DNA of 64,000 nt. Source: Suttonella sp. R2A3. GTDB taxonomy: Bacteria; Pseudomonadota; Gammaproteobacteria; Cardiobacteriales; Cardiobacteriaceae. A program made the position numbers and the translations under genes. Shown piece after piece: positions 1 to 64,000 of this stretch; positions within the stretch are counted from its first letter, which is position 1, and each line of letters opens with the position of its first letter. The notes beneath the pieces were generated by a model that worked only from the letters and a program-made list of their open reading frames with translations, made no database searches and was not told the DNA's origin. The stretch lies in assembly GCF_021513215.1 (NCBI RefSeq), contig NZ_CP090975.1, positions 1,295,501-1,359,500 on the forward strand, read 5' to 3'.

Positions 1-58
1 CAGACTGACGGAAGCGCTGAAATCGTGAGGGATTACCCATTTCTACCGGTACACTCAT
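1..58 (-). CDS. ABC transporter permease (DppC/OppC-type), N-terminal fragment
   Basis: Partial gene running off the left edge. The ATG at 58-56 opens a frame (MSVPVEMGNPSRFQRFRQS) that stays open to base 1. Its start overlaps the stop of the upstream permease as ATGA, typical of translationally coupled permease pairs. In peptide-type importers DppB is followed by DppC, so a DppC-like inner-membrane permease is expected; this identification rests on position, as only the cytoplasmic N-terminus is visible. Confidence 0.6.
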   Translation of the reverse strand, partial: MSVPVEMGNPSRFQRFRQS

Positions 59-1035
59 GACTTTTTCCCTCCAGAGAGATTGACGCGTGGGTCAATCAAC
101 CCATAAACCAGATCAACAATCGTGTTGGTTACCACAAAGATCAAACCAACAAAAATAATATAGGTGGTGAGCAGCGGAATATCGGCACGGTTCACCGCCT
201 CTAAAAACATAAAGCCCATACCCGGCCACTGAAATACCGTTTCGGTGAGGATAGTGTAGGCGAGCATGATGCCGATTTGCACGCCACCAACAGTAATCAC
301 TGGCAGCATCGTATTACGCAATGCGTGCTTATAGCGAATCTCACGCTTCGACAGGCCTTTAGCGCGGGCAAAACGGATATATTCCTGTCCTAATGATTCC
401 ATCATTTCCGCACGCACTAAACGAATAAAGAGCGGCAACATAATCGATGATAAGGCAACCGCTGGTAACACGAGATGCTTCAATCCACTGATGGTGAATA
501 AGCCGGTTGACCAGTATGTAAATTTAATAACCTCACCACGCCCATAAGACGGTAGCCAGCCTAACCACTGCGAAAACACATACAACAATAAAATCGCGGT
601 TAAAAAAACCGGGATCGAAATACCGACAATACTCACGCCCATGATGATTTTCGTGAGCCAACTGCGCGGGTGAATCGCGGTATAGACACCAAGCGGAATC
701 GACAAACCAATCACGATTAACGCTGAGGCAAAAACCAGCTCTGCGGTGGCCGGTAGTTTTTCAAGAATCACCTCGATGGTCGGGCGTTTGAAGAAATAGC
801 TGGTGCCAAAATCCCCTTGTACGGCGTTATACAAATAGCGTCCGTATTGCACAAAAAACGGGTCATTCAGACCAAGCGATTCACGCAATGCCGCTTTTTC
901 TTCAGCAGAGGCGCTCATCGCGGTCATTTGCGCCACCGGATCACCGAGTTTGCTTTGTACCGCAAAAGCAATTAAAGAAATAACCAGCATAACCAGAATC
1001 AGCTGAAAAAAATGTTTGATAAAAAAAGTAAGCAT
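55..1035 (-). CDS. ABC transporter permease, DppB/OppB family
   Basis: 326-residue inner-membrane permease of a peptide/nickel-type ABC importer. It begins with a short cytoplasmic segment and a first membrane helix, has a periplasmic stretch near residues 30-90, then several hydrophobic helices. The cytoplasmic coupling loop carries the EYIRFARAKGLSKREI motif near residues 215-235, which matches the family EAA loop that docks on the ATPase. It ends with the VDLVYGLIDPRV signature of DppB-type proteins. It lies third in a minus-strand operon (ATPase, binding protein, this permease, second permease). Substrate cannot be read from the sequence. Confidence 0.9.
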   Translation of the reverse strand: MLTFFIKHFFQLILVMLVISLIAFAVQSKLGDPVAQMTAMSASAEEKAALRESLGLNDPFFVQYGRYLYNAVQGDFGTSYFFKRPTIEVILEKLPATAELVFASALIVIGLSIPLGVYTAIHPRSWLTKIIMGVSIVGISIPVFLTAILLLYVFSQWLGWLPSYGRGEVIKFTYWSTGLFTISGLKHLVLPAVALSSIMLPLFIRLVRAEMMESLGQEYIRFARAKGLSKREIRYKHALRNTMLPVITVGGVQIGIMLAYTILTETVFQWPGMGFMFLEAVNRADIPLLTTYIIFVGLIFVVTNTIVDLVYGLIDPRVNLSGGKKS

Positions 1036-1053
1036 AAATCTTTAATATTAAAC

Positions 1054-1086
1054 AAAAAGCACCCGGTGCCGCAGCAGCACCGGGTG
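1054..1086 (-). terminator. Intercistronic hairpin between binding protein and permease genes
   Basis: Perfect 10-bp inverted repeat (1060-1069 with 1077-1086) with a 7-base loop, followed on the minus strand by five U residues. It sits between the binding-protein stop and the permease start. It is probably a partial terminator or mRNA-stabilising hairpin that lets the binding protein be made in excess over the permeases, a common arrangement in ABC operons. Confidence 0.7.
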
Positions 1087-1096
1087 GGTTAATGGT

Positions 1097-2644
1097 TTAT
1101 TCTTCCACGACTAGTTTGCTGAAAATTGGGAAGTTTTTCAGGTTAACCGTTTCTGGGAAGTTGGTAATCCGCTTGGTATAGCCCCAGTTGTAGTTCTGCC
1201 AATGTAGTGGCACAAAGATCGCCTCATCGTATTCGATCTTACTCGCCTCACGAAGCAGCGCATTGCGCTCTTCACCATCAACCATGGTGTTCGCTTTATT
1301 GACCAGCTCATCAAGCTCAGGCGCGCTATTGCCGTTACAGTTGTACTGCCCCACACCACTGTCCGCGTCACGGGTCATGGTCAAGTATTCGCTGTAGTTA
1401 GCGCTATCGCCCGTATCAGAAGACCAGCCAATCATCGGCATGCCGGCCTCACATTTATCGAACTCATCCCAATATTGTGCTTTCGGCATGGTGGTCAAAT
1501 CCACTTTGATGTTGATTTTTGCCAACATCGCAGCTACTGCTTGGGCGATTTTTTCATCATTCACATAACGGTTATTCGGCGCAATCATCGTCACGCTAAA
1601 GCCATCTTCATAGCCAGCCTCTTTCATCAGCTCTTTAGCTTTTTCAAGATCATAGCGAGGGGTTAAATCAGGGTTATAACCACTGTAGCCTTCTGGTGAG
1701 TTTTGTCCAGCCGCAGTCGCAAAACCACGCATGATCTTCTCAACGATCCCTGGATTATTTACCGCATAAATCACCGCTTGGCGCACACGCGCATCTTTAA
1801 ACGGTTCGGCCACATTTTGGTTCATTTGGAAGGTGATGATGCGATCACTTGGGATACTGTAGAGCTCAAAAGCTTCATTTGATTCAACGCGGTCCAAGTC
1901 GGTTGGTGGCACAGGGTAAATCCAATCAACCCCACCAGAGAGCAGCGCCGACACACGGGTGGCATTTTCTTTGATTGGTACTAAGGTGAATTTATCCACA
2001 TTACCCGTCTCACCCCAGTAATCAGGGTTCTTCACATATACGCTCTCCACCCCTTGCTGGCGGCTTTCAATGGTGAACGGGCCAGTCCCAGAAACATGTG
2101 TTGACGCATAAGTTCCAGTACTTTTCTCAATCAGCGCTTTGTCTTTACCATTCTCATCAGTGCCGCTATAAAAATCCTCGTCCATGACAAAGAGATAGGT
2201 CATATTAGCCAAAACCAAGGGGTAAGGTTCCTTAGTGACCACATCAATGGTGTAGTCATCAACCTTTTCAATCCCTTCATAGAGCGCAAACAACCCTTTA
2301 AAATCACCGGAAGTAAGCATACGTTGATAAGTAAAGAGCACATCATCAGCGGTCATATCGTTGCCACTGTGGAATTTGATGCCTTTACGCAGATTAAAAC
2401 GCGTCACTGTTGGTGAAATTTGTTCCCAGCTTTCAGCGAGTACAGGTTCAATTTCTAAGTTCTCATCAAAACGTACAATCGGGTCAAACAACCAGTTTGC
2501 CATTTGTAGCGTCCCTTCTGAGAGCTGCTCTTGTGGGTCAAGCGATACCGGATCAGCGTCAAAAGCCACCTTAATCTCAGCAGCTTGCGCCATTGTCGCC
2601 ATCGCGCCAGTCATGGCTAAAGCGAGTAGGGTTTTCTTCATCAT
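1097..2644 (-). CDS. ABC transporter periplasmic substrate-binding protein, DppA/OppA (SBP_bac_5) family
   Basis: 515-residue extracytoplasmic binding protein. I start it at the ATG at 2644 because AAGGAG stands seven bases upstream and translation then gives a clean signal peptide (MMKKTLLALAMTGAMATMAQA, cleavage near residue 21). The open frame extends 20 codons further but without signal-peptide character. The mature part has the family pattern: VSLDPQEQLSEGT near its N-terminus, then an FNLRKGIKFHSGNDMTADDV segment typical of cluster-5 binding proteins. It follows the fused ATPase and precedes the permeases. Substrate is likely a peptide or similar small molecule. Confidence 0.88.
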   Translation of the reverse strand: MMKKTLLALAMTGAMATMAQAAEIKVAFDADPVSLDPQEQLSEGTLQMANWLFDPIVRFDENLEIEPVLAESWEQISPTVTRFNLRKGIKFHSGNDMTADDVLFTYQRMLTSGDFKGLFALYEGIEKVDDYTIDVVTKEPYPLVLANMTYLFVMDEDFYSGTDENGKDKALIEKSTGTYASTHVSGTGPFTIESRQQGVESVYVKNPDYWGETGNVDKFTLVPIKENATRVSALLSGGVDWIYPVPPTDLDRVESNEAFELYSIPSDRIITFQMNQNVAEPFKDARVRQAVIYAVNNPGIVEKIMRGFATAAGQNSPEGYSGYNPDLTPRYDLEKAKELMKEAGYEDGFSVTMIAPNNRYVNDEKIAQAVAAMLAKINIKVDLTTMPKAQYWDEFDKCEAGMPMIGWSSDTGDSANYSEYLTMTRDADSGVGQYNCNGNSAPELDELVNKANTMVDGEERNALLREASKIEYDEAIFVPLHWQNYNWGYTKRITNFPETVNLKNFPIFSKLVVEE

Positions 2645-2669
2645 GGATAGACTCCTTGGGTTGGGGAAA

Positions 2670-4394
2670 CTAAGCAAGTGACGTTGTGCCGGGCACACGA
2701 TCAAAACGTGGCATCAGCTCAATCAACTCACGGGTATAAGGATCGCTGGCGTGCTCAAAGAGTTGATTGGTATCATTAACTTCTACCAATTGCCCCTGTC
2801 GCATCACACCAATACGGTCACACATCTGACGAATCACCGGTAAATCATGGCTGATAAACAGCATCGTCAAATTCAATTCGGCTTGTAAATCTTTAAGTAA
2901 ATTCAAGATTTGTGCCTGCACCGATACATCAAGCGCTGAAGTTGGCTCATCACAAATCAGCAAACGTGGACGTGTAGCGAGTGCGCGCGCAATCGAGATT
3001 CGCTGTCGCTGCCCACCCGAGAATTCATGCGGGAATTTATCACCCGCATCGCGCGCCAGCCCCACATGCTCAATCAAATCACGCACAATGCTCTGCACTT
3101 GCTGCGGTGAATCAGCGAGCTTATGAAAGCGAATCGGCTCAGCAATGATGTCTTTAACCCGCATCCGCGGATTGACCGATGAATACGGGTTCTGGAACAC
3201 CATCTGCATCTGCCGGCGCATCGGCAGACGCGCTTTTTCCCAGGTCAGCGCAGTTAAATCTTGTCCTTCAAAAAAGATCTTGCCGCTTTGTGGTGGGTGC
3301 AAACCGGTAATCGCGCGTGCAGTGGTTGATTTACCCGAGCCAGATTCACCCACCAAACCAAAGGTTTCACCCACTTCAATATTAAAGCTGACATGGTCAA
3401 TCGCTTGAACATAACGGCGCAGGTGTTTAAAAACCGATTGTCGGGTAACAAAGCGCAGCGAAATATCTTCAACGCGCAAAATCGGTCCATCGTATTGAGG
3501 AATTTCCTGCTGGCGCCCCAACCAATGGGTTTTTAAATCCAAATTTGCGCGCTCACCGGCCTCTTCAATATAAGTCACCAGTGGGAAGCGATCGAGTTTG
3601 ATGTTCGATGGTGGCACGGCGGAAATCAGGCTTTTGGTGTACTCATTTTCTGGCTGGCGCAGCACTTGTTCGGTGCTGCCAATTTCCATCCGTTTGCCAC
3701 GATAGGTCACCATCACACGATCGGTGACCGAAGCCACTACGCCCATATCGTGGGTCACCAGCATACAGCCAACGTCTTTTTCACGACATAATTGCCGCAG
3801 TAGCTGCAAGATTTGATCCTGAATTGACACATCGAGTGCGGTAGTCGGCTCATCGGCGATAATAAATTTAGGCTCGGTTGACAAAGCTATAGCGATCACT
3901 ACACGCTGGCGCATACCACCAGAGAATTGATGCGGATATTGACGCAGACGAACCTCAGGATCGGCAATCCCCACCGCATTAAGCAGGTCAATCGCGCGCT
4001 TTTTCGCTTCATTGCGACTCACGTCTAAATACGCAAACATTGGCTCCATCAGCTGTTCACCGATGGTGAGCAGTGGATTGAGTGAGGTCATTGGGTCCTG
4101 GAAAATAAAACCAATATCTTTACCGCGTAAGCGACGCATCTCATCGCTTGATAAGGCGCGGAGGTCTTTTCCATCAAGGCTAACTTCGCCACCAGCAACG
4201 TAGCCTGGCGGGGTGAGTAGGTCGGCAATCGCATTACCAATGGTCGATTTTCCAGCGCCGGATTCACCAACAATCCCGAGAATTTCACCACGATAAAGCT
4301 CAAAAGAAACATGATCCACAGCGGTAAAATCGCCATGACGAGAAGGGTAAACTACGTGCAAATCTGACACGCTAAGTAGCGGCGTTGCGCTCAT
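2670..4394 (-). CDS. Fused double-ATPase subunit of peptide-type ABC importer (DppD-DppF / YejF-like)
   Basis: 574-residue protein with two complete nucleotide-binding domains in tandem. Domain 1 has Walker A GESGAGKS near residue 45, signature FSGGMRQRV and Walker [11 protein letters not shown]. Domain 2 has GESGSGKS near residue 353, signature FSGGQRQRI and Walker [11 protein letters not shown]. It therefore replaces the separate DppD and DppF subunits, as YejF does in the Yej importer. First gene of the minus-strand operon; its stop lies 25 bases before the binding-protein start. A -10-like TATAAT and a Fur-like box lie upstream, so iron or another metal could influence expression, which is inference. 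Confidence 0.9.
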
Positions 4395-4407
4395 GAAAGC
4401 TTCCGTT

Positions 4408-4457
4408 CCATATAATCATAGACGACCCATATTATATGGCAGTGTAGCTTTATGCAA
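4408..4457 (-). promoter_or_regulatory. Putative promoter with inverted repeat upstream of the ABC operon
   Basis: Perfect 9-bp inverted repeat, CCATATAAT (4408-4416) and ATTATATGG (4431-4439), separated by 14 bases, just upstream of the ATPase gene. The distal arm contains TATAAT on the minus strand (4436-4431), and TTGCAT (4457-4452) lies 15 bases further upstream, a shorter than ideal spacer. It may be an operator overlapping the -10 element, or chance symmetry in AT-rich DNA. Confidence 0.4.
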
Positions 4458-4523
4458 TAAGCGTGCGCTTTTTTCTGTCGCTCAGCACTAACGCTGTGCG
4501 ACTATTTAAGTGATTGTTAAGAA

Positions 4524-4538
4524 TGACAATTATTATGA
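4524..4538. promoter_or_regulatory. Fur-box-like sequence
   Basis: TGACAATTATTATGA matches the 7-1-7 Fur consensus TGATAAT-N-ATTATCA at 12 of 14 fixed positions. It lies about 130 bases upstream of the fused ATPase gene and downstream of the DUF4198 gene, so the minus-strand ABC operon is the plausible target. No binding evidence is available. Confidence 0.45.
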
Positions 4539-4574
4539 ATTATCTGGCTTAACTGTTTGATTAAACAAACGTTT

Positions 4575-4600
4575 GAGCCACCTTGCGGTGGCTCTTTATT
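4575..4600. terminator. Hairpin downstream of the DUF4198 gene
   Basis: GAGCCACC / GGTGGCTC 8-bp stem with a TTGC loop, 24 bases past the stop of the minus-strand DUF4198 gene. The plus-strand side is followed by TTTATT and the minus-strand side by a mixed AT sequence, so the U-tract is weak in the needed direction. Probably the gene's terminator. Confidence 0.55.
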
Positions 4601-4617
4601 GACTCTAAAGCGGCTGT

Positions 4618-5325
4618 TTAGTGCTTGGCAGCGCTTTTAAATGATAATGTCGCCACGCTACGCTGAAGATGCGCGTATTCATCATCAGGTGTCGGATGAT
4701 TTACCAGTGCAGTCACAACATTGAGTCCGGCGTTACGCACGGTCAGGGTAACTTGTCCTTCCGCATTGGTTTTTTGTTGGTTTTTCGCATCACCGACATA
4801 ATCCGCGGTTACCGGCACATCTGCTTGTGGCTCGCCATCAACATAAACCGTTACCGTGAGGCTATCGCCTTGGGCAAGCGTTGATGGATCGGTCTCAGGG
4901 ATAACTTGTACCGGTAAGTCAAAAGGCACCATCTCACCCTGGTAAGGCTTCATCAGGCTAATGTTGTATTTGAGCGAAGTCGAGGTATCGGCTGGGTTGC
5001 TGATTGCCGCTTTATCGACTGCCTGCCATTTAACCGTCTCACCTTTCTCCCAATAACCATTATTGAAAGATGCGGTAATCACCGCAGCATCTTCTGCAGG
5101 GTTCACCGCACTGTGGTTACCTTGGCCAACAACTTCAACGCTAACGGGTTGGAAGTTCGCATCATAAGCCATGACTTTCTGGACTTTCTCTGGGCTGTAC
5201 TGGTCGTCAATAGCGCCCATCCCATAAACAATCCCTAACTCGCCATAGTGTGGTGCAACCCATACGCCATGCGCAAGCGCCGCGCCACTAGTCAACAAAA
5301 ATGCCGATAACAGTATTTTTTTCAT
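4618..5325 (-). CDS. DUF4198 domain periplasmic protein
   Basis: 235 residues with a signal peptide (MKKILLSAFLLTSGAALAHG, cleavage after ALA). The mature N-terminus starts HGVWVAPHYGELGIVYG, the His-containing beginning seen in DUF4198 proteins, a family often found beside nickel or cobalt uptake genes. The C-terminal half (residues 140-220, TVTVYVDGEPQADVPVTADY onward) resembles an immunoglobulin-like or carboxypeptidase-regulatory beta domain. A metal-related periplasmic role is inferred from family context only. An AGGAT ribosome site precedes the ATG. It stands alone behind a strong promoter whose spacer is a perfect dyad, so it is probably tightly repressed. Confidence 0.75.
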   Translation of the reverse strand: MKKILLSAFLLTSGAALAHGVWVAPHYGELGIVYGMGAIDDQYSPEKVQKVMAYDANFQPVSVEVVGQGNHSAVNPAEDAAVITASFNNGYWEKGETVKWQAVDKAAISNPADTSTSLKYNISLMKPYQGEMVPFDLPVQVIPETDPSTLAQGDSLTVTVYVDGEPQADVPVTADYVGDAKNQQKTNAEGQVTLTVRNAGLNVVTALVNHPTPDDEYAHLQRSVATLSFKSAAKH

Positions 5326-5373
5326 AGATAATCCTCGATGGTTAAGAGTGTTTTCTAATTGAAAACAAAACGC

Positions 5374-5404
5374 ATTCTATGTTGATAAATAAGTTTTATC
5401 AACA
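5374..5404 (-). promoter_or_regulatory. Promoter with symmetrical operator for the DUF4198 gene
   Basis: On the minus strand TTGATA (5402-5397) and TAGAAT (5379-5374) are 17 bases apart, a good sigma-70 promoter about 50 bases upstream of the ATG. A perfect 10-5-10 dyad, TGTTGATAAA-N5-TTTATCAACA (5380-5404), covers the -35 and spacer, the usual position of a repressor site. A second small dyad, GTTTTC-N5-GAAAAC, lies at 5350-5366 near the predicted start of transcription. Confidence 0.65.
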
Positions 5405-5496
5405 CGATTATTTATCGAAAATACTATCTTTTTGTTAACTTTTTTCTGCTGGGCTCTGTTTTATATGCGGCTATTCTTTGATAAAAAATGGTTTTT

Positions 5497-6813
5497 TTAT
5501 AACACCATAGCGCCGATCCAGCCGCTAAATATCAGTGGAATATTAAAATGGAGGAAGGTAGGGATCACCGTATCACGAATATGATCATGCTGACCGTCCG
5601 CGTTGAGCCCCGAGGTTGGGCCAAGCGTAGAATCGGACGCCGGCGAACCGGCATCGCCTAACGCCGCCGCAGAACCAACCAACGCCACAGTCGCCATTGG
5701 TGAAAAACCAAACTGTAAACACAGCGGCACATAAATTGTCGCGATAATCGGCACTGTCGAAAAGGACGAACCAATACCCATAGTGATAAACAGACCAATC
5801 ACCAGCATAATCAGCGCAGCAAACGCGCGATTATCACCAATAATCGCTAATGATGCTTCCACTAAAGCCGGTATTTCCCCGCTCGCTTTCATCACCGAAG
5901 CGAAGCCGGTTGCCGCGATCATAATAAATCCCACCATCGCCATTAAATGCATGCCTTGTAAAAAGACATCATTTTGCTCATGCCAACGAATGACCCCGGT
6001 TGCCGCTACACAGGCAAAGCCAACCACACCACCAAAAATCATCGACCCGGTGTAAAGCTGCGCCCCCAGCGCTAATAAAATCGCCAGTACAATCATCGCA
6101 ATTTGCCAAGGTTTTAAAGCACTATTTTGTGCCTTACGTTCACCGCTGATCGCTTGTTCGGCGTATTGGCGCGGTTTGCGATAGCTCAAAAAAAGCGCAA
6201 ACAATAGCCCGCAAACCATGCCTGCTGCCGGAACCAACATCGCTGGTGCGGCGATAGAGCGATCGACATCCATCCCCGAACTGTTGATTTGGCCAATCAA
6301 AACATCGTTAAGAAAAATACTGCCAAAACCAACCGGTAAAGTAAAATAGGTGGTCGTTATCGCAAAGGTAATCGCACACGCCACCGCACGGCGGTCTAAT
6401 TGAAGACGATTAAGCACATGCAACAATGGTGGGATTAAAATAGGAATAAAGGCAATATGCACCGGAATCAGTGTTTGCGAAAAAATCCCGGCAATAATCA
6501 AACCGCCATATATCAACACCATCAAGCCAAGGCGCTTGCTGCTCCCATCGATACGTTTGAGTAAGATGTCTGCGAGCTTTTGGGTAATCCCGGTACGCGC
6601 AAGAATCACAGCAAAGGCACCTAATGCGGCATAAGCTAAAGCCATCGTTGCCCCATCACCAAGGCCATTGTTGAATGCCTCAACAATCTCTTCAATCGGC
6701 ATACCAGCATATAGGCCACCAGCTACCGCGGCGACAATCAACGCAAAGACCACTGATACCCGAGCCACACTCAAGCCAACCATCAGCAACACAGCGAGCA
6801 CAATCGCATTCAT
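5497..6813 (-). CDS. Na+/H+ antiporter family protein (NhaC-like)
   Basis: 438-residue polytopic membrane protein, about 11-12 hydrophobic segments. It begins with three closely spaced helices (residues 1-30, then AMPIEEIVEAFNNGLGDG) and has the repeated motif region ALGDAGSPASDSTLGPTSGLN near residues 385-405, characteristic of the Na_H_antiporter/NhaC-type carriers. It probably exchanges sodium for protons at the inner membrane. Single gene; GAGAGAAGCTT precedes the ATG as ribosome site. Its 547-base upstream gap holds two candidate small RNA units, one on the same strand whose terminator ends about 150 bases before this start; a leader role cannot be excluded. Confidence 0.85.
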   Translation of the reverse strand: MNAIVLAVLLMVGLSVARVSVVFALIVAAVAGGLYAGMPIEEIVEAFNNGLGDGATMALAYAALGAFAVILARTGITQKLADILLKRIDGSSKRLGLMVLIYGGLIIAGIFSQTLIPVHIAFIPILIPPLLHVLNRLQLDRRAVACAITFAITTTYFTLPVGFGSIFLNDVLIGQINSSGMDVDRSIAAPAMLVPAAGMVCGLLFALFLSYRKPRQYAEQAISGERKAQNSALKPWQIAMIVLAILLALGAQLYTGSMIFGGVVGFACVAATGVIRWHEQNDVFLQGMHLMAMVGFIMIAATGFASVMKASGEIPALVEASLAIIGDNRAFAALIMLVIGLFITMGIGSSFSTVPIIATIYVPLCLQFGFSPMATVALVGSAAALGDAGSPASDSTLGPTSGLNADGQHDHIRDTVIPTFLHFNIPLIFSGWIGAMVL

Positions 6814-6961
6814 AAGCTTCTCTCACAATCCATAAAAAAAGGGAAGGTAATGAACTGGCCACCTGTTGTCAATCTTTTGTTTTTCTTAAAAAGATGCCGT
6901 AGCTGGCTGGCTAGAGAAAAAAGCGACCGGGCTTTTTTTGGTATTGTTCTATTAGTCAGAT

Positions 6962-7036
6962 AAAAAAAGCCCCAAGCACGGCTTGGGGCAAATCATCATG
7001 AGGCAATGTGACAGATTGCTTTCGCGCTCCATCGAC
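6962..7036 (-). ncRNA. Candidate Fur-regulated small RNA, RyhB-like
   Basis: A complete transcription unit of about 75 nt lies on the minus strand with no open frame. Promoter TTGACA (7069-7064), 17-base spacer, TATCAT (7046-7041); end at a 9-bp GC-rich hairpin (6969-6977 with 6981-6989) followed by seven U. The internal region contains GAAAGCA and UCACAUUGC, both of which occur in the conserved core of enterobacterial RyhB as I remember it. A Fur-like box overlaps the -10. Read together this is the architecture of an iron-starvation sRNA that would repress mRNAs of iron-using proteins with Hfq. Alternative: an attenuated leader of the antiporter gene downstream. Confidence 0.65.
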
Positions 7037-7038
7037 TG

Positions 7039-7069
7039 TAATGATAATTATTCCTAATATGCTTGTCAA
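7039..7069 (-). promoter_or_regulatory. Promoter and Fur-like operator of the candidate sRNA
   Basis: TTGACA-N17-TATCAT on the minus strand. The plus-strand sequence TGATAATTATTCCTA (7042-7056) covers the -10 and matches TGATAAT-N-ATTATCA at 11 of 14 fixed positions, with the left half perfect. Placement over the -10 is as expected for iron-Fur repression. Confidence 0.6.
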
Positions 7070-7141
7070 GCGCTTATTTCATTATGCTTTTATTTAATCA
7101 GTACCAGAAACATACTATATTGTTTTTATTCGATTTTATGG

Positions 7142-7170
7142 TTGCATAAAATAAATTTGATGTCTATAAT
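7142..7170 (+). promoter_or_regulatory. Sigma-70 promoter of second candidate sRNA
   Basis: TTGCAT (7142-7147), 17-base spacer, perfect TATAAT (7165-7170). It is divergent from the Fur-linked promoter about 75 bases away. Predicted transcript start near 7177. Confidence 0.65.
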
Positions 7171-7176
7171 GTCCGC

Positions 7177-7269
7177 CAATGGCAAGTGACACAATTGCGC
7201 ATGCGCAATAATACTAAAAAAATACAAACAATCCTCCATCTCCTAACAGCGCGTCAGCGCTGTTTTTTT
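7177..7269 (+). ncRNA. Candidate small RNA or attenuated leader with anti-Shine-Dalgarno stretch
   Basis: From the promoter the transcript would run about 93 nt to an intrinsic terminator: 8-bp stem AACAGCGC (7245-7252) with GCGCTGTT (7257-7264), loop GTCA, and a run of U (7263-7269). The body holds a perfect 14-base palindrome TTGCGCATGCGCAA (7195-7208), an A-rich single-stranded stretch, and UCCUCCAUCUCCU (7232-7244), complementary to ribosome-binding sites. These are features of Hfq-type trans-acting sRNAs. It lies 92 bases upstream of the CPA1 antiporter gene on the same strand, so it could instead be an attenuator for that gene and the dnaA operon behind it. Confidence 0.5.
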
Positions 7270-7360
7270 ATGCCCCGATCTTTGTTTGGCAAAACCGCAA
7301 GTAAACCAACGATTATGCTAAACTGCTTTCTTTTTTCTAATCGGTAAAAATAGACGTACG

Positions 7361-9214
7361 ATGCTCAACGAACCCGCTTTAATGTTGTCTTCTTTGTTGG
7401 CTTTAGGGATTGCTGCGCAGTGGCTTGGCTGGTCCACGAAAAAGCCAGCCATTATTTATCTGCTGCTGATGGGCATCATACTCGGTCCAACCCTGCAGCT
7501 ATTTAACCCTGATGAAGTTTTAGGCGAATGGTTATTTCCGCTGATTTCGCTTGGGGTCGCGATCATCCTTTTTGAGGGCGCGCTCACCCTGAACTTCCAG
7601 GAAATTAAAAGCCATGGTCGCGTCGTGACCAACCTCGTGACTGTGGGTGTGTTAATCACGATTGCCATCGCAACCGTCGCTGCCTTGTGGATTATGGACA
7701 TGAGCTTCGGATTGGCGCTGCTTTTTGGCGCGCTGGTGTGCGTCACCGGGCCAACGGTGATTGTGCCGCTGCTGCGTAGCGTTCGTCCTAATAAAAACAT
7801 CAGCAATATTTTGCGTTGGGAAGGCGTGGTGATTGACCCCATCGGTGCTTTGTTGGTGGTTTTGGTTTATGAATACATCATCGCCGGTCATTCACCGCTT
7901 ATCTTTGCCAAAACCATTGTTTTAGGGCTGCTGTTAGGTAGCTTGAGCGCCTATGTGCTTGCCCAGCTATTGAGAAAGCATTGGGTGCCGAAATATTTGC
8001 ATAACGTTTTCACCCTGGCTTTAGTGTTACTCATTTTCGCCCTATCGAACGCGCTGATTGAAGAATCTGGACTGCTCACTGTAACGGTTATGGGTATGGC
8101 TTTAGCGAATATGAAAAACGTACCCACTGACGATATTTTAGACTTCAAAGAAAGCTTATCGATCATCATTATTTCGATGCTTTTTATTATCCTTGCCGCG
8201 CGTATTAACTTCGATGGGTTCCAACTAATGGGCTGGAAAGGGGTGTTAATCTTACTCATCATTATGTTTGTTGCCCGACCGTTATCAGTCTGGGTTTCCG
8301 CCTTAGGATCGAATTTATCGACCAATGAAAAGCTCTTGATCAGCTGGATTGCCCCGCGTGGGATTGTCGCCGCCGCTGTTTCATCGCTGTTTGTCCTTAA
8401 GCTTGGCGAGATTGATGGCCATGATGTGTTAGTACCTTTGGTGTTCACGATTATTATCGGTACGGTGATGGTACAAAGCTTAACCGCGAAACCACTAGCC
8501 AATTGGCTTAAAGTCGCTGATCCCAACCCGAACGGGGTTTTAATCTCCGGGATTAACCCTTTTTCCTTACTTCTTGGCAAAGCGATTAAAGAAAACGGCT
8601 TTGATGTGATGTTAGCCAGCTCAAGCTATGATCAAACGGCCAAAGCGCGCATGGAAGGGATGAGCGTGTATTATGGTGATCTGGTTTCAGAGCATGCGGA
8701 TCGTCATCTCAGTCTGGTTGGCTACGGTCATCTTTTAGCGCTTCACCAACGCGATGAGCAAAATATGCTGGCGACCCTGCGCTATCGTAGTGAGTTTGGT
8801 CATCATCGAGTGTATCGCATCAAAGTTTCTTCGCGCAGAAACGACAACCAGCGCAATAATACCTATCAAGAGTGGGATAGCGCATGGTTATTTTCGCCTG
8901 AATATACCTATAGTGAACTGACCATGATGGTCAGCGGTGGCGCACAAACACGCAGTACCAATATCAGCGAAAGCTATGGCTTTGATCAGCTGCTCGCTGA
9001 AAATCCTAAAGCGGTGATGCTGTTTGCTATATCGCCGACGAAAAAAATCCATTTATTTTCCTCACAGGCAAACTTTAAATTAGATAAAGGCTGGAAAGTC
9101 ATTTTTATGCTGCCTTTTTCCAAAGAAAAGGAAGTGGAAAAAATTGCCAAGCGACAAGAGAAAAATGGACGTCGCCGCGCTGAAGATACCCAAACGAACA
9201 AGGATAACTCATGA
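7361..9214 (+). CDS. CPA1-family Na+(K+)/H+ antiporter with C-terminal nucleotide-binding-like domain
   Basis: 617 residues. Residues 1-380 form a 12-13 helix exchanger domain with family motifs: FEGALTLN near residue 68, GALVCVTGPTVIVPLL near residue 125, WEGVVIDPIGALL near residue 150 (carrying the paired acidic region expected in CPA1 carriers), and SWIAPRGIVAAAVSSLF near residue 328. From about residue 390 a soluble cytoplasmic part follows (NPNGVLISGINPFSLLLGKAIKENGFDV, cut here for length), resembling a Rossmann/TrkA-N regulatory fold. The C-terminal tail is highly charged. It overlaps the following phosphatase gene by four bases, so the operon appears to be antiporter-phosphatase-dnaA. 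Confidence 0.85.
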   Translation: MLNEPALMLSSLLALGIAAQWLGWSTKKPAIIYLLLMGIILGPTLQLFNPDEVLGEWLFPLISLGVAIILFEGALTLNFQEIKSHGRVVTNLVTVGVLITIAIATVAALWIMDMSFGLALLFGALVCVTGPTVIVPLLRSVRPNKNISNILRWEGVVIDPIGALLVVLVYEYIIAGHSPLIFAKTIVLGLLLGSLSAYVLAQLLRKHWVPKYLHNVFTLALVLLIFALSNALIEESGLLTVTVMGMALANMKNVPTDDILDFKESLSIIIISMLFIILAARINFDGFQLMGWKGVLILLIIMFVARPLSVWVSALGSNLSTNEKLLISWIAPRGIVAAAVSSLFVLKLGEIDGHDVLVPLVFTIIIGTVMVQSLTAKPLANWLKVADPNPNGVLISGINPFSLLLGKAIKENGFDVMLASSSYDQTAKARMEGMSVYYGDLVSEHADRHLSLVGYGHLLALHQRDEQNMLATLRYRSEFGHHRVYRIKVSSRRNDNQRNNTYQEWDSAWLFSPEYTYSELTMMVSGGAQTRSTNISESYGFDQLLAENPKAVMLFAISPTKKIHLFSSQANFKLDKGWKVIFMLPFSKEKEVEKIAKRQEKNGRRRAEDTQTNKDNS

Positions 9215-9666
9215 AGATACTGATGGTCTGTATGGGCAATATTTGTCGTTCGCCGATGGCTGAAGGAATCGCCCGCGATTTAATCAATCAATACGACGTC
9301 AAAAATACACAGGTAGATTCTGCCGGAACCCATGATTATCATGTCGGTGAAGCCCCTGATCGTCGTGCCCAGGAAACCATGGCCAAACATGGTCATAATA
9401 TTAGTAAGTTACGCGCTCGCGCGTTTTCAGCTGACGATTTTCAGTCTTTTGATCAGATTATGGTGGCTGATGAACATAATTATGCGCGCATCATAGCGCT
9501 GGCTGAAGATGACACACAGCGAGAAAAAGTGGTTAAAATGCTCCATTATCATCCGCATTTATTCGATCAAGATGTGATCGATCCTTATTATGGGGGCGAT
9601 GATGGATTTGAGCGAGTTTACCAACAACTCTACACTTCATTAGATACGTATTTAAAAGCATTATGA
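9211..9666 (+). CDS. Low-molecular-weight protein-tyrosine phosphatase
   Basis: 151 residues, the usual length of the family. The catalytic loop C-x5-R is at the N-terminus (VCMGNICRSPMAEG, residues 6-19) and the general acid Asp lies in DPYYGGDDGF near residue 130. DSAGTHDYHVGEAPDRRA is the conserved substrate-site region. It hydrolyses phosphotyrosine on cytoplasmic proteins; the target is unknown. It overlaps the gene before it (ATGA) and dnaA after it (ATGA), so all three are probably translated from one message. A tyrosine phosphatase coupled to dnaA is an unusual neighbourhood. Confidence 0.93.
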   Translation: MKILMVCMGNICRSPMAEGIARDLINQYDVKNTQVDSAGTHDYHVGEAPDRRAQETMAKHGHNISKLRARAFSADDFQSFDQIMVADEHNYARIIALAEDDTQREKVVKMLHYHPHLFDQDVIDPYYGGDDGFERVYQQLYTSLDTYLKAL

Positions 9667-10967
9667 ATCAAGACGGCGAATCTATTTGGCAAAGCATTAT
9701 CGCAAATTTATCGGCGATCTTAGACAATGAAGCTATTACGCTGTTGCGTGCCCAGGAATTGCAATACGAAAATCAACAATGGACGATTTTTGTAACCAAT
9801 AAATTTGCAAAAAAAACCATTGAAAATAGATATTTACCTTTTATTAGCGAGGCGCTAAAAAAATTTTCTATCCATCAGTTCGACATCCAGTATGAAGAAC
9901 GGGATATGTTTTTACCGCGCAAAAAGAAACCGGCGCGTAAAGCGTTTCAAAGCAACCTTAACGCAGATTACCAATTCCATAATTTCGTCCCTGGCCCGTC
10001 TAACGACCAGGCGTACGCTGCGGCACAACGTGTCGGTGAGGGATACCTCGATTACAATCCGCTGCTCATTTATGGTGGTACCGGTTTAGGTAAATCCCAC
10101 CTGATGCACGCGGCCGGCAATGCTTTGCGCGCGCGTGGTAATAGCCGGGTGATGTATTTAACCGCTGAAACCTTTGTGAACGACTTTATTCGCGCGATTA
10201 ACGATAAAAGTAAAAATATGCGTGATTTTGCCGATCAATACCGCAACGTCGATGCCTTATTGATCGATGATGTGCAATTTTTAGGCGGCAAAGACCGTTC
10301 TCAGGCGGAATTTTTTCACACCTTCAATAGTTTATTTGATAATAAACGACAAATTATTCTCACTTGCGACCGCTACCCTAAAGAAATTGAAGGCTTGGAA
10401 GATCGCTTAAAATCGCGCTTTGGTTCGGGTTTGGCGGTTTCGGTTATTCCTCCAGAGCTGGAAACCCGAGTGGCGATTTTACAAACCAAAGCACGCAATA
10501 TTAATCTGTCGCTTTCTGATGAAGTGGCGTTTTTTATTGCCAGTCATGTGGTGTCTAACGTTCGTGAATTAGAAGGCGCACTGCGCCGTGTATTTGCCTT
10601 GTGTGAATTCCGCCAAGCAACACCGACCATTGAATTAAGCCGCGAAGCGCTCAATGATCTGATTAACGCACAAAACAAACAAATCAGCTTGGATAACATC
10701 CAAAAGCTGGTGGCGCAGTTTTACCGGGTGAGCATCGACGAGCTGCACTCAAAAAGCCGTAAGGCATCGATTACCCGACCACGACAAATTGCGATGGCAT
10801 TAGCAAAAGATTTGACACGACATTCTTATCCAGAGATTGGCCAGGCTTTTGGTGGCCGCGACCACACCACAGCAATGCACGCGTATAAAAAGATTCAACA
10901 GTTATGTAAAGAAGATTCTGATTTTAATGAAGAATATAGAGGGTTACGGATGTCGATTACCGGATGA
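9663..10967 (+). CDS. dnaA: Chromosomal replication initiator protein DnaA
   Basis: 434 residues, slightly shorter than E. coli DnaA because the linker domain II is short. Domain I occupies about residues 1-85. Domain III is an AAA+ ATPase with Walker A GGTGLGKSH (residues 137-145) and Walker B LLIDDVQFLGG near residue 199. Domain IV ends with the DNA-binding signature GGRDHTTAMHAYKKI. It opens oriC by binding DnaA boxes. The start overlaps the phosphatase stop by four bases. Immediately downstream is a gap with several DnaA boxes, then dnaN. Confidence 0.98.
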   Translation: MNQDGESIWQSIIANLSAILDNEAITLLRAQELQYENQQWTIFVTNKFAKKTIENRYLPFISEALKKFSIHQFDIQYEERDMFLPRKKKPARKAFQSNLNADYQFHNFVPGPSNDQAYAAAQRVGEGYLDYNPLLIYGGTGLGKSHLMHAAGNALRARGNSRVMYLTAETFVNDFIRAINDKSKNMRDFADQYRNVDALLIDDVQFLGGKDRSQAEFFHTFNSLFDNKRQIILTCDRYPKEIEGLEDRLKSRFGSGLAVSVIPPELETRVAILQTKARNINLSLSDEVAFFIASHVVSNVRELEGALRRVFALCEFRQATPTIELSREALNDLINAQNKQISLDNIQKLVAQFYRVSIDELHSKSRKASITRPRQIAMALAKDLTRHSYPEIGQAFGGRDHTTAMHAYKKIQQLCKEDSDFNEEYRGLRMSITG

Positions 10968-11172
10968 GCACAACCCTGGGATAAACCTAGGATAAGTTGT
11001 GGACAATTATGGGATAAAAAAAACCATTGAGTTATCCCTTTTTATCCACACACTGTGCACAAGTTCATCCAATCACGCTAAACCCATTTTTTCTAGTAAA
11101 ATAAGCAGTTGATACACTTATCCACTCATCCACAAGACTTACGGCGAAGACGAGATATAAAAAGAGGTATTT
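10968..11172. other. DnaA-box cluster between dnaA and dnaN (candidate oriC or autoregulatory region)
   Basis: The 205-base gap holds a perfect DnaA box TTATCCACA (11042-11050) and near matches: TTATCCACT (11118-11126), TCATCCACA (11126-11134), TTGTCCACA on the minus strand (11006-10998) and TTGTGCACA on the minus strand (11062-11054). AT-rich runs with repeated GGATAA/TTATCC (10978-11046) could serve as unwinding or low-affinity DnaA-ATP sites. The dnaA-dnaN gap is a common oriC position in bacteria. The cluster would also suit control of dnaN transcription. Confidence 0.6.
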
Positions 11173-12282
11173 ATGAAATTTAGGATTGTGAAAGAAACGT
11201 TGCTTGATGCGCTGAATGACATCAATGGCATTGTCGAACGCAAATCCCCTTCGGTCATCATCACCCATGTGTTAATCGAAGCAAAAGATGGCGCACTTTA
11301 TCTAACAGGAACTGACACCGAGGTCACCTTAAAAGCCAATATCGCCGCTGAAATTCGTGAAGAAGGGTCTATTACCGTTCCTGCGGGTAAATTTGCTGAC
11401 GTGGTTAAGAGCATGCCTAATGGTGTGTTTATTGATTGTCAGCTTAACGAAGCACAATTCGTTATTCGCGCTGGCAACAGCCAGCTCAACCTAGTCACCT
11501 TACCGTCGATGGACTTCCCAGTATTAGAAGTCAGCGACAGTGACTACAGCATTCAGATTAATAGTATGACGCTACATGAAGCGATGCAGAAAGTGCGTTT
11601 TTCAATGGCCACTCAAGATGTACGCTATTATTTGAACGGCCTGTATTTGCATACTTTGGGTGAAAGCAACCGCATTCACGCGGTTTCGACTAACGGACAC
11701 CGACTTTCTTGTGCGGGTGCGCAAACCGAAAATAGCGAACAAAGCGAACACGGTATTATTTTGCCGAAAAAAGCAGTTAATGAATTAGCGAAATTAACCG
11801 GTCGTTTTGATCAAAGCCTGAGTCTTGGTATCAGTCAACGGCAATTAACCCTGCATTTAGCCAACTATACCTTTACTACCAACCTGGTTGAAGGCAATTA
11901 TCCAGATTATGAAAATGCGATTCCTGACAAACAAGAGCAACCGATTATTATCGCGCGTGAAGTGTTTATCGAAGCCTTACAACGGGCAAAAGTCTTGTTG
12001 GTTGATCGTCATGATGGTATTCGTCTCACCTTTGATGAGCATGTATTACGACTGGCAGCGCGAAACCAAGATAATGAAACCTCTAATGAGACCCTTGATG
12101 TAATTAACAACCGCTTTGAGCTGTTAGAAACCACCTTTAACATCAATTATTTAATCGAAGCCTTAAGCCATATTGAAGGAGAAAATATTCTCATGCATAT
12201 CAGCAGTGGTGAAAGCGCCTGCTTGATTACTAGCGAGGAAGACCCGCAAGTACGCTATGTGATTATGCCAATGGGTAATTAA
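11173..12282 (+). CDS. dnaN: DNA polymerase III sliding clamp, beta subunit
   Basis: 369 residues, family length, three tandem clamp domains of about 120 residues each. The start MKFRIVKETLLDALNDINGI and the end ISSGESACLITSEEDPQVRYVIMPM (shortened here) are typical; the C-terminal MPM(R/G) segment lies at the protein-binding cleft. AGAGG precedes the ATG by six bases. It forms the ring that tethers polymerase III to DNA. recF and gyrB, which usually follow, are absent; the next gene starts on the last base of this stop codon. Confidence 0.97.
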   Translation: MKFRIVKETLLDALNDINGIVERKSPSVIITHVLIEAKDGALYLTGTDTEVTLKANIAAEIREEGSITVPAGKFADVVKSMPNGVFIDCQLNEAQFVIRAGNSQLNLVTLPSMDFPVLEVSDSDYSIQINSMTLHEAMQKVRFSMATQDVRYYLNGLYLHTLGESNRIHAVSTNGHRLSCAGAQTENSEQSEHGIILPKKAVNELAKLTGRFDQSLSLGISQRQLTLHLANYTFTTNLVEGNYPDYENAIPDKQEQPIIIAREVFIEALQRAKVLLVDRHDGIRLTFDEHVLRLAARNQDNETSNETLDVINNRFELLETTFNINYLIEALSHIEGENILMHISSGESACLITSEEDPQVRYVIMPMGN

Positions 12283-14135
12283 TGCTCTTATCTTCACGGC
12301 GGTTTTTTCCTTTTTTTATCACCCAATTTGGTGGGGCATTTAACGACAACCTGTTTAAAAACGCGTTGTTGGTTTATTTAACCCTCACCGTTTCCTCGAG
12401 CCGTGAACTGAGCTTATATTCAAACTTAGCGATGGCGCTGTTTATAGCGCCGATGTTTTTATTTTCAGCCTGGTCGGGGTTGATTGCCGATCGTTTTGAA
12501 AAACAAGGCTTAATCGTCAAAATTAAATGGCTGGAAGTGCTGATTATGGGCCTTGGCGTCATGAGCTTTATCAGCGAACAAGTTTGGATGATGCTGTTGG
12601 TGTTATGTCTCTTAGGCCTGCAATCAACCTTTTTTGGACCGATTAAATACGGAATTTTGCCTGAGCGTCTGCGTGAAGATGAGCTGATGTTAGGTAATGG
12701 TCTGGTTGAGGCGGGCACATTTCTCGCTATTCTTGCCGGAACCTTACTTGGCGCGTATCTAGTCAGTTTAGAGGCGATGCAATGGCTGTTATTTGCCACT
12801 ATGTGCCTCACAGCGTTCATAGGACTGTTTGCCGCCTGGTTCATTCCTAAGGGCAATAAAGGAAGCGCTAAAATAGAGCTACCGCCGTTTAAACCCTGGC
12901 AGCAAACCCGTGATTTGCTCAAAGAAACCGCTAAAGAAAAAATTATATTACAAAGTATTTTAGCGATATCCTGGTTTTGGTTGCTCGGTGGTGCGCTGTT
13001 AACGCAAATTCCGCAATATAGCCGGGACGTTCTTGGTGGTGATCCATCGGTGACCACCTATTTATTGGTGCTTTTTTCTTTAGGTATTGGCATAGGTTCT
13101 TTGGCAGCGCATTTTTTTTCCCATGGGCGAATCGAGCCAGGGTTGGTGCCTTTTGGTGGTTTTTTACTTGCGCTGGGTTTGGCAGGCGTGATTGCGATTG
13201 ATCAGACGCAAACCAAAACGCTTTATGGTTTTGCTGAGTTTGTTCGTGAAGGCGCGTTTATTTCAGCGAGCTTGTCATTTTTCTGTTTAGCCTTTGCAGG
13301 TGGGCTCTATGTTGTACCGCTGTATGCCTTAATTCAAGCGCGTGCTGAAACTGGTCGCAAATCGCAAACAATCGCTGCGAATAATATTCTCAATGCGCTG
13401 TTTTTAGTGATCATCAGCGTATTTTCCCTATTAATTCTCAGCGTGATTGGTTGGTCGTTCCAAACCCTATTTAGCATCCTATTAGTGGTGCATTTATTGG
13501 TGTGTGCGTATATCTTCACCATAGTGCCGGAGTTTATTTTCCGTTTGATCGTGATCACGATTTGCACCCTGATGTATCGTTTACGGGACAGTGGGCGCGA
13601 TAATATTCCTCAAGAAGGGTCAGCGTTTGTGATTTGCAATCATGTGACCTATCTTGATCCGCTGATTTTAATGGCGGTGAGCCGTCGACCAATTCGCTTT
13701 GTGATGTATCATAAAATCTTCCACGTACCAGTGCTTAAATGGCTGTTTAAAACCGCTCGTGCGATCCCTGTGGCACCAAGACATGAATGTGAAAAAACGT
13801 ATCAGCAAGCGATGGAAACCGTGCATGAAGCGTTAGAAAATGGCGAATTAGTGGGTATTTTTCCTGAGGGTAAAATTACCCCTGATGGCAGCTTGCAGCC
13901 GTTTCGTGAAGGTATCGAACGCATGCTTGCCCGCGATCCGGTGCCAATTGTGCCGATGGCGCTTGGGAATCTATGGGGCTGTTTTTTCAGTCGTCATAAT
14001 GGATTATTCCGTAGCTTGCCGCGTAAATGGATGGCAAAAATTCCGCTAACCATCGCTGAGCCGTTACCCGCAACCACCTCAGCGGCAGAGATGCAAAACC
14101 GTGTTGCGGCATTATTAGCTGAGCAAACGCATTAA
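12282..14135 (+). CDS. MFS transporter fused to PlsC-type acyltransferase (LplT-Aas-like)
   Basis: 617 residues. The first ~400 residues form a 12-helix MFS carrier (FFPFFITQFGGAFNDNLFKN at the start), as in lysophospholipid transporter LplT. The last ~190 residues are a glycerolipid acyltransferase with the catalytic NHVTYLDP (NHx4D) motif near residue 453 and the FPEGKITPDG substrate motif near residue 526. Such a fusion would flip lysophospholipid across the inner membrane and re-acylate it, or make phosphatidic acid. Unlike longer Aas-type fusions there is no AMP-binding acyl-ACP synthetase domain. Start overlaps dnaN stop by one base (TAATG), suggesting coupling with dnaN. Confidence 0.88.
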   Translation: MLLSSRRFFPFFITQFGGAFNDNLFKNALLVYLTLTVSSSRELSLYSNLAMALFIAPMFLFSAWSGLIADRFEKQGLIVKIKWLEVLIMGLGVMSFISEQVWMMLLVLCLLGLQSTFFGPIKYGILPERLREDELMLGNGLVEAGTFLAILAGTLLGAYLVSLEAMQWLLFATMCLTAFIGLFAAWFIPKGNKGSAKIELPPFKPWQQTRDLLKETAKEKIILQSILAISWFWLLGGALLTQIPQYSRDVLGGDPSVTTYLLVLFSLGIGIGSLAAHFFSHGRIEPGLVPFGGFLLALGLAGVIAIDQTQTKTLYGFAEFVREGAFISASLSFFCLAFAGGLYVVPLYALIQARAETGRKSQTIAANNILNALFLVIISVFSLLILSVIGWSFQTLFSILLVVHLLVCAYIFTIVPEFIFRLIVITICTLMYRLRDSGRDNIPQEGSAFVICNHVTYLDPLILMAVSRRPIRFVMYHKIFHVPVLKWLFKTARAIPVAPRHECEKTYQQAMETVHEALENGELVGIFPEGKITPDGSLQPFREGIERMLARDPVPIVPMALGNLWGCFFSRHNGLFRSLPRKWMAKIPLTIAEPLPATTSAAEMQNRVAALLAEQTH

Positions 14136-14204
14136 AAACGTACAGTAAGTCGTTAATCACATTCGCTTTTATAGGGCTCATCGATTAAAATAGGTCAATA
14201 TTTA

Positions 14205-14253
14205 TTGACAACCAAAACAGGTGTTTTTAATATTAACAACCTTAATGGTTGTT
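14205..14253 (+). promoter_or_regulatory. Promoter and operator-like dyad upstream of the SatD-like gene
   Basis: TTGACA (14205-14210), 17-base spacer, TAATAT (14228-14233). Immediately downstream is a perfect 7-5-7 dyad, AACAACC-N5-GGTTGTT (14235-14253), at the expected transcription start and just before the ATG at 14264. The next protein ends in a helix-turn-helix, so autoregulation at this dyad is a reasonable guess. Confidence 0.6.
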
Positions 14254-14263
14254 TTAAGAAGTT

Positions 14264-14893
14264 ATGAATCACACCCCATCGATACTGATACAAGGCGATA
14301 TTATTGGTTCTAAGAAAGAACCTTTAATATGGGTCGATAAGCTATCTTCTGCGCTTGATCAGCTCAATCAACGCTACGCGTCTGCTTTTACGATGCCCTT
14401 TTCTATAGTTGCCGGAGACGGTTTTGGCGCCGTGGTTAACGATTTAGCGGATGCTGTGACGCTGGTTCAGCGCTTACAAGGGTTACTTGCACCGGTTGAG
14501 GTTCGGGTGGTGATTGTTTGTGGTGAAATTAATCAGGCTAAGGCTGATAATTTTAACGAGCTTCATGGTGATGCCCTATTGGTGGCTAATCGCTGCATTA
14601 ATCAGCTCAAAAAAACCGGCAAACATTTTTCTATTCACTGTACGGATGAAGCGCTGGGTTTAGCGATAGAAGGTATGATTAATCTGATCTTTGCGCTAAG
14701 AAAAGACTGGTCAGTGCAGGCGTGGGCAACCAATGCGTATCACCTAAAGGGATGCAAACAAAAAGAGATTGCTGAAGCCTTAGGGATCACCCAACAATAT
14801 GTGTCAAAATTGATGATCGCATCAAATATGCGCCTCATTCACACCTGCCAAGCGGATTTATTGCGTCTGATTGCTTTAAATAATGGGGGATGA
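14264..14893 (+). CDS. SatD-family protein with C-terminal helix-turn-helix
   Basis: 209 residues. The N-terminus (ILIQGDIIGSKKE, residues 6-18) and AGDGFGAVVND near residue 50 match the SatD family as I know it, named for a streptococcal acid-tolerance operon, whose biochemical role is unclear; the arrangement recalls nucleotide-cyclase-like folds. Residues 160-185 (GCKQKEIAEALGITQQYVSK) form a clear helix-turn-helix, consistent with DNA binding. A strong promoter with a dyad lies directly upstream. The stop is followed closely by a small membrane protein gene, so the two form an operon. Family assignment is from motif memory. Confidence 0.65.
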   Translation: MNHTPSILIQGDIIGSKKEPLIWVDKLSSALDQLNQRYASAFTMPFSIVAGDGFGAVVNDLADAVTLVQRLQGLLAPVEVRVVIVCGEINQAKADNFNELHGDALLVANRCINQLKKTGKHFSIHCTDEALGLAIEGMINLIFALRKDWSVQAWATNAYHLKGCKQKEIAEALGITQQYVSKLMIASNMRLIHTCQADLLRLIALNNGG

Positions 14894-14896
14894 TTG

Positions 14897-15277
14897 ATGG
14901 CTTTATTCATTATGCTCTGTGCTTATGTAATTGCTTGGCAATTAAGCAATTATTTAATCAAAACGCTCGTTTCTACAAACAATCACCCATCTTCGACAAG
15001 CGTTGATGTTAATCGTGATGGCGATATCGATCAAAAGGATCAACAAATCATTCGCAATGGCTATATTATTGGCAAATGTGAAAACTTAATTATTGTGACG
15101 TTAGTGCTTAGCGACGCCATTACTGGTTTGGCGTTGATTTTTGCGGCGAAAAACCTGGTGCGACAGGAAGATATTAAACGCAATGCCGGCTTCTTTTTGG
15201 TCGGCACGATGGTTAATTTTACCGCCAGTTTAATGGTCGCTTTTATCGCCAAATACGTTATTTCTTTAGTCAGTTAA
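14897..15277 (+). CDS. Small membrane protein with EF-hand-like calcium loop
   Basis: 126 residues, function not recognised. The frame opens at a TTG (14894), but ATG at 14897 has GGGGGA six bases upstream and is preferred. One helix at residues 2-25, then a polar segment containing DVNRDGDIDQKD (residues 37-48), which places Asp/Asn at EF-hand positions 1, 3, 5, 7, 9 and 12, as in dockerin-type calcium loops. Two further hydrophobic helices follow (about 57-80 and 95-125). Cotranscribed with the SatD-like gene. With three helices and one loop it could sense calcium on one face of the membrane; this is inference. Confidence 0.6.
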   Translation: MALFIMLCAYVIAWQLSNYLIKTLVSTNNHPSSTSVDVNRDGDIDQKDQQIIRNGYIIGKCENLIIVTLVLSDAITGLALIFAAKNLVRQEDIKRNAGFFLVGTMVNFTASLMVAFIAKYVISLVS

Positions 15278-15295
15278 TCTATTCTGTCACAGTAT

Positions 15296-16120
15296 TTAGC
15301 TGCGCTGCATCAGGGTAACGCGGTCGCGTCCACCGTGGTCTTGTACGGTGCTAATTTGTTGCCAAAGCGCACGGTTTTGCGCCAATTCGCGCAGCTTTGC
15401 TGCTTGCTCGAAACCGTGTTCGAGTAATAACCAGCCGCCAGGTTTGAGCGCGCGCGCAGCGTGATCAATTAAATGCTTCAAATCGGCATAGCCTTGTTCT
15501 GCGGCAACCAACGCGCTATAAGGTTCGTAGCTAAGTGATGTGAGGTGTGGGTCATCATCGGCAATATAAGGCGGGTTACTCATAATCACATCGAAGGCAC
15601 TATCAGCCAATGGCTCAAGCCAATCGCCCAGTATAAAAGCCACATTCGTTATTTGGTGGCGCACTGCATTTATATTGGCTACGCGCAGGGCTTCTAAACT
15701 GCGGTCGCTGGCGATGACCTGTGCATCGGGTCGGGTTTGTGCCACAGCGAGCGCTAAGGCGCCGCTACCGGTGCCTAAATCAGCAACTAATGGTGTGGGA
15801 CAACCTTTCAAACAGCCAAGCGTGGTTTCGAGTAGACATTCGCTATCGGCGCGTGGAATGAGCGTGTGTTGATTGACCGCTAGATCTAAGGTATAAAATG
15901 GCTGGTGTTCGACCAAATAAGCCAAGGGTTCGCCGTTTAATCGTCGAGCGAGCAATTGATTTAAGTGTTGCTGTTGGCTGGTACTCAGCTCAGGATCGTG
16001 AATGCGCTGTTGGGTTGGGTTGAGGCCGGTCACATAAGCAAGTAACCAGCGTGCCTCAACCATCGCCTCATCGCTGTCGATTTTGCCACAGGCGGCAATC
16101 AACCATTGGTTGAGGGTCAT
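15296..16120 (-). CDS. prmC: Release factor glutamine methyltransferase PrmC (HemK)
   Basis: 274 residues, family length. SAM-binding motif [16 protein letters not shown] near residues 115-130 and the catalytic [12 protein letters not shown] motif near residue 183, where NPPY positions the glutamine substrate. It methylates the Gln of the GGQ motif in release factors RF1 and RF2. Its start overlaps the stop of prfA, its substrate gene, by four bases, the classical prfA-prmC arrangement. Confidence 0.96.
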
Positions 16121-17196
16121 GCGTTTTGCAAATCGAGCAAGGCATTGGTTTCCTGCTCTTGTTGCAGAGGTTCGATAATCGCATCTAACGCTCCTTCGAG
16201 TATCTCATCAAGCTGATACAGGGTGAGGTTAATGCGGTGGTCGGTAACACGCCCTTGCGGATAATTATAGGTGCGGATGCGCTCGGATCGATCGCCACTA
16301 CCGACCAGGCTTTTACGCTCAGCAGCCTGTTCGGCTTGCGCACTTTGTCGTTGGGCATCGAGCAGGCGCGCTTGTAGGAGGCTCATCGCTTTAGCGCGGT
16401 TTTTATGCTGTGAACGTTCTTCCTGGCATTCAACCACCACACCACTGGGTAGATGCGTGATACGGATGGCGGAATCGGTTTTGTTGATGTGCTGCCCGCC
16501 AGCGCCTGATGCGCGATAGGTATCAACGCGTAAATCCGCCGGATTAATCTCAATGGCTTGCACGTCTTCACCTTCGGGTAGCACAGCAACGGTGGCGGCT
16601 GAAGTGTGGATACGTCCGCCGGATTCGGTTTCCGGAACGCGCTGCACGCGGTGGGCGCCGGATTCGAATTTTAAGGTCGAATACACCTGGTTACCGCTGA
16701 TGCGTGCAATGATTTCTTTATAGCCACCGTGTTCGCCCGCGTTATCGGATAAGATATCGATCTGCCAGCGTTTGCTCTCGGCGAATTTGGCGTACATACG
16801 CCATAAATCGCCAGCAAAGATTGCAGCTTCATCACCACCGGTACCGGCGCGAATTTCTAAATACACATTGGCTTCATCGAGTGGATCTTTGGGGATCATT
16901 TGCCGCTGCAGCTGTGCTTCGCAGGCGATTAGGCCTTGTTCAAGCGTTTCGCGCTCACTTTTGGCGAGTTCAGCCATCTCGGGATCATTTTCCATATCCT
17001 CAAGATCTTCAAGCTCACGCAGAATACGTGAGCGCTCATGGATATTTTGCACAACTGGTGTGAGTTGTGCGTGTTCCTGACCATAGACGCGTAATTTATC
17101 GGGGTTAGCGGCGGTTTCCGGGTCAGCGAGTAGCGCATTGAGCTCTTCTAAGCGCTCAGCAATGGTGTCGAGTTTGGCAAGAATCGTGGCGTGCAT
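16117..17196 (-). CDS. prfA: Peptide chain release factor 1
   Basis: 359 residues, the family length. Residues 185-200 carry the stop-codon recognition motif PET ([16 protein letters not shown]), the RF1 counterpart of the P-x-T anticodon, and [12 protein letters not shown] near residue 230 holds the GGQ loop that triggers peptide release. It reads UAA and UAG. It lies nine bases after the broken hemA and overlaps prmC, giving the conserved hemA-prfA-prmC order. Confidence 0.97.
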
Positions 17197-17205
17197 GAAT
17201 AATGG

Positions 17206-18500
17206 TTATGAGTTGGAATGGTTGTTATCGACGTTAAAGGTATCGGCGACAATGGCAAGCCAGTCTTTATGATCTGGCGGAATAGCGTTGATCAGTTCGC
17301 TGGGGTTATGGAGCAGCTTATTGGTTAATTTATAGCTCATTTGTTCGAGGACAATCGCTGGATCATCACCATGGGCTAGGCGGCGATACGCATCTTGTAA
17401 CAGCTGTAAGCGCAGATCGTTGGCGTTTTCGCGAATTCGCCGCACGATTTGTTGCTGGGGCTTGAGTGCAGCCAGCCGAGGAAATCATCGCTGTAGAGAT
17501 GGATCATCACCTCAGCTTCACCAGCAGCGGTTTTACGCGCACTCATATTGTCATCGATGATTTGCTCGAGGTCGTCGATACCGTAAGTAAAGGCTTGAGA
17601 AAGCGTATTGATGTCGCTATCAAAATTCCGTGGCAACGCTAAATCGACGTACACTTGCAGGTTATTGCGGCGTTTTTTCATCGCCTGCTTGGCGTGATCG
17701 CGAGTGATGAGTGCATAATCTGCGCGTGCGGTGCCAAAAATCATGTCCGCTTCGTGCAGGTGGTCAGAGAGCTGCGTCAAAGAGATTGCATAACCGCCGG
17801 TTTCTTCAGCCAACATTTGTGCATTTTGCAGGGTGCGGTTGGCAATGATTAGATGTCCAATACCGGCATCACGTAAGTATTTTGCGGTGAGTTGTCCTGT
17901 ATCACCAGCGCCAATGACTAAAGCACTGCGCCGCTGGTGATCGTCAAAGAATTGTCGGGTTAGCTTAACCCCGGCATAAGCTACGGATACGGGGTTTTCA
18001 CCAATCGCGGTGTTGTGGCGAACTTGTTTGGCAATCGCAAAGCTTTGTTGAAACAGACGGTCTAGGATCGAACCCACCGAACCTGAGCGCTTACCCAGAC
18101 GATACGCATCTTTGAGTTGGCCGAGGATTTGTGGCTCACCTAAAATTAATGAGTCCAGCCCACAGGCAACGCGAAACAGGTGATGGATGGCTTCGCGCTG
18201 TTGGTAGATAAAAGTACTTTGCGCGAGTTCTTGCGGATCCAGGCCTTTGAGCTCAGCGAGCACGCGACTAAAGGCTGGTGGTTTGCTGGCAGTGGCGTAT
18301 AGTTCGGTGCGGTTACACGTCGAAACCAAAATCAATTCATTAACATCAAGCAAACGGCGCGCGGCACTTAAGAGCGCTTCGCCCTCCTGCTGGGTAAACG
18401 CCAGACGCTCGCGCAGCGCGACCGACGCCGTTTGATGGCTAATGCCATAGGCGTAAAGCGTGTTTGATTGTGAATGATTGTCAGCCAAGTTTGCCATCAT
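17206..18500 (-). pseudogene. hemA: Glutamyl-tRNA reductase HemA, interrupted by a one-base frameshift
   Basis: First enzyme of C5-pathway haem synthesis. The 5' frame (18500 to 17376) encodes residues 1-374 with ISHQTASVALRERLAF near the start, the catalytic Cys in STCNRTELYA near residue 60, and the NADPH site VIGAGDTGQLTAKYL. At DDFLGWL (about 17468) the family sequence continues in another frame: reading CTC AAG CCC CAG gives LKPQQQIVRRIRENANDLRL and onward to the dimerisation end (LTNKLLHNPSEL), stopping at 17206. One base is missing near 17460-17472. In-frame the protein ends in an unrelated tail. It may be a sequencing error, a true null, or -1 frameshifting at the CCCC run; the intact flanks favour recent change or error. 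Confidence 0.85.
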
Positions 18501-18562
18501 GATAAAAAATATCGTGTTATTCTAAGGCATTTTACGCTGGCTTTTAAGGTTTAGGGGATATT

Positions 18563-20251
18563 TTGTCGGCATTTCGTTATCCATCGTGGCTCATACTTGG
18601 CGTTGTGTTAGGGCAGACGTCGGCGCAAGCCTATGCTGATAATGCGCCATGGGATAAAGACGCGCAGCGATTATATGATGTGTTAACCGCGGAATTTGAC
18701 GACCAACGTGGTAATTACCAAGCGGCAATGGACACCATGGCGCGCGTTTCGGCCGACAGTAAACAATACGAAAGCTTTCAATATACCTTCAATTTAGCGA
18801 TGGATGTGCTCAATTATCAGCAGGCAGAGAGCACCGCGCGTTCGTGGGTGGCAACCTTTGATGAGGATTTATCCGCGCATTGGTCGCTGGTACAAGTCTT
18901 ACTGGCCAGCAAACAGGTTGACGAGGCATTTGACGAAATTTGCCTGATTTTTAATCTTGATGATACGCCACATCATGTTGCGCAATTATCGCGCTATCTT
19001 ACCGAACTGCCCGATAGTGATGCGCGACTTGCTTTGTTACAACGTCTTTCAAAACGTTATCCAGATAATGCCTACCTTTATTATTACATTGGCATTATGG
19101 CCAAAGAGCAAGGCAAAATCGCTGAAACGATCGCTGCGTTTAACCAGGCTTTAGCGCTTGAAGACGATTGGCCACAACTTTTACAAATGCAGGCTAAATC
19201 GTTAGCGAGTATCGGGCAACTTAGCCGCGCGAGCGAGATTATGGACAACTTGTTGGCGAAAAACCCCGATGATGAATACCTCTTATCTGCTTATATTGAT
19301 ATGTTGGTTGCCCATTATCAGTGGCCGGAAGCGATTGCCTTGGCTGAACGCTGGCGGGTTGTCAATCCGGAGTCAGTCGAGCTGCGTCAGCTACTCGCCT
19401 GGCTTTACGGTCAACGCGGTGAGGTGGCAAAAGCGTTGCCGGAATACCGTGCTTTGCTAGATGAGGGCTTGCTCGGTTACGATCAATATTTATTTAGTGC
19501 CGCACAGGTTTATGGTAACGCGAATGATATGGCGACTTCGGTGGCTTTATTAGCGCAAGTACCGGAAAACTCGGTGTTACGCCTACTAGCGTTACAGCAA
19601 ATTGCTCTAAATGTGTTTCAAGCAGGCAATATTGAGCGGGCGCAGAAGCGTTTTGCTGCGCTGCGTCAAGAATTTCCTGATTATGCGTTGGAGATGTATT
19701 TGCTTGAGGCGAATCAGCTTGATCGCTTAGCGCTTTGGGCTGAAGGCGATCAATTGCTTGCTGAGGCCAAAGCACGTTATGGCGATCAAGTCGATGTGCT
19801 GTACGCTTTAGCCAAACATGAAAGCGCACAGCACAATACCGTTGCCGCTGAGGCGTATTACCGGCAAATACTGAGCTTAGATGCGGCTAATATCGATGCG
19901 CTCAATGCTTATGGCTACTTGCTGCTTACCCAAACCGACCGCCAAGAAGAAGCCGCACAAATGATCAAACAGGCGATCGCGCAATACGTTGACTCGCCAG
20001 CGATTCAAGACAGCTACGGCTGGCTGTTATACCAGCAAGGCAAGCCTGAAGAGGCACTAATTTGGTTACGTCGAGCTTATGCTGGGTATCGCAGTACCGA
20101 TATCGTCTCGCATTATATTGACGTTTTGATGGCCACAGACAAACGCGATTTGGCCGAAGAAGTCTATCGCTATGAATATGGCGCAGCGAAAGAGCCGCAA
20201 AAACTCGAATCACTCGGTGCACGTTATGAATTTAGCGTTAATAGTCCCTAA
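18563..20251 (+). CDS. TPR-repeat protein upstream of lolB
   Basis: 562 residues, TTG start with TAGGGGAT upstream. Residues 1-25 look like a signal peptide (YPSWLILGVVLGQTSAQAYA), so it is probably periplasmic or outer-membrane associated. At least eight tetratricopeptide repeats are visible, for example AYLYYYIGIMAKEQGKIAET near residue 170 and IDALNAYGYLLLTQTDRQEE near residue 448. Many gammaproteobacteria encode a similar TPR protein directly before lolB. Function unknown; a scaffolding role in envelope biogenesis is inferred from place. Divergent from hemA with a 62-base shared gap. Confidence 0.85.
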   Translation: MSAFRYPSWLILGVVLGQTSAQAYADNAPWDKDAQRLYDVLTAEFDDQRGNYQAAMDTMARVSADSKQYESFQYTFNLAMDVLNYQQAESTARSWVATFDEDLSAHWSLVQVLLASKQVDEAFDEICLIFNLDDTPHHVAQLSRYLTELPDSDARLALLQRLSKRYPDNAYLYYYIGIMAKEQGKIAETIAAFNQALALEDDWPQLLQMQAKSLASIGQLSRASEIMDNLLAKNPDDEYLLSAYIDMLVAHYQWPEAIALAERWRVVNPESVELRQLLAWLYGQRGEVAKALPEYRALLDEGLLGYDQYLFSAAQVYGNANDMATSVALLAQVPENSVLRLLALQQIALNVFQAGNIERAQKRFAALRQEFPDYALEMYLLEANQLDRLALWAEGDQLLAEAKARYGDQVDVLYALAKHESAQHNTVAAEAYYRQILSLDAANIDALNAYGYLLLTQTDRQEEAAQMIKQAIAQYVDSPAIQDSYGWLLYQQGKPEEALIWLRRAYAGYRSTDIVSHYIDVLMATDKRDLAEEVYRYEYGAAKEPQKLESLGARYEFSVNSP

Positions 20252-20264
20252 AGGGGTATCAACT

Positions 20265-20801
20265 ATGATGACTTTTTTCCGGAAAAAGCACCACTATGCT
20301 GTGTTGGCGCTGGCGATGCTGGCTTTGAGCTGTGTGAGCACCGCACCGATCAATGAGCAGATCAGCACCGCACAATGGTCAGCAGATGGCCGAATGGCGC
20401 TCAAATACCCGTTTTGTCGTGAGTATCAAGCTTGTGAACCGCGCGCGGTGAATGCGGCATTTTTCTGGCGCCACTTGGATGCAGATGAATCCCTCACGCT
20501 ATTTGACCCCAGCGGACAGGCGCAGCTGCAGCTCGATTATCAAGGCGATCAGGTACGGGTACGCGAAGGACAAGAAGAACAGTGGTTAAGCGTTGATGAA
20601 CTGACTTCGCGCTTAGGCCTACCGCTGCCGCTGGCTGATGTTGCAACTTGGCTGCGTGAGGAAAAAACACAGACAGAGTGGCGGGAAGCGGGTTGGCAGG
20701 TCCGGGTCAGCGATTGGCGTGGGAGTTATTACCGTCGTTTGGATATGACGCGTGAAGATTATCGGGTACGATTATTGATTGATGAGATGCGTTCTTTATA
20801 G
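20265..20801 (+). CDS. lolB: Outer-membrane lipoprotein receptor LolB
   Basis: 178 residues from the ATG at 20265, chosen because AAAGGGG precedes it and translation gives a lipoprotein signal with Cys in ALSCVSTAPI near residue 23. The open frame extends upstream inside the TPR gene, without signal character. The mature part shows LolB pattern WSADGRMAL and the mid-protein LTLFDPSGQAQLQLDY beta region. It accepts lipoproteins from LolA and inserts them in the outer membrane. It sits before tRNA-Gln and prs, but ispE, which usually lies between, is missing. Short relative to E. coli LolB. Confidence 0.88.
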   Translation: MMTFFRKKHHYAVLALAMLALSCVSTAPINEQISTAQWSADGRMALKYPFCREYQACEPRAVNAAFFWRHLDADESLTLFDPSGQAQLQLDYQGDQVRVREGQEEQWLSVDELTSRLGLPLPLADVATWLREEKTQTEWREAGWQVRVSDWRGSYYRRLDMTREDYRVRLLIDEMRSL

Positions 20802-20874
20802 CCTGTAGCACAGGCTAAATGGTGCTCAATGAACCCATTGACACCCTAACGAAATAAAAAATTGCTTTTTAAGG

Positions 20875-20902
20875 TTGCTAGCGCAGAAAATATCCGTATA
20901 AT
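20875..20902 (+). promoter_or_regulatory. Promoter of tRNA-Gln (and probably prs)
   Basis: TTGCTA (20875-20880), 16-base spacer, perfect TATAAT (20897-20902), followed by a GC-rich discriminator ACGCGC as in stable-RNA promoters. A CCCGA/TCGGG hairpin leader precedes the tRNA. Confidence 0.7.
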
Positions 20903-20941
20903 ACGCGCTTTCCCGATAAATTTCGGGTAAAAATGTTCATT

Positions 20942-21017
20942 TGGGGTGTAGCCAAGTGGTTAAGGCACCAGGTTTTGATCCTGGCATGCGTAGGTTCGAA
21001 TCCTTCCACCCCAGCCA
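20942..21017 (+). tRNA. tRNA-Gln (TTG anticodon)
   Basis: 76 bases including an encoded CCA end. Acceptor stem TGGGGTG pairs with CACCCCA; discriminator G. D-loop GCCAAGTGGTTAAGGC, anticodon stem CCAGG/CCTGG with loop TTTTGAT (anticodon TTG), T-loop GGTTCGAATCC. Its place directly before prs matches gammaproteobacterial order. Confidence 0.97.
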
Positions 21018-21063
21018 TTTTCTTAAGAAGATTATTAAGGTGAATGCCGTGTCACGAGGCAGT

Positions 21064-22002
21064 ATGACCGTCTTCACGGGTAACGCTAATCCGCAGCTTG
21101 CTCGTCAAATCGTTCAACATTTAGGTTTGCCATTAGGCAATGCTTCCGTCAATCAATTTTCTGATGGCGAAGTACAAGTAGAAATTAATGAGAATGTACG
21201 CGGTAAGGATGTTTTTATCATCCAGCCGACCTGTACACCAACCAACGACAGCATCATGGAGCTTTTGGTGCTCAGCGATGCGTTACGTCGTTCGTCAGCG
21301 AACCGTATTACCGCAGTCATGCCATATTATGGCTATTCACGACAGGACCGTCGCCCGCGTTCAGCGCGTGTGCCGATTTCGGCTAAAGTGGTCGCGAATA
21401 TGATCGCCAGCGTCGGTATTGATCGTGTGATGACGCTTGATTTACACGCTGATCAAATCCAAGGGTTTTTTGATTTCCCCGTGGATAATATTTACGCAAC
21501 CCCAATCTTCTTAAACGATATTTTATCGCAAAACCATGATAACTTAGTGGTTGTTTCACCAGATATCGGTGGCGTACTTCGTGCTCGTGCAACTGCTAAG
21601 CGGGTTGATGCTAAATTAGCGATTATTGATAAACGTCGCCCACGGCCAAACGAATCAGAAGTGATGAATATTATTGGTGATGATATCAGCGGCTGTAACT
21701 GCGTGATTGTTGATGATATCGTCGATACCGCTGGTACCTTGGGTAATGCGGCATCTGCGCTTAAAGAGCGTGGCGCGAAAACAGTCACCGCGTATTGTAC
21801 GCATGCGGTATTATCCGGTAATGCGGTCAATAATGTGAAAAACTCAGGACTTGATGAGTTGGTAGTTGCTGACTCTATTCCACTGCGTGAAGACGCGAAA
21901 AAGTGTGAGAAAATTCGTGTGCTGTCGATTGCCGGCCTGGTTGCCGAAAGTATTCGCCGTATTCACGTTGAAGAATCGATTTCATCGCTGTTTGTTGATT
22001 AA
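21064..22002 (+). CDS. prs: Ribose-phosphate pyrophosphokinase
   Basis: 312 residues, makes PRPP from ribose-5-phosphate and ATP. The frame reaches back through the tRNA; I choose ATG at 21064 since [20 protein letters not shown] matches the family N-terminus and ACGAGG lies just upstream. Conserved features: [15 protein letters not shown] near residue 35, the [15 protein letters not shown]-loop near residue 93, and the PRPP-binding signature [13 protein letters not shown] near residue 215. Downstream of tRNA-Gln and upstream of rplY, the usual order. Confidence 0.96.
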
Positions 22003-22066
22003 AACCAACGGCGATTTTTGTGGAGCGCTGGTCGCAAGCGCTCTTTTTTGTTAACTGGAGAGAAAA

Positions 22067-22747
22067 ATGTCTCAAGACTATAAATATGAACTGCACGGTA
22101 TGATCCGTCAGGACAATGGGAAAGGTGCGAGCCGCCGCCTGCGTCGTGAAGGATGGGTTCCGGCTATTGTCTATGGTGGCGAAGGTGAGCCTTTGTCGAT
22201 CGCTGTTAAGCAAGATGAATTGGTGAAAAACGCCAAGCATGACAGCTTTTATTCACAAATCATTAATTTGAAAATCGACGGACAGGATGATCAAGAAATC
22301 CTCGTGCGTGATGTCCAGCATCATGTATTTAAGCCGTTGTTCCAACACTTCGATTTCCAGCGCATTGTTCGCGGTCAAGAGCTTTATGCAACCGTACAAT
22401 TGCACTTCATCAACGAAGAAACTGCCCCTGGGGTTAAAGACGAAGGCGGGATTATTTCGCACTACCTCAACTCAGTGGATATCGTTTGTCGTCCGCGTCA
22501 CTTACCTGAATACATTGAAGTGGATATGGGTGAGGTTGAAATGGGTACCGTCATTCACTTAAGTGATCTGGTTATGCCAGAAGGCGTCCGTCTGGTTCAG
22601 GAAGAAGAGCTTGAAGAAACTGCTGTGGCGCAAGTGGTTTACCCACAACGTGCTGAAGAAGACGTTTCAGAAGACGGCATTGAAGCTGATGACGCAGAAG
22701 ATGCGGCAGAAGGCGAAGATGACGCCAACGAGAACGACGAAGCATAA
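22067..22747 (+). CDS. rplY: 50S ribosomal protein L25/general stress protein Ctc
   Basis: 226 residues, the long CTC form. The N-terminal 5S-rRNA-binding domain (about residues 1-95) includes [21 protein letters not shown], and the C-terminal beta domain (95-195) includes [20 protein letters not shown]. The tail is strongly acidic (residues 195-226, repeated Glu/Asp/Ala), as in other L25 proteins of this length. TGGAGAG precedes the ATG. Cotranscribed with prs and pth. Confidence 0.95.
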
Positions 22748-22757
22748 GCCTCAAGCG

Positions 22758-23321
22758 ATGATTAAGCTCATCGTTGGTCTCGGCAACCCCGGAGACCGCT
22801 ACGCCAAAACCCGCCATAATGCGGGTTTTTGGCTATTAGATGCCTTAAATTGTGACAGCGCTTGGCGCGAAGAAGCTAAATTTTTTGGCCAATACGCAAA
22901 AGTGTTTGTGAAGTCACAACCGCTGCATTTATTAAAGCCACAAACGTTTATGAACCGTAGTGGTCAATCGCTGGCTGCGATTGCCCGATTTTATGATCTT
23001 ACCCCGGAAGAAATCCTCGTGGTTCATGATGAGCTCGATTTACCTGCTGGTAGCGTCAAACTCAAACTTGGCGGTGGACACGGTGGGCATAATGGCTTGC
23101 GTGATATCATCAAAGCGCTTGATAGCAAAGACTTTTATCGTCTACGTATAGGGATTGATCACCCAGGTGATCGCAGTGAAGTGATTAACTATGTGCTTAA
23201 ACCACCGGGCAAAGAACAACGCATTGAGATTGACCGCGCGATTGATGCGGCGATTGATGTGTTACCCGTTCTGGTGAGCGAAGGTGCTGAAAAAGCGATG
23301 AACCGCTTACACACACGCTAA
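22758..23321 (+). CDS. pth: Peptidyl-tRNA hydrolase
   Basis: 187 residues. The longer open frame enters rplY out of phase; ATG at 22758 gives [21 protein letters not shown], the family start, with catalytic His in [11 protein letters not shown] near residue 20. FMNRSGQSL near residue 66 and [24 protein letters not shown] near residue 93 (shortened) are the other conserved blocks. It releases peptides from peptidyl-tRNA after ribosome drop-off. Starts ten bases after the rplY stop. Confidence 0.96.
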
Positions 23322-23410
23322 AATTTTTCAGCACAACATCTTTGTCTTGGGCTACACAGCCTTCCATGCGTTATAATACGCGCCATTTCAATAGATAATC
23401 AGGAGGTTCC

Positions 23411-24502
23411 ATGGGCTTTAACTGTGGGATTGTTGGTTTGCCGAATGTCGGTAAATCGACGCTTTTTAATGCGCTGACCAACGCCGGTATTGAGGCGCAA
23501 AATTATCCGTTTTGTACCATCGAGCCGAATACGGGGATTGTCCCGATGCCGGATCCGCGCCTAGATGCGCTGGCGGTTATCGTTAAGCCTGAACGCGTAC
23601 TGCCCACGACCATGGAGTTTGTTGATATTGCGGGTCTGGTAGCCGGTGCTGCTCAAGGTGAAGGACTGGGCAACCAGTTTTTGGCTAATATCCGCGAAAC
23701 GGATGCGATTGCCCAGGTGGTGCGGTGTTTTGACAGCGATGATGTAGTGCATGTGGCCGGTAAAGTTGATCCACTGGCCGATATTCTCGTCATTGAATCG
23801 GAGCTGATCTTAGCGGATATGGTGTCGTTGGAAAAAGCCCAGCAACGCCTGACACGGATCGCTAAAGGTGGCGATAAAGATGCGAAGCTGAAGTTAGATG
23901 TGATCGCCAAACTCTTACCGCATTTAGAAGATGGTAAGCTTGCACGCACTTGCGATTTAAGCGAGGAAGAGCGCGAGGCCGCACGCGATTTATTTTTGCT
24001 CACCATGAAGCCAATGATGTATGTGGCCAATGTCGATGAAGACAGCGTTGAGGATAACGCTTACGTTGCCGTAGTACGCGAAAAAGCCGCAAACAGTGAC
24101 GCAGTGGTGGTCACCGTATGTGCGGCGATTGAAGCTGAGTTAGCGCAGCTTGATAAGCAAGAACAATTGGAACTGCTTGGCGAATACGGGCTCGATGAGC
24201 CCGGGCTCAATCGAGTGATTCGTGCTGGTTACGAGTTGCTCGATTTAGGCACCTATTTTACTGCGGGCGTTAAAGAAGTTCGCGCGTGGACGATGCCTAA
24301 AAACGCCACAGCCCCACAAGCAGCCGGGGTGATTCACACCGATTTTGAGCGTGGGTTTATTCGCGCTGAAGTGGTCGCTTATGAAGATTTTATCGCCTGC
24401 AACGGTGAGCAAGGTGCTAAAGAAGCCGGTAAATGGCGTTTAGAAGGTAAAGAATATCGGGTTAAAGAAGGCGATGTGATTCATTTCCGCTTTAACGTTT
24501 AA
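23411..24502 (+). CDS. ychF: Ribosome-binding ATPase YchF (OLA1 family)
   Basis: 363 residues, exact family length. P-loop [12 protein letters not shown] near residue 8, switch [18 protein letters not shown] near residue 72, and the C-terminal TGS domain (about 278-363) ending [13 protein letters not shown]. Acts on ribosomes and stress responses. AGGAGG stands seven bases before the ATG. A TATAAT at 23372-23377 suggests its own promoter in addition to read-through from pth. Confidence 0.96.
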
Positions 24503-24524
24503 TCGTAATAACGAGGAACAAATA

Positions 24525-25094
24525 ATGGCTAATTATTCAACCAGTGAATTTCGTGGTGGTTTGAAAATCATGCTCGATGGAGACCCTTATACCATCGTCG
24601 AAAATGAGTTTGTCAAACCAGGTAAAGGTCAGGCGTTTAACCGCACTAAAGTGCGTAATTTAAAAACCGGTCGTGTGATTGAGCGCACCTTTAAATCGGG
24701 TGATAGCGTGCAAGCCGCTGATGTTCATGAAACTGAGATGCAATACCTCTATAAAGATGAAGACAATTGGTATTTCATGAACCTGGAAAGCTTTGAACAG
24801 CTACCGGCGCCAAATAGTGCCTTAGTCGATGCAGAAAAATGGATTCGCGAGCAAGACCTGTGCACGGTGGTATTATGGGATGGCAATATTATTAGCGTCA
24901 CCGCGCCAAATTTCGTTGAATTACGGGTGGTTGATACCGATCCGGGCGTACGCGGCGATACATCTGGTGGCGGCGGTAAGCCGGCAACGCTAGAAACCGG
25001 CGCTGTGGTGCGTGTACCACTGTTCTTATCGATTGATGAGGTGGTTCGCGTGGATACGCGTAGTGGCGAATACCTGGGGCGCGCTAAAGACTAA
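24525..25094 (+). CDS. efp: Translation elongation factor P
   Basis: 189 residues, three KOW/OB-type domains. The modification-site loop reads VKPGKGQAF with Lys at position 34, the residue lysylated by EpmA in E. coli-type EF-P, not the arginine used by rhamnosylated EF-P. It relieves ribosome stalling at polyproline. ACGAGGAAC precedes the ATG. Usually a single gene; here it follows ychF by 22 bases. Confidence 0.96.
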
Positions 25095-25165
25095 GCGTGC
25101 GATACCCTCTTGGCTATGGCTTAGGCTATAATCATAGGCGCAACATTCGTAAGAGGAGCAATAAC

Positions 25166-25762
25166 ATGATCTTAACCCGTAGTACTTGGCTGGTGGCCTT
25201 ACTGGCGCTGGCCTCTTGTGTGACTGTGAATATTTATTTTCCGGCGGCGGCGGCAGAAAAAGCCGCAGACAGCATTATTGATGATGTATGGAATGAATCT
25301 GCGATGGTTGTGCCGAATAACGCACCGGTAGTTGAATTGGGCACGTATTCTGCCTCACGTGAATTATTGGTGGGCCTGCTGAATGTAATCAGCGCTGATG
25401 CTCAGGCGCAAAGCGTTGATTTTAACGCCAGCTCGCCAAAAATTGAGCAAATTAAATCGCGTATGGGCACTCGCTTTAGTCAAATGAAACCGCTGTTTGC
25501 CAGTGGTGCGATTGGCTTGACTGGAGATGGGTATGTGGCGATTCGTGATGCTCAAGCAGCGCCAATGGCCCAGCGTGGACAAATGAACCAATGGGTGAAT
25601 GCTGAAAACGCTGACCGCAAAGCGCTTTATCAAGCGATTGCTGAGGCGAATAATCAGCCAAGCTGGTTCGCGCAAATTCAAGAAACCTTCGCCCAGCGTT
25701 GGATTTCCCAAGCACCTAGCGGCTGGTGGTATCAGTCTAATGGTCAGTGGAAACAAAAATAA
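25166..25762 (+). CDS. DUF1318 (YdbL-like) lipoprotein
   Basis: 198 residues from the ATG at 25166, preceded by AAGAGGAG. Signal peptide with lipobox LASC (LVALLALASC); the mature start CVTVNIYFPAAAAEKAADSI is the hallmark of DUF1318/YdbL proteins. The open frame extends upstream but the ribosome site and signal peptide decide the start. In E. coli ydbL lies with the AsmA-like ydbH and ynbE; those partners are absent here. Envelope role unknown. It carries a Trp-rich end (GWWYQSNGQWKQK). Confidence 0.8.
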   Translation: MILTRSTWLVALLALASCVTVNIYFPAAAAEKAADSIIDDVWNESAMVVPNNAPVVELGTYSASRELLVGLLNVISADAQAQSVDFNASSPKIEQIKSRMGTRFSQMKPLFASGAIGLTGDGYVAIRDAQAAPMAQRGQMNQWVNAENADRKALYQAIAEANNQPSWFAQIQETFAQRWISQAPSGWWYQSNGQWKQK

Positions 25763-25771
25763 GGCAGCGCG

Positions 25772-26563
25772 TTGTTACAGAATATCCTCGTTTTTGATAT
25801 TGAAACCATCGCTGATATCGATGCGTATCGCGCGCTCAATGGTGGGTTGACCGAGCTCGATGATGGTGATGTGTATCGTTTGATGGCCAGTGAACGCTTA
25901 AGCGAAGCTGGCTCAACATTTATGCGTCACCATTTACATAAAATCGTTGCCATTTCTGCGGTGATGAAAACCGCTTCCGGTGAGCTGAAAGTCTGGTCGC
26001 TTGGTGATGAGGAAAGCAGTGAATATGAGCTGATCAATCGCTTTTTCCAAGGTATTGATCGTTTTAGCCCAACACTGGTCAGCTGGAATGGTGGTGGCTT
26101 TGATTTGCCTGTGTTGCAATACCGGGCGTTATTCCATGGTATTAATGCGCGGCGCTATTTTGAGATTGGCGATGACGAGCGCGATTTTCGCTATAACAAC
26201 TATCTCGCCCGTTTTCATTGGCGTCATATCGATATGATGGATGTCTTATCCGGCTTTCAGCCGCGTGCTGTCGCAAGTCTCGATGATATTGCCAAGCTGT
26301 GTGGGTTTCCAGGCAAACTCGATGTCGATGGTTCGGCGGTTCAGCAGCTTTGGGATGAAGGGAATGTGGCAGATATCCGCAATTACTGCGAAACCGATGT
26401 GTTAAATACGTATCTTGTTTACCTGCGCTTTGAAGTCTTACGCGGCAATCTCGATAAAACAGCGTGCGATCAAGCCATTCAAGAAGTACAAACCTTCCTC
26501 AATAACAGCGATAAAGCGCATTTCCAAGCCTTTTTACACGCCTGGATGGCAAGACAAAGATGA
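25772..26563 (+). CDS. Predicted 3'-5' exonuclease, PolB-like (DEDDy)
   Basis: 263 residues with TTG start. DEDDy motifs in order: FDIETIAD (Asp and Glu, residues 8-15), SWNGGGFDLPVL near residue 108, and YCETDVLNTYLVY near residue 207 (Tyr-x3-Asp). This matches the DNA_pol_B_exo2-type family of stand-alone proofreading-like nucleases. It probably degrades or trims DNA ends; substrate unknown. Its stop overlaps the next gene by four bases (ATGA). Confidence 0.85.
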   Translation: MLQNILVFDIETIADIDAYRALNGGLTELDDGDVYRLMASERLSEAGSTFMRHHLHKIVAISAVMKTASGELKVWSLGDEESSEYELINRFFQGIDRFSPTLVSWNGGGFDLPVLQYRALFHGINARRYFEIGDDERDFRYNNYLARFHWRHIDMMDVLSGFQPRAVASLDDIAKLCGFPGKLDVDGSAVQQLWDEGNVADIRNYCETDVLNTYLVYLRFEVLRGNLDKTACDQAIQEVQTFLNNSDKAHFQAFLHAWMARQR

Positions 26564-26877
26564 GCGATAAAGGCGAGGTGATTTACCGCGTGCAATACCA
26601 TCACGCTGAGATACAGTACGATATTTACGTGCGTCATGTCTATCCATCCGATATGCCGGGTTTTATTTGTATTGAAGGGTTTCTATTTCAGGAAGAAACG
26701 CAGTTGCTGATTGACCCGCGGATGGAAAAACTCAGTCATGAGTTTGCTAACGTTGAGACGGCTTTTATCCCGTATCATCAGATTATTCGCATCGATCAAG
26801 TGTCAAAAGCGGGTGAATCGCAAACGAAAACATTAGAGAAAAACGATAAGATTAAAGCTTTTCCACGATTTGTGTAA
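26560..26877 (+). CDS. DUF1820 family protein
   Basis: 105 residues, soluble, no signal peptide. The core YDIYVRHVYPSDMPGFICIE and VETAFIPYHQIIRIDQV match the DUF1820 family known from gamma- and betaproteobacteria, whose function is unknown. It overlaps the exonuclease gene by four bases, so the two are likely co-expressed. Confidence 0.8.
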   Translation: MSDKGEVIYRVQYHHAEIQYDIYVRHVYPSDMPGFICIEGFLFQEETQLLIDPRMEKLSHEFANVETAFIPYHQIIRIDQVSKAGESQTKTLEKNDKIKAFPRFV

Positions 26878-26934
26878 TGAGCGTTTGATCTATGATAAAC
26901 TGGTTCTTTTCTTTCAATCAATCAGGAGAAAGTG

Positions 26935-27513
26935 ATGAAAAAAACAACATTATTAATGTCAATTCTTGCTGCGTCAGGTTTACTGGTCGCATGCTCAGAC
27001 GACACACAAGAAAAAGCTAAGGAAGCGGCTGATTCTGCGGCGCAAGAAGTCAAAGATGCGGGCAACGCGGCAGCTGAAAAAGCTGGTGACGCTATGGATG
27101 CGGCCAAAGATAAAGCTGACGAAGCGATCCAAGGAGCTAAGGATGCGGCTGAATCTGCTGGTGAGAAGTTAGAAGAAGCAGGCGCTGCTGTCCAAGAGAA
27201 AGCCGAGGAAATGGTTGAAGGCGCTAAAGATGCCACCCAAGCTGTTGGTGAAAAACTAGAAGAAGCTGGTAATGCGATCGCTGAAAAAACCGAAGAAACG
27301 GTTGATGCGACCAAAGCAAAAGCTGAAGAGTTAATTTCTGGCGCGAAAGAGACCGCCAATGACGCGGCTCAATCTGCACCAGCACAGCAAGCTGAAGCCG
27401 GCGCAGAAAACGTTAAGAATGCGGCTGAAGAAGCGGTTGAAGACGTTAAAACTGAAGCTTCAGAGTTGAAGAAAGCTGCTGAGGATGCTATTAATTCAAC
27501 ACAAAGCAACTAA
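26935..27513 (+). CDS. Ala/Glu/Lys-rich helical repeat lipoprotein
   Basis: 192 residues. ATG at 26935 (after GTG at 26932) with AGGAGA upstream. Signal peptide with lipobox LVAC, mature protein starting CSDDTQEKAKEAADSAAQ. The rest is one long amphipathic helical region of degenerate 11-residue repeats (for example AGEKLEEAGAAVQEKAEEM and VGEKLEEAGNAIAEKTEET), like LEA/apolipoprotein-type repeats. No Trp, Tyr or Phe in the mature part. It may act as a periplasmic spacer, stress protectant or surface filament; no function is established. Has its own terminator downstream. Confidence 0.75.
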   Translation: MKKTTLLMSILAASGLLVACSDDTQEKAKEAADSAAQEVKDAGNAAAEKAGDAMDAAKDKADEAIQGAKDAAESAGEKLEEAGAAVQEKAEEMVEGAKDATQAVGEKLEEAGNAIAEKTEETVDATKAKAEELISGAKETANDAAQSAPAQQAEAGAENVKNAAEEAVEDVKTEASELKKAAEDAINSTQSN

Positions 27514-27530
27514 ATTTTCTTAGCTTATAC

Positions 27531-27557
27531 AAACCCACGCTTGGCGTGGGTTTTTTT
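27531..27557 (+). terminator. Rho-independent terminator after the repeat lipoprotein gene
   Basis: 10-bp stem AAACCCACGC (27531-27540) with GCGTGGGTTT (27544-27553), loop TTG, followed by seven T. Lies between convergent genes. Confidence 0.85.
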
Positions 27558-27575
27558 ATGCGCTGAATTTGGCGG

Positions 27576-28454
27576 TTACTGTGTGGCTGCTAACTCAATA
27601 AATGCGGTTAGGTAGTCGATCGATAAATCAAGGTTACGTGCGCCGAGATAGATATATTTATGAATCCCCTGATCGCCTAAGCGCAGGCTTCGCAGTGCTA
27701 AGTGTTCATGTTGTTCAATCAGCCAACGGGGCATCGCAGCAACCCCTCGACCGGCCGCGACCAACTCCAGGAGAATTTCTGTGGTTTCAATCGTTTTGTG
27801 CGCGGCGACACTTGTGTGAGCAGGCTGTAAAAACTGGGTGAATATATCCAGGCGTTCGCTGGGTACGGGATAGGTGAGCAAGGTTTCTGTGCTGAGATCG
27901 TGTGGGTCAATCTGTGTTTTACCGGCTAAATGATGGTTATTTGCTACCACCAGCACCTGTTCATAGGCAAACACCGGTGAGAACGTCAGCCCATCAGTGT
28001 GCACAGGGTCGGGCGTGATGAGGACATCAACTTCATGATTAATCAGCGCGTTGATGCCGCTAAATTGGAATTGTTGTTTGACGTCTAAATCAACTTCCGG
28101 CCAAGCCTGTAAATACGGATGAACGATGGTCAGCAACCAGCGATAGCAGGGATGACATTCCATACCAATACGCAGGCTGCCTCTTCGTCCTTTAGCATAG
28201 CGCTGAAGCTCGGCTTCGGCGTGCTCAAACTGTGGCAATAAACGGCAAGCCATTTCGTGTAATTCCTCACCCGCACGCGTTAAACGCAGGCGCCGTCCGT
28301 CTTTTTGCCAGACGTGCACCCCAATATGATCCTCAAGCTTTTTAATCGTGTGGCTTAGCGCCGATTGGCTTAAATGTAGGGTGTTTGCTGCCTGAGTGAG
28401 CGTTCCCTGGTCGACCACGGCGCGGATAATGGCGAGATGATGGCGTTCGAGCAT
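27576..28454 (-). CDS. LysR-family regulator, MetR-like
   Basis: 292 residues from ATG at 28454 (MLERHHLAIIRAVVDQGTL), chosen because it begins the conserved winged-helix domain; the longer frame reaches into the divergent gene. HTH GTLTQAANTLHLSQSALSHT at residues 15-34. The effector domain opens LRIGMECHPCYRWLL and continues in a pattern close to MetR, the homocysteine-responsive activator. No metE or metH is nearby, so its target is more likely the divergent aromatic amino acid permease or a distant methionine gene. Exact specificity is uncertain. Confidence 0.75.
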   Translation of the reverse strand: MLERHHLAIIRAVVDQGTLTQAANTLHLSQSALSHTIKKLEDHIGVHVWQKDGRRLRLTRAGEELHEMACRLLPQFEHAEAELQRYAKGRRGSLRIGMECHPCYRWLLTIVHPYLQAWPEVDLDVKQQFQFSGINALINHEVDVLITPDPVHTDGLTFSPVFAYEQVLVVANNHHLAGKTQIDPHDLSTETLLTYPVPSERLDIFTQFLQPAHTSVAAHKTIETTEILLELVAAGRGVAAMPRWLIEQHEHLALRSLRLGDQGIHKYIYLGARNLDLSIDYLTAFIELAATQ

Positions 28455-28525
28455 AAATGGCGTTGGGGTTAAGTAAATATATGACATACAATAGGCGCTC
28501 TTTTGCTTTGACACAAGGAAAACCC

Positions 28526-29773
28526 ATGTCACTCGCGCACAGCAAAGCCTCTCTCATCGGTGGCACGCTTATTATTACCGGAACCATTATGGGCGCAGGG
28601 ATGCTCGCCATCCCGACCGCGACCGCAGGTATTTGGTTCTATCCTTCTTTGATTTTATTGGCGCTCACCTGGCTGTGCATGATGACTTCAGGACTGCTGA
28701 TTTTAGAAGCCAATACCCATTACTCGCTCGAGGCCAGTTTCCCGACGATGGTTAAAGATCTATTGGGGCCTTTTTGGTATGTGCTCAACGGCTTGTCACT
28801 CGCTTTTGTGCTTTATATTCTGACCTATGCCTATATTTCTGCCGGAGGCGATTTAACCCGCCATAATCTCAATGCTTTATTAGGCAGTGATCAAGTCCCT
28901 TATTGGTTGGGACAAACGGTCTTTTTTATTGTCTTGGCCGGCTGTGTGTGGTTTTCTACCCTGTGGGTGACACGCTTCAATGCCATCTTGATTGGCGGGA
29001 TGGTGCTTACTTTTGTCGCGGCGTGTAGCGGTATGGTGCCTACTGCTTCTTGGTCGGTGTTAACCAATGAGAGCGGTGCTCAAGCTGGTTATTGGGGCTA
29101 TATTTGGCCGACGTTGACCGTCGCGCTCGCTTCGTTTGGTTTTCACGGTAATGTGCCGAGTTTGCGACGTTATTTTCAAGGCGATGCACGTCGAGTCACG
29201 ATTGCGGTAATCAGCGGCAGCTTTTTGGCGCTGTTGGTGTATGTGTTTTGGCAGATTGCGGTGCAAGGGAATTTACCGCGAGTGGCGTTTAGTCCGGTGA
29301 TCGCCGATGACGGACAGCTCTCGAGCTTAATTGATGCGCTGAGTGCTTATACCCAGACAGGCAACGCGATGGCGCTGTTATCATTATTTACTTATCTCGC
29401 GATTGCCACATCCTTTTTAGGCGTCACTTTAGGTCTGTTTGATTTTATTGCCGACTTGTTCTCTTGGGATGATAGCGCGTTCGGCAAAGCGAAAACGGCA
29501 GCCGTCACATTCTTGCCACCCTTTATCTTTTGCTTATGGAAGCCGTATGGGTTTGTCAGCGCGATTGGTTACGCAGGGCTTGCGGCAACCATCTGGGTTG
29601 CAATTATTCCGGTGCTGATGGTGTATGTTGCACGACGACGCTTTAACCAGCAAGGTTTTCGTGTTCCAGGTGGGGTTGTCACCTTAGCAATCGTGATGCT
29701 TTTTGGGGTGTTAAACATCGCTGCGCATTTTTTAGCGCAGTTCGGGATTGCCGCACAATATATGCCCAGTTAG
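28526..29773 (+). CDS. Aromatic amino acid permease (HAAAP/Trp-Tyr permease family)
   Basis: 415 residues from ATG at 28526 with AAGGA upstream. About 11 membrane helices. The N-terminus GGTLIITGTIMGAGMLAIPTA (one residue shortened) is the substrate-site helix characteristic of TyrP/Mtr/TnaB carriers; GNVPSLRRYFQGD near residue 215 is the conserved cytoplasmic motif. It probably takes up tryptophan or tyrosine with protons. Divergent from the MetR-like gene over a 71-base gap. A paralogue lies at 31.8-33 kb. Confidence 0.88.
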   Translation: MSLAHSKASLIGGTLIITGTIMGAGMLAIPTATAGIWFYPSLILLALTWLCMMTSGLLILEANTHYSLEASFPTMVKDLLGPFWYVLNGLSLAFVLYILTYAYISAGGDLTRHNLNALLGSDQVPYWLGQTVFFIVLAGCVWFSTLWVTRFNAILIGGMVLTFVAACSGMVPTASWSVLTNESGAQAGYWGYIWPTLTVALASFGFHGNVPSLRRYFQGDARRVTIAVISGSFLALLVYVFWQIAVQGNLPRVAFSPVIADDGQLSSLIDALSAYTQTGNAMALLSLFTYLAIATSFLGVTLGLFDFIADLFSWDDSAFGKAKTAAVTFLPPFIFCLWKPYGFVSAIGYAGLAATIWVAIIPVLMVYVARRRFNQQGFRVPGGVVTLAIVMLFGVLNIAAHFLAQFGIAAQYMPS

Positions 29774-29925
29774 TTGAATTTAGGGCAAAATGAGTTCCCG
29801 CGTTGATGAAGTCCTTGATTTGGTTATTATTTGAAAAAAGATACTTGAAGATAATTTTTAAGATAAAATCAATGAATGCAGGGTGTTTTTACGCCCTGTA
29901 ATAACATTTACTTGGAGGTTCATTT

Positions 29926-30321
29926 ATGTTTAAAGGGTTTAAAGAGTTTATTTCTCGCGGTAACGCGATTGATTTGGCGGTTGGTGTGGTGATTGGTGCG
30001 GCTTTTGGCGCTGTGGTTACTGGCTTAGTAGAGACATTTATCAACCCACTGATTTCTGTAATTGCTGGCGAGCCTAATTTTGATGATATCGGCTTTACCC
30101 TTAATGGTGTACTGTTCCCTATCGGACAAATCATTACCGCATTGGTTAATTTCTTACTCGTGGCCTTTGCGATTTATTTCTTTATTGTTATGCCAATGAA
30201 CAAATTGAACGCGCGGATGAAAAAAGAAGAAGAAGCCGAAGAAGCGCCAGCAGAGCCATCAGAAGAGGTGGTGTTGTTGCGTGAAATTCGTGATCAATTA
30301 GCGAAATCAGACAAAGTTTAA
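29926..30321 (+). CDS. mscL: Large-conductance mechanosensitive channel MscL
   Basis: 131 residues. Two membrane helices; the first pore helix begins FISRGNAIDLAVGVVIGAAFGAVV and the second covers LFPIGQIITALVNFLLVAFAIYF (both shortened in quotation), followed by the charged cytoplasmic helix ending LREIRDQLAKSDK. Opens as a pentamer under membrane tension to release solutes after osmotic downshock. TGGAGG precedes the ATG; own terminator downstream. Confidence 0.97.
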   Translation: MFKGFKEFISRGNAIDLAVGVVIGAAFGAVVTGLVETFINPLISVIAGEPNFDDIGFTLNGVLFPIGQIITALVNFLLVAFAIYFFIVMPMNKLNARMKKEEEAEEAPAEPSEEVVLLREIRDQLAKSDKV

Positions 30322-30344
30322 ATCACGTTAGTATGCGATGAATT

Positions 30345-30370
30345 AAGCCCACCTTTTGGTGGGCTTTTTT
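30345..30370 (+). terminator. Rho-independent terminator of mscL
   Basis: 9-bp stem AAGCCCACC (30345-30353) with GGTGGGCTT (30358-30366), TTTT loop and a T run to 30370. Confidence 0.88.
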
Positions 30371-30396
30371 GTCTCTATAGACTTCCCCACGATTGA

Positions 30397-31764
30397 TTAA
30401 AGATAGCCTAAGAGCTGCCACCATAAATAATCCAGCGGCCAAAGCACTACGACACTGATTACGGCAAGTATCAGGCACAGATGGGTAACGTCTCTATGGC
30501 TCACATAGCCTGATTGGATGGCAATCATCAAAGGTGGCGCCTGATAAGGCAGCCACACGGTTGAAAAACCCAGCACCTGAATCATCGCTATCGCGTCAAC
30601 TGATAGGCCACTAGCTTCAGATAAAGTGGTACCCATCGGCGTGAGGATCGCTGGAATGCTGGCTAAGGTGGCCAGTATGCCTGTTAGGCTTGATAGGCCG
30701 GCAATGGTGGCAAAGTTGGTCGCGTGTTCCTTTGGGGATAAAGGCGCAATATGCAATAAGGCATCGACCATTTGTGTGGCGAGACCGCTGTGGAAAGCAA
30801 CCACACCCATGCCGACAATTGCGGCTACATAGAAAAGCGGTTCTAAATTCATCCGGCGAATCGGTTGTTCACCGAGCAAACCGCTACCTGGCCACAAACA
30901 GTACAACGCACCGATCATACCGACCCAAGCAGAAGATATACCGTGTATGTCTTCGCTCAACCATAAACCTAAAACGCCGGTCAGTAACAAAGCCAGTTGT
31001 TTCGCCGATCGACTCAATGGTGCAGCTTCTAATGGTTGGCGTAGTGGCGCTTTATCACGATAAAAAATACACAATATCGCCCATAAAATCAGCATTTTTA
31101 ACAGCCCGAGCAGCGGAAAATGCAGCACTAAATACTGCAAATAACTTGGACTGTTAGCAAATAAGCTATCCATCATGCCGATTAAGATGTTGTTTGGAAC
31201 ATTGGCCGGTAATACCGTAAACGCGGGTAGAAATGTGGCAAAAACCATCCCTAGTAACATGCCACGATAAGCACGATCCTCGCGCTGGTAGCCTAACGAC
31301 TGAGCCAAAGCAGCGACAATGGGCAGTAACAATAAAATACGTCCCATCGCGGAGGGCATGATGAACATCAAGCCACTGCCGAGTAGCATACTGCCGGCGA
31401 GTGCGTGATAGACCGAGCGGGCAAGCAATGGCGCGATACAACGCGCAAGATAAGCGCCAAGCCCGGTATGGTTGATCGCCATACCAAGTACAGCACCCGA
31501 GAAAAAGAGCCACACGGCTGGTGAGGCAAAGCCAGAGAATAGGATATCCAGCGGCACGACCTGACCGATTACACATAAGAGGAAAAATAGCAGCGCGGTG
31601 TAGTATTCCGGTAAGCGTCCACTCGCCCATAAACCAATGGTTAACACGATAACCGTGCCGGCGCGCTGGCTTTGCGACAGCGGGAATACAGTTTGTGCGA
31701 GCACCACAGCAAAGATGATGAAAAGCAGTAATCGTGATGGTGAATGTGCTGTGGATGTGCGCAT
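30397..31764 (-). CDS. SLC13/DASS-family anion:Na+ symporter
   Basis: 455-residue inner-membrane carrier with about 12 hydrophobic segments. The start LFIIFAVVLAQTVFPLSQSQ, the SAMGRILLLLPIVAALA stretch near residue 135 and the C-terminal VLGFSTVWLPYQAPPLMIA segment fit the DASS (dicarboxylate/sulfate symporter) family, although the strict SNT-type motifs are diverged (VPNNILIG, and LTPMGTTLSEASG). Substrate (dicarboxylate, sulfate or other anion) cannot be decided. It lies four bases after an aromatic permease gene on the same strand, suggesting one transcript. Confidence 0.75.
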   Translation of the reverse strand: MRTSTAHSPSRLLLFIIFAVVLAQTVFPLSQSQRAGTVIVLTIGLWASGRLPEYYTALLFFLLCVIGQVVPLDILFSGFASPAVWLFFSGAVLGMAINHTGLGAYLARCIAPLLARSVYHALAGSMLLGSGLMFIMPSAMGRILLLLPIVAALAQSLGYQREDRAYRGMLLGMVFATFLPAFTVLPANVPNNILIGMMDSLFANSPSYLQYLVLHFPLLGLLKMLILWAILCIFYRDKAPLRQPLEAAPLSRSAKQLALLLTGVLGLWLSEDIHGISSAWVGMIGALYCLWPGSGLLGEQPIRRMNLEPLFYVAAIVGMGVVAFHSGLATQMVDALLHIAPLSPKEHATNFATIAGLSSLTGILATLASIPAILTPMGTTLSEASGLSVDAIAMIQVLGFSTVWLPYQAPPLMIAIQSGYVSHRDVTHLCLILAVISVVVLWPLDYLWWQLLGYL

Positions 31765-31768
31765 CGCT

Positions 31769-33004
31769 TTATCCGCTAAACTTAGCCACGAGGCCTAAAT
31801 CAGCCAGCCCTTGCGCTAAGATATTGAGCACAGCAAAAATGATCACTAACAGTATTACTAACTTGCCACCAGGCACGCGAAAACGACCGCTATTACCCTG
31901 TTCTCGGGTTTTGCGCACCATCAGCGCCGGGATGATGATCCCCCAAATGGTTAGGGCAACCCCGGCATAGGCAATGGCGCTGACAAACCCGTAGGGTTGC
32001 CACAGGCATAAAGCGAGCGGTGCGACAAAGGCGATGATCGCGGTTTTAAAACGATCGCCGCGACTATCGTTAAAGTGGCAAAAATCGCTGATAAATTCAA
32101 AAAGGCCTAGGGCGACGCCTAAAAACGAGGTGGCGATGGCGAAATAACTGAATAACGCCAATAAACCCACCACCGAAGGCGCCAGTACATAAGGCCGCAT
32201 CGCATCAATGAGCTGCGAGACTTGTCCTCCAGAGGCGATAACAGGGGCAAACTCACTACGCGGTAGATTACCTTGTACAGCCGTTTGCCAAAGTATGTAG
32301 AGCAGTAGCACAGAAAAACTGCCTATGATTAATGCCCAGGCGATCTGTGAGGTGCGATCGGCTAAATATACCCGTAACGTTGGCACGTTGATGTGATAGC
32401 CAAAAGAGGTTAAAACGACTGGTAGCGATAACCACACATAGCGCCAATTGCCGACATCTTGCTCAGGGATTAAGGTGTTTAGCTGCACGCTCGGTAGTAA
32501 GGCACCGCTGGCTAAGAAAAAGGTCAGCAATAACCCACCTAAAATCAATGCGTTAAATCGAGCGACCCAATGATGTGATAGCCAGACAACGAGTCCTAAA
32601 ACGGCGAAAAAAATCAATTGTCCGACCCAAATCGGTGTGTCGTGGCCGCTGAGTGAGGCGATATTAGCGCTGGTAATATCACCGCCGACCGCGATATAAG
32701 CATAGACCAAGATATAGAGCACAAAACCCAGTGATAAGCTGTTAAGCAGTGCCCAGCGGTTACCCAGTAATTGTTTTACCATGGTTGGGAAATGTGCGCG
32801 GCGATCAAAGCCTTGGCTGGCTTCTAAGATCATCAAACTGGTGGTCATCATCACCAGCCACGTGATAAACAGGATAATTAATGAACGCCCATACCACAGG
32901 CCGCTGGTCGCAGTCGGTATGGCAATCATTCCTGCGCCTACGGCAGTCCCAATAACGATAAAGGTGGCGGCAATGAATGCCGCGATATGTTTGATGGAGC
33001 TCAT
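31769..33004 (-). CDS. Aromatic amino acid permease (HAAAP family), second copy
   Basis: 411 residues, 11 helices, with TFIVIGTAVGAGMIAIPTAT at the N-terminus and NVPTLRVYLADRTSQI near residue 215, closely parallel to the carrier at 28.5 kb (both share YILVYAYI/YILTYAYI and AVQGNLPR). The two are probably paralogues differing in tryptophan or tyrosine preference. Transcribed away from the FNR-type promoter of the neighbouring ABC operon; followed at four bases by the SLC13 gene. Confidence 0.88.
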   Translation of the reverse strand: MSSIKHIAAFIAATFIVIGTAVGAGMIAIPTATSGLWYGRSLIILFITWLVMMTTSLMILEASQGFDRRAHFPTMVKQLLGNRWALLNSLSLGFVLYILVYAYIAVGGDITSANIASLSGHDTPIWVGQLIFFAVLGLVVWLSHHWVARFNALILGGLLLTFFLASGALLPSVQLNTLIPEQDVGNWRYVWLSLPVVLTSFGYHINVPTLRVYLADRTSQIAWALIIGSFSVLLLYILWQTAVQGNLPRSEFAPVIASGGQVSQLIDAMRPYVLAPSVVGLLALFSYFAIATSFLGVALGLFEFISDFCHFNDSRGDRFKTAIIAFVAPLALCLWQPYGFVSAIAYAGVALTIWGIIIPALMVRKTREQGNSGRFRVPGGKLVILLVIIFAVLNILAQGLADLGLVAKFSG

Positions 33005-33052
33005 ACAATTATTTTATACCTAAAGCGCTACTGTACCACGCCAGGCAGCTTA

Positions 33053-33094
33053 TTGACGTATGTCAATGTGGTGTTTTATGATTTAGTATATGAT
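33053..33094 (+). promoter_or_regulatory. FNR/DNR-type class II promoter of the ABC-NnrS operon
   Basis: Perfect dyad TTGACGTATGTCAA (33053-33066) fits the FNR/FixK/DNR pattern TTGA-N6-TCAA. A TATGAT -10 lies at 33089-33094, giving a start near 33101, so the dyad is centred at about -41.5, the standard class II activator position. Suggests induction under low oxygen or nitric oxide. Confidence 0.65.
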
Positions 33095-33127
33095 AATCAA
33101 CATTATTCTTATCTAGGAGAAGACCTT

Positions 33128-34114
33128 ATGCTTTCTCGCCGCCGCTTTAACCAATTTGCTTTAGCGAGTGCTTCTGCTGCTGCGCTATCACCCGTTTTAG
33201 CACAAAATGCTTCTCCAATCACCCTTTGGGGGCCACCGGTAGCACCAACGGCGTTGCTTTCTTTGGCAGCGCAAGATGAGGCACTTCAGGAAGTCTATCC
33301 AGGGATCAGCGCGAAAACCTGGGCAACGCCAGATCAATTACGTGCAGGACTGGCGAATGGTGAGATGCCATTGGTGATGGTGCCGAGTTATGTGGCGGCA
33401 AATTTCCGCAACCAGGGTCGTGACGTTGGCTTGCTCAATATTATGACTTTTGGCTTACTTTATGTAATCGGTAAAGATGATTCAGTGAATTCACTCGAAG
33501 ATTTGATCGGCAAAACGTTGGTGATGCCGTTTAAGCAGGACATGCCTGATTTGGTCTTGCAGACCCTACTTGCAAAAGCCGGCATCGATCAAGATCAAGT
33601 CACGATTCAATATACGTCCACACCACCGGAAGCTTTGATGCTGTTCTTAAGCGGTAAAGCCGATGTCGCATTATTGCCAGAACCGGCAGTCAGTATGGCG
33701 CAAATTAAAGCGAAAGGTTTAGGGATGGATGTTCAGCGTCGCCTCAATATTCAGGAATTATGGGGATCATATATGGAAACGAAGGCGCGTATCCCACAGG
33801 CAGGATTGATGGTGACCCGTGAATTTTATGAAACACAGCAGCCATTTTTACAAGCGCTTCACCAGCCGTTGCAGCGTGCGTTAAACTTGTGTGACGAGAA
33901 CCCACAGCTTGCTGCTGAACGAACCGCAGATATATTGAAAGCACCTGTTCCGGTCATGGCGGCTTCTATTCCGCAGGCGAATTTGACGATCACCCATGCA
34001 AGTGAAATTAGCGAAGAGATACTGGAATTTTTTGATGTGCTTTATCAGCTCAACCCAAAAATTCTTGGTGGTAAAGCAGCTGATAGTGATTTGATCTGGT
34101 CGATGCCAGCCTAA
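33128..34114 (+). CDS. ABC transporter substrate-binding protein, NitT/TauT-like, with Tat signal
   Basis: 328 residues from ATG at 33128, chosen for TAGGAGA upstream and the signal MLSRRRFNQFALASASAAAL, a twin-arginine motif (S-R-R-x-F) with cleavage near VLAQNA. The mature protein has periplasmic binding-protein type II features of the SsuA/TauA/ThiY group (VMPFKQDMPDLVLQTLLAKA, GKADVALLPEPAVSM). The ligand is not evident. Tat export suggests folding or cofactor loading in the cytoplasm. First gene of an operon with a permease, an ATPase and NnrS, behind an FNR-type promoter. Confidence 0.8.
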   Translation: MLSRRRFNQFALASASAAALSPVLAQNASPITLWGPPVAPTALLSLAAQDEALQEVYPGISAKTWATPDQLRAGLANGEMPLVMVPSYVAANFRNQGRDVGLLNIMTFGLLYVIGKDDSVNSLEDLIGKTLVMPFKQDMPDLVLQTLLAKAGIDQDQVTIQYTSTPPEALMLFLSGKADVALLPEPAVSMAQIKAKGLGMDVQRRLNIQELWGSYMETKARIPQAGLMVTREFYETQQPFLQALHQPLQRALNLCDENPQLAAERTADILKAPVPVMAASIPQANLTITHASEISEEILEFFDVLYQLNPKILGGKAADSDLIWSMPA

Positions 34115-34120
34115 CTAGAC

Positions 34121-34924
34121 ATGCTTTTTAAGCAGGGTCAAAAACTCGAGCGGGATTATCCGTGGCGTATCATTGATTATTGCTGGGGTGTTTTTCCGGC
34201 ATTGGCGAGCATTTGTTTGTTTATGGCGCTTTGGCAGTACGCTCATCAAGTATTGGGTGCCATGTTGATGCCTTCGCCACAGACAGTGCTTGCTCGCGCC
34301 TATGAAATTCTCTACAGCCATGCAGGACAGCAGACGGTTCTCACCACTTTGGCGCGAGGCGCCGTCGGTATCGCTCTCGCGTTATTTATTGGTATTGGTG
34401 GTGGTTTGTTGGCAGGAGTGAGTAAAACACTGGCGCTATTACTGCGTCCGTTGATTACGATGCTGCTTGGTACGCCACCAATTATTTGGGTGGTGCTTGC
34501 GCTGTTTTGGTTTGGCATGGGCTTTGCGAGCACCGTTTTTACGGTGATGATTAGTGTATTGCCGATGGTTTTTGCAGCGGCGATGATGGGGATGATGAGT
34601 GTGAGTGAGCCATTAAAGGAAATGCTGCGCATTTATCGTTTGCCGCTTACCCAGCGGATTCGCCATTTGTATGTACCCCATCTCACGCAGCAGCTGTTAC
34701 CAGCGATTATAGTCGCTTTTGGTACCGGACTTAAGATTACGGTTATGGCGGAGTTGCTCGGCAGCAATGAGGGGATTGGCTCTGAACTCGCTAATGCACG
34801 TGCGATGCTCGAAACCACCGATGTGATGGCGTATGTGGTGATCATCGTTAGTATTATTATGCTGATTGAATACGGGGTGCTTGAACCACTCAAGCGTTTA
34901 TTATTACCACAACGTTCCACGTGA
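34121..34924 (+). CDS. ABC transporter permease, NitT/TauT (SsuC-like) family
   Basis: 267 residues, about six helices. The EAA-loop region MLRIYRLPLTQRIRHLYVPH near residue 168 and the family end MAELLGSNEGIGSELANARAML near residue 207 (shortened) place it with SsuC/TauC/ThiX permeases. It follows the binding protein by six bases. Its 3' end contains a parS-like palindrome (34913-34928). Confidence 0.85.
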   Translation: MLFKQGQKLERDYPWRIIDYCWGVFPALASICLFMALWQYAHQVLGAMLMPSPQTVLARAYEILYSHAGQQTVLTTLARGAVGIALALFIGIGGGLLAGVSKTLALLLRPLITMLLGTPPIIWVVLALFWFGMGFASTVFTVMISVLPMVFAAAMMGMMSVSEPLKEMLRIYRLPLTQRIRHLYVPHLTQQLLPAIIVAFGTGLKITVMAELLGSNEGIGSELANARAMLETTDVMAYVVIIVSIIMLIEYGVLEPLKRLLLPQRST

Positions 34925-34928
34925 AACA
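34913..34928. promoter_or_regulatory. Candidate parS site (ParB-binding), one mismatch
   Basis: CGTTCCACGTGAAACA matches the bacterial parS consensus TGTTNCACGTGAAACA at 15 of the 16 positions (N counted as a match). It overlaps the permease stop and the first base of the ATPase ATG. ParA and ParB are encoded 25 kb away in the same window. Confidence 0.75.
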
Positions 34929-35620
34929 TGTTACACGCTGAAAATATCCAAATTGACCTGATGATGGTGCCGATTGTTGAGGATATTTCCTTGGCGCTGG
35001 CGCCAGGAAATTGCGTGTGTATCGTTGGCCCATCAGGGGGCGGTAAAACGACTCTATTACGCGCGATCAGTGGCTTGATCGATATTAAAGAAGGTCAGAT
35101 AGAATGCACTTTTCAACGATTGGCTTATTTGTTCCAGGAGCCACGATTGTTACCTTGGTATAGTGCGGCTGAAAACGTGCGTATCGTGGCGCCAAATAAC
35201 GATCTGGAAGCCGTCTATGACTGGTTTGACATACTGGGTTTGGCGAGAGAAGATATGGATAAATTTCCCCATGAACTCTCGGGCGGCATGCAACAACGGG
35301 TTGCTTTAGCGCGCGCACTGATTGTTAGGCCAGATATGCTGATTATGGATGAGCCATTTTCTGCGCTGGATCATCAATTGCGCCGGCGCTTACAAAAACT
35401 CATTGTCAGCCAAATTGAAGATCATTCGCTTGCGGTGTGTATGGTGACGCATGATCGTGAAGAAGCGCTGCTGCTTGGACAACGCATTATTCGCATTAGT
35501 GGTAAACCTGCGGTTCTTGAGCATACGCTCGATTTACCCACCCCTTATCATGCACGTGATGATCAATTTGTTCGCGACTATTTACACCACCGGATTTTTG
35601 CTGAAATTGAAGCGGCATAA
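34928..35620 (+). CDS. ABC transporter ATP-binding protein, NitT/TauT family
   Basis: 230 residues. Walker A GPSGGGKTT near residue 37, Q-loop FQEPRLLPW near residue 72, signature LSGGMQQRVALARAL near residue 117, Walker B LIMDEPFSALDH near residue 138 and H-loop THDREEALLLG. Powers the adjacent permease. Starts three bases after the permease stop with no clear ribosome site of its own, implying coupled translation. Confidence 0.9.
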   Translation: MLHAENIQIDLMMVPIVEDISLALAPGNCVCIVGPSGGGKTTLLRAISGLIDIKEGQIECTFQRLAYLFQEPRLLPWYSAAENVRIVAPNNDLEAVYDWFDILGLAREDMDKFPHELSGGMQQRVALARALIVRPDMLIMDEPFSALDHQLRRRLQKLIVSQIEDHSLAVCMVTHDREEALLLGQRIIRISGKPAVLEHTLDLPTPYHARDDQFVRDYLHHRIFAEIEAA

Positions 35621-35623
35621 GCG

Positions 35624-35704
35624 ATGGTTAACGCTAGAATGGATAGATTATGGTACGCAGCAAAGTTGGTTTATGGGCACGATAATAGATTGTGGGAGTG
35701 TTGA
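35624..35704 (+). CDS. Possible 26-residue small protein coupled to NnrS
   Basis: ATG at 35624, three bases after the ATPase stop, opens MVNARMDRLWYAAKLVYGHD and ends with TGA at 35702-35704 whose A is the first base of the NnrS ATG (TGATG). The exact coupling geometry fills the whole gap between two operon genes. No recognisable family and no strong ribosome site; it could be a translational coupler or chance. Confidence 0.3.
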   Translation: MVNARMDRLWYAAKLVYGHDNRLWEC

Positions 35705-36834
35705 TGTTGGGTTCTTTTAAGACAAGGCAAAATTTAGAACACCCGTTCCGCCTTTTTTTCCTCTTGGCAATTACCGGTATTATCGTTGCCTTGATGCCGT
35801 GGTTTAGTGTGTCTTTTGCCCCACAATACGCAGGCCATTTTCCGCTGCACTGGCATGCCTTTGCGTTTATTGAATTGGTCGGTGGCGCAGCATTTGCTGG
35901 TTTTTTGCTGACGGCGCTACCGTCTTGGTGTAGCTACCGACCGCCTCTACGCTACCATAGCATCCTACTTGTTTTGTTGTTGGGCGTAGCTCTCATTTGT
36001 CTTCCTTGGCCGCGGCTAAGCAGCATCCTGATTAATGGATTTTGGCTCTATTTATTGGGCCTGGCTGCGCGCTATATCGTGCACACACGCAGCTGGCATC
36101 ATGCGAGCTTTATCGGCGTAGTTTCCGCAATTGCTGCGTTAAGCATCGCCTATAGCCTTAATCCTCAGGCGAAATGGCTGCATGCCAGTGTGGATGTGAT
36201 GATTATTGGGATTGCGTTAGCCAATTTTCGTGTCGGTCGCGTCTTGGGTAATCAGGCTTTAGAAGATAGTGGGATCGATGATGAGCAATTTATCCCCAAT
36301 CCCTTTTATAAAAATATTTCCGCGTTGTTACTGATGCTTGCTGCTAGCTTAAGCCTACTGGCGAGTGAGGCCGTGCAAGGCTGGCTGTATCTCGCTGTCG
36401 GGATGAGTTTTGCCGCACGCCTACAAGATTGGCATGATAGTCGCCTGCTAAAGCGCGCTTATATACGGGTATATTATGCAGTGAGTCTAAGTATGGCGTT
36501 TGGTTATATGGCGCTTGGATTGGTGTTGCTCACAGCCCCTCAACTCTTTAGTTTTGTCCGGCATTTTCTAGCGATTGCGGTGTATTTATTGATGGTGCTG
36601 ACGATTATGTCGATTGTTGGTCTGCGTCATAGTGGCTTAAAACTGCGTTTTTATTTTGATACTCAGTTGGCGATGTTGCTGGTTGTGGTTGCGGCTCTGT
36701 CGCGGAGTGTCTTGGTTATATATTATCCAAGCTTAATGACGCTTTATACGATACCAAGCGTTGCACTATCTCTCGCGTTTATTATTTATATAGCACGCTA
36801 TCAAGCGATCTTTCGTCATCATGAGCCACGCTAA
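35704..36834 (+). CDS. nnrS: NnrS family membrane protein
   Basis: 376 residues, about 12 helices, from ATG at 35704 with GGGAG five bases upstream (an in-frame GTG lies four codons earlier). N-terminal HPFRLFFLLAITGIIVALMP and the HWHAFAFIELVGGAAFAGFLL segment (shortened) carry the conserved His of NnrS, a haem- and copper-containing protein linked to nitric oxide tolerance and denitrification regulons. The FIPNPFYKNISALL motif is also typical. Last gene of the FNR-type ABC operon, so NO or low oxygen is the likely context. Confidence 0.82.
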   Translation: MLGSFKTRQNLEHPFRLFFLLAITGIIVALMPWFSVSFAPQYAGHFPLHWHAFAFIELVGGAAFAGFLLTALPSWCSYRPPLRYHSILLVLLLGVALICLPWPRLSSILINGFWLYLLGLAARYIVHTRSWHHASFIGVVSAIAALSIAYSLNPQAKWLHASVDVMIIGIALANFRVGRVLGNQALEDSGIDDEQFIPNPFYKNISALLLMLAASLSLLASEAVQGWLYLAVGMSFAARLQDWHDSRLLKRAYIRVYYAVSLSMAFGYMALGLVLLTAPQLFSFVRHFLAIAVYLLMVLTIMSIVGLRHSGLKLRFYFDTQLAMLLVVVAALSRSVLVIYYPSLMTLYTIPSVALSLAFIIYIARYQAIFRHHEPR

Positions 36835-36922
36835 GATCCTAAGCGCCTGGTAAACAATCGATTAAGCATGGCGTCCCATTATTGATATAATAGTCTTTTG
36901 ATTGTTTTGTGCGAGACTCATT

Positions 36923-38635
36923 ATGACCCATGCCATTATTCAAGATGCCCGTGCGATTGTTGGCGATAAGCATGTGCTCACCGATCCGGCAAAAACCGCT
37001 AAATACTGCAAAGGTTTTCGTTTTGGTATTGGTTCGGCGCTGGCAGTCATTCAGCCGGGCAGCCTGTTAGAGATGTGGCAGATCGCGAAAGCCTGTGTGG
37101 CTCATGATGTGATTATCTTGGCTCAAGCGGCTAATACCGGCTTAACCGGTGGCTCTACACCTTTTGGCGACTATGACCGCCCGTTGGTGATTTTATCAAC
37201 CGTTCGCTTGAAAGGCATCCAACTCATCAACGATGCCAAACAGGCGATTGCCTTGCCTGGTGCGTCGTTATTCGAACTCGAAGATGTGCTCGAAGCACAT
37301 GGTCGTGAACCACATTCTGTGATCGGATCATCGTGTATTGGCGCATCGATTGTGGGTGGGATTTGTAATAATTCTGGTGGGGCGTTAGTCCGCCGTGGAC
37401 CAGCGTATACCGAAATGGCGCTCTATGCGCAACTCGATGAACACGGTGAACTCAAGCTCTATAACCATCTTGGCTTGGATTTAGGCGATGACCCAGAGGT
37501 GATTTTACAACGTTTAGAACAAGGTGATTACCGTGCTGAAGATGTTCAGCAACTGGCGAAAAAAGCCTCAGATGCGGATTATGGCGCACGCGTGCGTGAT
37601 GTTGACGCAGACACCCCATCACGGTTTAATAATGACGGACGACGCTTATACGAGGCTTCGGGTTCGGCTGGGCGCTTGCTCGTTTTTGCGGTGCGCATTG
37701 ACACATTCAGCAAGCCGCCACGCGAACAAGTCCTTTATATCGGCACCAATGATACAACGCATTTAACTGATATTCGTCGGCATATCTTGCAGCACTTTGA
37801 CGAGCTACCGGTTTCTGGCGAGTATTTACACCGTGATTACTTTAATGTCAGTGAGCGTTATGGCCGCGATACCTTTCTAGTCATCGACAAATTAGGAACA
37901 AAATATATCCCACGATTTTTTGCGATGAAAAATGCCGTGGATCGCTTCTGTGGCAAATTTACGTTTATGCCAAAATATATCTCTGATCGGGTGATGCAAT
38001 GGACAACTGATATTCTTCCGTCGCATTTGCCGAAGATTATGCGTGAATACCGTGATCGCTACGAACACCATTTGATTTTAAAAATGGCTGACGATGGCAT
38101 TGATCAGGCGAAGGCTTTTTTAGATGATTATTTCAAAGATCGTGAAGGCGGCTATCATGCCTGCACTAATAAAGAAGGCGATGCGGCTATTTTGCACCGC
38201 TTCGCAGCAGCTGGCGCAGCAAAGCGCTTTCATGCGATGAAACATAAAAAAGTGGGCGCGATCTTAGCGCTTGATATTGCGCTGAGACGTAACGAAGAGC
38301 AGTGGTTTGAAACGTTGCCGGAAGAAATTGACGCGCTGGTTGAAGATAAACTCTATTGTGGGCATTTCTTCTGTCATGTCATGCACCAAGACTATATCTT
38401 GAAAAAAGGTGTTGATGCGGAACAGCTAAAAGATCAACTTCTGGCCTTTTTTGATGCGCGCGGCGCGCAATATCCCGCTGAACATAACGTCGGTCATCTA
38501 TACTACGCTAAAGCAGATTTGAAAGCGTTTTATAAACACAATGATCCAACCAACTCGCTTAACCCGGGGATCGGTAAAACCGCAAAATTAAAATATTGGG
38601 CAGATGAGGTTGTAGCGCAGGTGGATGAGCACTAA
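36923..38635 (+). CDS. dld: FAD-linked D-lactate dehydrogenase (quinone)
   Basis: 570 residues, like E. coli Dld (571). ATG at 36923 gives MTHAIIQDARAIVGDKHVLT. The FAD-binding PCMH region has AQAANTGLTGGSTP near residue 72 and IGSSCIGASIVGGICNNSGG (residues 136-155). The C-terminal membrane-binding domain ends AEHNVGHLYYAKADLKAFYK. It oxidises D-lactate to pyruvate and feeds electrons to the quinone pool at the inner membrane. Own promoter likely (TATAAT at 36886-36891). Confidence 0.95.
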   Translation: MTHAIIQDARAIVGDKHVLTDPAKTAKYCKGFRFGIGSALAVIQPGSLLEMWQIAKACVAHDVIILAQAANTGLTGGSTPFGDYDRPLVILSTVRLKGIQLINDAKQAIALPGASLFELEDVLEAHGREPHSVIGSSCIGASIVGGICNNSGGALVRRGPAYTEMALYAQLDEHGELKLYNHLGLDLGDDPEVILQRLEQGDYRAEDVQQLAKKASDADYGARVRDVDADTPSRFNNDGRRLYEASGSAGRLLVFAVRIDTFSKPPREQVLYIGTNDTTHLTDIRRHILQHFDELPVSGEYLHRDYFNVSERYGRDTFLVIDKLGTKYIPRFFAMKNAVDRFCGKFTFMPKYISDRVMQWTTDILPSHLPKIMREYRDRYEHHLILKMADDGIDQAKAFLDDYFKDREGGYHACTNKEGDAAILHRFAAAGAAKRFHAMKHKKVGAILALDIALRRNEEQWFETLPEEIDALVEDKLYCGHFFCHVMHQDYILKKGVDAEQLKDQLLAFFDARGAQYPAEHNVGHLYYAKADLKAFYKHNDPTNSLNPGIGKTAKLKYWADEVVAQVDEH

Positions 38636-38836
38636 AGCTCGGCGTTAAAACTGCTTTTGCCCATTATTTAGGCGACGTGTTCACTTTAAAACCATAGAGT
38701 ATTGTAACCACCAGCGACCGTTTCGAGGCTTTGACACACCAATCATTAAACGATAGCAAAGGCGCAAATGCCTGTTAAAGGTGATTAGTTGCCAAGCTGG
38801 TGCTAGAATAAGCCTGATCTAGCAAGTAGTTAAGGA

Positions 38837-39697
38837 ATGAACGTGAAGAAAACACTAATGTGTGCGAGTGCACTGGCTGCTGCATCTGCAGCTCAGGCCG
38901 CAACAGGTGAAGTCAGTGGAAGCGAATATACGCACACCCCAACCTCCATCGAGCAAGGGATTCGCATGGGCGATGTCGCATTGCCAGCAAAGGCAACGGC
39001 TGATGGTGAAACCTACTATGGTGATTTTAATGAAACGCCAAAACTGAGTGGTGAGCGTGTCCCTACGGTGATTATGCTTCACGGATCATCAGGGATAAAC
39101 CCCAAACTCGGGTATGACACGTGGCAGAAACACCTCGCTAACGAAGGCATTGCCAGCTTTATTTTCGATGGCATGCAACTCGATGATCGCATTACCTATA
39201 AATCGCCGGTTGATACTGAAACGTATGAGAAAATTCATGAACTACGCGCCAGCGAAATTGATATTGCTTTAAACGCGATTAAAGCAACATCATGGGCGGA
39301 CGCTGAGGCGTTGATTCTTGCTGGGACAAGCGAAGGTGCGGTAAGCGTGGCGCGCTATGATGAAGAGGCTTTTATCGGTAAAATCATCTACTCATGGTCG
39401 TGTGAAGACAATTATTTCGTCAAAGATGATATGACCAGTACCAAACAAACGCCAACCTTAAACATCATCAGTTCGCAAGATAAGTATTTCTCTGATGAGA
39501 ACGATTTTGTTGGAATTGATAAGCCTGTAGGGAACTGTAGTGTGGTTTATGGGGATGAATTGCCGGAGTTTTTTGAGGTATTGCTCATTCCTAAAGCCCC
39601 ACATACACTGTTTAACTTACCAGCAGCACGCTCAGCGCTGGTCGGTTTTGTTGAACAACTGTTAGATCCAGAACAAAAGCATCCTATCGCGCCGTAA
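38837..39697 (+). CDS. Secreted alpha/beta hydrolase (dienelactone hydrolase-like)
   Basis: 286 residues with signal peptide (MNVKKTLMCASALAAASAAQA, cut). Hydrolase features in order: oxyanion region MLHGSSGINP near residue 80, nucleophile elbow GTSEGAVS with Ser near residue 165, Asp in ISSQDKYFSD near residue 214, His in KAPHTLFN near residue 256. One pair of Cys (SCEDN near 190 and GNCSVVYG near 233) could form a disulfide in the periplasm. Substrate unknown. Single gene with a strong terminator downstream. The 201-base gap before it shows no gene. Confidence 0.75.
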   Translation: MNVKKTLMCASALAAASAAQAATGEVSGSEYTHTPTSIEQGIRMGDVALPAKATADGETYYGDFNETPKLSGERVPTVIMLHGSSGINPKLGYDTWQKHLANEGIASFIFDGMQLDDRITYKSPVDTETYEKIHELRASEIDIALNAIKATSWADAEALILAGTSEGAVSVARYDEEAFIGKIIYSWSCEDNYFVKDDMTSTKQTPTLNIISSQDKYFSDENDFVGIDKPVGNCSVVYGDELPEFFEVLLIPKAPHTLFNLPAARSALVGFVEQLLDPEQKHPIAP

Positions 39698-39756
39698 CGA
39701 TGATCGCTAATGCGCAGTTAGCTAGCGTTGTAAGGCTAGATTGTGATTGAATAAAA

Positions 39757-39796
39757 AAACACCGCAACGAATCAACGCGTTACGGTGTTTTTTTTA
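39757..39796. terminator. Bidirectional terminator between hydrolase and YeeE genes
   Basis: 13-base arms AAACACCGCAACG (39757-39769) and CGTTACGGTGTTT (39778-39790) pair with one mismatch; T run to 39795 on the plus strand and an A run before the stem, giving U on the minus strand. Confidence 0.85.
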
Positions 39797-39802
39797 TCTG
39801 CT

Positions 39803-40378
39803 TTATTCGGCGTTATCTTCACCCTGAGATTTCGGTAATAGAAAAGCGATAATGATAAAAATAACAGCGATACCGCCAGCCACCAGCATGGGTGATACGT
39901 TTTCAATCAATACGTGGTAACTTTCGTTGTGAGTGTCTACCAGCGTTGTTTTCCCACCAGCGATGGAGTTGAATAAGAAGCTGTCTGCTATATAGCCATA
40001 AACCAGCATGTATACTAACGCACCCAGCAAACCGCCGAAGAGAAAAGCCAGCGCATCGCGGCGCCCAGCACCAGCGGCGACTACACCTGTGCCAGGGCAA
40101 TAGCCAGCAATCGCCCAACCCAAACCAAGAATTAAGCCACCAATGATCACGCCGACATAGCTGCTCTTAACGCTTAGATGCGCTGTTGGAATCCAACCTA
40201 AAGTCAGTAAAGCAAACAGCAGCAAACTGCTCAGGCCAATGCCTAAAAGAATCGCTTTCATTAGGTGAAAATCTTTCAAACGCAACATATTGATGATTTT
40301 TTGTGGGTTTGCCGCACCAGCTTTCTGCAACACAAAACCAAATAAAGTCCCGAGCACGATAGCGAGAATAATGTTCAT
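39803..40378 (-). CDS. YeeE/YedE family sulfur-transport membrane protein (second of pair)
   Basis: 191 residues, four to five helices. Motif IAGYCPGTGVVAAGAGRRDA near residue 90 carries the conserved Cys and GxG pattern of the YeeE/YedE (PF04143-type) family, which includes thiosulfate uptake channels. Two bases after the first YeeE-like gene; together the two halves make up the equivalent of one full-length YeeE. Transport of a reduced sulfur compound is inferred from the family. Confidence 0.8.
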   Translation of the reverse strand: MNIILAIVLGTLFGFVLQKAGAANPQKIINMLRLKDFHLMKAILLGIGLSSLLLFALLTLGWIPTAHLSVKSSYVGVIIGGLILGLGWAIAGYCPGTGVVAAGAGRRDALAFLFGGLLGALVYMLVYGYIADSFLFNSIAGGKTTLVDTHNESYHVLIENVSPMLVAGGIAVIFIIIAFLLPKSQGEDNAE

Positions 40379-40380
40379 CG

Positions 40381-40971
40381 TTAGGCGCCTTTTTTAAACA
40401 GGATGAGTGCAGTAGGGATGGCGATGAGGAATGCACTTAGTGCGAATAAATAGCCACTTAATGAGGTTTGCATCATTCCACTCATCATATGCCCACTGGT
40501 GCAGCCACCAGCCAAGCGCGCACCAAATAACACAAGTACCCCGCCGATAAATGCGGCGCTATAGCGCTTCAGTGCACTATCCCCGAAGCGTGATCGCCAA
40601 ACTGGTGGTGCGATGCGCGCTTGTTTATCGGTGCTACTGGTGGGCTTTTGGAGTTTTTTCGCTAAAAAACCACCAAAGAACATCGAGATCACGAAGATAA
40701 AACTATAATTAAGCGGGTTAGCCACATTGGCTGCATATTTACCACCGCTTTTATTCAAATACGCATTGTCACTCGCGTAGCCACTCTTTTGCGCCGTGTT
40801 TTCAATAATGAGGCTGCTATCGACGCTATTCCATACGATGCCATCAAAAATAACAAACTGGGTTGATACCCCCATGGGTTTTATAATCATCACTGCGAGC
40901 AAGAAGGTAAGCCCCAAGGCGATACCGCTGGTTAGCCAACCCCATTGACGCGCAAAAATAAAGTATTTCAT
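40381..40971 (-). CDS. YeeE/YedE family sulfur-transport membrane protein (first of pair)
   Basis: 196 residues from ATG at 40971 (MKYFIFARQWGWLTSGIALG), with AAAGGAGA ten bases upstream; an ATG three codons earlier is too close to that site. Motif ARLAGGCTSGHMMSGMMQ near residue 150 is the Cys-containing signature of the family. A ~70-residue insert between helices 1 and 2 (VIWNSVDSSL to NYSFIF region) may be periplasmic. Operon with the smaller partner downstream. Confidence 0.8.
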   Translation of the reverse strand: MKYFIFARQWGWLTSGIALGLTFLLAVMIIKPMGVSTQFVIFDGIVWNSVDSSLIIENTAQKSGYASDNAYLNKSGGKYAANVANPLNYSFIFVISMFFGGFLAKKLQKPTSSTDKQARIAPPVWRSRFGDSALKRYSAAFIGGVLVLFGARLAGGCTSGHMMSGMMQTSLSGYLFALSAFLIAIPTALILFKKGA

Positions 40972-41133
40972 ACCGTCCATTCTCCTTTGGTTATGGTTCT
41001 GATGAATAATCTTACCGAGCCACTCTAGTACTGAAGCGGTGCGATAACTCAAGACGATGCACGCAACGCTAATCACTAATGAATAGTTTATATCAGAAAA
41101 AAGGAATATGGAAGGTCTGTGGTGGTTTAAGTG

Positions 41134-41847
41134 TTACAGGATTTGGTATTTATTGTGTTGCTGTTCGCTGAGCGCAATCTTATCGCAAGTGGAGCAATGC
41201 TCTTTGTTGGGCAAGCGATATTTCAAACAACAGCTGTTGCGGTGGGGAAAAGCGCCACTTAGCGTGTGTTTTTCAACCACGAACCAATCGAGCGCGAAAC
41301 GTAAAGGATCGCTAAATGATTGGAAAAAGGCCTGCACAGAGTGAGCAACCTCTTGTCCATGAGCTTTATGTTTGGCGAGAATGATCCAAGGCTGGGCAAT
41401 GGCTAGCGCTGCGTTACCGTAGCTGATATCTGGCGATAGGCGATGAAAAAAGGCCATATGTTCAGCGAATGCGACACTCATCTCATTAAGCCACATCTTG
41501 CCACTATAGTGTGCTGTCTCTTTAGGAAAAATGATGGTGTATGGTTGATTTTCAGCAAGCGATAGATTGCTGGTCGGCGGCTGTTCACCCAATACATAAC
41601 TTGCTACCCAAGGCGTTAACACAGCTTTCATGAGTTTCTTATGCATCAACGAAGTGGCGATCATGCTGTGACGAGTGCCCAGTTTCCTTTGTTCATCAAC
41701 AATCCATTGACTGGTATATTGCGGATATTGGAGTACATCATCTAGGGAAATGCCACAGTTTTGGGCAGGTTTGAACGCACGCAGATCGCTGACAATATTT
41801 TTCTGCGCGTCTTCAGTAAACAAGGCTAATAGGGTTTGGTAGTCCAT
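41134..41847 (-). CDS. FhuF-like ferric-siderophore reductase
   Basis: 237 residues, cytoplasmic. The C-terminus has NSCCLKYRLPNKEHCSTCDK, the C-C-x10-C-x2-C arrangement that binds the [2Fe-2S] cluster in FhuF-type reductases. The rest is weakly conserved, as usual in this family. It would release iron from imported siderophores by reduction. No siderophore receptor is adjacent; the parS palindrome lies 31 bases upstream. No Fur box was seen directly upstream. Confidence 0.78.
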   Translation of the reverse strand: MDYQTLLALFTEDAQKNIVSDLRAFKPAQNCGISLDDVLQYPQYTSQWIVDEQRKLGTRHSMIATSLMHKKLMKAVLTPWVASYVLGEQPPTSNLSLAENQPYTIIFPKETAHYSGKMWLNEMSVAFAEHMAFFHRLSPDISYGNAALAIAQPWIILAKHKAHGQEVAHSVQAFFQSFSDPLRFALDWFVVEKHTLSGAFPHRNSCCLKYRLPNKEHCSTCDKIALSEQQHNKYQIL

Positions 41848-41877
41848 CAGTGCACACTTTTTAAGCGGAAGTTGCTA

Positions 41878-41893
41878 TGTTTCACGTGAAACA
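41878..41893. promoter_or_regulatory. parS site (ParB-binding palindrome), perfect
   Basis: TGTTTCACGTGAAACA is identical to the widely conserved parS sequence and extends to an 18-base perfect palindrome (41877-41894). It lies between the rmuC stop and the fhuF-like start. ParA and ParB genes are in this window (59.5-61.2 kb). Confidence 0.9.
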
Positions 41894-41895
41894 TA

Positions 41896-43344
41896 TCATT
41901 GCTCGTCACTTTTAGAATCAGTTGTAGGATCGCTTTCACGGGCTAAATCAGTCACCTCACGCGCGATTATTTTTTTTGTGCGGATGCCAACTTCCTGGAA
42001 GCGTGCAACGGTATTGACCAGATTGCCTTGACCGGTCGTTAAGCCATGCCAGGTTTCATCATAGGTTTTTCGTGCTGTGTCGAGCTGCTTACCTAACTTA
42101 TCCATCCGTTCAATTAACAGCGCTAATTTGTCATACACTTTGCCGGCTTCTTGAGCAATTTGTTCGGTACTTTTATTACGTCGCTCAATCGCCCAGATGC
42201 TCGATACAGTGCGCAGACTGGCGAGGAGAATGGTTGGTGAGGTGACAACAATTCGTCGATCAAAGGCTTCGTCAAACAAGCTCTGATCGTGGGCGAATGC
42301 CGCACTAAATGCCGGTTCAATCGGAATAAAGAGCAGCACAAAATCGGGGGAATGGATACCTTCAAGTTGTTGATAAGCCTTTTGCGCCAGTCCATTAATA
42401 TGCTGACGAATGGCGCTGATGTGCGCTTTCAAAGCCCGATCGCGCGCTTCATCGTTCTCTGCGTTGGCGTAGTCACTATAAGCGTTCAACGATACCTTGC
42501 TATCAATCACAATATGGCGTTCATCGGGCAAATGCACGACCACATCTGGCCGCAAGCGTTGGGTCTCACTGTAATAAACACTTTCGCGCGTAAATTCTTC
42601 GCCTTCACGCAGGCCACTGCGCTCAAGCACACGCTGCAACACCAGTTCACCCCAATTACCCTGCGTTTTGTGTTCGCTGCGTAGCGCGGTGGATAAAGCA
42701 TGCGCTTCGTCACTCATTTCGCGGTTGAGCTGATGAAGCTCAACAATGTGTGCCTTAAGGGTCGCGCGGTCTTTGCTGTCTTCAACATGTAAATGCTCCA
42801 CTTTTTCCCGGAGTCCGGTGAGCTGCTGTGAAAAAGGTTGCAATAAGGCGTGGATACTTTGCTTGCTTTGTTCGGCACTCACCGTAAACAGCTTTTGCGA
42901 CAAATCTTGGAATTCGTGCATCAGCTGCTCTTTATTACTATTTAATAGATCGATTTTCTCTTGGTTATGTTGCTGGGTGAGGTTTGCGGATTCACGTGTG
43001 GTCGCCAGCACCGTTTGCACATGATGATGTTCTTGCTGTAATGAACGATATTCGTCGTTGAGCATCTGCCATTGTTTGTGCAGCTGGTTTACCTGTTGCT
43101 GCCAAGCATGATCGCGCTCTTGAGCGCGAGCAAGAGCAATATTGGCTTGATCTAAGGATTCATGGATTGTTGCTAGTTCTGACTTTGCTTCAGTGAGTGC
43201 CTGCGTTGCTTGCCGTTTCGCCTTGCGCGCAGTGTGCCAAGCAACAACTGCCCACAAGGTAAATAACACCAACGGCATCAGCGCCAGCAAGGCTATCTTG
43301 GCTTGTAATGGCCAAGGTTGTTCGATCCACCAGGGTAGCTGCAT
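41896..43344 (-). CDS. rmuC: DNA recombination protein RmuC
   Basis: 482 residues from ATG at 43344 with GGAG five bases upstream (open frame extends 15 codons more). N-terminal membrane helix (residues 10-37), a long coiled coil (about 40-190), then the RmuC nuclease-like domain with KTQGNWGELVLQRVLERSGL near residue 235 and HIVIDSKVSLNAYSDYA near residue 285. It limits DNA inversion and rearrangement. Monocistronic; its stop directly abuts the parS palindrome. Confidence 0.92.
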   Translation of the reverse strand: MQLPWWIEQPWPLQAKIALLALMPLVLFTLWAVVAWHTARKAKRQATQALTEAKSELATIHESLDQANIALARAQERDHAWQQQVNQLHKQWQMLNDEYRSLQQEHHHVQTVLATTRESANLTQQHNQEKIDLLNSNKEQLMHEFQDLSQKLFTVSAEQSKQSIHALLQPFSQQLTGLREKVEHLHVEDSKDRATLKAHIVELHQLNREMSDEAHALSTALRSEHKTQGNWGELVLQRVLERSGLREGEEFTRESVYYSETQRLRPDVVVHLPDERHIVIDSKVSLNAYSDYANAENDEARDRALKAHISAIRQHINGLAQKAYQQLEGIHSPDFVLLFIPIEPAFSAAFAHDQSLFDEAFDRRIVVTSPTILLASLRTVSSIWAIERRNKSTEQIAQEAGKVYDKLALLIERMDKLGKQLDTARKTYDETWHGLTTGQGNLVNTVARFQEVGIRTKKIIAREVTDLARESDPTTDSKSDEQ

Positions 43345-43459
43345 GTCATCTCCAGCAACAGATAAAACAAGCATTGTACGGTAAAACACGACAGAGTAAA
43401 AAGCGCGTTAACGTTGGCAATTTTGCTATGATGGCTGGATGGTTTTTTAGGATGGATTT

Positions 43460-44185
43460 ATGAATCAGGGCATCACGCTAGTGATTATCGGCAATGAAAT
43501 TCTTAGTGGTCGACGACAGGATTGTCATTTCGCTAACACATTGGCAGCGTGTAAAGCGCGCGATATACCTATAAAGCGGGTGCACTATTTGGGTGATGAT
43601 CATGATCAGCTGTGTGAACTATTCACCCAAACCCTGCATAATAAAGAAACGGTGCTCAGTTTTGGCGGGATTGGTGCCACACCCGATGATCGTACACGCG
43701 CTGCCATGGCGCAAGCCTGCGGTGTACCGCTTACGCTTCACGATGAGGGGATGGCTATTTTAGACGAAAAATTTGCCGGAACAGTGAGTGATGAGCGAAA
43801 ACGTTTAGTGACCTTTCCCCAAGGTGCTCAGCTCATTCCTAACCCGATCAACCGAATTCCCGGGTTTTATATCCACGAACACTATTGTGTGCCGGGATTT
43901 CCGCAAATGGCGCAGCCAATGATTGAGTGGGTATTAGCGCATCGCTTATCGGCGCTGGTTGATAAGCGGGTTTATCACTCGTTTCATGCCTTTCTCGCTG
44001 AGAGTGAGGCGATTGCGATGCTTGAACTGCTTGAAGCGCAGTTTCCTGAACTCTCTATTTCCTGTTTGCCACAGCTCCATCATGAATTAGAAATCGGTTT
44101 TGATGGAGAGCAATCCTTAGTGTTACAGGCGCAAGCCGCTGCACAACAGTGGCTCAGAGCACACCACTACAATTTTAAGCCTTAG
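43460..44185 (+). CDS. Molybdopterin-binding (CinA N-terminal type) domain protein
   Basis: 241 residues. IIGNEILSGRRQDCHFANTL near residue 10 and SFGGIGATPDDRTRAAMAQA near residue 67 are the MoCF_biosynth-type motifs of CinA N-terminal domains. The C-terminal CinA amidase domain is absent, as in the shorter stand-alone family. Could act on pyridine nucleotides (ADP-ribose pyrophosphatase activity is known for full CinA), but the role of this short form is uncertain. Divergent from rmuC. Confidence 0.82.
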   Translation: MNQGITLVIIGNEILSGRRQDCHFANTLAACKARDIPIKRVHYLGDDHDQLCELFTQTLHNKETVLSFGGIGATPDDRTRAAMAQACGVPLTLHDEGMAILDEKFAGTVSDERKRLVTFPQGAQLIPNPINRIPGFYIHEHYCVPGFPQMAQPMIEWVLAHRLSALVDKRVYHSFHAFLAESEAIAMLELLEAQFPELSISCLPQLHHELEIGFDGEQSLVLQAQAAAQQWLRAHHYNFKP

Positions 44186-44254
44186 TATGACGTGTATGGT
44201 TAGTTGTAAAATTGACGAGATATTCTCTCGCCTATTCTACATATCTTAATTTGG

Positions 44255-44303
44255 CTTCGTTTCAAACCAAAGTTACGTCAGAGAACAATGGTCTGAAACG
44301 AAG
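44255..44303. repeat. Long inverted repeat between CinA-type gene and TonB receptor
   Basis: Arms CTTCGTTTCAAACCA (44255-44269) and TGGTCTGAAACGAAG (44289-44303), one mismatch over 15 bp, spacer 19. No U-tract in either direction, so not a canonical terminator; a stem-loop at the 3' end of the receptor message or a bidirectional processing signal is possible. Confidence 0.6.
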
Positions 44304-44311
44304 GGTAGAAG

Positions 44312-46870
44312 CTAAAAGGTTAATTCCGCCGTTATGGCAAAACTTCTGCCTGGCGCCAGCAATACCTTGCCACCGAGATCGTCGTTAGATGCACCTACGG
44401 TACGTCGTGCCGACTCCCAGTTGGTATATTGGTAGTCGAATATATTGTATACCCCAGCATTGAGGGTTAGATTTTTATACGGTTTCCAGTAGCCAAAAAG
44501 ATCAACCGTAGTCCATTCTTTACTCAAATACTGACCCACAGCTTTGTTTCTTACCGTATTACCAGAGAATTTACCTTCGGTAAGTAGTTCCTCTTCTCTT
44601 TTCCCTTTAGAGAAAGTCACACGATTACTTAGTCCCCATTTACCGTTAGGGGCATTGTAGTCAAAGCCATAGACAATCTTTAAAGGCTGTAAGGAATCAA
44701 GAGGATAGGTGAGGTAACTGCTGTAGGCGTCAGCATTAGGTACCGTAGAGCTTACTTGCTTAGTAGCTGTTGCCGAGAAAACGGCGCTTAGACCTTCAGG
44801 CATTTTACCCCAAGCACTATTTAAGTCTGCCTGTAAATCTATACTGGCGCCATTGACACGGGCTTGTTGCAAGTTGTAATTGCGTCCATTAAAAACTTGA
44901 ATACCTGTTGCAGGAAGTGGTGAACGCCACATTATCCCTCGGCCAATCAAATTGTCGTAGTTCACGGTAAATAAAGCCAGGTTGGCGTCTAGCCAAGACG
45001 TATTCAAGCGAGCGGATAACTCGTGCATTTGTGAGGTTTCCGGCTGCAGCCTGTTTTTCATATCAATAAAACTATCAGCTTGCGCTCTATCTTCTATTTC
45101 ATCGGGTGCACCGTATATTTCACCTGCTGAGGGCAAGCGGAAGCCGGTAGCGTATTTATAACCAAAGGTTAGATAATCGGTAGGGTGGATATTCAGACCC
45201 AAGCGGTAGGCGCTATTATTGTAGTTGTCAAAAGGGAGTAGTTTTTCTTCGGAATCAAAACGATTGATTTCCCAGCGCGCGCCTAGATCAGCAGACAACC
45301 AACGGTTAAATTCAATTTGATCATTTAGGCTCAAATAAAATTTTCGTTGGTTAATTAGCGGACTATCATCATTAAAATTAATTCGTTGGCTTTCGCAAAT
45401 TAAGACGGTTTCACCATGTTTGTTTTTTCGGCTTTCACAATTTTTATGCGATGCCCTCGGAGCTGAGTATACATATTCAGTATCGTACGCATTCCGATAG
45501 TAATTAAATACATAATTGCCTTTACTGGCACCAGCATTAAGCCTGACATCATGATCCCCCCATTCGGTATCAAACCATTTATCTAATTCCAGGTTAGCAC
45601 TAGTTTGCTTTTGCTTAAAATCAAAACCATTTTGGCTTAAACGTTCTCCCCAAAAATTGGGTTTGCAATTGGGATCGGCAAAAGGTGCCAGGCTGCAGTC
45701 ACGAGTACTATTGTCTAAGTCAACACGAAAATTCTGTTGGGTTAAGGTCAGTTTGGCACGATCAACCCAAGCGGCATCCAAATCTACGGGACGATAAACA
45801 TACTCTAGACCGAAGCGTTGTTTTGTGTGTATCTCATTGCTAAAACTCTGAGAGGCAATACTCCATCTTGGCTGTGTTCCACCTTTTCTACTTTCACAGA
45901 CAACGCTATCAAATCGTTCATTTGCTTCACAAAATTCCGATTCACTTTTAAGGTGGATGTTATAGTCCTTTTTCTCTTGTTCGGCGACTATTCCGAGGTA
46001 GTGTTCTTTTTCTTCCCCAATTTTGATGCCGGCTTTAAATAACGTAGAGGCAGATTTTATCGTCATCGGATCCGGCAACAGACGGTCTTTACCTACAATA
46101 TCTTGTGGTGAAAGATTTAGGCTTCCACTTTGAAGATTAAATCCATTAACCATATAAGAGTCATCCCCAGGCTTTGGAATAGGTTTAAGATAGCGAAATG
46201 TTTGCCCGGGCGCGTTTCTTGTATTAGCCTGATATTCGTTGCCGTTACGCCGGGTATGCATCAGTACGGCGTCAAAGTTGTCGTTATCTAACGCTAGAGA
46301 AAGGCTATTTAGCCTTTGCTGATCTTTAGTGAAATAGCCGGTTTTATAACGTCCACCAAATGTTTGTCCTTCTGAGACAATATCTCTGGCTGTTTTGGTG
46401 CGCAGGGATACAGCACCACCTAAAGCACCACTACCATTGGTAACCGAATCAGATCCTTTGGTCACATCCACCTCAGTGATGTGTTCGTATTCTGCCTCTA
46501 GACGCGCACCACTGGTTGGTTGGCGATCTAATTGGAATGATTCTGCCTGAGCCAGGCCGTCGACATTAATCGCTACACGGTTACGATCTACACCATAAAT
46601 AGCATAACCTTTAGTTGCACCGTTACCTTGTTCCACTACAGAGATACCCGGATCATAACGGGTCAGGTCGCGGATATTGGCAACCTGCTCTTTATCGATA
46701 GTTTCGCTGGTTTTTTGAACTTTATTGGGTTCAGGGATATTGGCAGTTCCTTCTACTTCGATGGTTTGTAATTCCCCCTCTTCATCGGCGTAACTGTTGA
46801 GCAATGTGAGAGAGGGTATTAACCCACTGATTGCTAGAGCCAAAGGCCTTAATGGATATTTCGAAAACAA
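44312..46870 (-). CDS. TonB-dependent receptor, haemoglobin/transferrin/lactoferrin family (HpuB/TbpA-like)
   Basis: 852 residues from a TTG at 46870, favoured by GGGAG six bases upstream and a following signal peptide (KYPLRPLALAISGLIPSL to NSYA). The frame opens 13 codons earlier at an ATG without a good ribosome site. TonB-box-like LQTIEVEG lies just after the signal. Plug domain includes VDVTKGSDSVTNGSGALGGA near residue 125. The beta-barrel ends in Phe (SFAITAELTF), as outer-membrane proteins do. With the divergent TbpB/HpuA-like lipoprotein and Slam it should import iron or haem from a host protein. Confidence 0.88.
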   Translation of the reverse strand: MFSKYPLRPLALAISGLIPSLTLLNSYADEEGELQTIEVEGTANIPEPNKVQKTSETIDKEQVANIRDLTRYDPGISVVEQGNGATKGYAIYGVDRNRVAINVDGLAQAESFQLDRQPTSGARLEAEYEHITEVDVTKGSDSVTNGSGALGGAVSLRTKTARDIVSEGQTFGGRYKTGYFTKDQQRLNSLSLALDNDNFDAVLMHTRRNGNEYQANTRNAPGQTFRYLKPIPKPGDDSYMVNGFNLQSGSLNLSPQDIVGKDRLLPDPMTIKSASTLFKAGIKIGEEKEHYLGIVAEQEKKDYNIHLKSESEFCEANERFDSVVCESRKGGTQPRWSIASQSFSNEIHTKQRFGLEYVYRPVDLDAAWVDRAKLTLTQQNFRVDLDNSTRDCSLAPFADPNCKPNFWGERLSQNGFDFKQKQTSANLELDKWFDTEWGDHDVRLNAGASKGNYVFNYYRNAYDTEYVYSAPRASHKNCESRKNKHGETVLICESQRINFNDDSPLINQRKFYLSLNDQIEFNRWLSADLGARWEINRFDSEEKLLPFDNYNNSAYRLGLNIHPTDYLTFGYKYATGFRLPSAGEIYGAPDEIEDRAQADSFIDMKNRLQPETSQMHELSARLNTSWLDANLALFTVNYDNLIGRGIMWRSPLPATGIQVFNGRNYNLQQARVNGASIDLQADLNSAWGKMPEGLSAVFSATATKQVSSTVPNADAYSSYLTYPLDSLQPLKIVYGFDYNAPNGKWGLSNRVTFSKGKREEELLTEGKFSGNTVRNKAVGQYLSKEWTTVDLFGYWKPYKNLTLNAGVYNIFDYQYTNWESARRTVGASNDDLGGKVLLAPGRSFAITAELTF

Positions 46871-47328
46871 AACACTCTCCCTATAAATAAACTGTCTATG
46901 TACATCCATACAAAATAACTGATTAGAAGCAGGTTAGGCATAACGTTAGGAGGGACTTAAAGGCTTGTTGATTTCTTTTGGTATTATTTTGAATACATTA
47001 ATCTATTTTTGTCTCTCGGCTTTTGCGCAGCCGTTCCTTACAGTGATTTATTATTGTTGTGATGTGCACCCTATCATCAAAATAACTATTACTTTTTAAT
47101 AATAGAGTGTATTATACTGCGAAAATTTAGAATGCCAATCTAAATAATTACTATTCGTATTATTCGGTAAGTTGCCATTAACCGGTTAGGTATATAGGGA
47201 GGTCGGGTTAATACGCACGCGGTATCTTAACCTATTAGACCAAGAAGCGTAGCGCTTGGCCGAAGAAGTTTTTAACCTATTTATAATAATGCATTAAATG
47301 ACATGATCAGTTTTGGAGATAATGAGAT
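46871..47328. promoter_or_regulatory. Divergent control region of the host-iron locus
   Basis: This 458-base AT-rich gap separates the receptor and lipoprotein genes and contains no credible gene. Two AT dyads resemble degenerate Fur sites: 47081-47103 (AATAACTATTAC onward to TTAATAAT) and 47143-47164 (AATAAT and ATTATT arms 10 bases apart). A TATACT -10-like element lies at 47113-47118. TTAACCTATT occurs twice (about 47227 and 47272) before the lipoprotein gene. Iron control is likely from gene content; the boxes themselves are weak. Confidence 0.4.
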
Positions 47329-49266
47329 ATGAAACACAAGAAAACAAAATTAGTCAAAGGGCTATGTTGGTCACTCTTGATGTTCGCTTTGTCTGGTTGT
47401 GTTACTGGTGGTAATGTTGATTTGACTCGCATAAATACCAAACCAGTTATTGATAAACCTGCACCACCAAAGCCCAGTAAGGATGAGGTTATAGAGGTAG
47501 CGCCTAGAGAAGATGGCTTGCCGAAAAATGGCTTTGCGTTTAAAAACCCTTCAACGCGTTTTGTAGAGGACAGAGCAGGCAGACACTATCTCTTTAAGTA
47601 TATTGAGGCCATTCATTTAGTGAAGGGGGATGATTATTCGAATGTACAAAATAGACAAGAAGCTCGCAATACGTTGATGAATATCCGTGCAGAAAACAGC
47701 TATGCATTGGATGAAAGCACGTCGTTAGATACGATCACCTTTAAGCATGCCACTTATTGGGAACCTGCGAAATCAGCGAGTGACATTAAGATGGTCGATA
47801 AAACAATCACTGGGTTAACGACGACCGGCTCTCGCTGGGAGAAATATGGCGATTTTATGCGCTATTTGGATGATGATGGCTATGTAAATGAAGAGGATTT
47901 AAGAGCCATATTGAACTTTGATTATACTCAGATGGGTTTTGTTGGGTATAACTACACGAATCATTTTATGGATCATGAATATACCAATGCTACCTTGTTT
48001 TATCGCGGTATCAATCGTGCACAAAGCCTGCCTGTAACGAGTAGTGCACGCTACACCGGTAACTGGGCCTATATGGTTCCTATGACGTACTACGCAGCGC
48101 GAAATAGAGAGACTGGCACGACAGGGAGAGGGGGTAATCTGAGTTTAGGCCATTCTAAAAGCTCTTTTGTGGCTGAATTTGACGTAAATTTTGCTGAGAA
48201 AAAGCTCAATGGAACATTAAAAACCCGCACAAATGGAACGGAAACCGAGTATTTTGGGATTAATGCCAACATACAGGGTAATCAGTTCTCAGGCAAAGCA
48301 GTGGCTAAACAAGGTCAGGACAACGAGTTAAGTAAGGCGTTGAGTAATGATTCTGATGCGTTATTTGGCGGGTTTTACGGTGATAAAGGACAAGAGCTGG
48401 GTGGTGGATTTTACACCTTGGCCGATAAGAGCAAGCCTAATGGTGATAAAACGTTAGCTGTGGCGTTTATTGCTAAAAATAACGCTGCTGATGTGGGGAC
48501 AACCGCTAAGTTAAGTGATGGTACTTTGTTATCATGGGCAGAAGCTGATGCCGAAGTGAGTGTGACCGACTTAGGTGCTATTGATAACATCAAGCAACTC
48601 GCCTTGAATCATGATGGCAAGCGAGTAGTGATTGATTTGAATAATAAAAACACACAGACCATCGATGATATGCTCTATGAAGCCAATGCCTGTTGTGACA
48701 ATTACCAGTTCTTGCGCTTCGGAACACTTAGCCAGGCGAAGAAAGGTCCTGATGGCAAAGCACTTGGCAGACCTTCAGAATCGCTATTTGTTCAAGGTGA
48801 GTTAACGCCACCTGCAGAAGTGCCAACCACAGGGCAGGCGCACTATGTTGGTAAATGGCAAATGCGTACACTGGTTCAGTCCACTGCTATTAATAGTGGT
48901 GCCGATGTTCCTTTCGACATCAATTATGATGCCACTTATCGTGTTGATTTTGGCAAGAAAGAATTGATTGGTGCCTTAGTAGGCGAAACAGGGTTAACCC
49001 CTCAGGGTGAAGTTCAATCTGGCGTTACTCCGTGGATTAATATCAAAGCGGATATCAAAGGCAATCAGTTTGTCGGTACGGCGGTCATGCCGAAATCGCA
49101 ACAGATTGATGATGGACTTGCCTACAAACCGATAGAGCCTATTGTCTTTAATGAAGTAAAAGGCGGCTTATATGGTCCGGGAGCGGCAGAGTTGGGTGGT
49201 CAAATGACCTCTACCGATGGCAAAACCGGTGTCGTTTTTGCGGGCAAAAAGCAGGCGACGAATTAA
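47329..49266 (+). CDS. TbpB/HpuA-like surface lipoprotein
   Basis: 645 residues. Lipoprotein signal with lipobox LSGC (FALSGCVTGG, Cys near residue 24), then a proline-rich tether. Two beta-barrel domains follow, each ending with the family pattern: GGFYGDKGQELGGGF near residue 347 and GGLYGPGAAELGGQM near residue 612, the G-x-Y/F-G-x4-E-L/M-G-G motif of transferrin-binding protein B-type barrels. The bilobed layout fits TbpB, and HpuA is a smaller relative. Exported to the cell surface by Slam, encoded next. Ligand (transferrin, haemoglobin or other) cannot be told from sequence. Confidence 0.85.
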   Translation: MKHKKTKLVKGLCWSLLMFALSGCVTGGNVDLTRINTKPVIDKPAPPKPSKDEVIEVAPREDGLPKNGFAFKNPSTRFVEDRAGRHYLFKYIEAIHLVKGDDYSNVQNRQEARNTLMNIRAENSYALDESTSLDTITFKHATYWEPAKSASDIKMVDKTITGLTTTGSRWEKYGDFMRYLDDDGYVNEEDLRAILNFDYTQMGFVGYNYTNHFMDHEYTNATLFYRGINRAQSLPVTSSARYTGNWAYMVPMTYYAARNRETGTTGRGGNLSLGHSKSSFVAEFDVNFAEKKLNGTLKTRTNGTETEYFGINANIQGNQFSGKAVAKQGQDNELSKALSNDSDALFGGFYGDKGQELGGGFYTLADKSKPNGDKTLAVAFIAKNNAADVGTTAKLSDGTLLSWAEADAEVSVTDLGAIDNIKQLALNHDGKRVVIDLNNKNTQTIDDMLYEANACCDNYQFLRFGTLSQAKKGPDGKALGRPSESLFVQGELTPPAEVPTTGQAHYVGKWQMRTLVQSTAINSGADVPFDINYDATYRVDFGKKELIGALVGETGLTPQGEVQSGVTPWINIKADIKGNQFVGTAVMPKSQQIDDGLAYKPIEPIVFNEVKGGLYGPGAAELGGQMTSTDGKTGVVFAGKKQATN

Positions 49267-49290
49267 TCTGATGATGTAAAACATTATTCT

Positions 49291-49336
49291 CACCACCTCA
49301 AAATAGGGTTAACCATTTTGAGGTGGTGATTTTTTT
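49291..49336 (+). terminator. Strong terminator after the surface lipoprotein gene
   Basis: Perfect 14-bp stem CACCACCTCAAAAT (49291-49304) with ATTTTGAGGTGGTG (49315-49328), 10-base loop, then a run of seven T. It separates the lipoprotein from slam, so slam has its own promoter or depends on read-through. Confidence 0.9.
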
Positions 49337-49459
49337 GTGGTGTACATCGTAAATGATACTTCCTCAATAAGCTATTAACGCGGTATAAAAATAATATCCT
49401 ATGCACAGAGCACATGATCAACGCGCAATTAGGCGTAAATTTCTCACTGACCACTTATT

Positions 49460-50992
49460 TTGGCACTTCTTTTTATTAAGCCATTTTTTTCAGAAAGTGC
49501 TGGCGATACGCATACATTTAATCAGATGGGTGGTTTTATTTTTTTAGGCAATCTATCGCTAGCGTTAGCAGCCGATATGTCTCAAGAGATCCATCAAAAA
49601 TATGCGCCAACCCCAGATAGAGCGACACCCCTCGCAGAATTAACCGATGAAGAAAAAATCGCATCGGGCACACAAAATACTGCTGATGATGGTGCGCAAC
49701 CATTAGAAATAGAAGATCCTGCCATTTTGTTAACGCAACCGGCTCTATTAGAACAAGCCATCACCGCTGCGATTAAAACACAAAATATTGCAGGTCTTCG
49801 CGCTTTATTGCCCGTGTATCAGCAATACCCGGAGCGCGATATGCTTGTGGTTGAGCTGGCGCAGGCGATACTGGCTCGTGCTGATGCCCAGCCGGGGCAA
49901 TTAGCGCATCATCTGCGCAATATTTTGCAACAACGCCCCGATGCCGAAACAATCCGTTTTCAATTGGCCACAGCACTGCAAGCCAATCGTCAATACAGTG
50001 AAGCGGATGAACAGTGGTCGCGCTTACAGCAAGCTTCGTTACCAACACCATTGCAGGAAGAAATAACGGTTTATCGCAATGCTATCTCAGCGCAAAGCAA
50101 GTGGCGAGGATATGCCGGTTTTCACTTTATCAACGATAAAAACATCAACAATGCACCCAAGCAAAGTCAGGCTGGTGCCTTAGTTTATAACCCGAGAACG
50201 CGTCAGTATGAGTATAGTGGATGGGTTTTTGATCAACCCATTCAGGGACGAGGGGTGGGTTATCAGTTTGGTGGTGGAAAAAAATGGCTATGGAAAGAGG
50301 GTTTTTTCGCCACTTTAGACGCTGATGTCCAAGGAAAGTACTTTTTCCGCTACAGCCAATATAATGATTTATTGCTAAGGGTTTCACCTGCTGTTGGTCG
50401 TGCTAACTGGCGTAGTGAATGGCAGGTGGGTCCTTTTGTTGAGAGGCGCTGGTTTGCGAACCGTCCTTACTCGCTCAATGTGGGTATCTCGACACGCTGG
50501 AAATACAATTGGACACCTCAGATTCAGTCTATTGCCAGCGTTGAATATGGGCGGCAGACTCACGATGAGCGAGGATTTTTGAATAATAATAACCTTAACT
50601 TAGGTGGAACACTACTTTATCAACATAGCGCAAACCAATATTGGCTCGGTGGCGTTGACTACACGCGCGAAAGTGGTACTCGAGATGCTGATGATAGCTT
50701 CCGACGCTCTAATTTCCGCTTGGTATGGGGGCAGCGCTGGCCTCAGAATATCCATACGCAACTGTCGGTCGCACAAAGCAAAAGCCGTTATGATGGCCCT
50801 TCCTTGTTCAGTAAGGGGCAAAATCGCGAAGATAAAGAGCGGATGGTGAGTTTGTCTATTTGGAAAGAGAATTGGCAATGGAACGGGATGACGCCACGTT
50901 TATTATTGAGTAAACAACAAGTGCGGAGTAATGATTTCTTCCGACAAAGCGAAAAAAATCGGGTGATGCTGGAGTTAAAGCGGGATTGGTGA
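49460..50992 (+). CDS. Slam-type surface lipoprotein assembly modulator (DUF560), start region disrupted
   Basis: 510-residue frame. About residues 85-200 hold TPR-like helices (LPVYQQYPERDMLVVELAQA), and from about 212 an outer-membrane barrel of the DUF560 type with alternating Trp/Tyr/Arg strands, ending ELKRDW. Slam proteins move TbpB-like lipoproteins to the cell surface; the cargo gene is directly upstream. The annotated frame lacks a normal signal peptide (the first Met, 49460, is TTG without ribosome site; the next, 49525, gives an uncharged leader). A normal one appears if one T is added to the T7 tract at 49539-49545: GTG at 49497 then encodes MLAIRIHLIRWVVLFF joined to LGNLSLALA. 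Confidence 0.8.
   Translation: MALLFIKPFFSESAGDTHTFNQMGGFIFLGNLSLALAADMSQEIHQKYAPTPDRATPLAELTDEEKIASGTQNTADDGAQPLEIEDPAILLTQPALLEQAITAAIKTQNIAGLRALLPVYQQYPERDMLVVELAQAILARADAQPGQLAHHLRNILQQRPDAETIRFQLATALQANRQYSEADEQWSRLQQASLPTPLQEEITVYRNAISAQSKWRGYAGFHFINDKNINNAPKQSQAGALVYNPRTRQYEYSGWVFDQPIQGRGVGYQFGGGKKWLWKEGFFATLDADVQGKYFFRYSQYNDLLLRVSPAVGRANWRSEWQVGPFVERRWFANRPYSLNVGISTRWKYNWTPQIQSIASVEYGRQTHDERGFLNNNNLNLGGTLLYQHSANQYWLGGVDYTRESGTRDADDSFRRSNFRLVWGQRWPQNIHTQLSVAQSKSRYDGPSLFSKGQNREDKERMVSLSIWKENWQWNGMTPRLLLSKQQVRSNDFFRQSEKNRVMLELKRDW
49539..49545 (+). repeat. T7 homopolymer at signal-peptide position of slam
   Basis: Seven consecutive T in the hydrophobic core of the slam signal-peptide region. 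With seven T the charged upstream frame ends at TAG; with eight it would be joined to the Slam frame. A second T7 lies at 49484-49490. Candidate phase-variable tract or indel error. Confidence 0.5.
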
Positions 50993-51153
50993 GGTTGAAG
51001 GTTTTCCTCATCCTTTTAAGTGGACGAGCATCCATTGATGTTAAATAGCTTGGTAAACGCGTCTATCATTTCTATTCAATAGAATTCTCCCCATGAATCA
51101 TTTATCGATTATCCGAATATGACTATCATGGGGCGCTTAAACGCACTAACAGA

Positions 51154-52527
51154 CTATTTTTTCTTAGGTCCAGGCCAATTGGGTATCTCTCTCGGTTTCA
51201 CACGGGTAATCACCAAACTGTTCGCGCTCACATCTTTATTGAGTGTCGAGCCAGCGGCAACCGTTGCACCTTTATTAATCGTTAGCGGAGCAACCAAAGC
51301 GCTGTTAGAGCCGACAAAAACCCCATCTTCGATGACCGTTTGATGCTTATTTGTTCCATCGTAATTGCAGGTAATCGTGCCCGCGCCAATATTTACCTGC
51401 TCCCCAACTCGCGCATCACCAATATAGCTTAAATGATTCACCTTACTGCCATAGCCAATATTAGCGGCTTTGGTTTCCACAAAATTACCAACCTTGGTGT
51501 GATCAGCCAACACAGTTTTAGGACGGATCCGTGCAAACGGACCAATCGTTGCGTGTTCACCAATGATTGCGCTGTCGATGACGCTGTGGCTTAAGATCTG
51601 CGAGCCAGAACCAATCGAGCAATCTTTTAACGCGCTATTCGCTTCAACCACCACATGATCGCCTAAAACGACATTGCCTTTGAAAAACACCCCAGGCTCG
51701 ATTAATACGTCACGTCCCACCTGAACCCGTCCATGGACATCAATCCGGCTGGGATCAATCAGCGTTGCGCCCGCTTCGAGTAGCGCGTCGGTTTGTCGGC
51801 GACGGTAGAAGGCTTCTGCCTGAGCGAGTTGTGAGCGGTTATTGACCCCCATCACTTCTGCGTCATCTTTCACGATTTCCGCGATCACCGGTTGGTTAGC
51901 TGCATGCGACATCGCAACTAGGTCAGTGAGGTAATATTCCTGTTGTGCGTTATCGTTGGTTAAGTTAGGTAAATGTTGCTGCAATCGCTCGGCAGTAAAC
52001 GCCATAATGCCACTGTTGATCTCACGAATCGCGCGTTGTTGTTCGTTGGCGTCCTTTTCTTCAATAATTTGTGCCACGCCTCCGGCCTCATCACGCACAA
52101 TCCGCCCATAGCCATGAGGGTTATCGAGTTCTGTAGATAATAAGGCAAAGCCATGCTCGCGAGCGCGCTCGGCGAGCCTTGCTAGCGTATTCGCGCGGAT
52201 CAGAGGCACATCGCCGAGAATCACCAAAACAATCTCTGCCGCTGCAATCTGTGGTAGTGCCTGTTGCACGGCGTGACCGGTGCCGAGTTGCTGTGCTTGG
52301 TGAATCCAGGTGATGTGTGGGTAATCAGCGCTCATTGCGTCTTTCAGCGCCTCACCTTTGTGGCCGTAAATCACTGCCGGTTGTGCTTCTGGGAGTTCCG
52401 CTACGCTATCGAGTATATGGCTAAGCATCGGGCGACCGCCAATCGGCTGCAGTACCTTGCTACGCGCCGAGTTCATTCTTTTTCCCTCACCGGCAGCAAG
52501 GATAATGGCTAAAATACGTGGGTTCAT
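51154..52527 (-). CDS. glmU: Bifunctional GlmU: GlcNAc-1-P uridyltransferase / glucosamine-1-P acetyltransferase
   Basis: 457 residues, family length. N-terminal pyrophosphorylase domain has LAAGEGKRMNSARSKVL at residue 10 and LGDVPLIRANTL near residue 104. The C-terminal left-handed beta-helix (about 250-457) has hexapeptide repeats and acetyltransfer residues in INIGAGTITCNYDGTNKHQT (residues 374-393). Makes UDP-GlcNAc for peptidoglycan and LPS. Placed directly after the atp operon, as in many gammaproteobacteria. Confidence 0.96.
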   Translation of the reverse strand: MNPRILAIILAAGEGKRMNSARSKVLQPIGGRPMLSHILDSVAELPEAQPAVIYGHKGEALKDAMSADYPHITWIHQAQQLGTGHAVQQALPQIAAAEIVLVILGDVPLIRANTLARLAERAREHGFALLSTELDNPHGYGRIVRDEAGGVAQIIEEKDANEQQRAIREINSGIMAFTAERLQQHLPNLTNDNAQQEYYLTDLVAMSHAANQPVIAEIVKDDAEVMGVNNRSQLAQAEAFYRRRQTDALLEAGATLIDPSRIDVHGRVQVGRDVLIEPGVFFKGNVVLGDHVVVEANSALKDCSIGSGSQILSHSVIDSAIIGEHATIGPFARIRPKTVLADHTKVGNFVETKAANIGYGSKVNHLSYIGDARVGEQVNIGAGTITCNYDGTNKHQTVIEDGVFVGSNSALVAPLTINKGATVAAGSTLNKDVSANSLVITRVKPREIPNWPGPKKK

Positions 52528-52541
52528 GGCAATCTCCTAAC

Positions 52542-52570
52542 AAAAATAGCCGACATGGTGTCGGCTATTG
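52542..52570 (-). terminator. Terminator of the atp operon
   Basis: 10-bp perfect stem (52545-52554 with 52560-52569), loop ATGGT, with U-rich flank on the minus strand (TATTTTTG). Lies between atpC stop and glmU start. Confidence 0.8.
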
Positions 52571-52621
52571 TTTTATCAATGGGCACACAGCAATGCACGA
52601 CGCATTGAACTGTCTACCGGA

Positions 52622-53044
52622 TTATTTTTTACTGCGGCGGATAGCGGCCAACTGCGCTGCGGCTTGCATCAATTCAATCTGCGCTTTGGCATGATCAATC
52701 TTGTTCTGCGAACTGTCTTTCATGCGCTCTTCAGCTTGGCGACGCGCTGCCTCGACCCTTTCTGGATCGAGCTGTTCAGCGCGCTTGGCCTCATCAGCAA
52801 GAATCAGCGTTTCATGCGGCTGTACTTCGATAAAACCGCCAGAAACATAAATCACTTCATCTTCTTTACGGTCTTCATCAAGATACAAACGCACTTGTCC
52901 AGGTTTGAGCGCCGCGAGCATCGGCGTATGGCCAGGTAAAATCCCCAGCTCACCACCGACTGCTGTAGCAACAATCATCGACACTTCGCCATTAAATAGC
53001 TGGCGATCTGCGCTGACGACGTTGACGTGAAAGGTTTTAGCCAT
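52622..53044 (-). CDS. atpC: ATP synthase F1 epsilon subunit
   Basis: 140 residues. N-terminal beta sandwich (FHVNVVSADRQLFNGEVSMI, GELGILPGHTPMLAALKPG) and C-terminal helical hairpin (residues 88-140, RAEQLDPERVEAARRQAEER). Part of the rotor stalk; the helices regulate ATP hydrolysis. Last gene of the atp operon, 22 bases after atpD. Confidence 0.96.
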   Translation of the reverse strand: MAKTFHVNVVSADRQLFNGEVSMIVATAVGGELGILPGHTPMLAALKPGQVRLYLDEDRKEDEVIYVSGGFIEVQPHETLILADEAKRAEQLDPERVEAARRQAEERMKDSSQNKIDHAKAQIELMQAAAQLAAIRRSKK

Positions 53045-53066
53045 TCTCTGCTCCTGCCTGACGGCG

Positions 53067-54464
<1,398 letters not shown>

Positions 54465-54471
54465 TCAATTC

Positions 54472-55341
54472 TTAAACGGCCGCTGCGCCAGCAACGATTT
54501 CGGTCAATTCTTGGGTAATGGCGGCTTGACGCGCCTTGTTGTATTTCAACTGCAATTCATCAATCAGCCCACCTGCGTTATCCGATGCATTTTTCATCGC
54601 GATCATTCGCGCAGACATTTCGCAGGCAATATTCTCCGCCACAGCTTGTTTGACCAATGATTCGGTATAGCGCTCGGCGATCATGCCTAATAAGGAATAG
54701 ACCTGCGGTTCGTAGACATAATCCCAGCTATGATTTGGCATCTCTGCTTGTTCAGCACCAATGGAGGCTGGTAAAAGCTGGAGGATGCGCGGCTCTTGGG
54801 TCATGGTGTTCACAAATACATTGCTCACCAAATAGACCTTATCGATCTTGCCTTCGCGGAAGGCCTGGATCATCGATTGGATACCGCCAACCAGTTCGTG
54901 CAGCGCAGGCTGGTCGCCATAGCCTTCAACCGAAGACATCAACGGTACACCAATGCGGCTTAAGAAGCCCGCACCTTTACGCCCAAAGACACTACCTTCA
55001 ACCTCACGGCCTTGCTCTTGTTGATGGCGAATGTGTTTGAGCAATTTTTTAAATAAATTGATATTCAAACCGCCACACAAGCCACGATCGGTGCTAACCA
55101 CCACATAACCGACTTTTTTAATTTCTTCACGCTCGGTGAGAAACGGATGATCGCCTTCGGTATTCGCGCTCGCTAAATGCGCCGCGACGCGCAGAATATT
55201 ATCCGCATAAGGACGACCTTCGCGCATATTATTCTGTGCCCGGCGCATTTTTGATGCCGCAACCATTTCCATGGCCTTGGTAATCTTCTGCGTATTTTTA
55301 ATACTTTTGATTTGTCCGCGTATGTCTTTCGCGTTGGACAT
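54472..55341 (-). CDS. atpG: ATP synthase F1 gamma subunit
   Basis: 289 residues. N-terminal helix KDIRGQIKSIKNTQKITKAM and C-terminal helix (ARMIAMKNASDNAGGLIDEL, ending QAAITQELTEIVAGAAAV) form the coiled-coil shaft. Central stalk of the motor. 13 bases after atpA. Confidence 0.97.
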   Translation of the reverse strand: MSNAKDIRGQIKSIKNTQKITKAMEMVAASKMRRAQNNMREGRPYADNILRVAAHLASANTEGDHPFLTEREEIKKVGYVVVSTDRGLCGGLNINLFKKLLKHIRHQQEQGREVEGSVFGRKGAGFLSRIGVPLMSSVEGYGDQPALHELVGGIQSMIQAFREGKIDKVYLVSNVFVNTMTQEPRILQLLPASIGAEQAEMPNHSWDYVYEPQVYSLLGMIAERYTESLVKQAVAENIACEMSARMIAMKNASDNAGGLIDELQLKYNKARQAAITQELTEIVAGAAAV

Positions 55342-55354
55342 GATGACTCCTCGC

Positions 55355-56896
55355 TTACCAGGCGCCTTGCTTACTAAACGTGCTCACCGCCGCGTGGATT
55401 TTGTCGCTGATTTCGTCGTTAAAGTCGCCTTTAGCGCTAATCTCATCGAGCAATTCCTGGTGATCACTGTGCATATAAGCAATCAAAGCCTGTTCGTAAT
55501 CCATGATCTTATCCACGTCAATCTCATCTAAGAAGCCGTTTTCGGCCGCGAACAAGGATACACCCATCTCAGCAATACTCATTGGGCTGAACTGACGCTG
55601 TTTCATCAATTCAGTGACGCGCTGACCGCGCTCGAGCTGCTTGCGTGTCGCTTCGTCCAAATCAGAAGCAAACTGGGCAAACGCTGCCAATTCACGATAC
55701 TGCGCCAATGCTAAACGCACACCACCACCAAGTTTCTTGATGATTTTGGTCTGTGCGGCACCACCAACACGAGAGACAGACAAACCGGCGTTAATCGCAG
55801 GACGAATCCCTGAGTTAAACAAATCGGTTTCTAAGAAGATCTGACCGTCGGTGATCGAGATCACGTTGGTTGGAACGAATGCTGATACGTCACCGGCCTG
55901 GGTTTCGATAATTGGCAGGGCGGTTAAGGAACCGGTTTTGCCTTTAACTTTTCCTTCAGTTAAACGCTCGACTTCATCGGCGTTAATCCGTGAGGCGCGC
56001 TCAAGCAAGCGTGAGTGCAAATAAAACACATCACCAGGATAAGCTTCACGACCTGGCGGACGCTTCAAAAGGAGTGATACTTGACGATACGCCCAAGCCT
56101 GCTTGGTCAAATCATCATAAATAATCAGCGCGTCTTCACCGATGTCGCGGAAAAATTCACCCATCGAGCAACCCGCGTATGGTGCGATGTATTGCATCGC
56201 TGCAGAATCAGAAGCACCAGCGGCAACGATAATTGTGTGTTTCAGCGCGTCGTGTTCTTCGAGCTTACGTACTACAGCAGCAATCGAGGAGGCCTTCTGA
56301 CCGATTGCTACATAAATACATTTAACGCCAGTGTCTTTCTGGTTGATGATCGCGTCAACAGCAATCGCTGTTTTACCCGTTTGACGGTCACCGATGATCA
56401 GCTCACGCTGGCCACGACCGATTGGTACCATTGAGTCGATTGATTTTAAGCCGGTTTGTAGCGGCTGATCGACTGATTGACGCTCGATAACGCCCGGGGC
56501 GATTTTTTCAATCGGCGCGCTGCCATCAGCTTTAATCGCGCCTTTACCGTCGATTGGCTCACCCAATGAGTTAACCACACGACCAAGCAAACCACGACCA
56601 ACCGGTACTTCCAAAATCTTACCAGTACAGGTGACTTTATCGCCTTCAGATAAATGTTCGTAAGCGCCGAGTACAACCGCACCAACGCTGTCGCGCTCCA
56701 AGTTCAGAGCCAAGCCAAAAACGCCGCCAGGAAACTCAATCATTTCCCCGAGCATCACTTGACGCAAGCCTTGAATTTGTACGATACCATCAGACACACT
56801 GATGATCGTACCTTCGGCTTTGCTTTCTACCTTCGTTTCATAATCCGCGATCTTATCTTTGATAAAGCCGCTGATTTCCGCGGGATTCAATTGCAT
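55355..56896 (-). CDS. atpA: ATP synthase F1 alpha subunit
   Basis: 513 residues from ATG at 56896 ([20 protein letters not shown]), chosen over an upstream frame extension because GAGGAAC precedes it. P-loop [15 protein letters not shown] near residue 169. [17 protein letters not shown]-type segment ([20 protein letters not shown]) near residue 346. Non-catalytic nucleotide-binding subunit. Ten bases after atpH. Confidence 0.98.
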
Positions 56897-56906
56897 GTTC
56901 GTTCCT

Positions 56907-57455
56907 CTAATCGTCGAGTTTGCGGGCAAATTGCTGTAAGCGACCGCGCATGGATTGGTCGATTACCTGCCCATCATATTCAATAACCACACCGGCTATC
57001 AGTTCGGGATCTTCTTCGATCTCCAGCTGTACTGCTTTGCCCAGTCGCTCTTGCATTGTTTTGCTTAAAGCGTCTTGCGCTTTATCGTCCATTGCTTGAG
57101 CGCTTAGGACACGAACAATCGTCGTGTTCTGACTGGTTGAGCATAGCTCGGTATAAACGGCAGCGATTTCTGGTAGCACAACCAAGCGATCGTGCTCTTC
57201 TAACAGACGCAAGAAATTGCGTTCCTGGTCGCTAAGCTCGTTTTTACGTGCCTTCTTCAGCCATTCATTCAGCCAAGTTTGTAACTCGGCGAAAAAGTCA
57301 GGATGATTGAGGCTAGACATAATCTCCGGATCCTCAGCCATCTCGGCTGCGGTATCTAGGAACGTTTGCCACTGCGATTGTGCAGCGCTATCGTCGCTAG
57401 AAAGCGCAAACAGAGCTTTAGCGTAAGGACGGGCGATGGTTTTTGGTTGTGCCAT
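56907..57455 (-). CDS. atpH: ATP synthase F1 delta subunit
   Basis: 182 residues. [18 protein letters not shown] at the N-terminus and [20 protein letters not shown] near residue 150 are the OSCP/delta signatures. Joins the peripheral stalk to the alpha subunits. Three bases after atpF. Confidence 0.96.
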
Positions 57456-57458
57456 GAT

Positions 57459-57929
57459 TTAGAGTTTCTCGCTGAGTTCACGCAACAATCGACTGTGATC
57501 GTCGGCTTTAATCTCTCGACCAATAACTTGTTCGGCGCCTTCGATGACTAAACCCGCCAGCTGCGCGCGTAATTCTTCGCGGGCGCGGCGTTTTTCTTGT
57601 TCGATCTCTTCGCGTGCATGTTCTAATTCACGACGGCCAGTTTCTTGAGCTTCGTTGCGCGCTTCGCTGATCACTTGATCGGCTTGTTTGTGCGCACGAC
57701 CGACAATATCCGTCGCTTGTGTTTTGGCTTGGCTCACCATCTCTCTGGATTCTTCCTCGGCCGCTGCCATTGAGTGCTTGGCCTGATCAGCCATGCTTAA
57801 CCCTTCGGCGATTTTCTGACGGCGTTCGTCAGCAACACGGGCGAAAATAGGCCAGATGACCTTATAGAGAAACCACCAAAACACCAGAAACGTGCCTATC
57901 TGGCCAATCAACGTCAGATTAATGTTCAT
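57459..57929 (-). CDS. atpF: ATP synthase F0 subunit b
   Basis: 156 residues. N-terminal membrane helix (LIGQIGTFLVFWWFLYKVIW, residues 7-26) then a long charged coiled coil (residues 38-150) that forms the peripheral stalk. 31 bases after atpE. Confidence 0.96.
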   Translation of the reverse strand: MNINLTLIGQIGTFLVFWWFLYKVIWPIFARVADERRQKIAEGLSMADQAKHSMAAAEEESREMVSQAKTQATDIVGRAHKQADQVISEARNEAQETGRRELEHAREEIEQEKRRAREELRAQLAGLVIEGAEQVIGREIKADDHSRLLRELSEKL

Positions 57930-57960
57930 CGTTTAGGCACCTCCTAATAGCTTGGGTTGG

Positions 57961-58257
<297 letters not shown>

Positions 58258-58284
58258 CTAAAAAATAAACAATAGAATGGAAGT

Positions 58285-59088
<804 letters not shown>

Positions 59089-59448
59089 CTAGTTGTGCTT
59101 GCCTGGCATGATCAGCCAGAAATACGCCATCTGAACCATAAAAAAACCAATGATTAACCCTAGCGGGGCGAATGCTGTTTGTTGCATCAACACAATCCCC
59201 AATGTGGCAATCACCAGCCATTTCGCTAATTCATAAACTACCATTGCGCTAAAAAATGTTTTCGCACTCACCACTTCCGGCATGCGGCGAAAAATCATCA
59301 TTGCAACAAGTGTGGCGCTGATTCCGAGCAATCCACCTGCGGCAATACCTGCAAGCAAATGGAATTGCGCTATCAACGCAGCTACTAACAGGGTGAGCAG
59401 CCAAATCCACGCTTGCACGCGCAATAATCGCTTTAAATGCTGTTGCAT
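59089..59448 (-). CDS. atpI: ATP synthase assembly protein AtpI
   Basis: 119 residues, four hydrophobic helices (about 15-30, 35-55, 68-92, 95-112), low sequence conservation as usual. Placed as first gene of the atp operon, nine bases before atpB. Assists c-ring assembly or magnesium homeostasis in other bacteria. Confidence 0.85.
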   Translation of the reverse strand: MQQHLKRLLRVQAWIWLLTLLVAALIAQFHLLAGIAAGGLLGISATLVAMMIFRRMPEVVSAKTFFSAMVVYELAKWLVIATLGIVLMQQTAFAPLGLIIGFFMVQMAYFWLIMPGKHN

Positions 59449-59509
59449 GACAGCAAATCTGGCCTGCGATTATATGAGTTTGTCATAAGGGGGTCAACGA
59501 AAAAGTCGC

Positions 59510-60382
59510 TCATACCTCTTTAAAACCCCATTTATTGAGCAACTGATCGAGTTCATCAAGGTCGCGGTATTTTAAAACGACCTTTCCGTTGCCTTTCTTT
59601 TTATGGTTAATCGACACATTGGTTTGTAGAAAATCACTCAAACGCGTTTGCAAATCTTCGATGTTGGTATCTGAAGTGGGTTTTTCAGCTGGGACTTCTG
59701 GTTGCAACAGGGTGCGCACCCTGGCCTCGGTTTGGCGAACGGTCAAGTGCTTTTGTTTGATTTCGCCAAGCAACGCCTGCTGCTGTTTATCGCCGAGTGG
59801 CAGCATCGCACGCGCATGCCCCATCTCAATCTCACCATCAGTCAGCGCTTGTTTGGCTACCTCGCCAAGCTCGAGTAAGCGAAGGGTGTTAGAAATTGAT
59901 GAGCGTGAGCGCCCGACTAATTGCGCGACACGGTCATGGGTTAAGCTGAAATCTTCCACCAGACGCTGTAAGCCTTGCGCGACTTCCATCGCGTTTAAGT
60001 CATTGCGCTGTAAGTTTTCGATCAAAGCAACCGCGAGCGCTTCTTTGTCGGAATAGTTTTTAATCACGCACGGCATATTGGTCAGCCCCGCCTGTTGTCC
60101 TGCGCGGAAACGTCGTTCCCCAGCGATAATTTCGTAGCGATCGCTACCAATCGGGCGCACGACCAGGGGTTGTAAAATGCCATGTTCGGCAATCGAGTGC
60201 GCTAATTCGCTCAAAGCTTCATCATCAAAGCGTTTGCGGGGTTGATATTTGCCCGGCTCAATGCGACCGACCTCAATGTGTTTTAAGACTTCGTATTCTG
60301 GTTGATCGAGCACTGATTGCCCTAAATCCCCAATGAGTGCGTCTAGGCTTTTACCGAGTCCACGTTTGTTTTGCCCGCTCAC
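59510..60382 (-). CDS. parB: Chromosome partitioning protein ParB
   Basis: 290 residues. Start GQNKRGLGKSLDALIGDLG; CTP-binding Box II GERRFRAGQQAG near residue 88; helix-turn-helix LTHDRVAQLVGRSRSSISNT near residue 145 that reads parS; C-terminal dimerisation end LDELDQLLNKWGF. CTP-clamp DNA-binding protein that spreads from parS. Follows parA by 12 bases. Two parS-like palindromes are present in this window. Confidence 0.96.
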   Translation of the reverse strand: MSGQNKRGLGKSLDALIGDLGQSVLDQPEYEVLKHIEVGRIEPGKYQPRKRFDDEALSELAHSIAEHGILQPLVVRPIGSDRYEIIAGERRFRAGQQAGLTNMPCVIKNYSDKEALAVALIENLQRNDLNAMEVAQGLQRLVEDFSLTHDRVAQLVGRSRSSISNTLRLLELGEVAKQALTDGEIEMGHARAMLPLGDKQQQALLGEIKQKHLTVRQTEARVRTLLQPEVPAEKPTSDTNIEDLQTRLSDFLQTNVSINHKKKGNGKVVLKYRDLDELDQLLNKWGFKEV

Positions 60383-60394
60383 ATTGCTCTCCTT

Positions 60395-61159
60395 TTATCC
60401 AATTCGTTTGATCAGTTCAGCCGCTGCTTTACGGTATTCTTTGGCGCCTTTGGCGTGGCGATCGTAAATCGTGACCGGTAAGCCGTAGCTAGGTGCCTCT
60501 GCCAAGCGGATGTTGCGTGAAATAACCGTGTTAAACATGGTGTCTTTTAAATGTTTGAATAAGCTTTTTGACACTTGGCGGGTGAGTTTCGAGCGCGAAT
60601 CATACATCGTGCGGATAAATCCGGCGATTTTTAGCTCCGGGTTGACGCTTTGGCGAATTTGCCCGATGGTTTCGAGTAGGCTGCTCACCCCTTCAAGCGC
60701 AAAATACTCACACTGAATCGGCACCAATACATAATCTGCTGAGACCAACGCGTTCACAGTCAATAAATTCAGTGTGGGTGGACAATCGATTAACACATAA
60801 TCAAAGCGGTCAATCCAGCCACTGGTATAAGTTTCGAGCATCTTATGTCGCTGCGGATGATCGTCGATGGCGCGCTCAAAAGCACCTAGCTCGTCATTAG
60901 CCGGCAGTAGCCACAAGTTGGCTTGCTCACAATGAATGCATACATCTTCAGCGGCTTGTTCGCCGAGCATCACATCCATGATCTGATGGGTTAGCTCGCG
61001 TTTGCTGGTGCCGCAGGCGACTGTTGCGTTGCCTTGAGGGTCAAGGTCGATCAACAGGACTTCATGGCCACGTTCAGCTAAAGCGGCTGCCATAGTAACG
61101 GCAGTCGTAGTCTTACCAACCCCACCTTTTTGATTGGTTACCGCAATAATTTTAGTCAT
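60395..61159 (-). CDS. parA: Chromosome partitioning ATPase ParA (Soj)
   Basis: 254 residues from ATG at 61159 (MTKIIAVTNQKGGVGKTTTA), the family start; the frame extends upstream into rsmG. Deviant Walker A KGGVGKTT at residues 11-18, Walker B DYVLIDCPPTLNLLTVNAL near residue 110. Drives segregation of ParB-parS complexes. Its start overlaps the rsmG stop by eight bases. Confidence 0.96.
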   Translation of the reverse strand: MTKIIAVTNQKGGVGKTTTAVTMAAALAERGHEVLLIDLDPQGNATVACGTSKRELTHQIMDVMLGEQAAEDVCIHCEQANLWLLPANDELGAFERAIDDHPQRHKMLETYTSGWIDRFDYVLIDCPPTLNLLTVNALVSADYVLVPIQCEYFALEGVSSLLETIGQIRQSVNPELKIAGFIRTMYDSRSKLTRQVSKSLFKHLKDTMFNTVISRNIRLAEAPSYGLPVTIYDRHAKGAKEYRKAAAELIKRIG

Positions 61160-61788
61160 CACGTACCACCTTGAGCAGGCGTCGTGTGGCATCAAGTAAC
61201 GGCACATCAATCTCCTGTGCGTCGGTTAAACGAAATCCTGGCTGGGTTAGCGACTCTTGTTCACGACCTTTCATAATCATCCATTGTGTGTGGGCATTCC
61301 CTAAATGTTCGCTTAAACGCAGTAAATCATCGGCAGAGCTCATCGCACGGCTGATAATTACATCGACCGCGTCATCGCTTTGCCAGTGTTCAATGCGCTG
61401 TGCCACGGTATGCAGGTTGGGCAAATTGAGCTGCGTGGCACAATGACGCATAAAAGCAATCTTCTTTTTTATTTGCCTCGACCGCATACACTTGGGTCTC
61501 TGTGCGCATAATCGCGATAACCATTGCTGGCAGGCCTGCGCCACTGCCAACATCAACCACCGTGCGTGCGTCATTTGCCAGCTCAGGCAAGACAGCCAAG
61601 CAATCGAGTAGATGAACAATGACTTGTTCGCGTGGCTCGCGTATCGCGGTCAGATTATGCACCCGATTCCATTGGTTAAGCAACGCTAAATAACGCTCTA
61701 GCTGTGCGCGCTGTGTGGGATTGATGCACAACGGTAGCGCAGCAATCCCTTCATCCAAAGCGCGTTGTGCGTCAGCAGGCAGCGGCAT
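61152..61788 (-). pseudogene. rsmG: 16S rRNA G527 methyltransferase RsmG (GidB), frameshifted
   Basis: The first frame (61788 down to about 61466) gives the N-terminus and SAM site VVDVGSGAGLPAMVIAIMR, up to VEANKK. The family sequence then continues in the +1 frame as KIAFMRHCATQLNLPNLHTV and on through IISRAMSSADDLLRLSEHLG to a stop at 61152. The break falls at a run of six A on the minus strand (61470-61465); five A would restore a ~211-residue RsmG. Either a homopolymer sequencing error or a real one-base insertion. Overlaps pepA (TAATG) and parA. Confidence 0.88.
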
Positions 61789-63263
61789 TAGCTGGCTAAA
61801 GCGCTAAAGTAGGCTAACAACAGGCCGACAGGACGCCCTGTGGACCCTTTCGCTTTACCTTTACGCCAGGCAACACCGGCGATATCGAGATGCGCCCAAG
61901 GGTATTTTTCCGCAAAAGCGCCTAAGAATGCACCAGCGGTGAGTGTGCCCGCCTCACGGCCACCAATATTTTGTAAATCGGCGAATGGACTTTCAAGTTG
62001 TGCTTTGTATTCTGCATCTAACGGTAGGCGCCATACGGGGTCTTCTGCTTGCTCACCAGCGTCAAATAGTGCCGATTGCAGCGCATCATCGTTGCCCATC
62101 AGTCCGGCACGATGCGAGCCAAGCGCGATCACACAGGCGCCAGTCAAGGTTGCCATATCAATGACTGCCTGTGGCTCGTAGCGTTCGGCATAGGTTAGCG
62201 CATCACAAAGAATCAAACGGCCTTCCGCGTCGGTATTAAGTACTTCGATCGTTTTGCCCGACATGCTGGTTAAGATGTCGCCAGGGCGAGTCGCGCCACC
62301 ATCAGGCATATTTTCAACCGTCGGAATCAGGGCAACGACATGCAGCGGTAATGCGCGTTCACACAGCGCTTTCATCGTGCCGAAAACCGCGGCAGCACCA
62401 CCCATGTCGTATTTCATCTCATCCATCGCCGCACCGGGTTTCAGTGAAATCCCGCCGCTATCGAAGGTGACGCCTTTACCAACCAGCACAATCGGCTTTT
62501 TATTCACCGCTTTTTTCGGCTTATGCTCGATGATGATAAAGCGTGGATCTTCTTTACTGCCTTGGGCAACGCCAAGTAGTGCGCCCATCTTGAGTTCTTT
62601 GATTGCTTTTTTCTTCAGTACCTCGACTTTTAACGCGCTGTACTGTTCGGCGAGTTTTTCTGCTTGGTGGCCAAGGTATTTCGGCGTGCATACATTGGGT
62701 GGCAAATTGCCTAAATCACGCGTTAAAGCGCTGCCTTTAGCCCAAGCGTCAATATGCGCTAAAGTCTCTTCAAAGGCTTTGACTTGTTTGCGTTCGGTGG
62801 TAAACGTCCAATGTCGCACAGCTTGTTTTTTCGCTTTTTTGTTTTTTTGCGTCTTATAAGCATCAAAACGATAGTTGGCGTTGGCTATGGCGCGCGTCAC
62901 GCGAGCTAAGCCTTGAAGTTCGTCAGCGCACGCTTCTTGTAAGGTCATAACCACACTATGCCAGTGGGTTTTGCTGAGTTTGCTAAACACAGCATTCGCT
63001 GCTTTTTCTAGGGATTGGCGAGAATCTTCAGCGCACACCACCAGCACACGCGAAGTAGCGATACCGCTCACATCAACAAAGACCATTGTCTCACCAGCAC
63101 TTTCCGGGAGGTTGCTTTGTTCGTGTTGCTGGCTGAAATAGCCATTGCTGGCTTCATCAAGCGCGGTGAGTGAACGGCAAAATTGGCCGGCTTCATTAAG
63201 CGCAACCACTACCACATCTGCCTCAATATTTGCTGCTGAGGCAGAACGTACGTCATACTTCAT
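61788..63263 (-). CDS. pepA: Leucyl aminopeptidase PepA (M17)
   Basis: 491 residues. Three ATGs in a row (63269, 63266, 63263); the GGAG at 63274-63271 is best spaced for the last. C-terminal catalytic domain has the metal/active-site motifs KGVTFDSGGISLKPG near residue 262 and NTDAEGRLILCDALTYAE near residue 345. Hydrolyses N-terminal residues in the cytoplasm; in E. coli PepA also binds DNA in Xer recombination. Divergent from lptF, a common gammaproteobacterial arrangement; overlaps rsmG by one base. Confidence 0.95.
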   Translation of the reverse strand: MKYDVRSASAANIEADVVVVALNEAGQFCRSLTALDEASNGYFSQQHEQSNLPESAGETMVFVDVSGIATSRVLVVCAEDSRQSLEKAANAVFSKLSKTHWHSVVMTLQEACADELQGLARVTRAIANANYRFDAYKTQKNKKAKKQAVRHWTFTTERKQVKAFEETLAHIDAWAKGSALTRDLGNLPPNVCTPKYLGHQAEKLAEQYSALKVEVLKKKAIKELKMGALLGVAQGSKEDPRFIIIEHKPKKAVNKKPIVLVGKGVTFDSGGISLKPGAAMDEMKYDMGGAAAVFGTMKALCERALPLHVVALIPTVENMPDGGATRPGDILTSMSGKTIEVLNTDAEGRLILCDALTYAERYEPQAVIDMATLTGACVIALGSHRAGLMGNDDALQSALFDAGEQAEDPVWRLPLDAEYKAQLESPFADLQNIGGREAGTLTAGAFLGAFAEKYPWAHLDIAGVAWRKGKAKGSTGRPVGLLLAYFSALAS

Positions 63264-63433
63264 CATCATTCTCCAGAAAATACAGAATAACCCAAGCAGG
63301 GCAACAAAGCGTTAGGATATCATGCCTATGGTGAACATTCCTTGCTTTAGGTGTAAATCCATAAACGGTTTCCGATATAATGCCTGTTTTTTCATCATAA
63401 TCGTCTGTTAACGACCCAATCAAACGCCATCCA

Positions 63434-64000
63434 ATGCCTATACTGCATCGCTACATCGCCCGTGAGACCTTGCGTATTTTTCTCGCCACCAGTCTTATCT
63501 TGTTGGCGATTATTGTCAGTTTTCGCTTATCGAGCCTGTTAAGCAGCGCTGCTGCTGGTGATCTTTCTTTGGCAGCGGTGTGGCAGGTCATCGTGTTAAT
63601 GAGTATCCGTTTTTTGCTCACCTTGATGCCAGTGGCGCTGATTATCGCGATCACCCTAACCCTAGGGCGACTTTATAATGAACAAGAGCTTTATGCAGCA
63701 TTTGCCTGCGGCATGAGTCGTGCGCATATTCGTCGCGCGCTGCTGTGGATTGTATTGCCGCTGGCCTTGTTGATGACGCTGGGTAATGTGTATTTATTGC
63801 CCTATGTGTCGGCAAAACAAGACAGCGTTAATGATCAAGCCCAGCAAGAAGCGGCGATGCTGTTGTTTCAGCCTAATGAATTTCGGCGCCTGGCTGATGG
63901 CAGTGTCGTATATGCAGAGTTAGCGCGTGGTGATCAACTTGGCGGCTTTTTTGTCTATCGACAAACCCAGGGCGAACCCAGTGCGATTGTGGCGCCAGAA
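63434..64000 (+). CDS. lptF: LPS export ABC transporter permease LptF (5' part)
   Basis: ATG at 63434 opens a frame that runs off the right edge (189 codons visible). MPILHRYIARETLRIFLATS, a second helix region (VWQVIVLMSIRFLLTLMPVA) and NEQELYAAFACGMSRAHIRR near residue 83 match the N-terminal half of LptF. Together with LptG and LptB it extracts LPS from the inner membrane. Shares a 170-base divergent promoter region with pepA. Confidence 0.93.
   Translation, partial: MPILHRYIARETLRIFLATSLILLAIIVSFRLSSLLSSAAAGDLSLAAVWQVIVLMSIRFLLTLMPVALIIAITLTLGRLYNEQELYAAFACGMSRAHIRRALLWIVLPLALLMTLGNVYLLPYVSAKQDSVNDQAQQEAAMLLFQPNEFRRLADGSVVYAELARGDQLGGFFVYRQTQGEPSAIVAPE

Follow-up and report, generated by a model that had tools for sequence, protein, structure and literature searches.

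A candidate iron-sparing small RNA gene with an invariant core in the Cardiobacteriaceae

We asked whether a short gap between two antiporter genes of Suttonella sp. R2A3 holds a small RNA (sRNA) gene in its own right and, if so, whether its product could spare iron. Fur-linked iron-sparing sRNAs occur in separate lineages (RyhB, PrrF, NrrF, HrrF, BrrF, FsrA, and IsrR) and share little or no sequence, and the Cardiobacteriaceae, the family of this strain, include human and animal pathogens. The locus lies in the window, the whole 64,000-nucleotide stretch of DNA that was analysed, which comes from a genome assembled as one 1.99-Mb contig. The TTGACA-N17-TATCAT promoter that a preliminary description had placed on the minus strand was present at 7069-7041. 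Its -35 element (TTGACA, 7064-7069) and -10 element (TATCAT, 7041-7046), both located by a promoter scan and separated by a 17-nt spacer, agree with the sigma-70 consensus at 11 of 12 positions, and this near-consensus promoter was the top promoter-like site within 6000-8000. The predicted transcript is ~73 nt long and occupies 6962-7034 on the minus strand, its start being placed to within 4 nt on either side from the position of the -10 element. It ends, as the preliminary description had also claimed, in a GC-rich terminator with seven U: the terminator scan returned an intrinsic terminator at 6962-6989 (minus strand), consisting of the 9-bp stem GCCCCAAGC-CGU-GCUUGGGGC at 6989-6969, in which 7 of the 9 pairs are G-C, and U7 at 6968-6962. 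Folding and cross-locus comparison placed a 5' stem-loop (GAUGGA...UCUGUC) at 7010-7033 and a 24-nt core, CUGUCACAUUGCCUCAUGAUGAUU, occupies 6991-7014, both on the minus strand. The predicted fold of the transcript was better than that of 196 of 200 shuffled sequences (z -2.5). The flanking genes, identified by domain matches, encode a Na+/H+ antiporter (PF03553; 5497-6813, minus strand) and a sodium/hydrogen exchanger (PF00999 plus TrkA_N; 7361-9214, plus strand); the site does lie between two antiporter genes, as described earlier, but this neighbourhood is incidental, the contexts varying by genus, and both genes stand outside the sRNA system. Downstream of the PF03553 antiporter gene, window positions 4618-5325 (minus strand) encode a DUF4198 protein whose N-terminus is signal-like.

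The family was sampled with 12 Cardiobacteriaceae genomes from 7 genera, and blastn of relatives pointed to the 24-nt block. This block, CTGTCACATTGCCTCATGATGATT, was identical at 11 loci in 10 of the 12 genomes and 6 of the 7 genera, and each of these loci also had a promoter and a terminator, so that the comparison of relatives proposed in the preliminary description came out in favor of a conserved gene. A control search with the reversed pattern gave 0 matches. Outside the family, a search of 367 other genomes of the class that allowed up to 2 mismatches did not find the core, and when 84,980 species genomes were searched for its 19-mer, only contigs of Cardiobacteriaceae had it; that set may omit records of the window genome or of very close ones. 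A covariance model gave E values of 1.1e-15 or lower at all 11 family loci, and its best match in the rest of the order (E 0.0021, in G025) did not carry the core; that match reads TTCACATTGCATCAGATGA, lies in apparent coding sequence, and was rejected. BLASTN matches to the locus in other families were likewise rejected for not carrying the core. A match in G013, from another family of the order, carried repeated CATGAGGCAAGAT without the sRNA anatomy and was also rejected. Near position 1520 of the G013 locus are tandem short repeats with CATGAGGCAAGAT, which resemble the complement of the core. Within the family, the sRNA is present twice in the sister species G001, each copy in a context of its own, and no copy was found in G011, an 86% complete genome, or, as far as the assembly shows, in G005 (1.5 Mb, 100% complete).

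These comparisons bear on whether the unit might instead code for a small protein or reflect a chance combination of a promoter, a palindrome, and a U-run. The preliminary description had claimed a transcript of ~75 nt with no open reading frame. The predicted length is close to this, but an AUG-started frame of ~26 codons (AUGGAGCGCGAAAGC...) is present in the window's genus, reads through the terminator, and has no evident ribosome-binding site. Its AUG is missing in the other genera, the 5' part of the RNA contains insertions and deletions across loci, and the 24 nt of the core are invariant at every codon position, all of which count against coding, while a chance arrangement is ruled out by conservation at 11 loci. 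We regard either version of this explanation as scarcely credible.

Across the 11 loci, the parts around the core change while their arrangement is kept. Promoter elements 16 or 17 nt apart are found at every locus, as is an intrinsic terminator; the terminator stem varies in sequence, but 86 of 88 stem pairs are standard, a count made on pairs placed by hand because MAFFT misregisters the variable terminators. All of the terminators are followed by runs of 6-9 U, which are compatible with Hfq, and assistance of the sRNA by Hfq is possible. The 5' part varies in sequence between genera, and at most loci it can still pair with the CUGUC of the core to form the hairpin. Between this hairpin and the terminator, ACAUUGCCUCAUGAUGAUU does not vary; it is predicted to be largely unpaired at most loci and partly paired in Rappaport, G010, and G007.

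The loci are spread over at least six gene contexts. The sRNA lies beside the antiporter genes in the window genome, ackA-pta at copy a of G001 (with the sRNA upstream) and in G007 and G010, a BMFP gene at copy b of G001 (again with the sRNA upstream), suhB in Cardiobacterium, radA/rnhA in two rumen metagenome-assembled genomes (MAGs), lipA/aspC in G003, and aspC with an amino-acid binding protein gene in Rappaport; suhB, rnhA, aspC, pta, and the amino-acid binding protein were identified by eye from their sequences. Because the contexts differ, conservation of the core is not explained by neighboring genes. An alternative is that the unit is a leader, an attenuator, or a terminator acting in cis on the downstream gene, and in several genomes a same-strand gene does begin ~70-180 nt downstream. 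Against this, G003, G008, and G002 have their downstream gene on the other strand, the downstream genes differ (antiporter, ackA, BMFP, amino-acid binding protein, suhB, and rnhA) while the core does not vary, and a strong terminator closes the unit at every locus, which together make a cis-acting element very unlikely. The differing contexts and the opposite-strand downstream genes therefore argue for a gene of its own rather than a leader. The sequence comparisons support an independent RNA gene bounded by its promoter and terminator, with a seed under strong purifying selection, and the predicted transcript, short, noncoding, terminator bounded, and independent of its neighbors, has the form expected of the Fur-repressed iron-sparing class.

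Since sdhC and acnA are classic targets of RyhB-class sRNAs, their starts were compared first. The core segment AUUGCCUC is a predicted 8-nt seed. Sequence complementary to it, GAGGCAAU, overlaps the ribosome-binding sites of four genes in the window genome, namely, sdhC, sdhB, acnA, and ccoN. The starts in this genome read CGAGGCAATT-ATG for sdhC and GTGAGGCAATC-ATG for acnA, and the sdhC start of G010 reads GAGAGGCAATGTG-ATG, with a duplex energy of -25.5 kcal/mol. Compared to the duplexes at 55 window gene starts, those of acnA (p 0.0009) and sdhC (p 0.02) were stronger, and AGGCAA was ahead of none of the 55. An open scan of the window genome for GAGGCAAT-N0-9-ATG gave 15 matches, 11 of which lay inside other open frames or opened no gene; the remaining 4 were real gene starts, those of sdhC, sdhB, acnA, and ccoN, and all 4 encode iron enzymes. 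The open scan of G001 returned ttcA, katG, norB, and acnA among eight starts. Pooling the scan matches examined across 8 genomes gave 25 starts, about 12 of them belonging to iron proteins, an excess with a binomial probability of 1e-7 at an 8% background and 1e-4 at 15%, where both backgrounds were assumed, real starts were judged by eye, and the p-values are not independent, the genomes being related. When the sRNA was shuffled, 10 of 11 candidate duplexes had p < 0.04. The RNA has complementarity to the initiation regions of iron-protein genes, another feature of the Fur-repressed iron-sparing class.

Part of the seed complementarity is generic because GAGG is itself a Shine-Dalgarno sequence, and several non-iron genes also had the motif (secG, rplI, aroG, truA, and a CitMHS-type transporter gene). 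In the Cardiobacterium genomes G004 and G009, the ribosome-binding site of a CitMHS/sodium:sulfate-type transporter gene carries GAGGCAAT, making it a candidate non-iron target. The target set proposed in the preliminary description was sustained in part: the complementarity at sdhC/sdhB and acnA is in keeping with an iron-sparing sRNA, but the sodB motif was clear only in G001. The relatives added katG, norB, ttcA, and sodB to the predicted targets. Complementarity to the sRNA was not consistent for frdC and most sod genes across the genomes compared, and it was suggestive for leuC in some genomes only. The two rumen MAGs have sdhC with AGGCAAT only, farther upstream, and Cardiobacterium has no clear sdhC, its best candidate being norB (-14.4 kcal/mol, p 0.054). 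The sdhC of the window genome (G000:C1:1667753 onward, about positions 253-640 of that locus, outside the window) starts with MENDNRPLSPHLQVYRWQ and has the rest of its protein in another frame, which reflects either a lesion or an error in sequencing. Near many contig ends of the rumen MAGs G002 and G008, GAGGCAATAATG recurs, which suggests a dispersed repeat or an insertion element rather than targets.

Iron control was examined at the promoter. The preliminary description had claimed a Fur-like box over the -10 element, and a candidate operator, TAGGAATAATTATCA, was found with a relaxed 7-1-7 consensus at 7042-7056 on the minus strand, where it would cover the spacer and the -10 element. 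It matches 12 of the 14 positions of the relaxed consensus, but the box is degenerate and moderately supported: it was marginal against shuffled sequences at the window locus (p about 0.06), and it matches at only 9 of 14 positions at 4 of the 11 loci. Combined across the 11 loci, the shuffle test gave p 3e-5, an optimistic value because the loci are related. Every locus has a half-site containing GAA in its spacer, a feature that would not be needed by a promoter alone. A matrix made from the sites in the sRNA promoters gave higher scores in front of TonB receptor genes than in front of controls (p 0.005). With a strict Fur consensus, TonB receptor genes were not clearly separated from controls (7 of 28 versus 3 of 20 at a score of at least 12). 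All 12 family genomes encode a Fur protein. The sdhC gene of G006 (Rappaport israeli) itself has a strong Fur-like box upstream, TAAGAATAATTCTCA, so that Fur may also act directly on sdh in this organism.

A conserved trans-acting sRNA on respiratory and tricarboxylic acid cycle genes could also respond to oxygen, redox state, or nitric oxide instead of Fur and iron. Targets such as sdhC, ccoN, norB, katG, and ttcA would suit a respiration or redox theme equally well, several loci have a weak Fur box, and some loci have TTGATT as their -35 region, which loosely resembles an FNR half-site. However, the element recurring in the spacer over the -10 element looks like a Fur site and not like a CRP/FNR palindrome, the site matrix is enriched upstream of TonB receptor genes, and the recurrent enzyme targets are iron proteins. 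On this evidence we judge a signal other than iron improbable, and repression by Fur-Fe with induction under iron limitation is the control that the promoter sites suggest.

The explanation that we consider likely is a trans-acting iron-sparing sRNA, functionally RyhB-like and specific to the Cardiobacteriaceae. An iron-sparing role had been proposed in the preliminary description, and the invariant core together with the complementarity at sdhC/sdhB and acnA supports that reading at the level of sequence. When iron is plentiful, Fur-Fe(II) over the -10 element would keep the sRNA promoter silent, and when iron is short, the ~73-nt RNA would be made. The 5' hairpin and the terminator would leave ACAUUGCCUCAUGAUGAUU mostly single-stranded, allowing AUUGCCUC to pair with GAGGCAAU where it overlaps the Shine-Dalgarno sequence of iron-enzyme mRNAs: those of sdhC, sdhB, acnA, and ccoN in the window genome and those of katG, norB, and ttcA in relatives. 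This pairing would block ribosome binding, probably lead to mRNA decay, and so spare scarce iron.

How this RNA relates to known families was examined with Rfam. At gathering thresholds, the window matched a tRNA only, and nine relative loci matched two tRNAs only. The RyhB model (RF00057) scored 18.3 bits, with a gathering score of 55, and the PrrF model (RF00444) 28.2 bits, with one of 90, both short of membership, and the NrrF model gave no match up to E = 10. The description of the RNA as RyhB-like held for the core, in which UCACAUUGC is an exact 9-mer of the Rfam RyhB consensus within the pairing region, but no Rfam score admits it to RyhB, PrrF, or NrrF. Like RyhB of E. coli and its relatives, the RNA is short, has a Fur-like box at its promoter, UCACAUUGC in the pairing region, and a U-rich terminator, and has predicted sdh and aconitase targets; it departs from RyhB in the remainder of its core, in a seed that covers GCCUC right at the Shine-Dalgarno sequence, and in that sodB is predicted in one relative only. 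Because a shared 9-mer exceeds chance (51 of 20,000 shuffled cores shared any 9-mer with the RyhB consensus), divergence from a RyhB ancestor, which would be compatible with the iron-sparing function favored above, keeps some weight. The common order of elements and the overlapping predicted targets also speak for such descent, but the 18.3 bits against 55, the differing remainder of the core, and the lack of intermediates in the order speak against it, and we hold it to be somewhat doubtful.

Nearly as likely as not is a separate origin from RyhB, with the same job done through the single 8-nt anti-Shine-Dalgarno seed AUUGCCUC, a regulon (sdhCDAB, acnA, cbb3 oxidase, nitric oxide reductase, catalase-peroxidase, and TtcA) that may be readable from one ribosome-binding-site motif, and loss of the sRNA where aconitase and succinate dehydrogenase have been lost. 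The genome without the sRNA that is 100% complete, G005, has Fur but is without aconitase, a strong sdhC, and TonB plug proteins, as expected, in this single case, if the sRNA is kept for those targets. In the literature searched, we found no paper joining the Cardiobacteriaceae with RyhB or with a Fur-regulated sRNA, and we found no annotated sRNA of the iron-sparing kind in the family; the RNA would thus be ordinary in mechanism, new in this lineage, and apparently undescribed. It would add a well-bounded further case of an iron-sparing sRNA for which the comparative evidence is unusually clean. With an invariant core in a changing shell and one motif complementary to the seed at the targets, its regulon can be directly predicted, and the RyhB 9-mer in the core bears on whether iron-sparing sRNAs share ancestry or have converged.

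Other families show partial likenesses. By E-value, the best sub-threshold Rfam match was Betaproteobacteria_toxic_sRNA (RF02278; 29.6 bits against 50), but this likeness lies mainly in the terminator and CCUC, and the first stem would contain nonstandard pairs. The sub-threshold match to PrrF1/PrrF2 of Pseudomonas extends across promoter, body, and terminator, whereas the longest word in common with the PrrF core is 6 nt; G001 has two copies, as Pseudomonas does, but not in tandem. HrrF of the Pasteurellaceae is a family-restricted Fur-regulated sRNA of ~97 nt with a perfectly conserved block at nt 29-64 (PMC4144887). Compared by description and not by sequence, the two RNAs are alike in family restriction and in a fully conserved internal block, but the synteny of HrrF is fixed (pmbA-hpt), whereas the Cardiobacteriaceae RNA changes context. 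The Burkholderia sRNA BrrF, which resembles none of the other Fur-linked sRNAs in sequence, reduces acnA, sdhA, and sdhC when iron is depleted (PMC7377471). Its predicted acnA, sdhC, and catalase targets resemble the set predicted here, but BrrF has no Fur box of its own and is probably coexpressed with hemP (PMC7377471), whereas the Cardiobacteriaceae RNA has its box-like site on the sRNA promoter.
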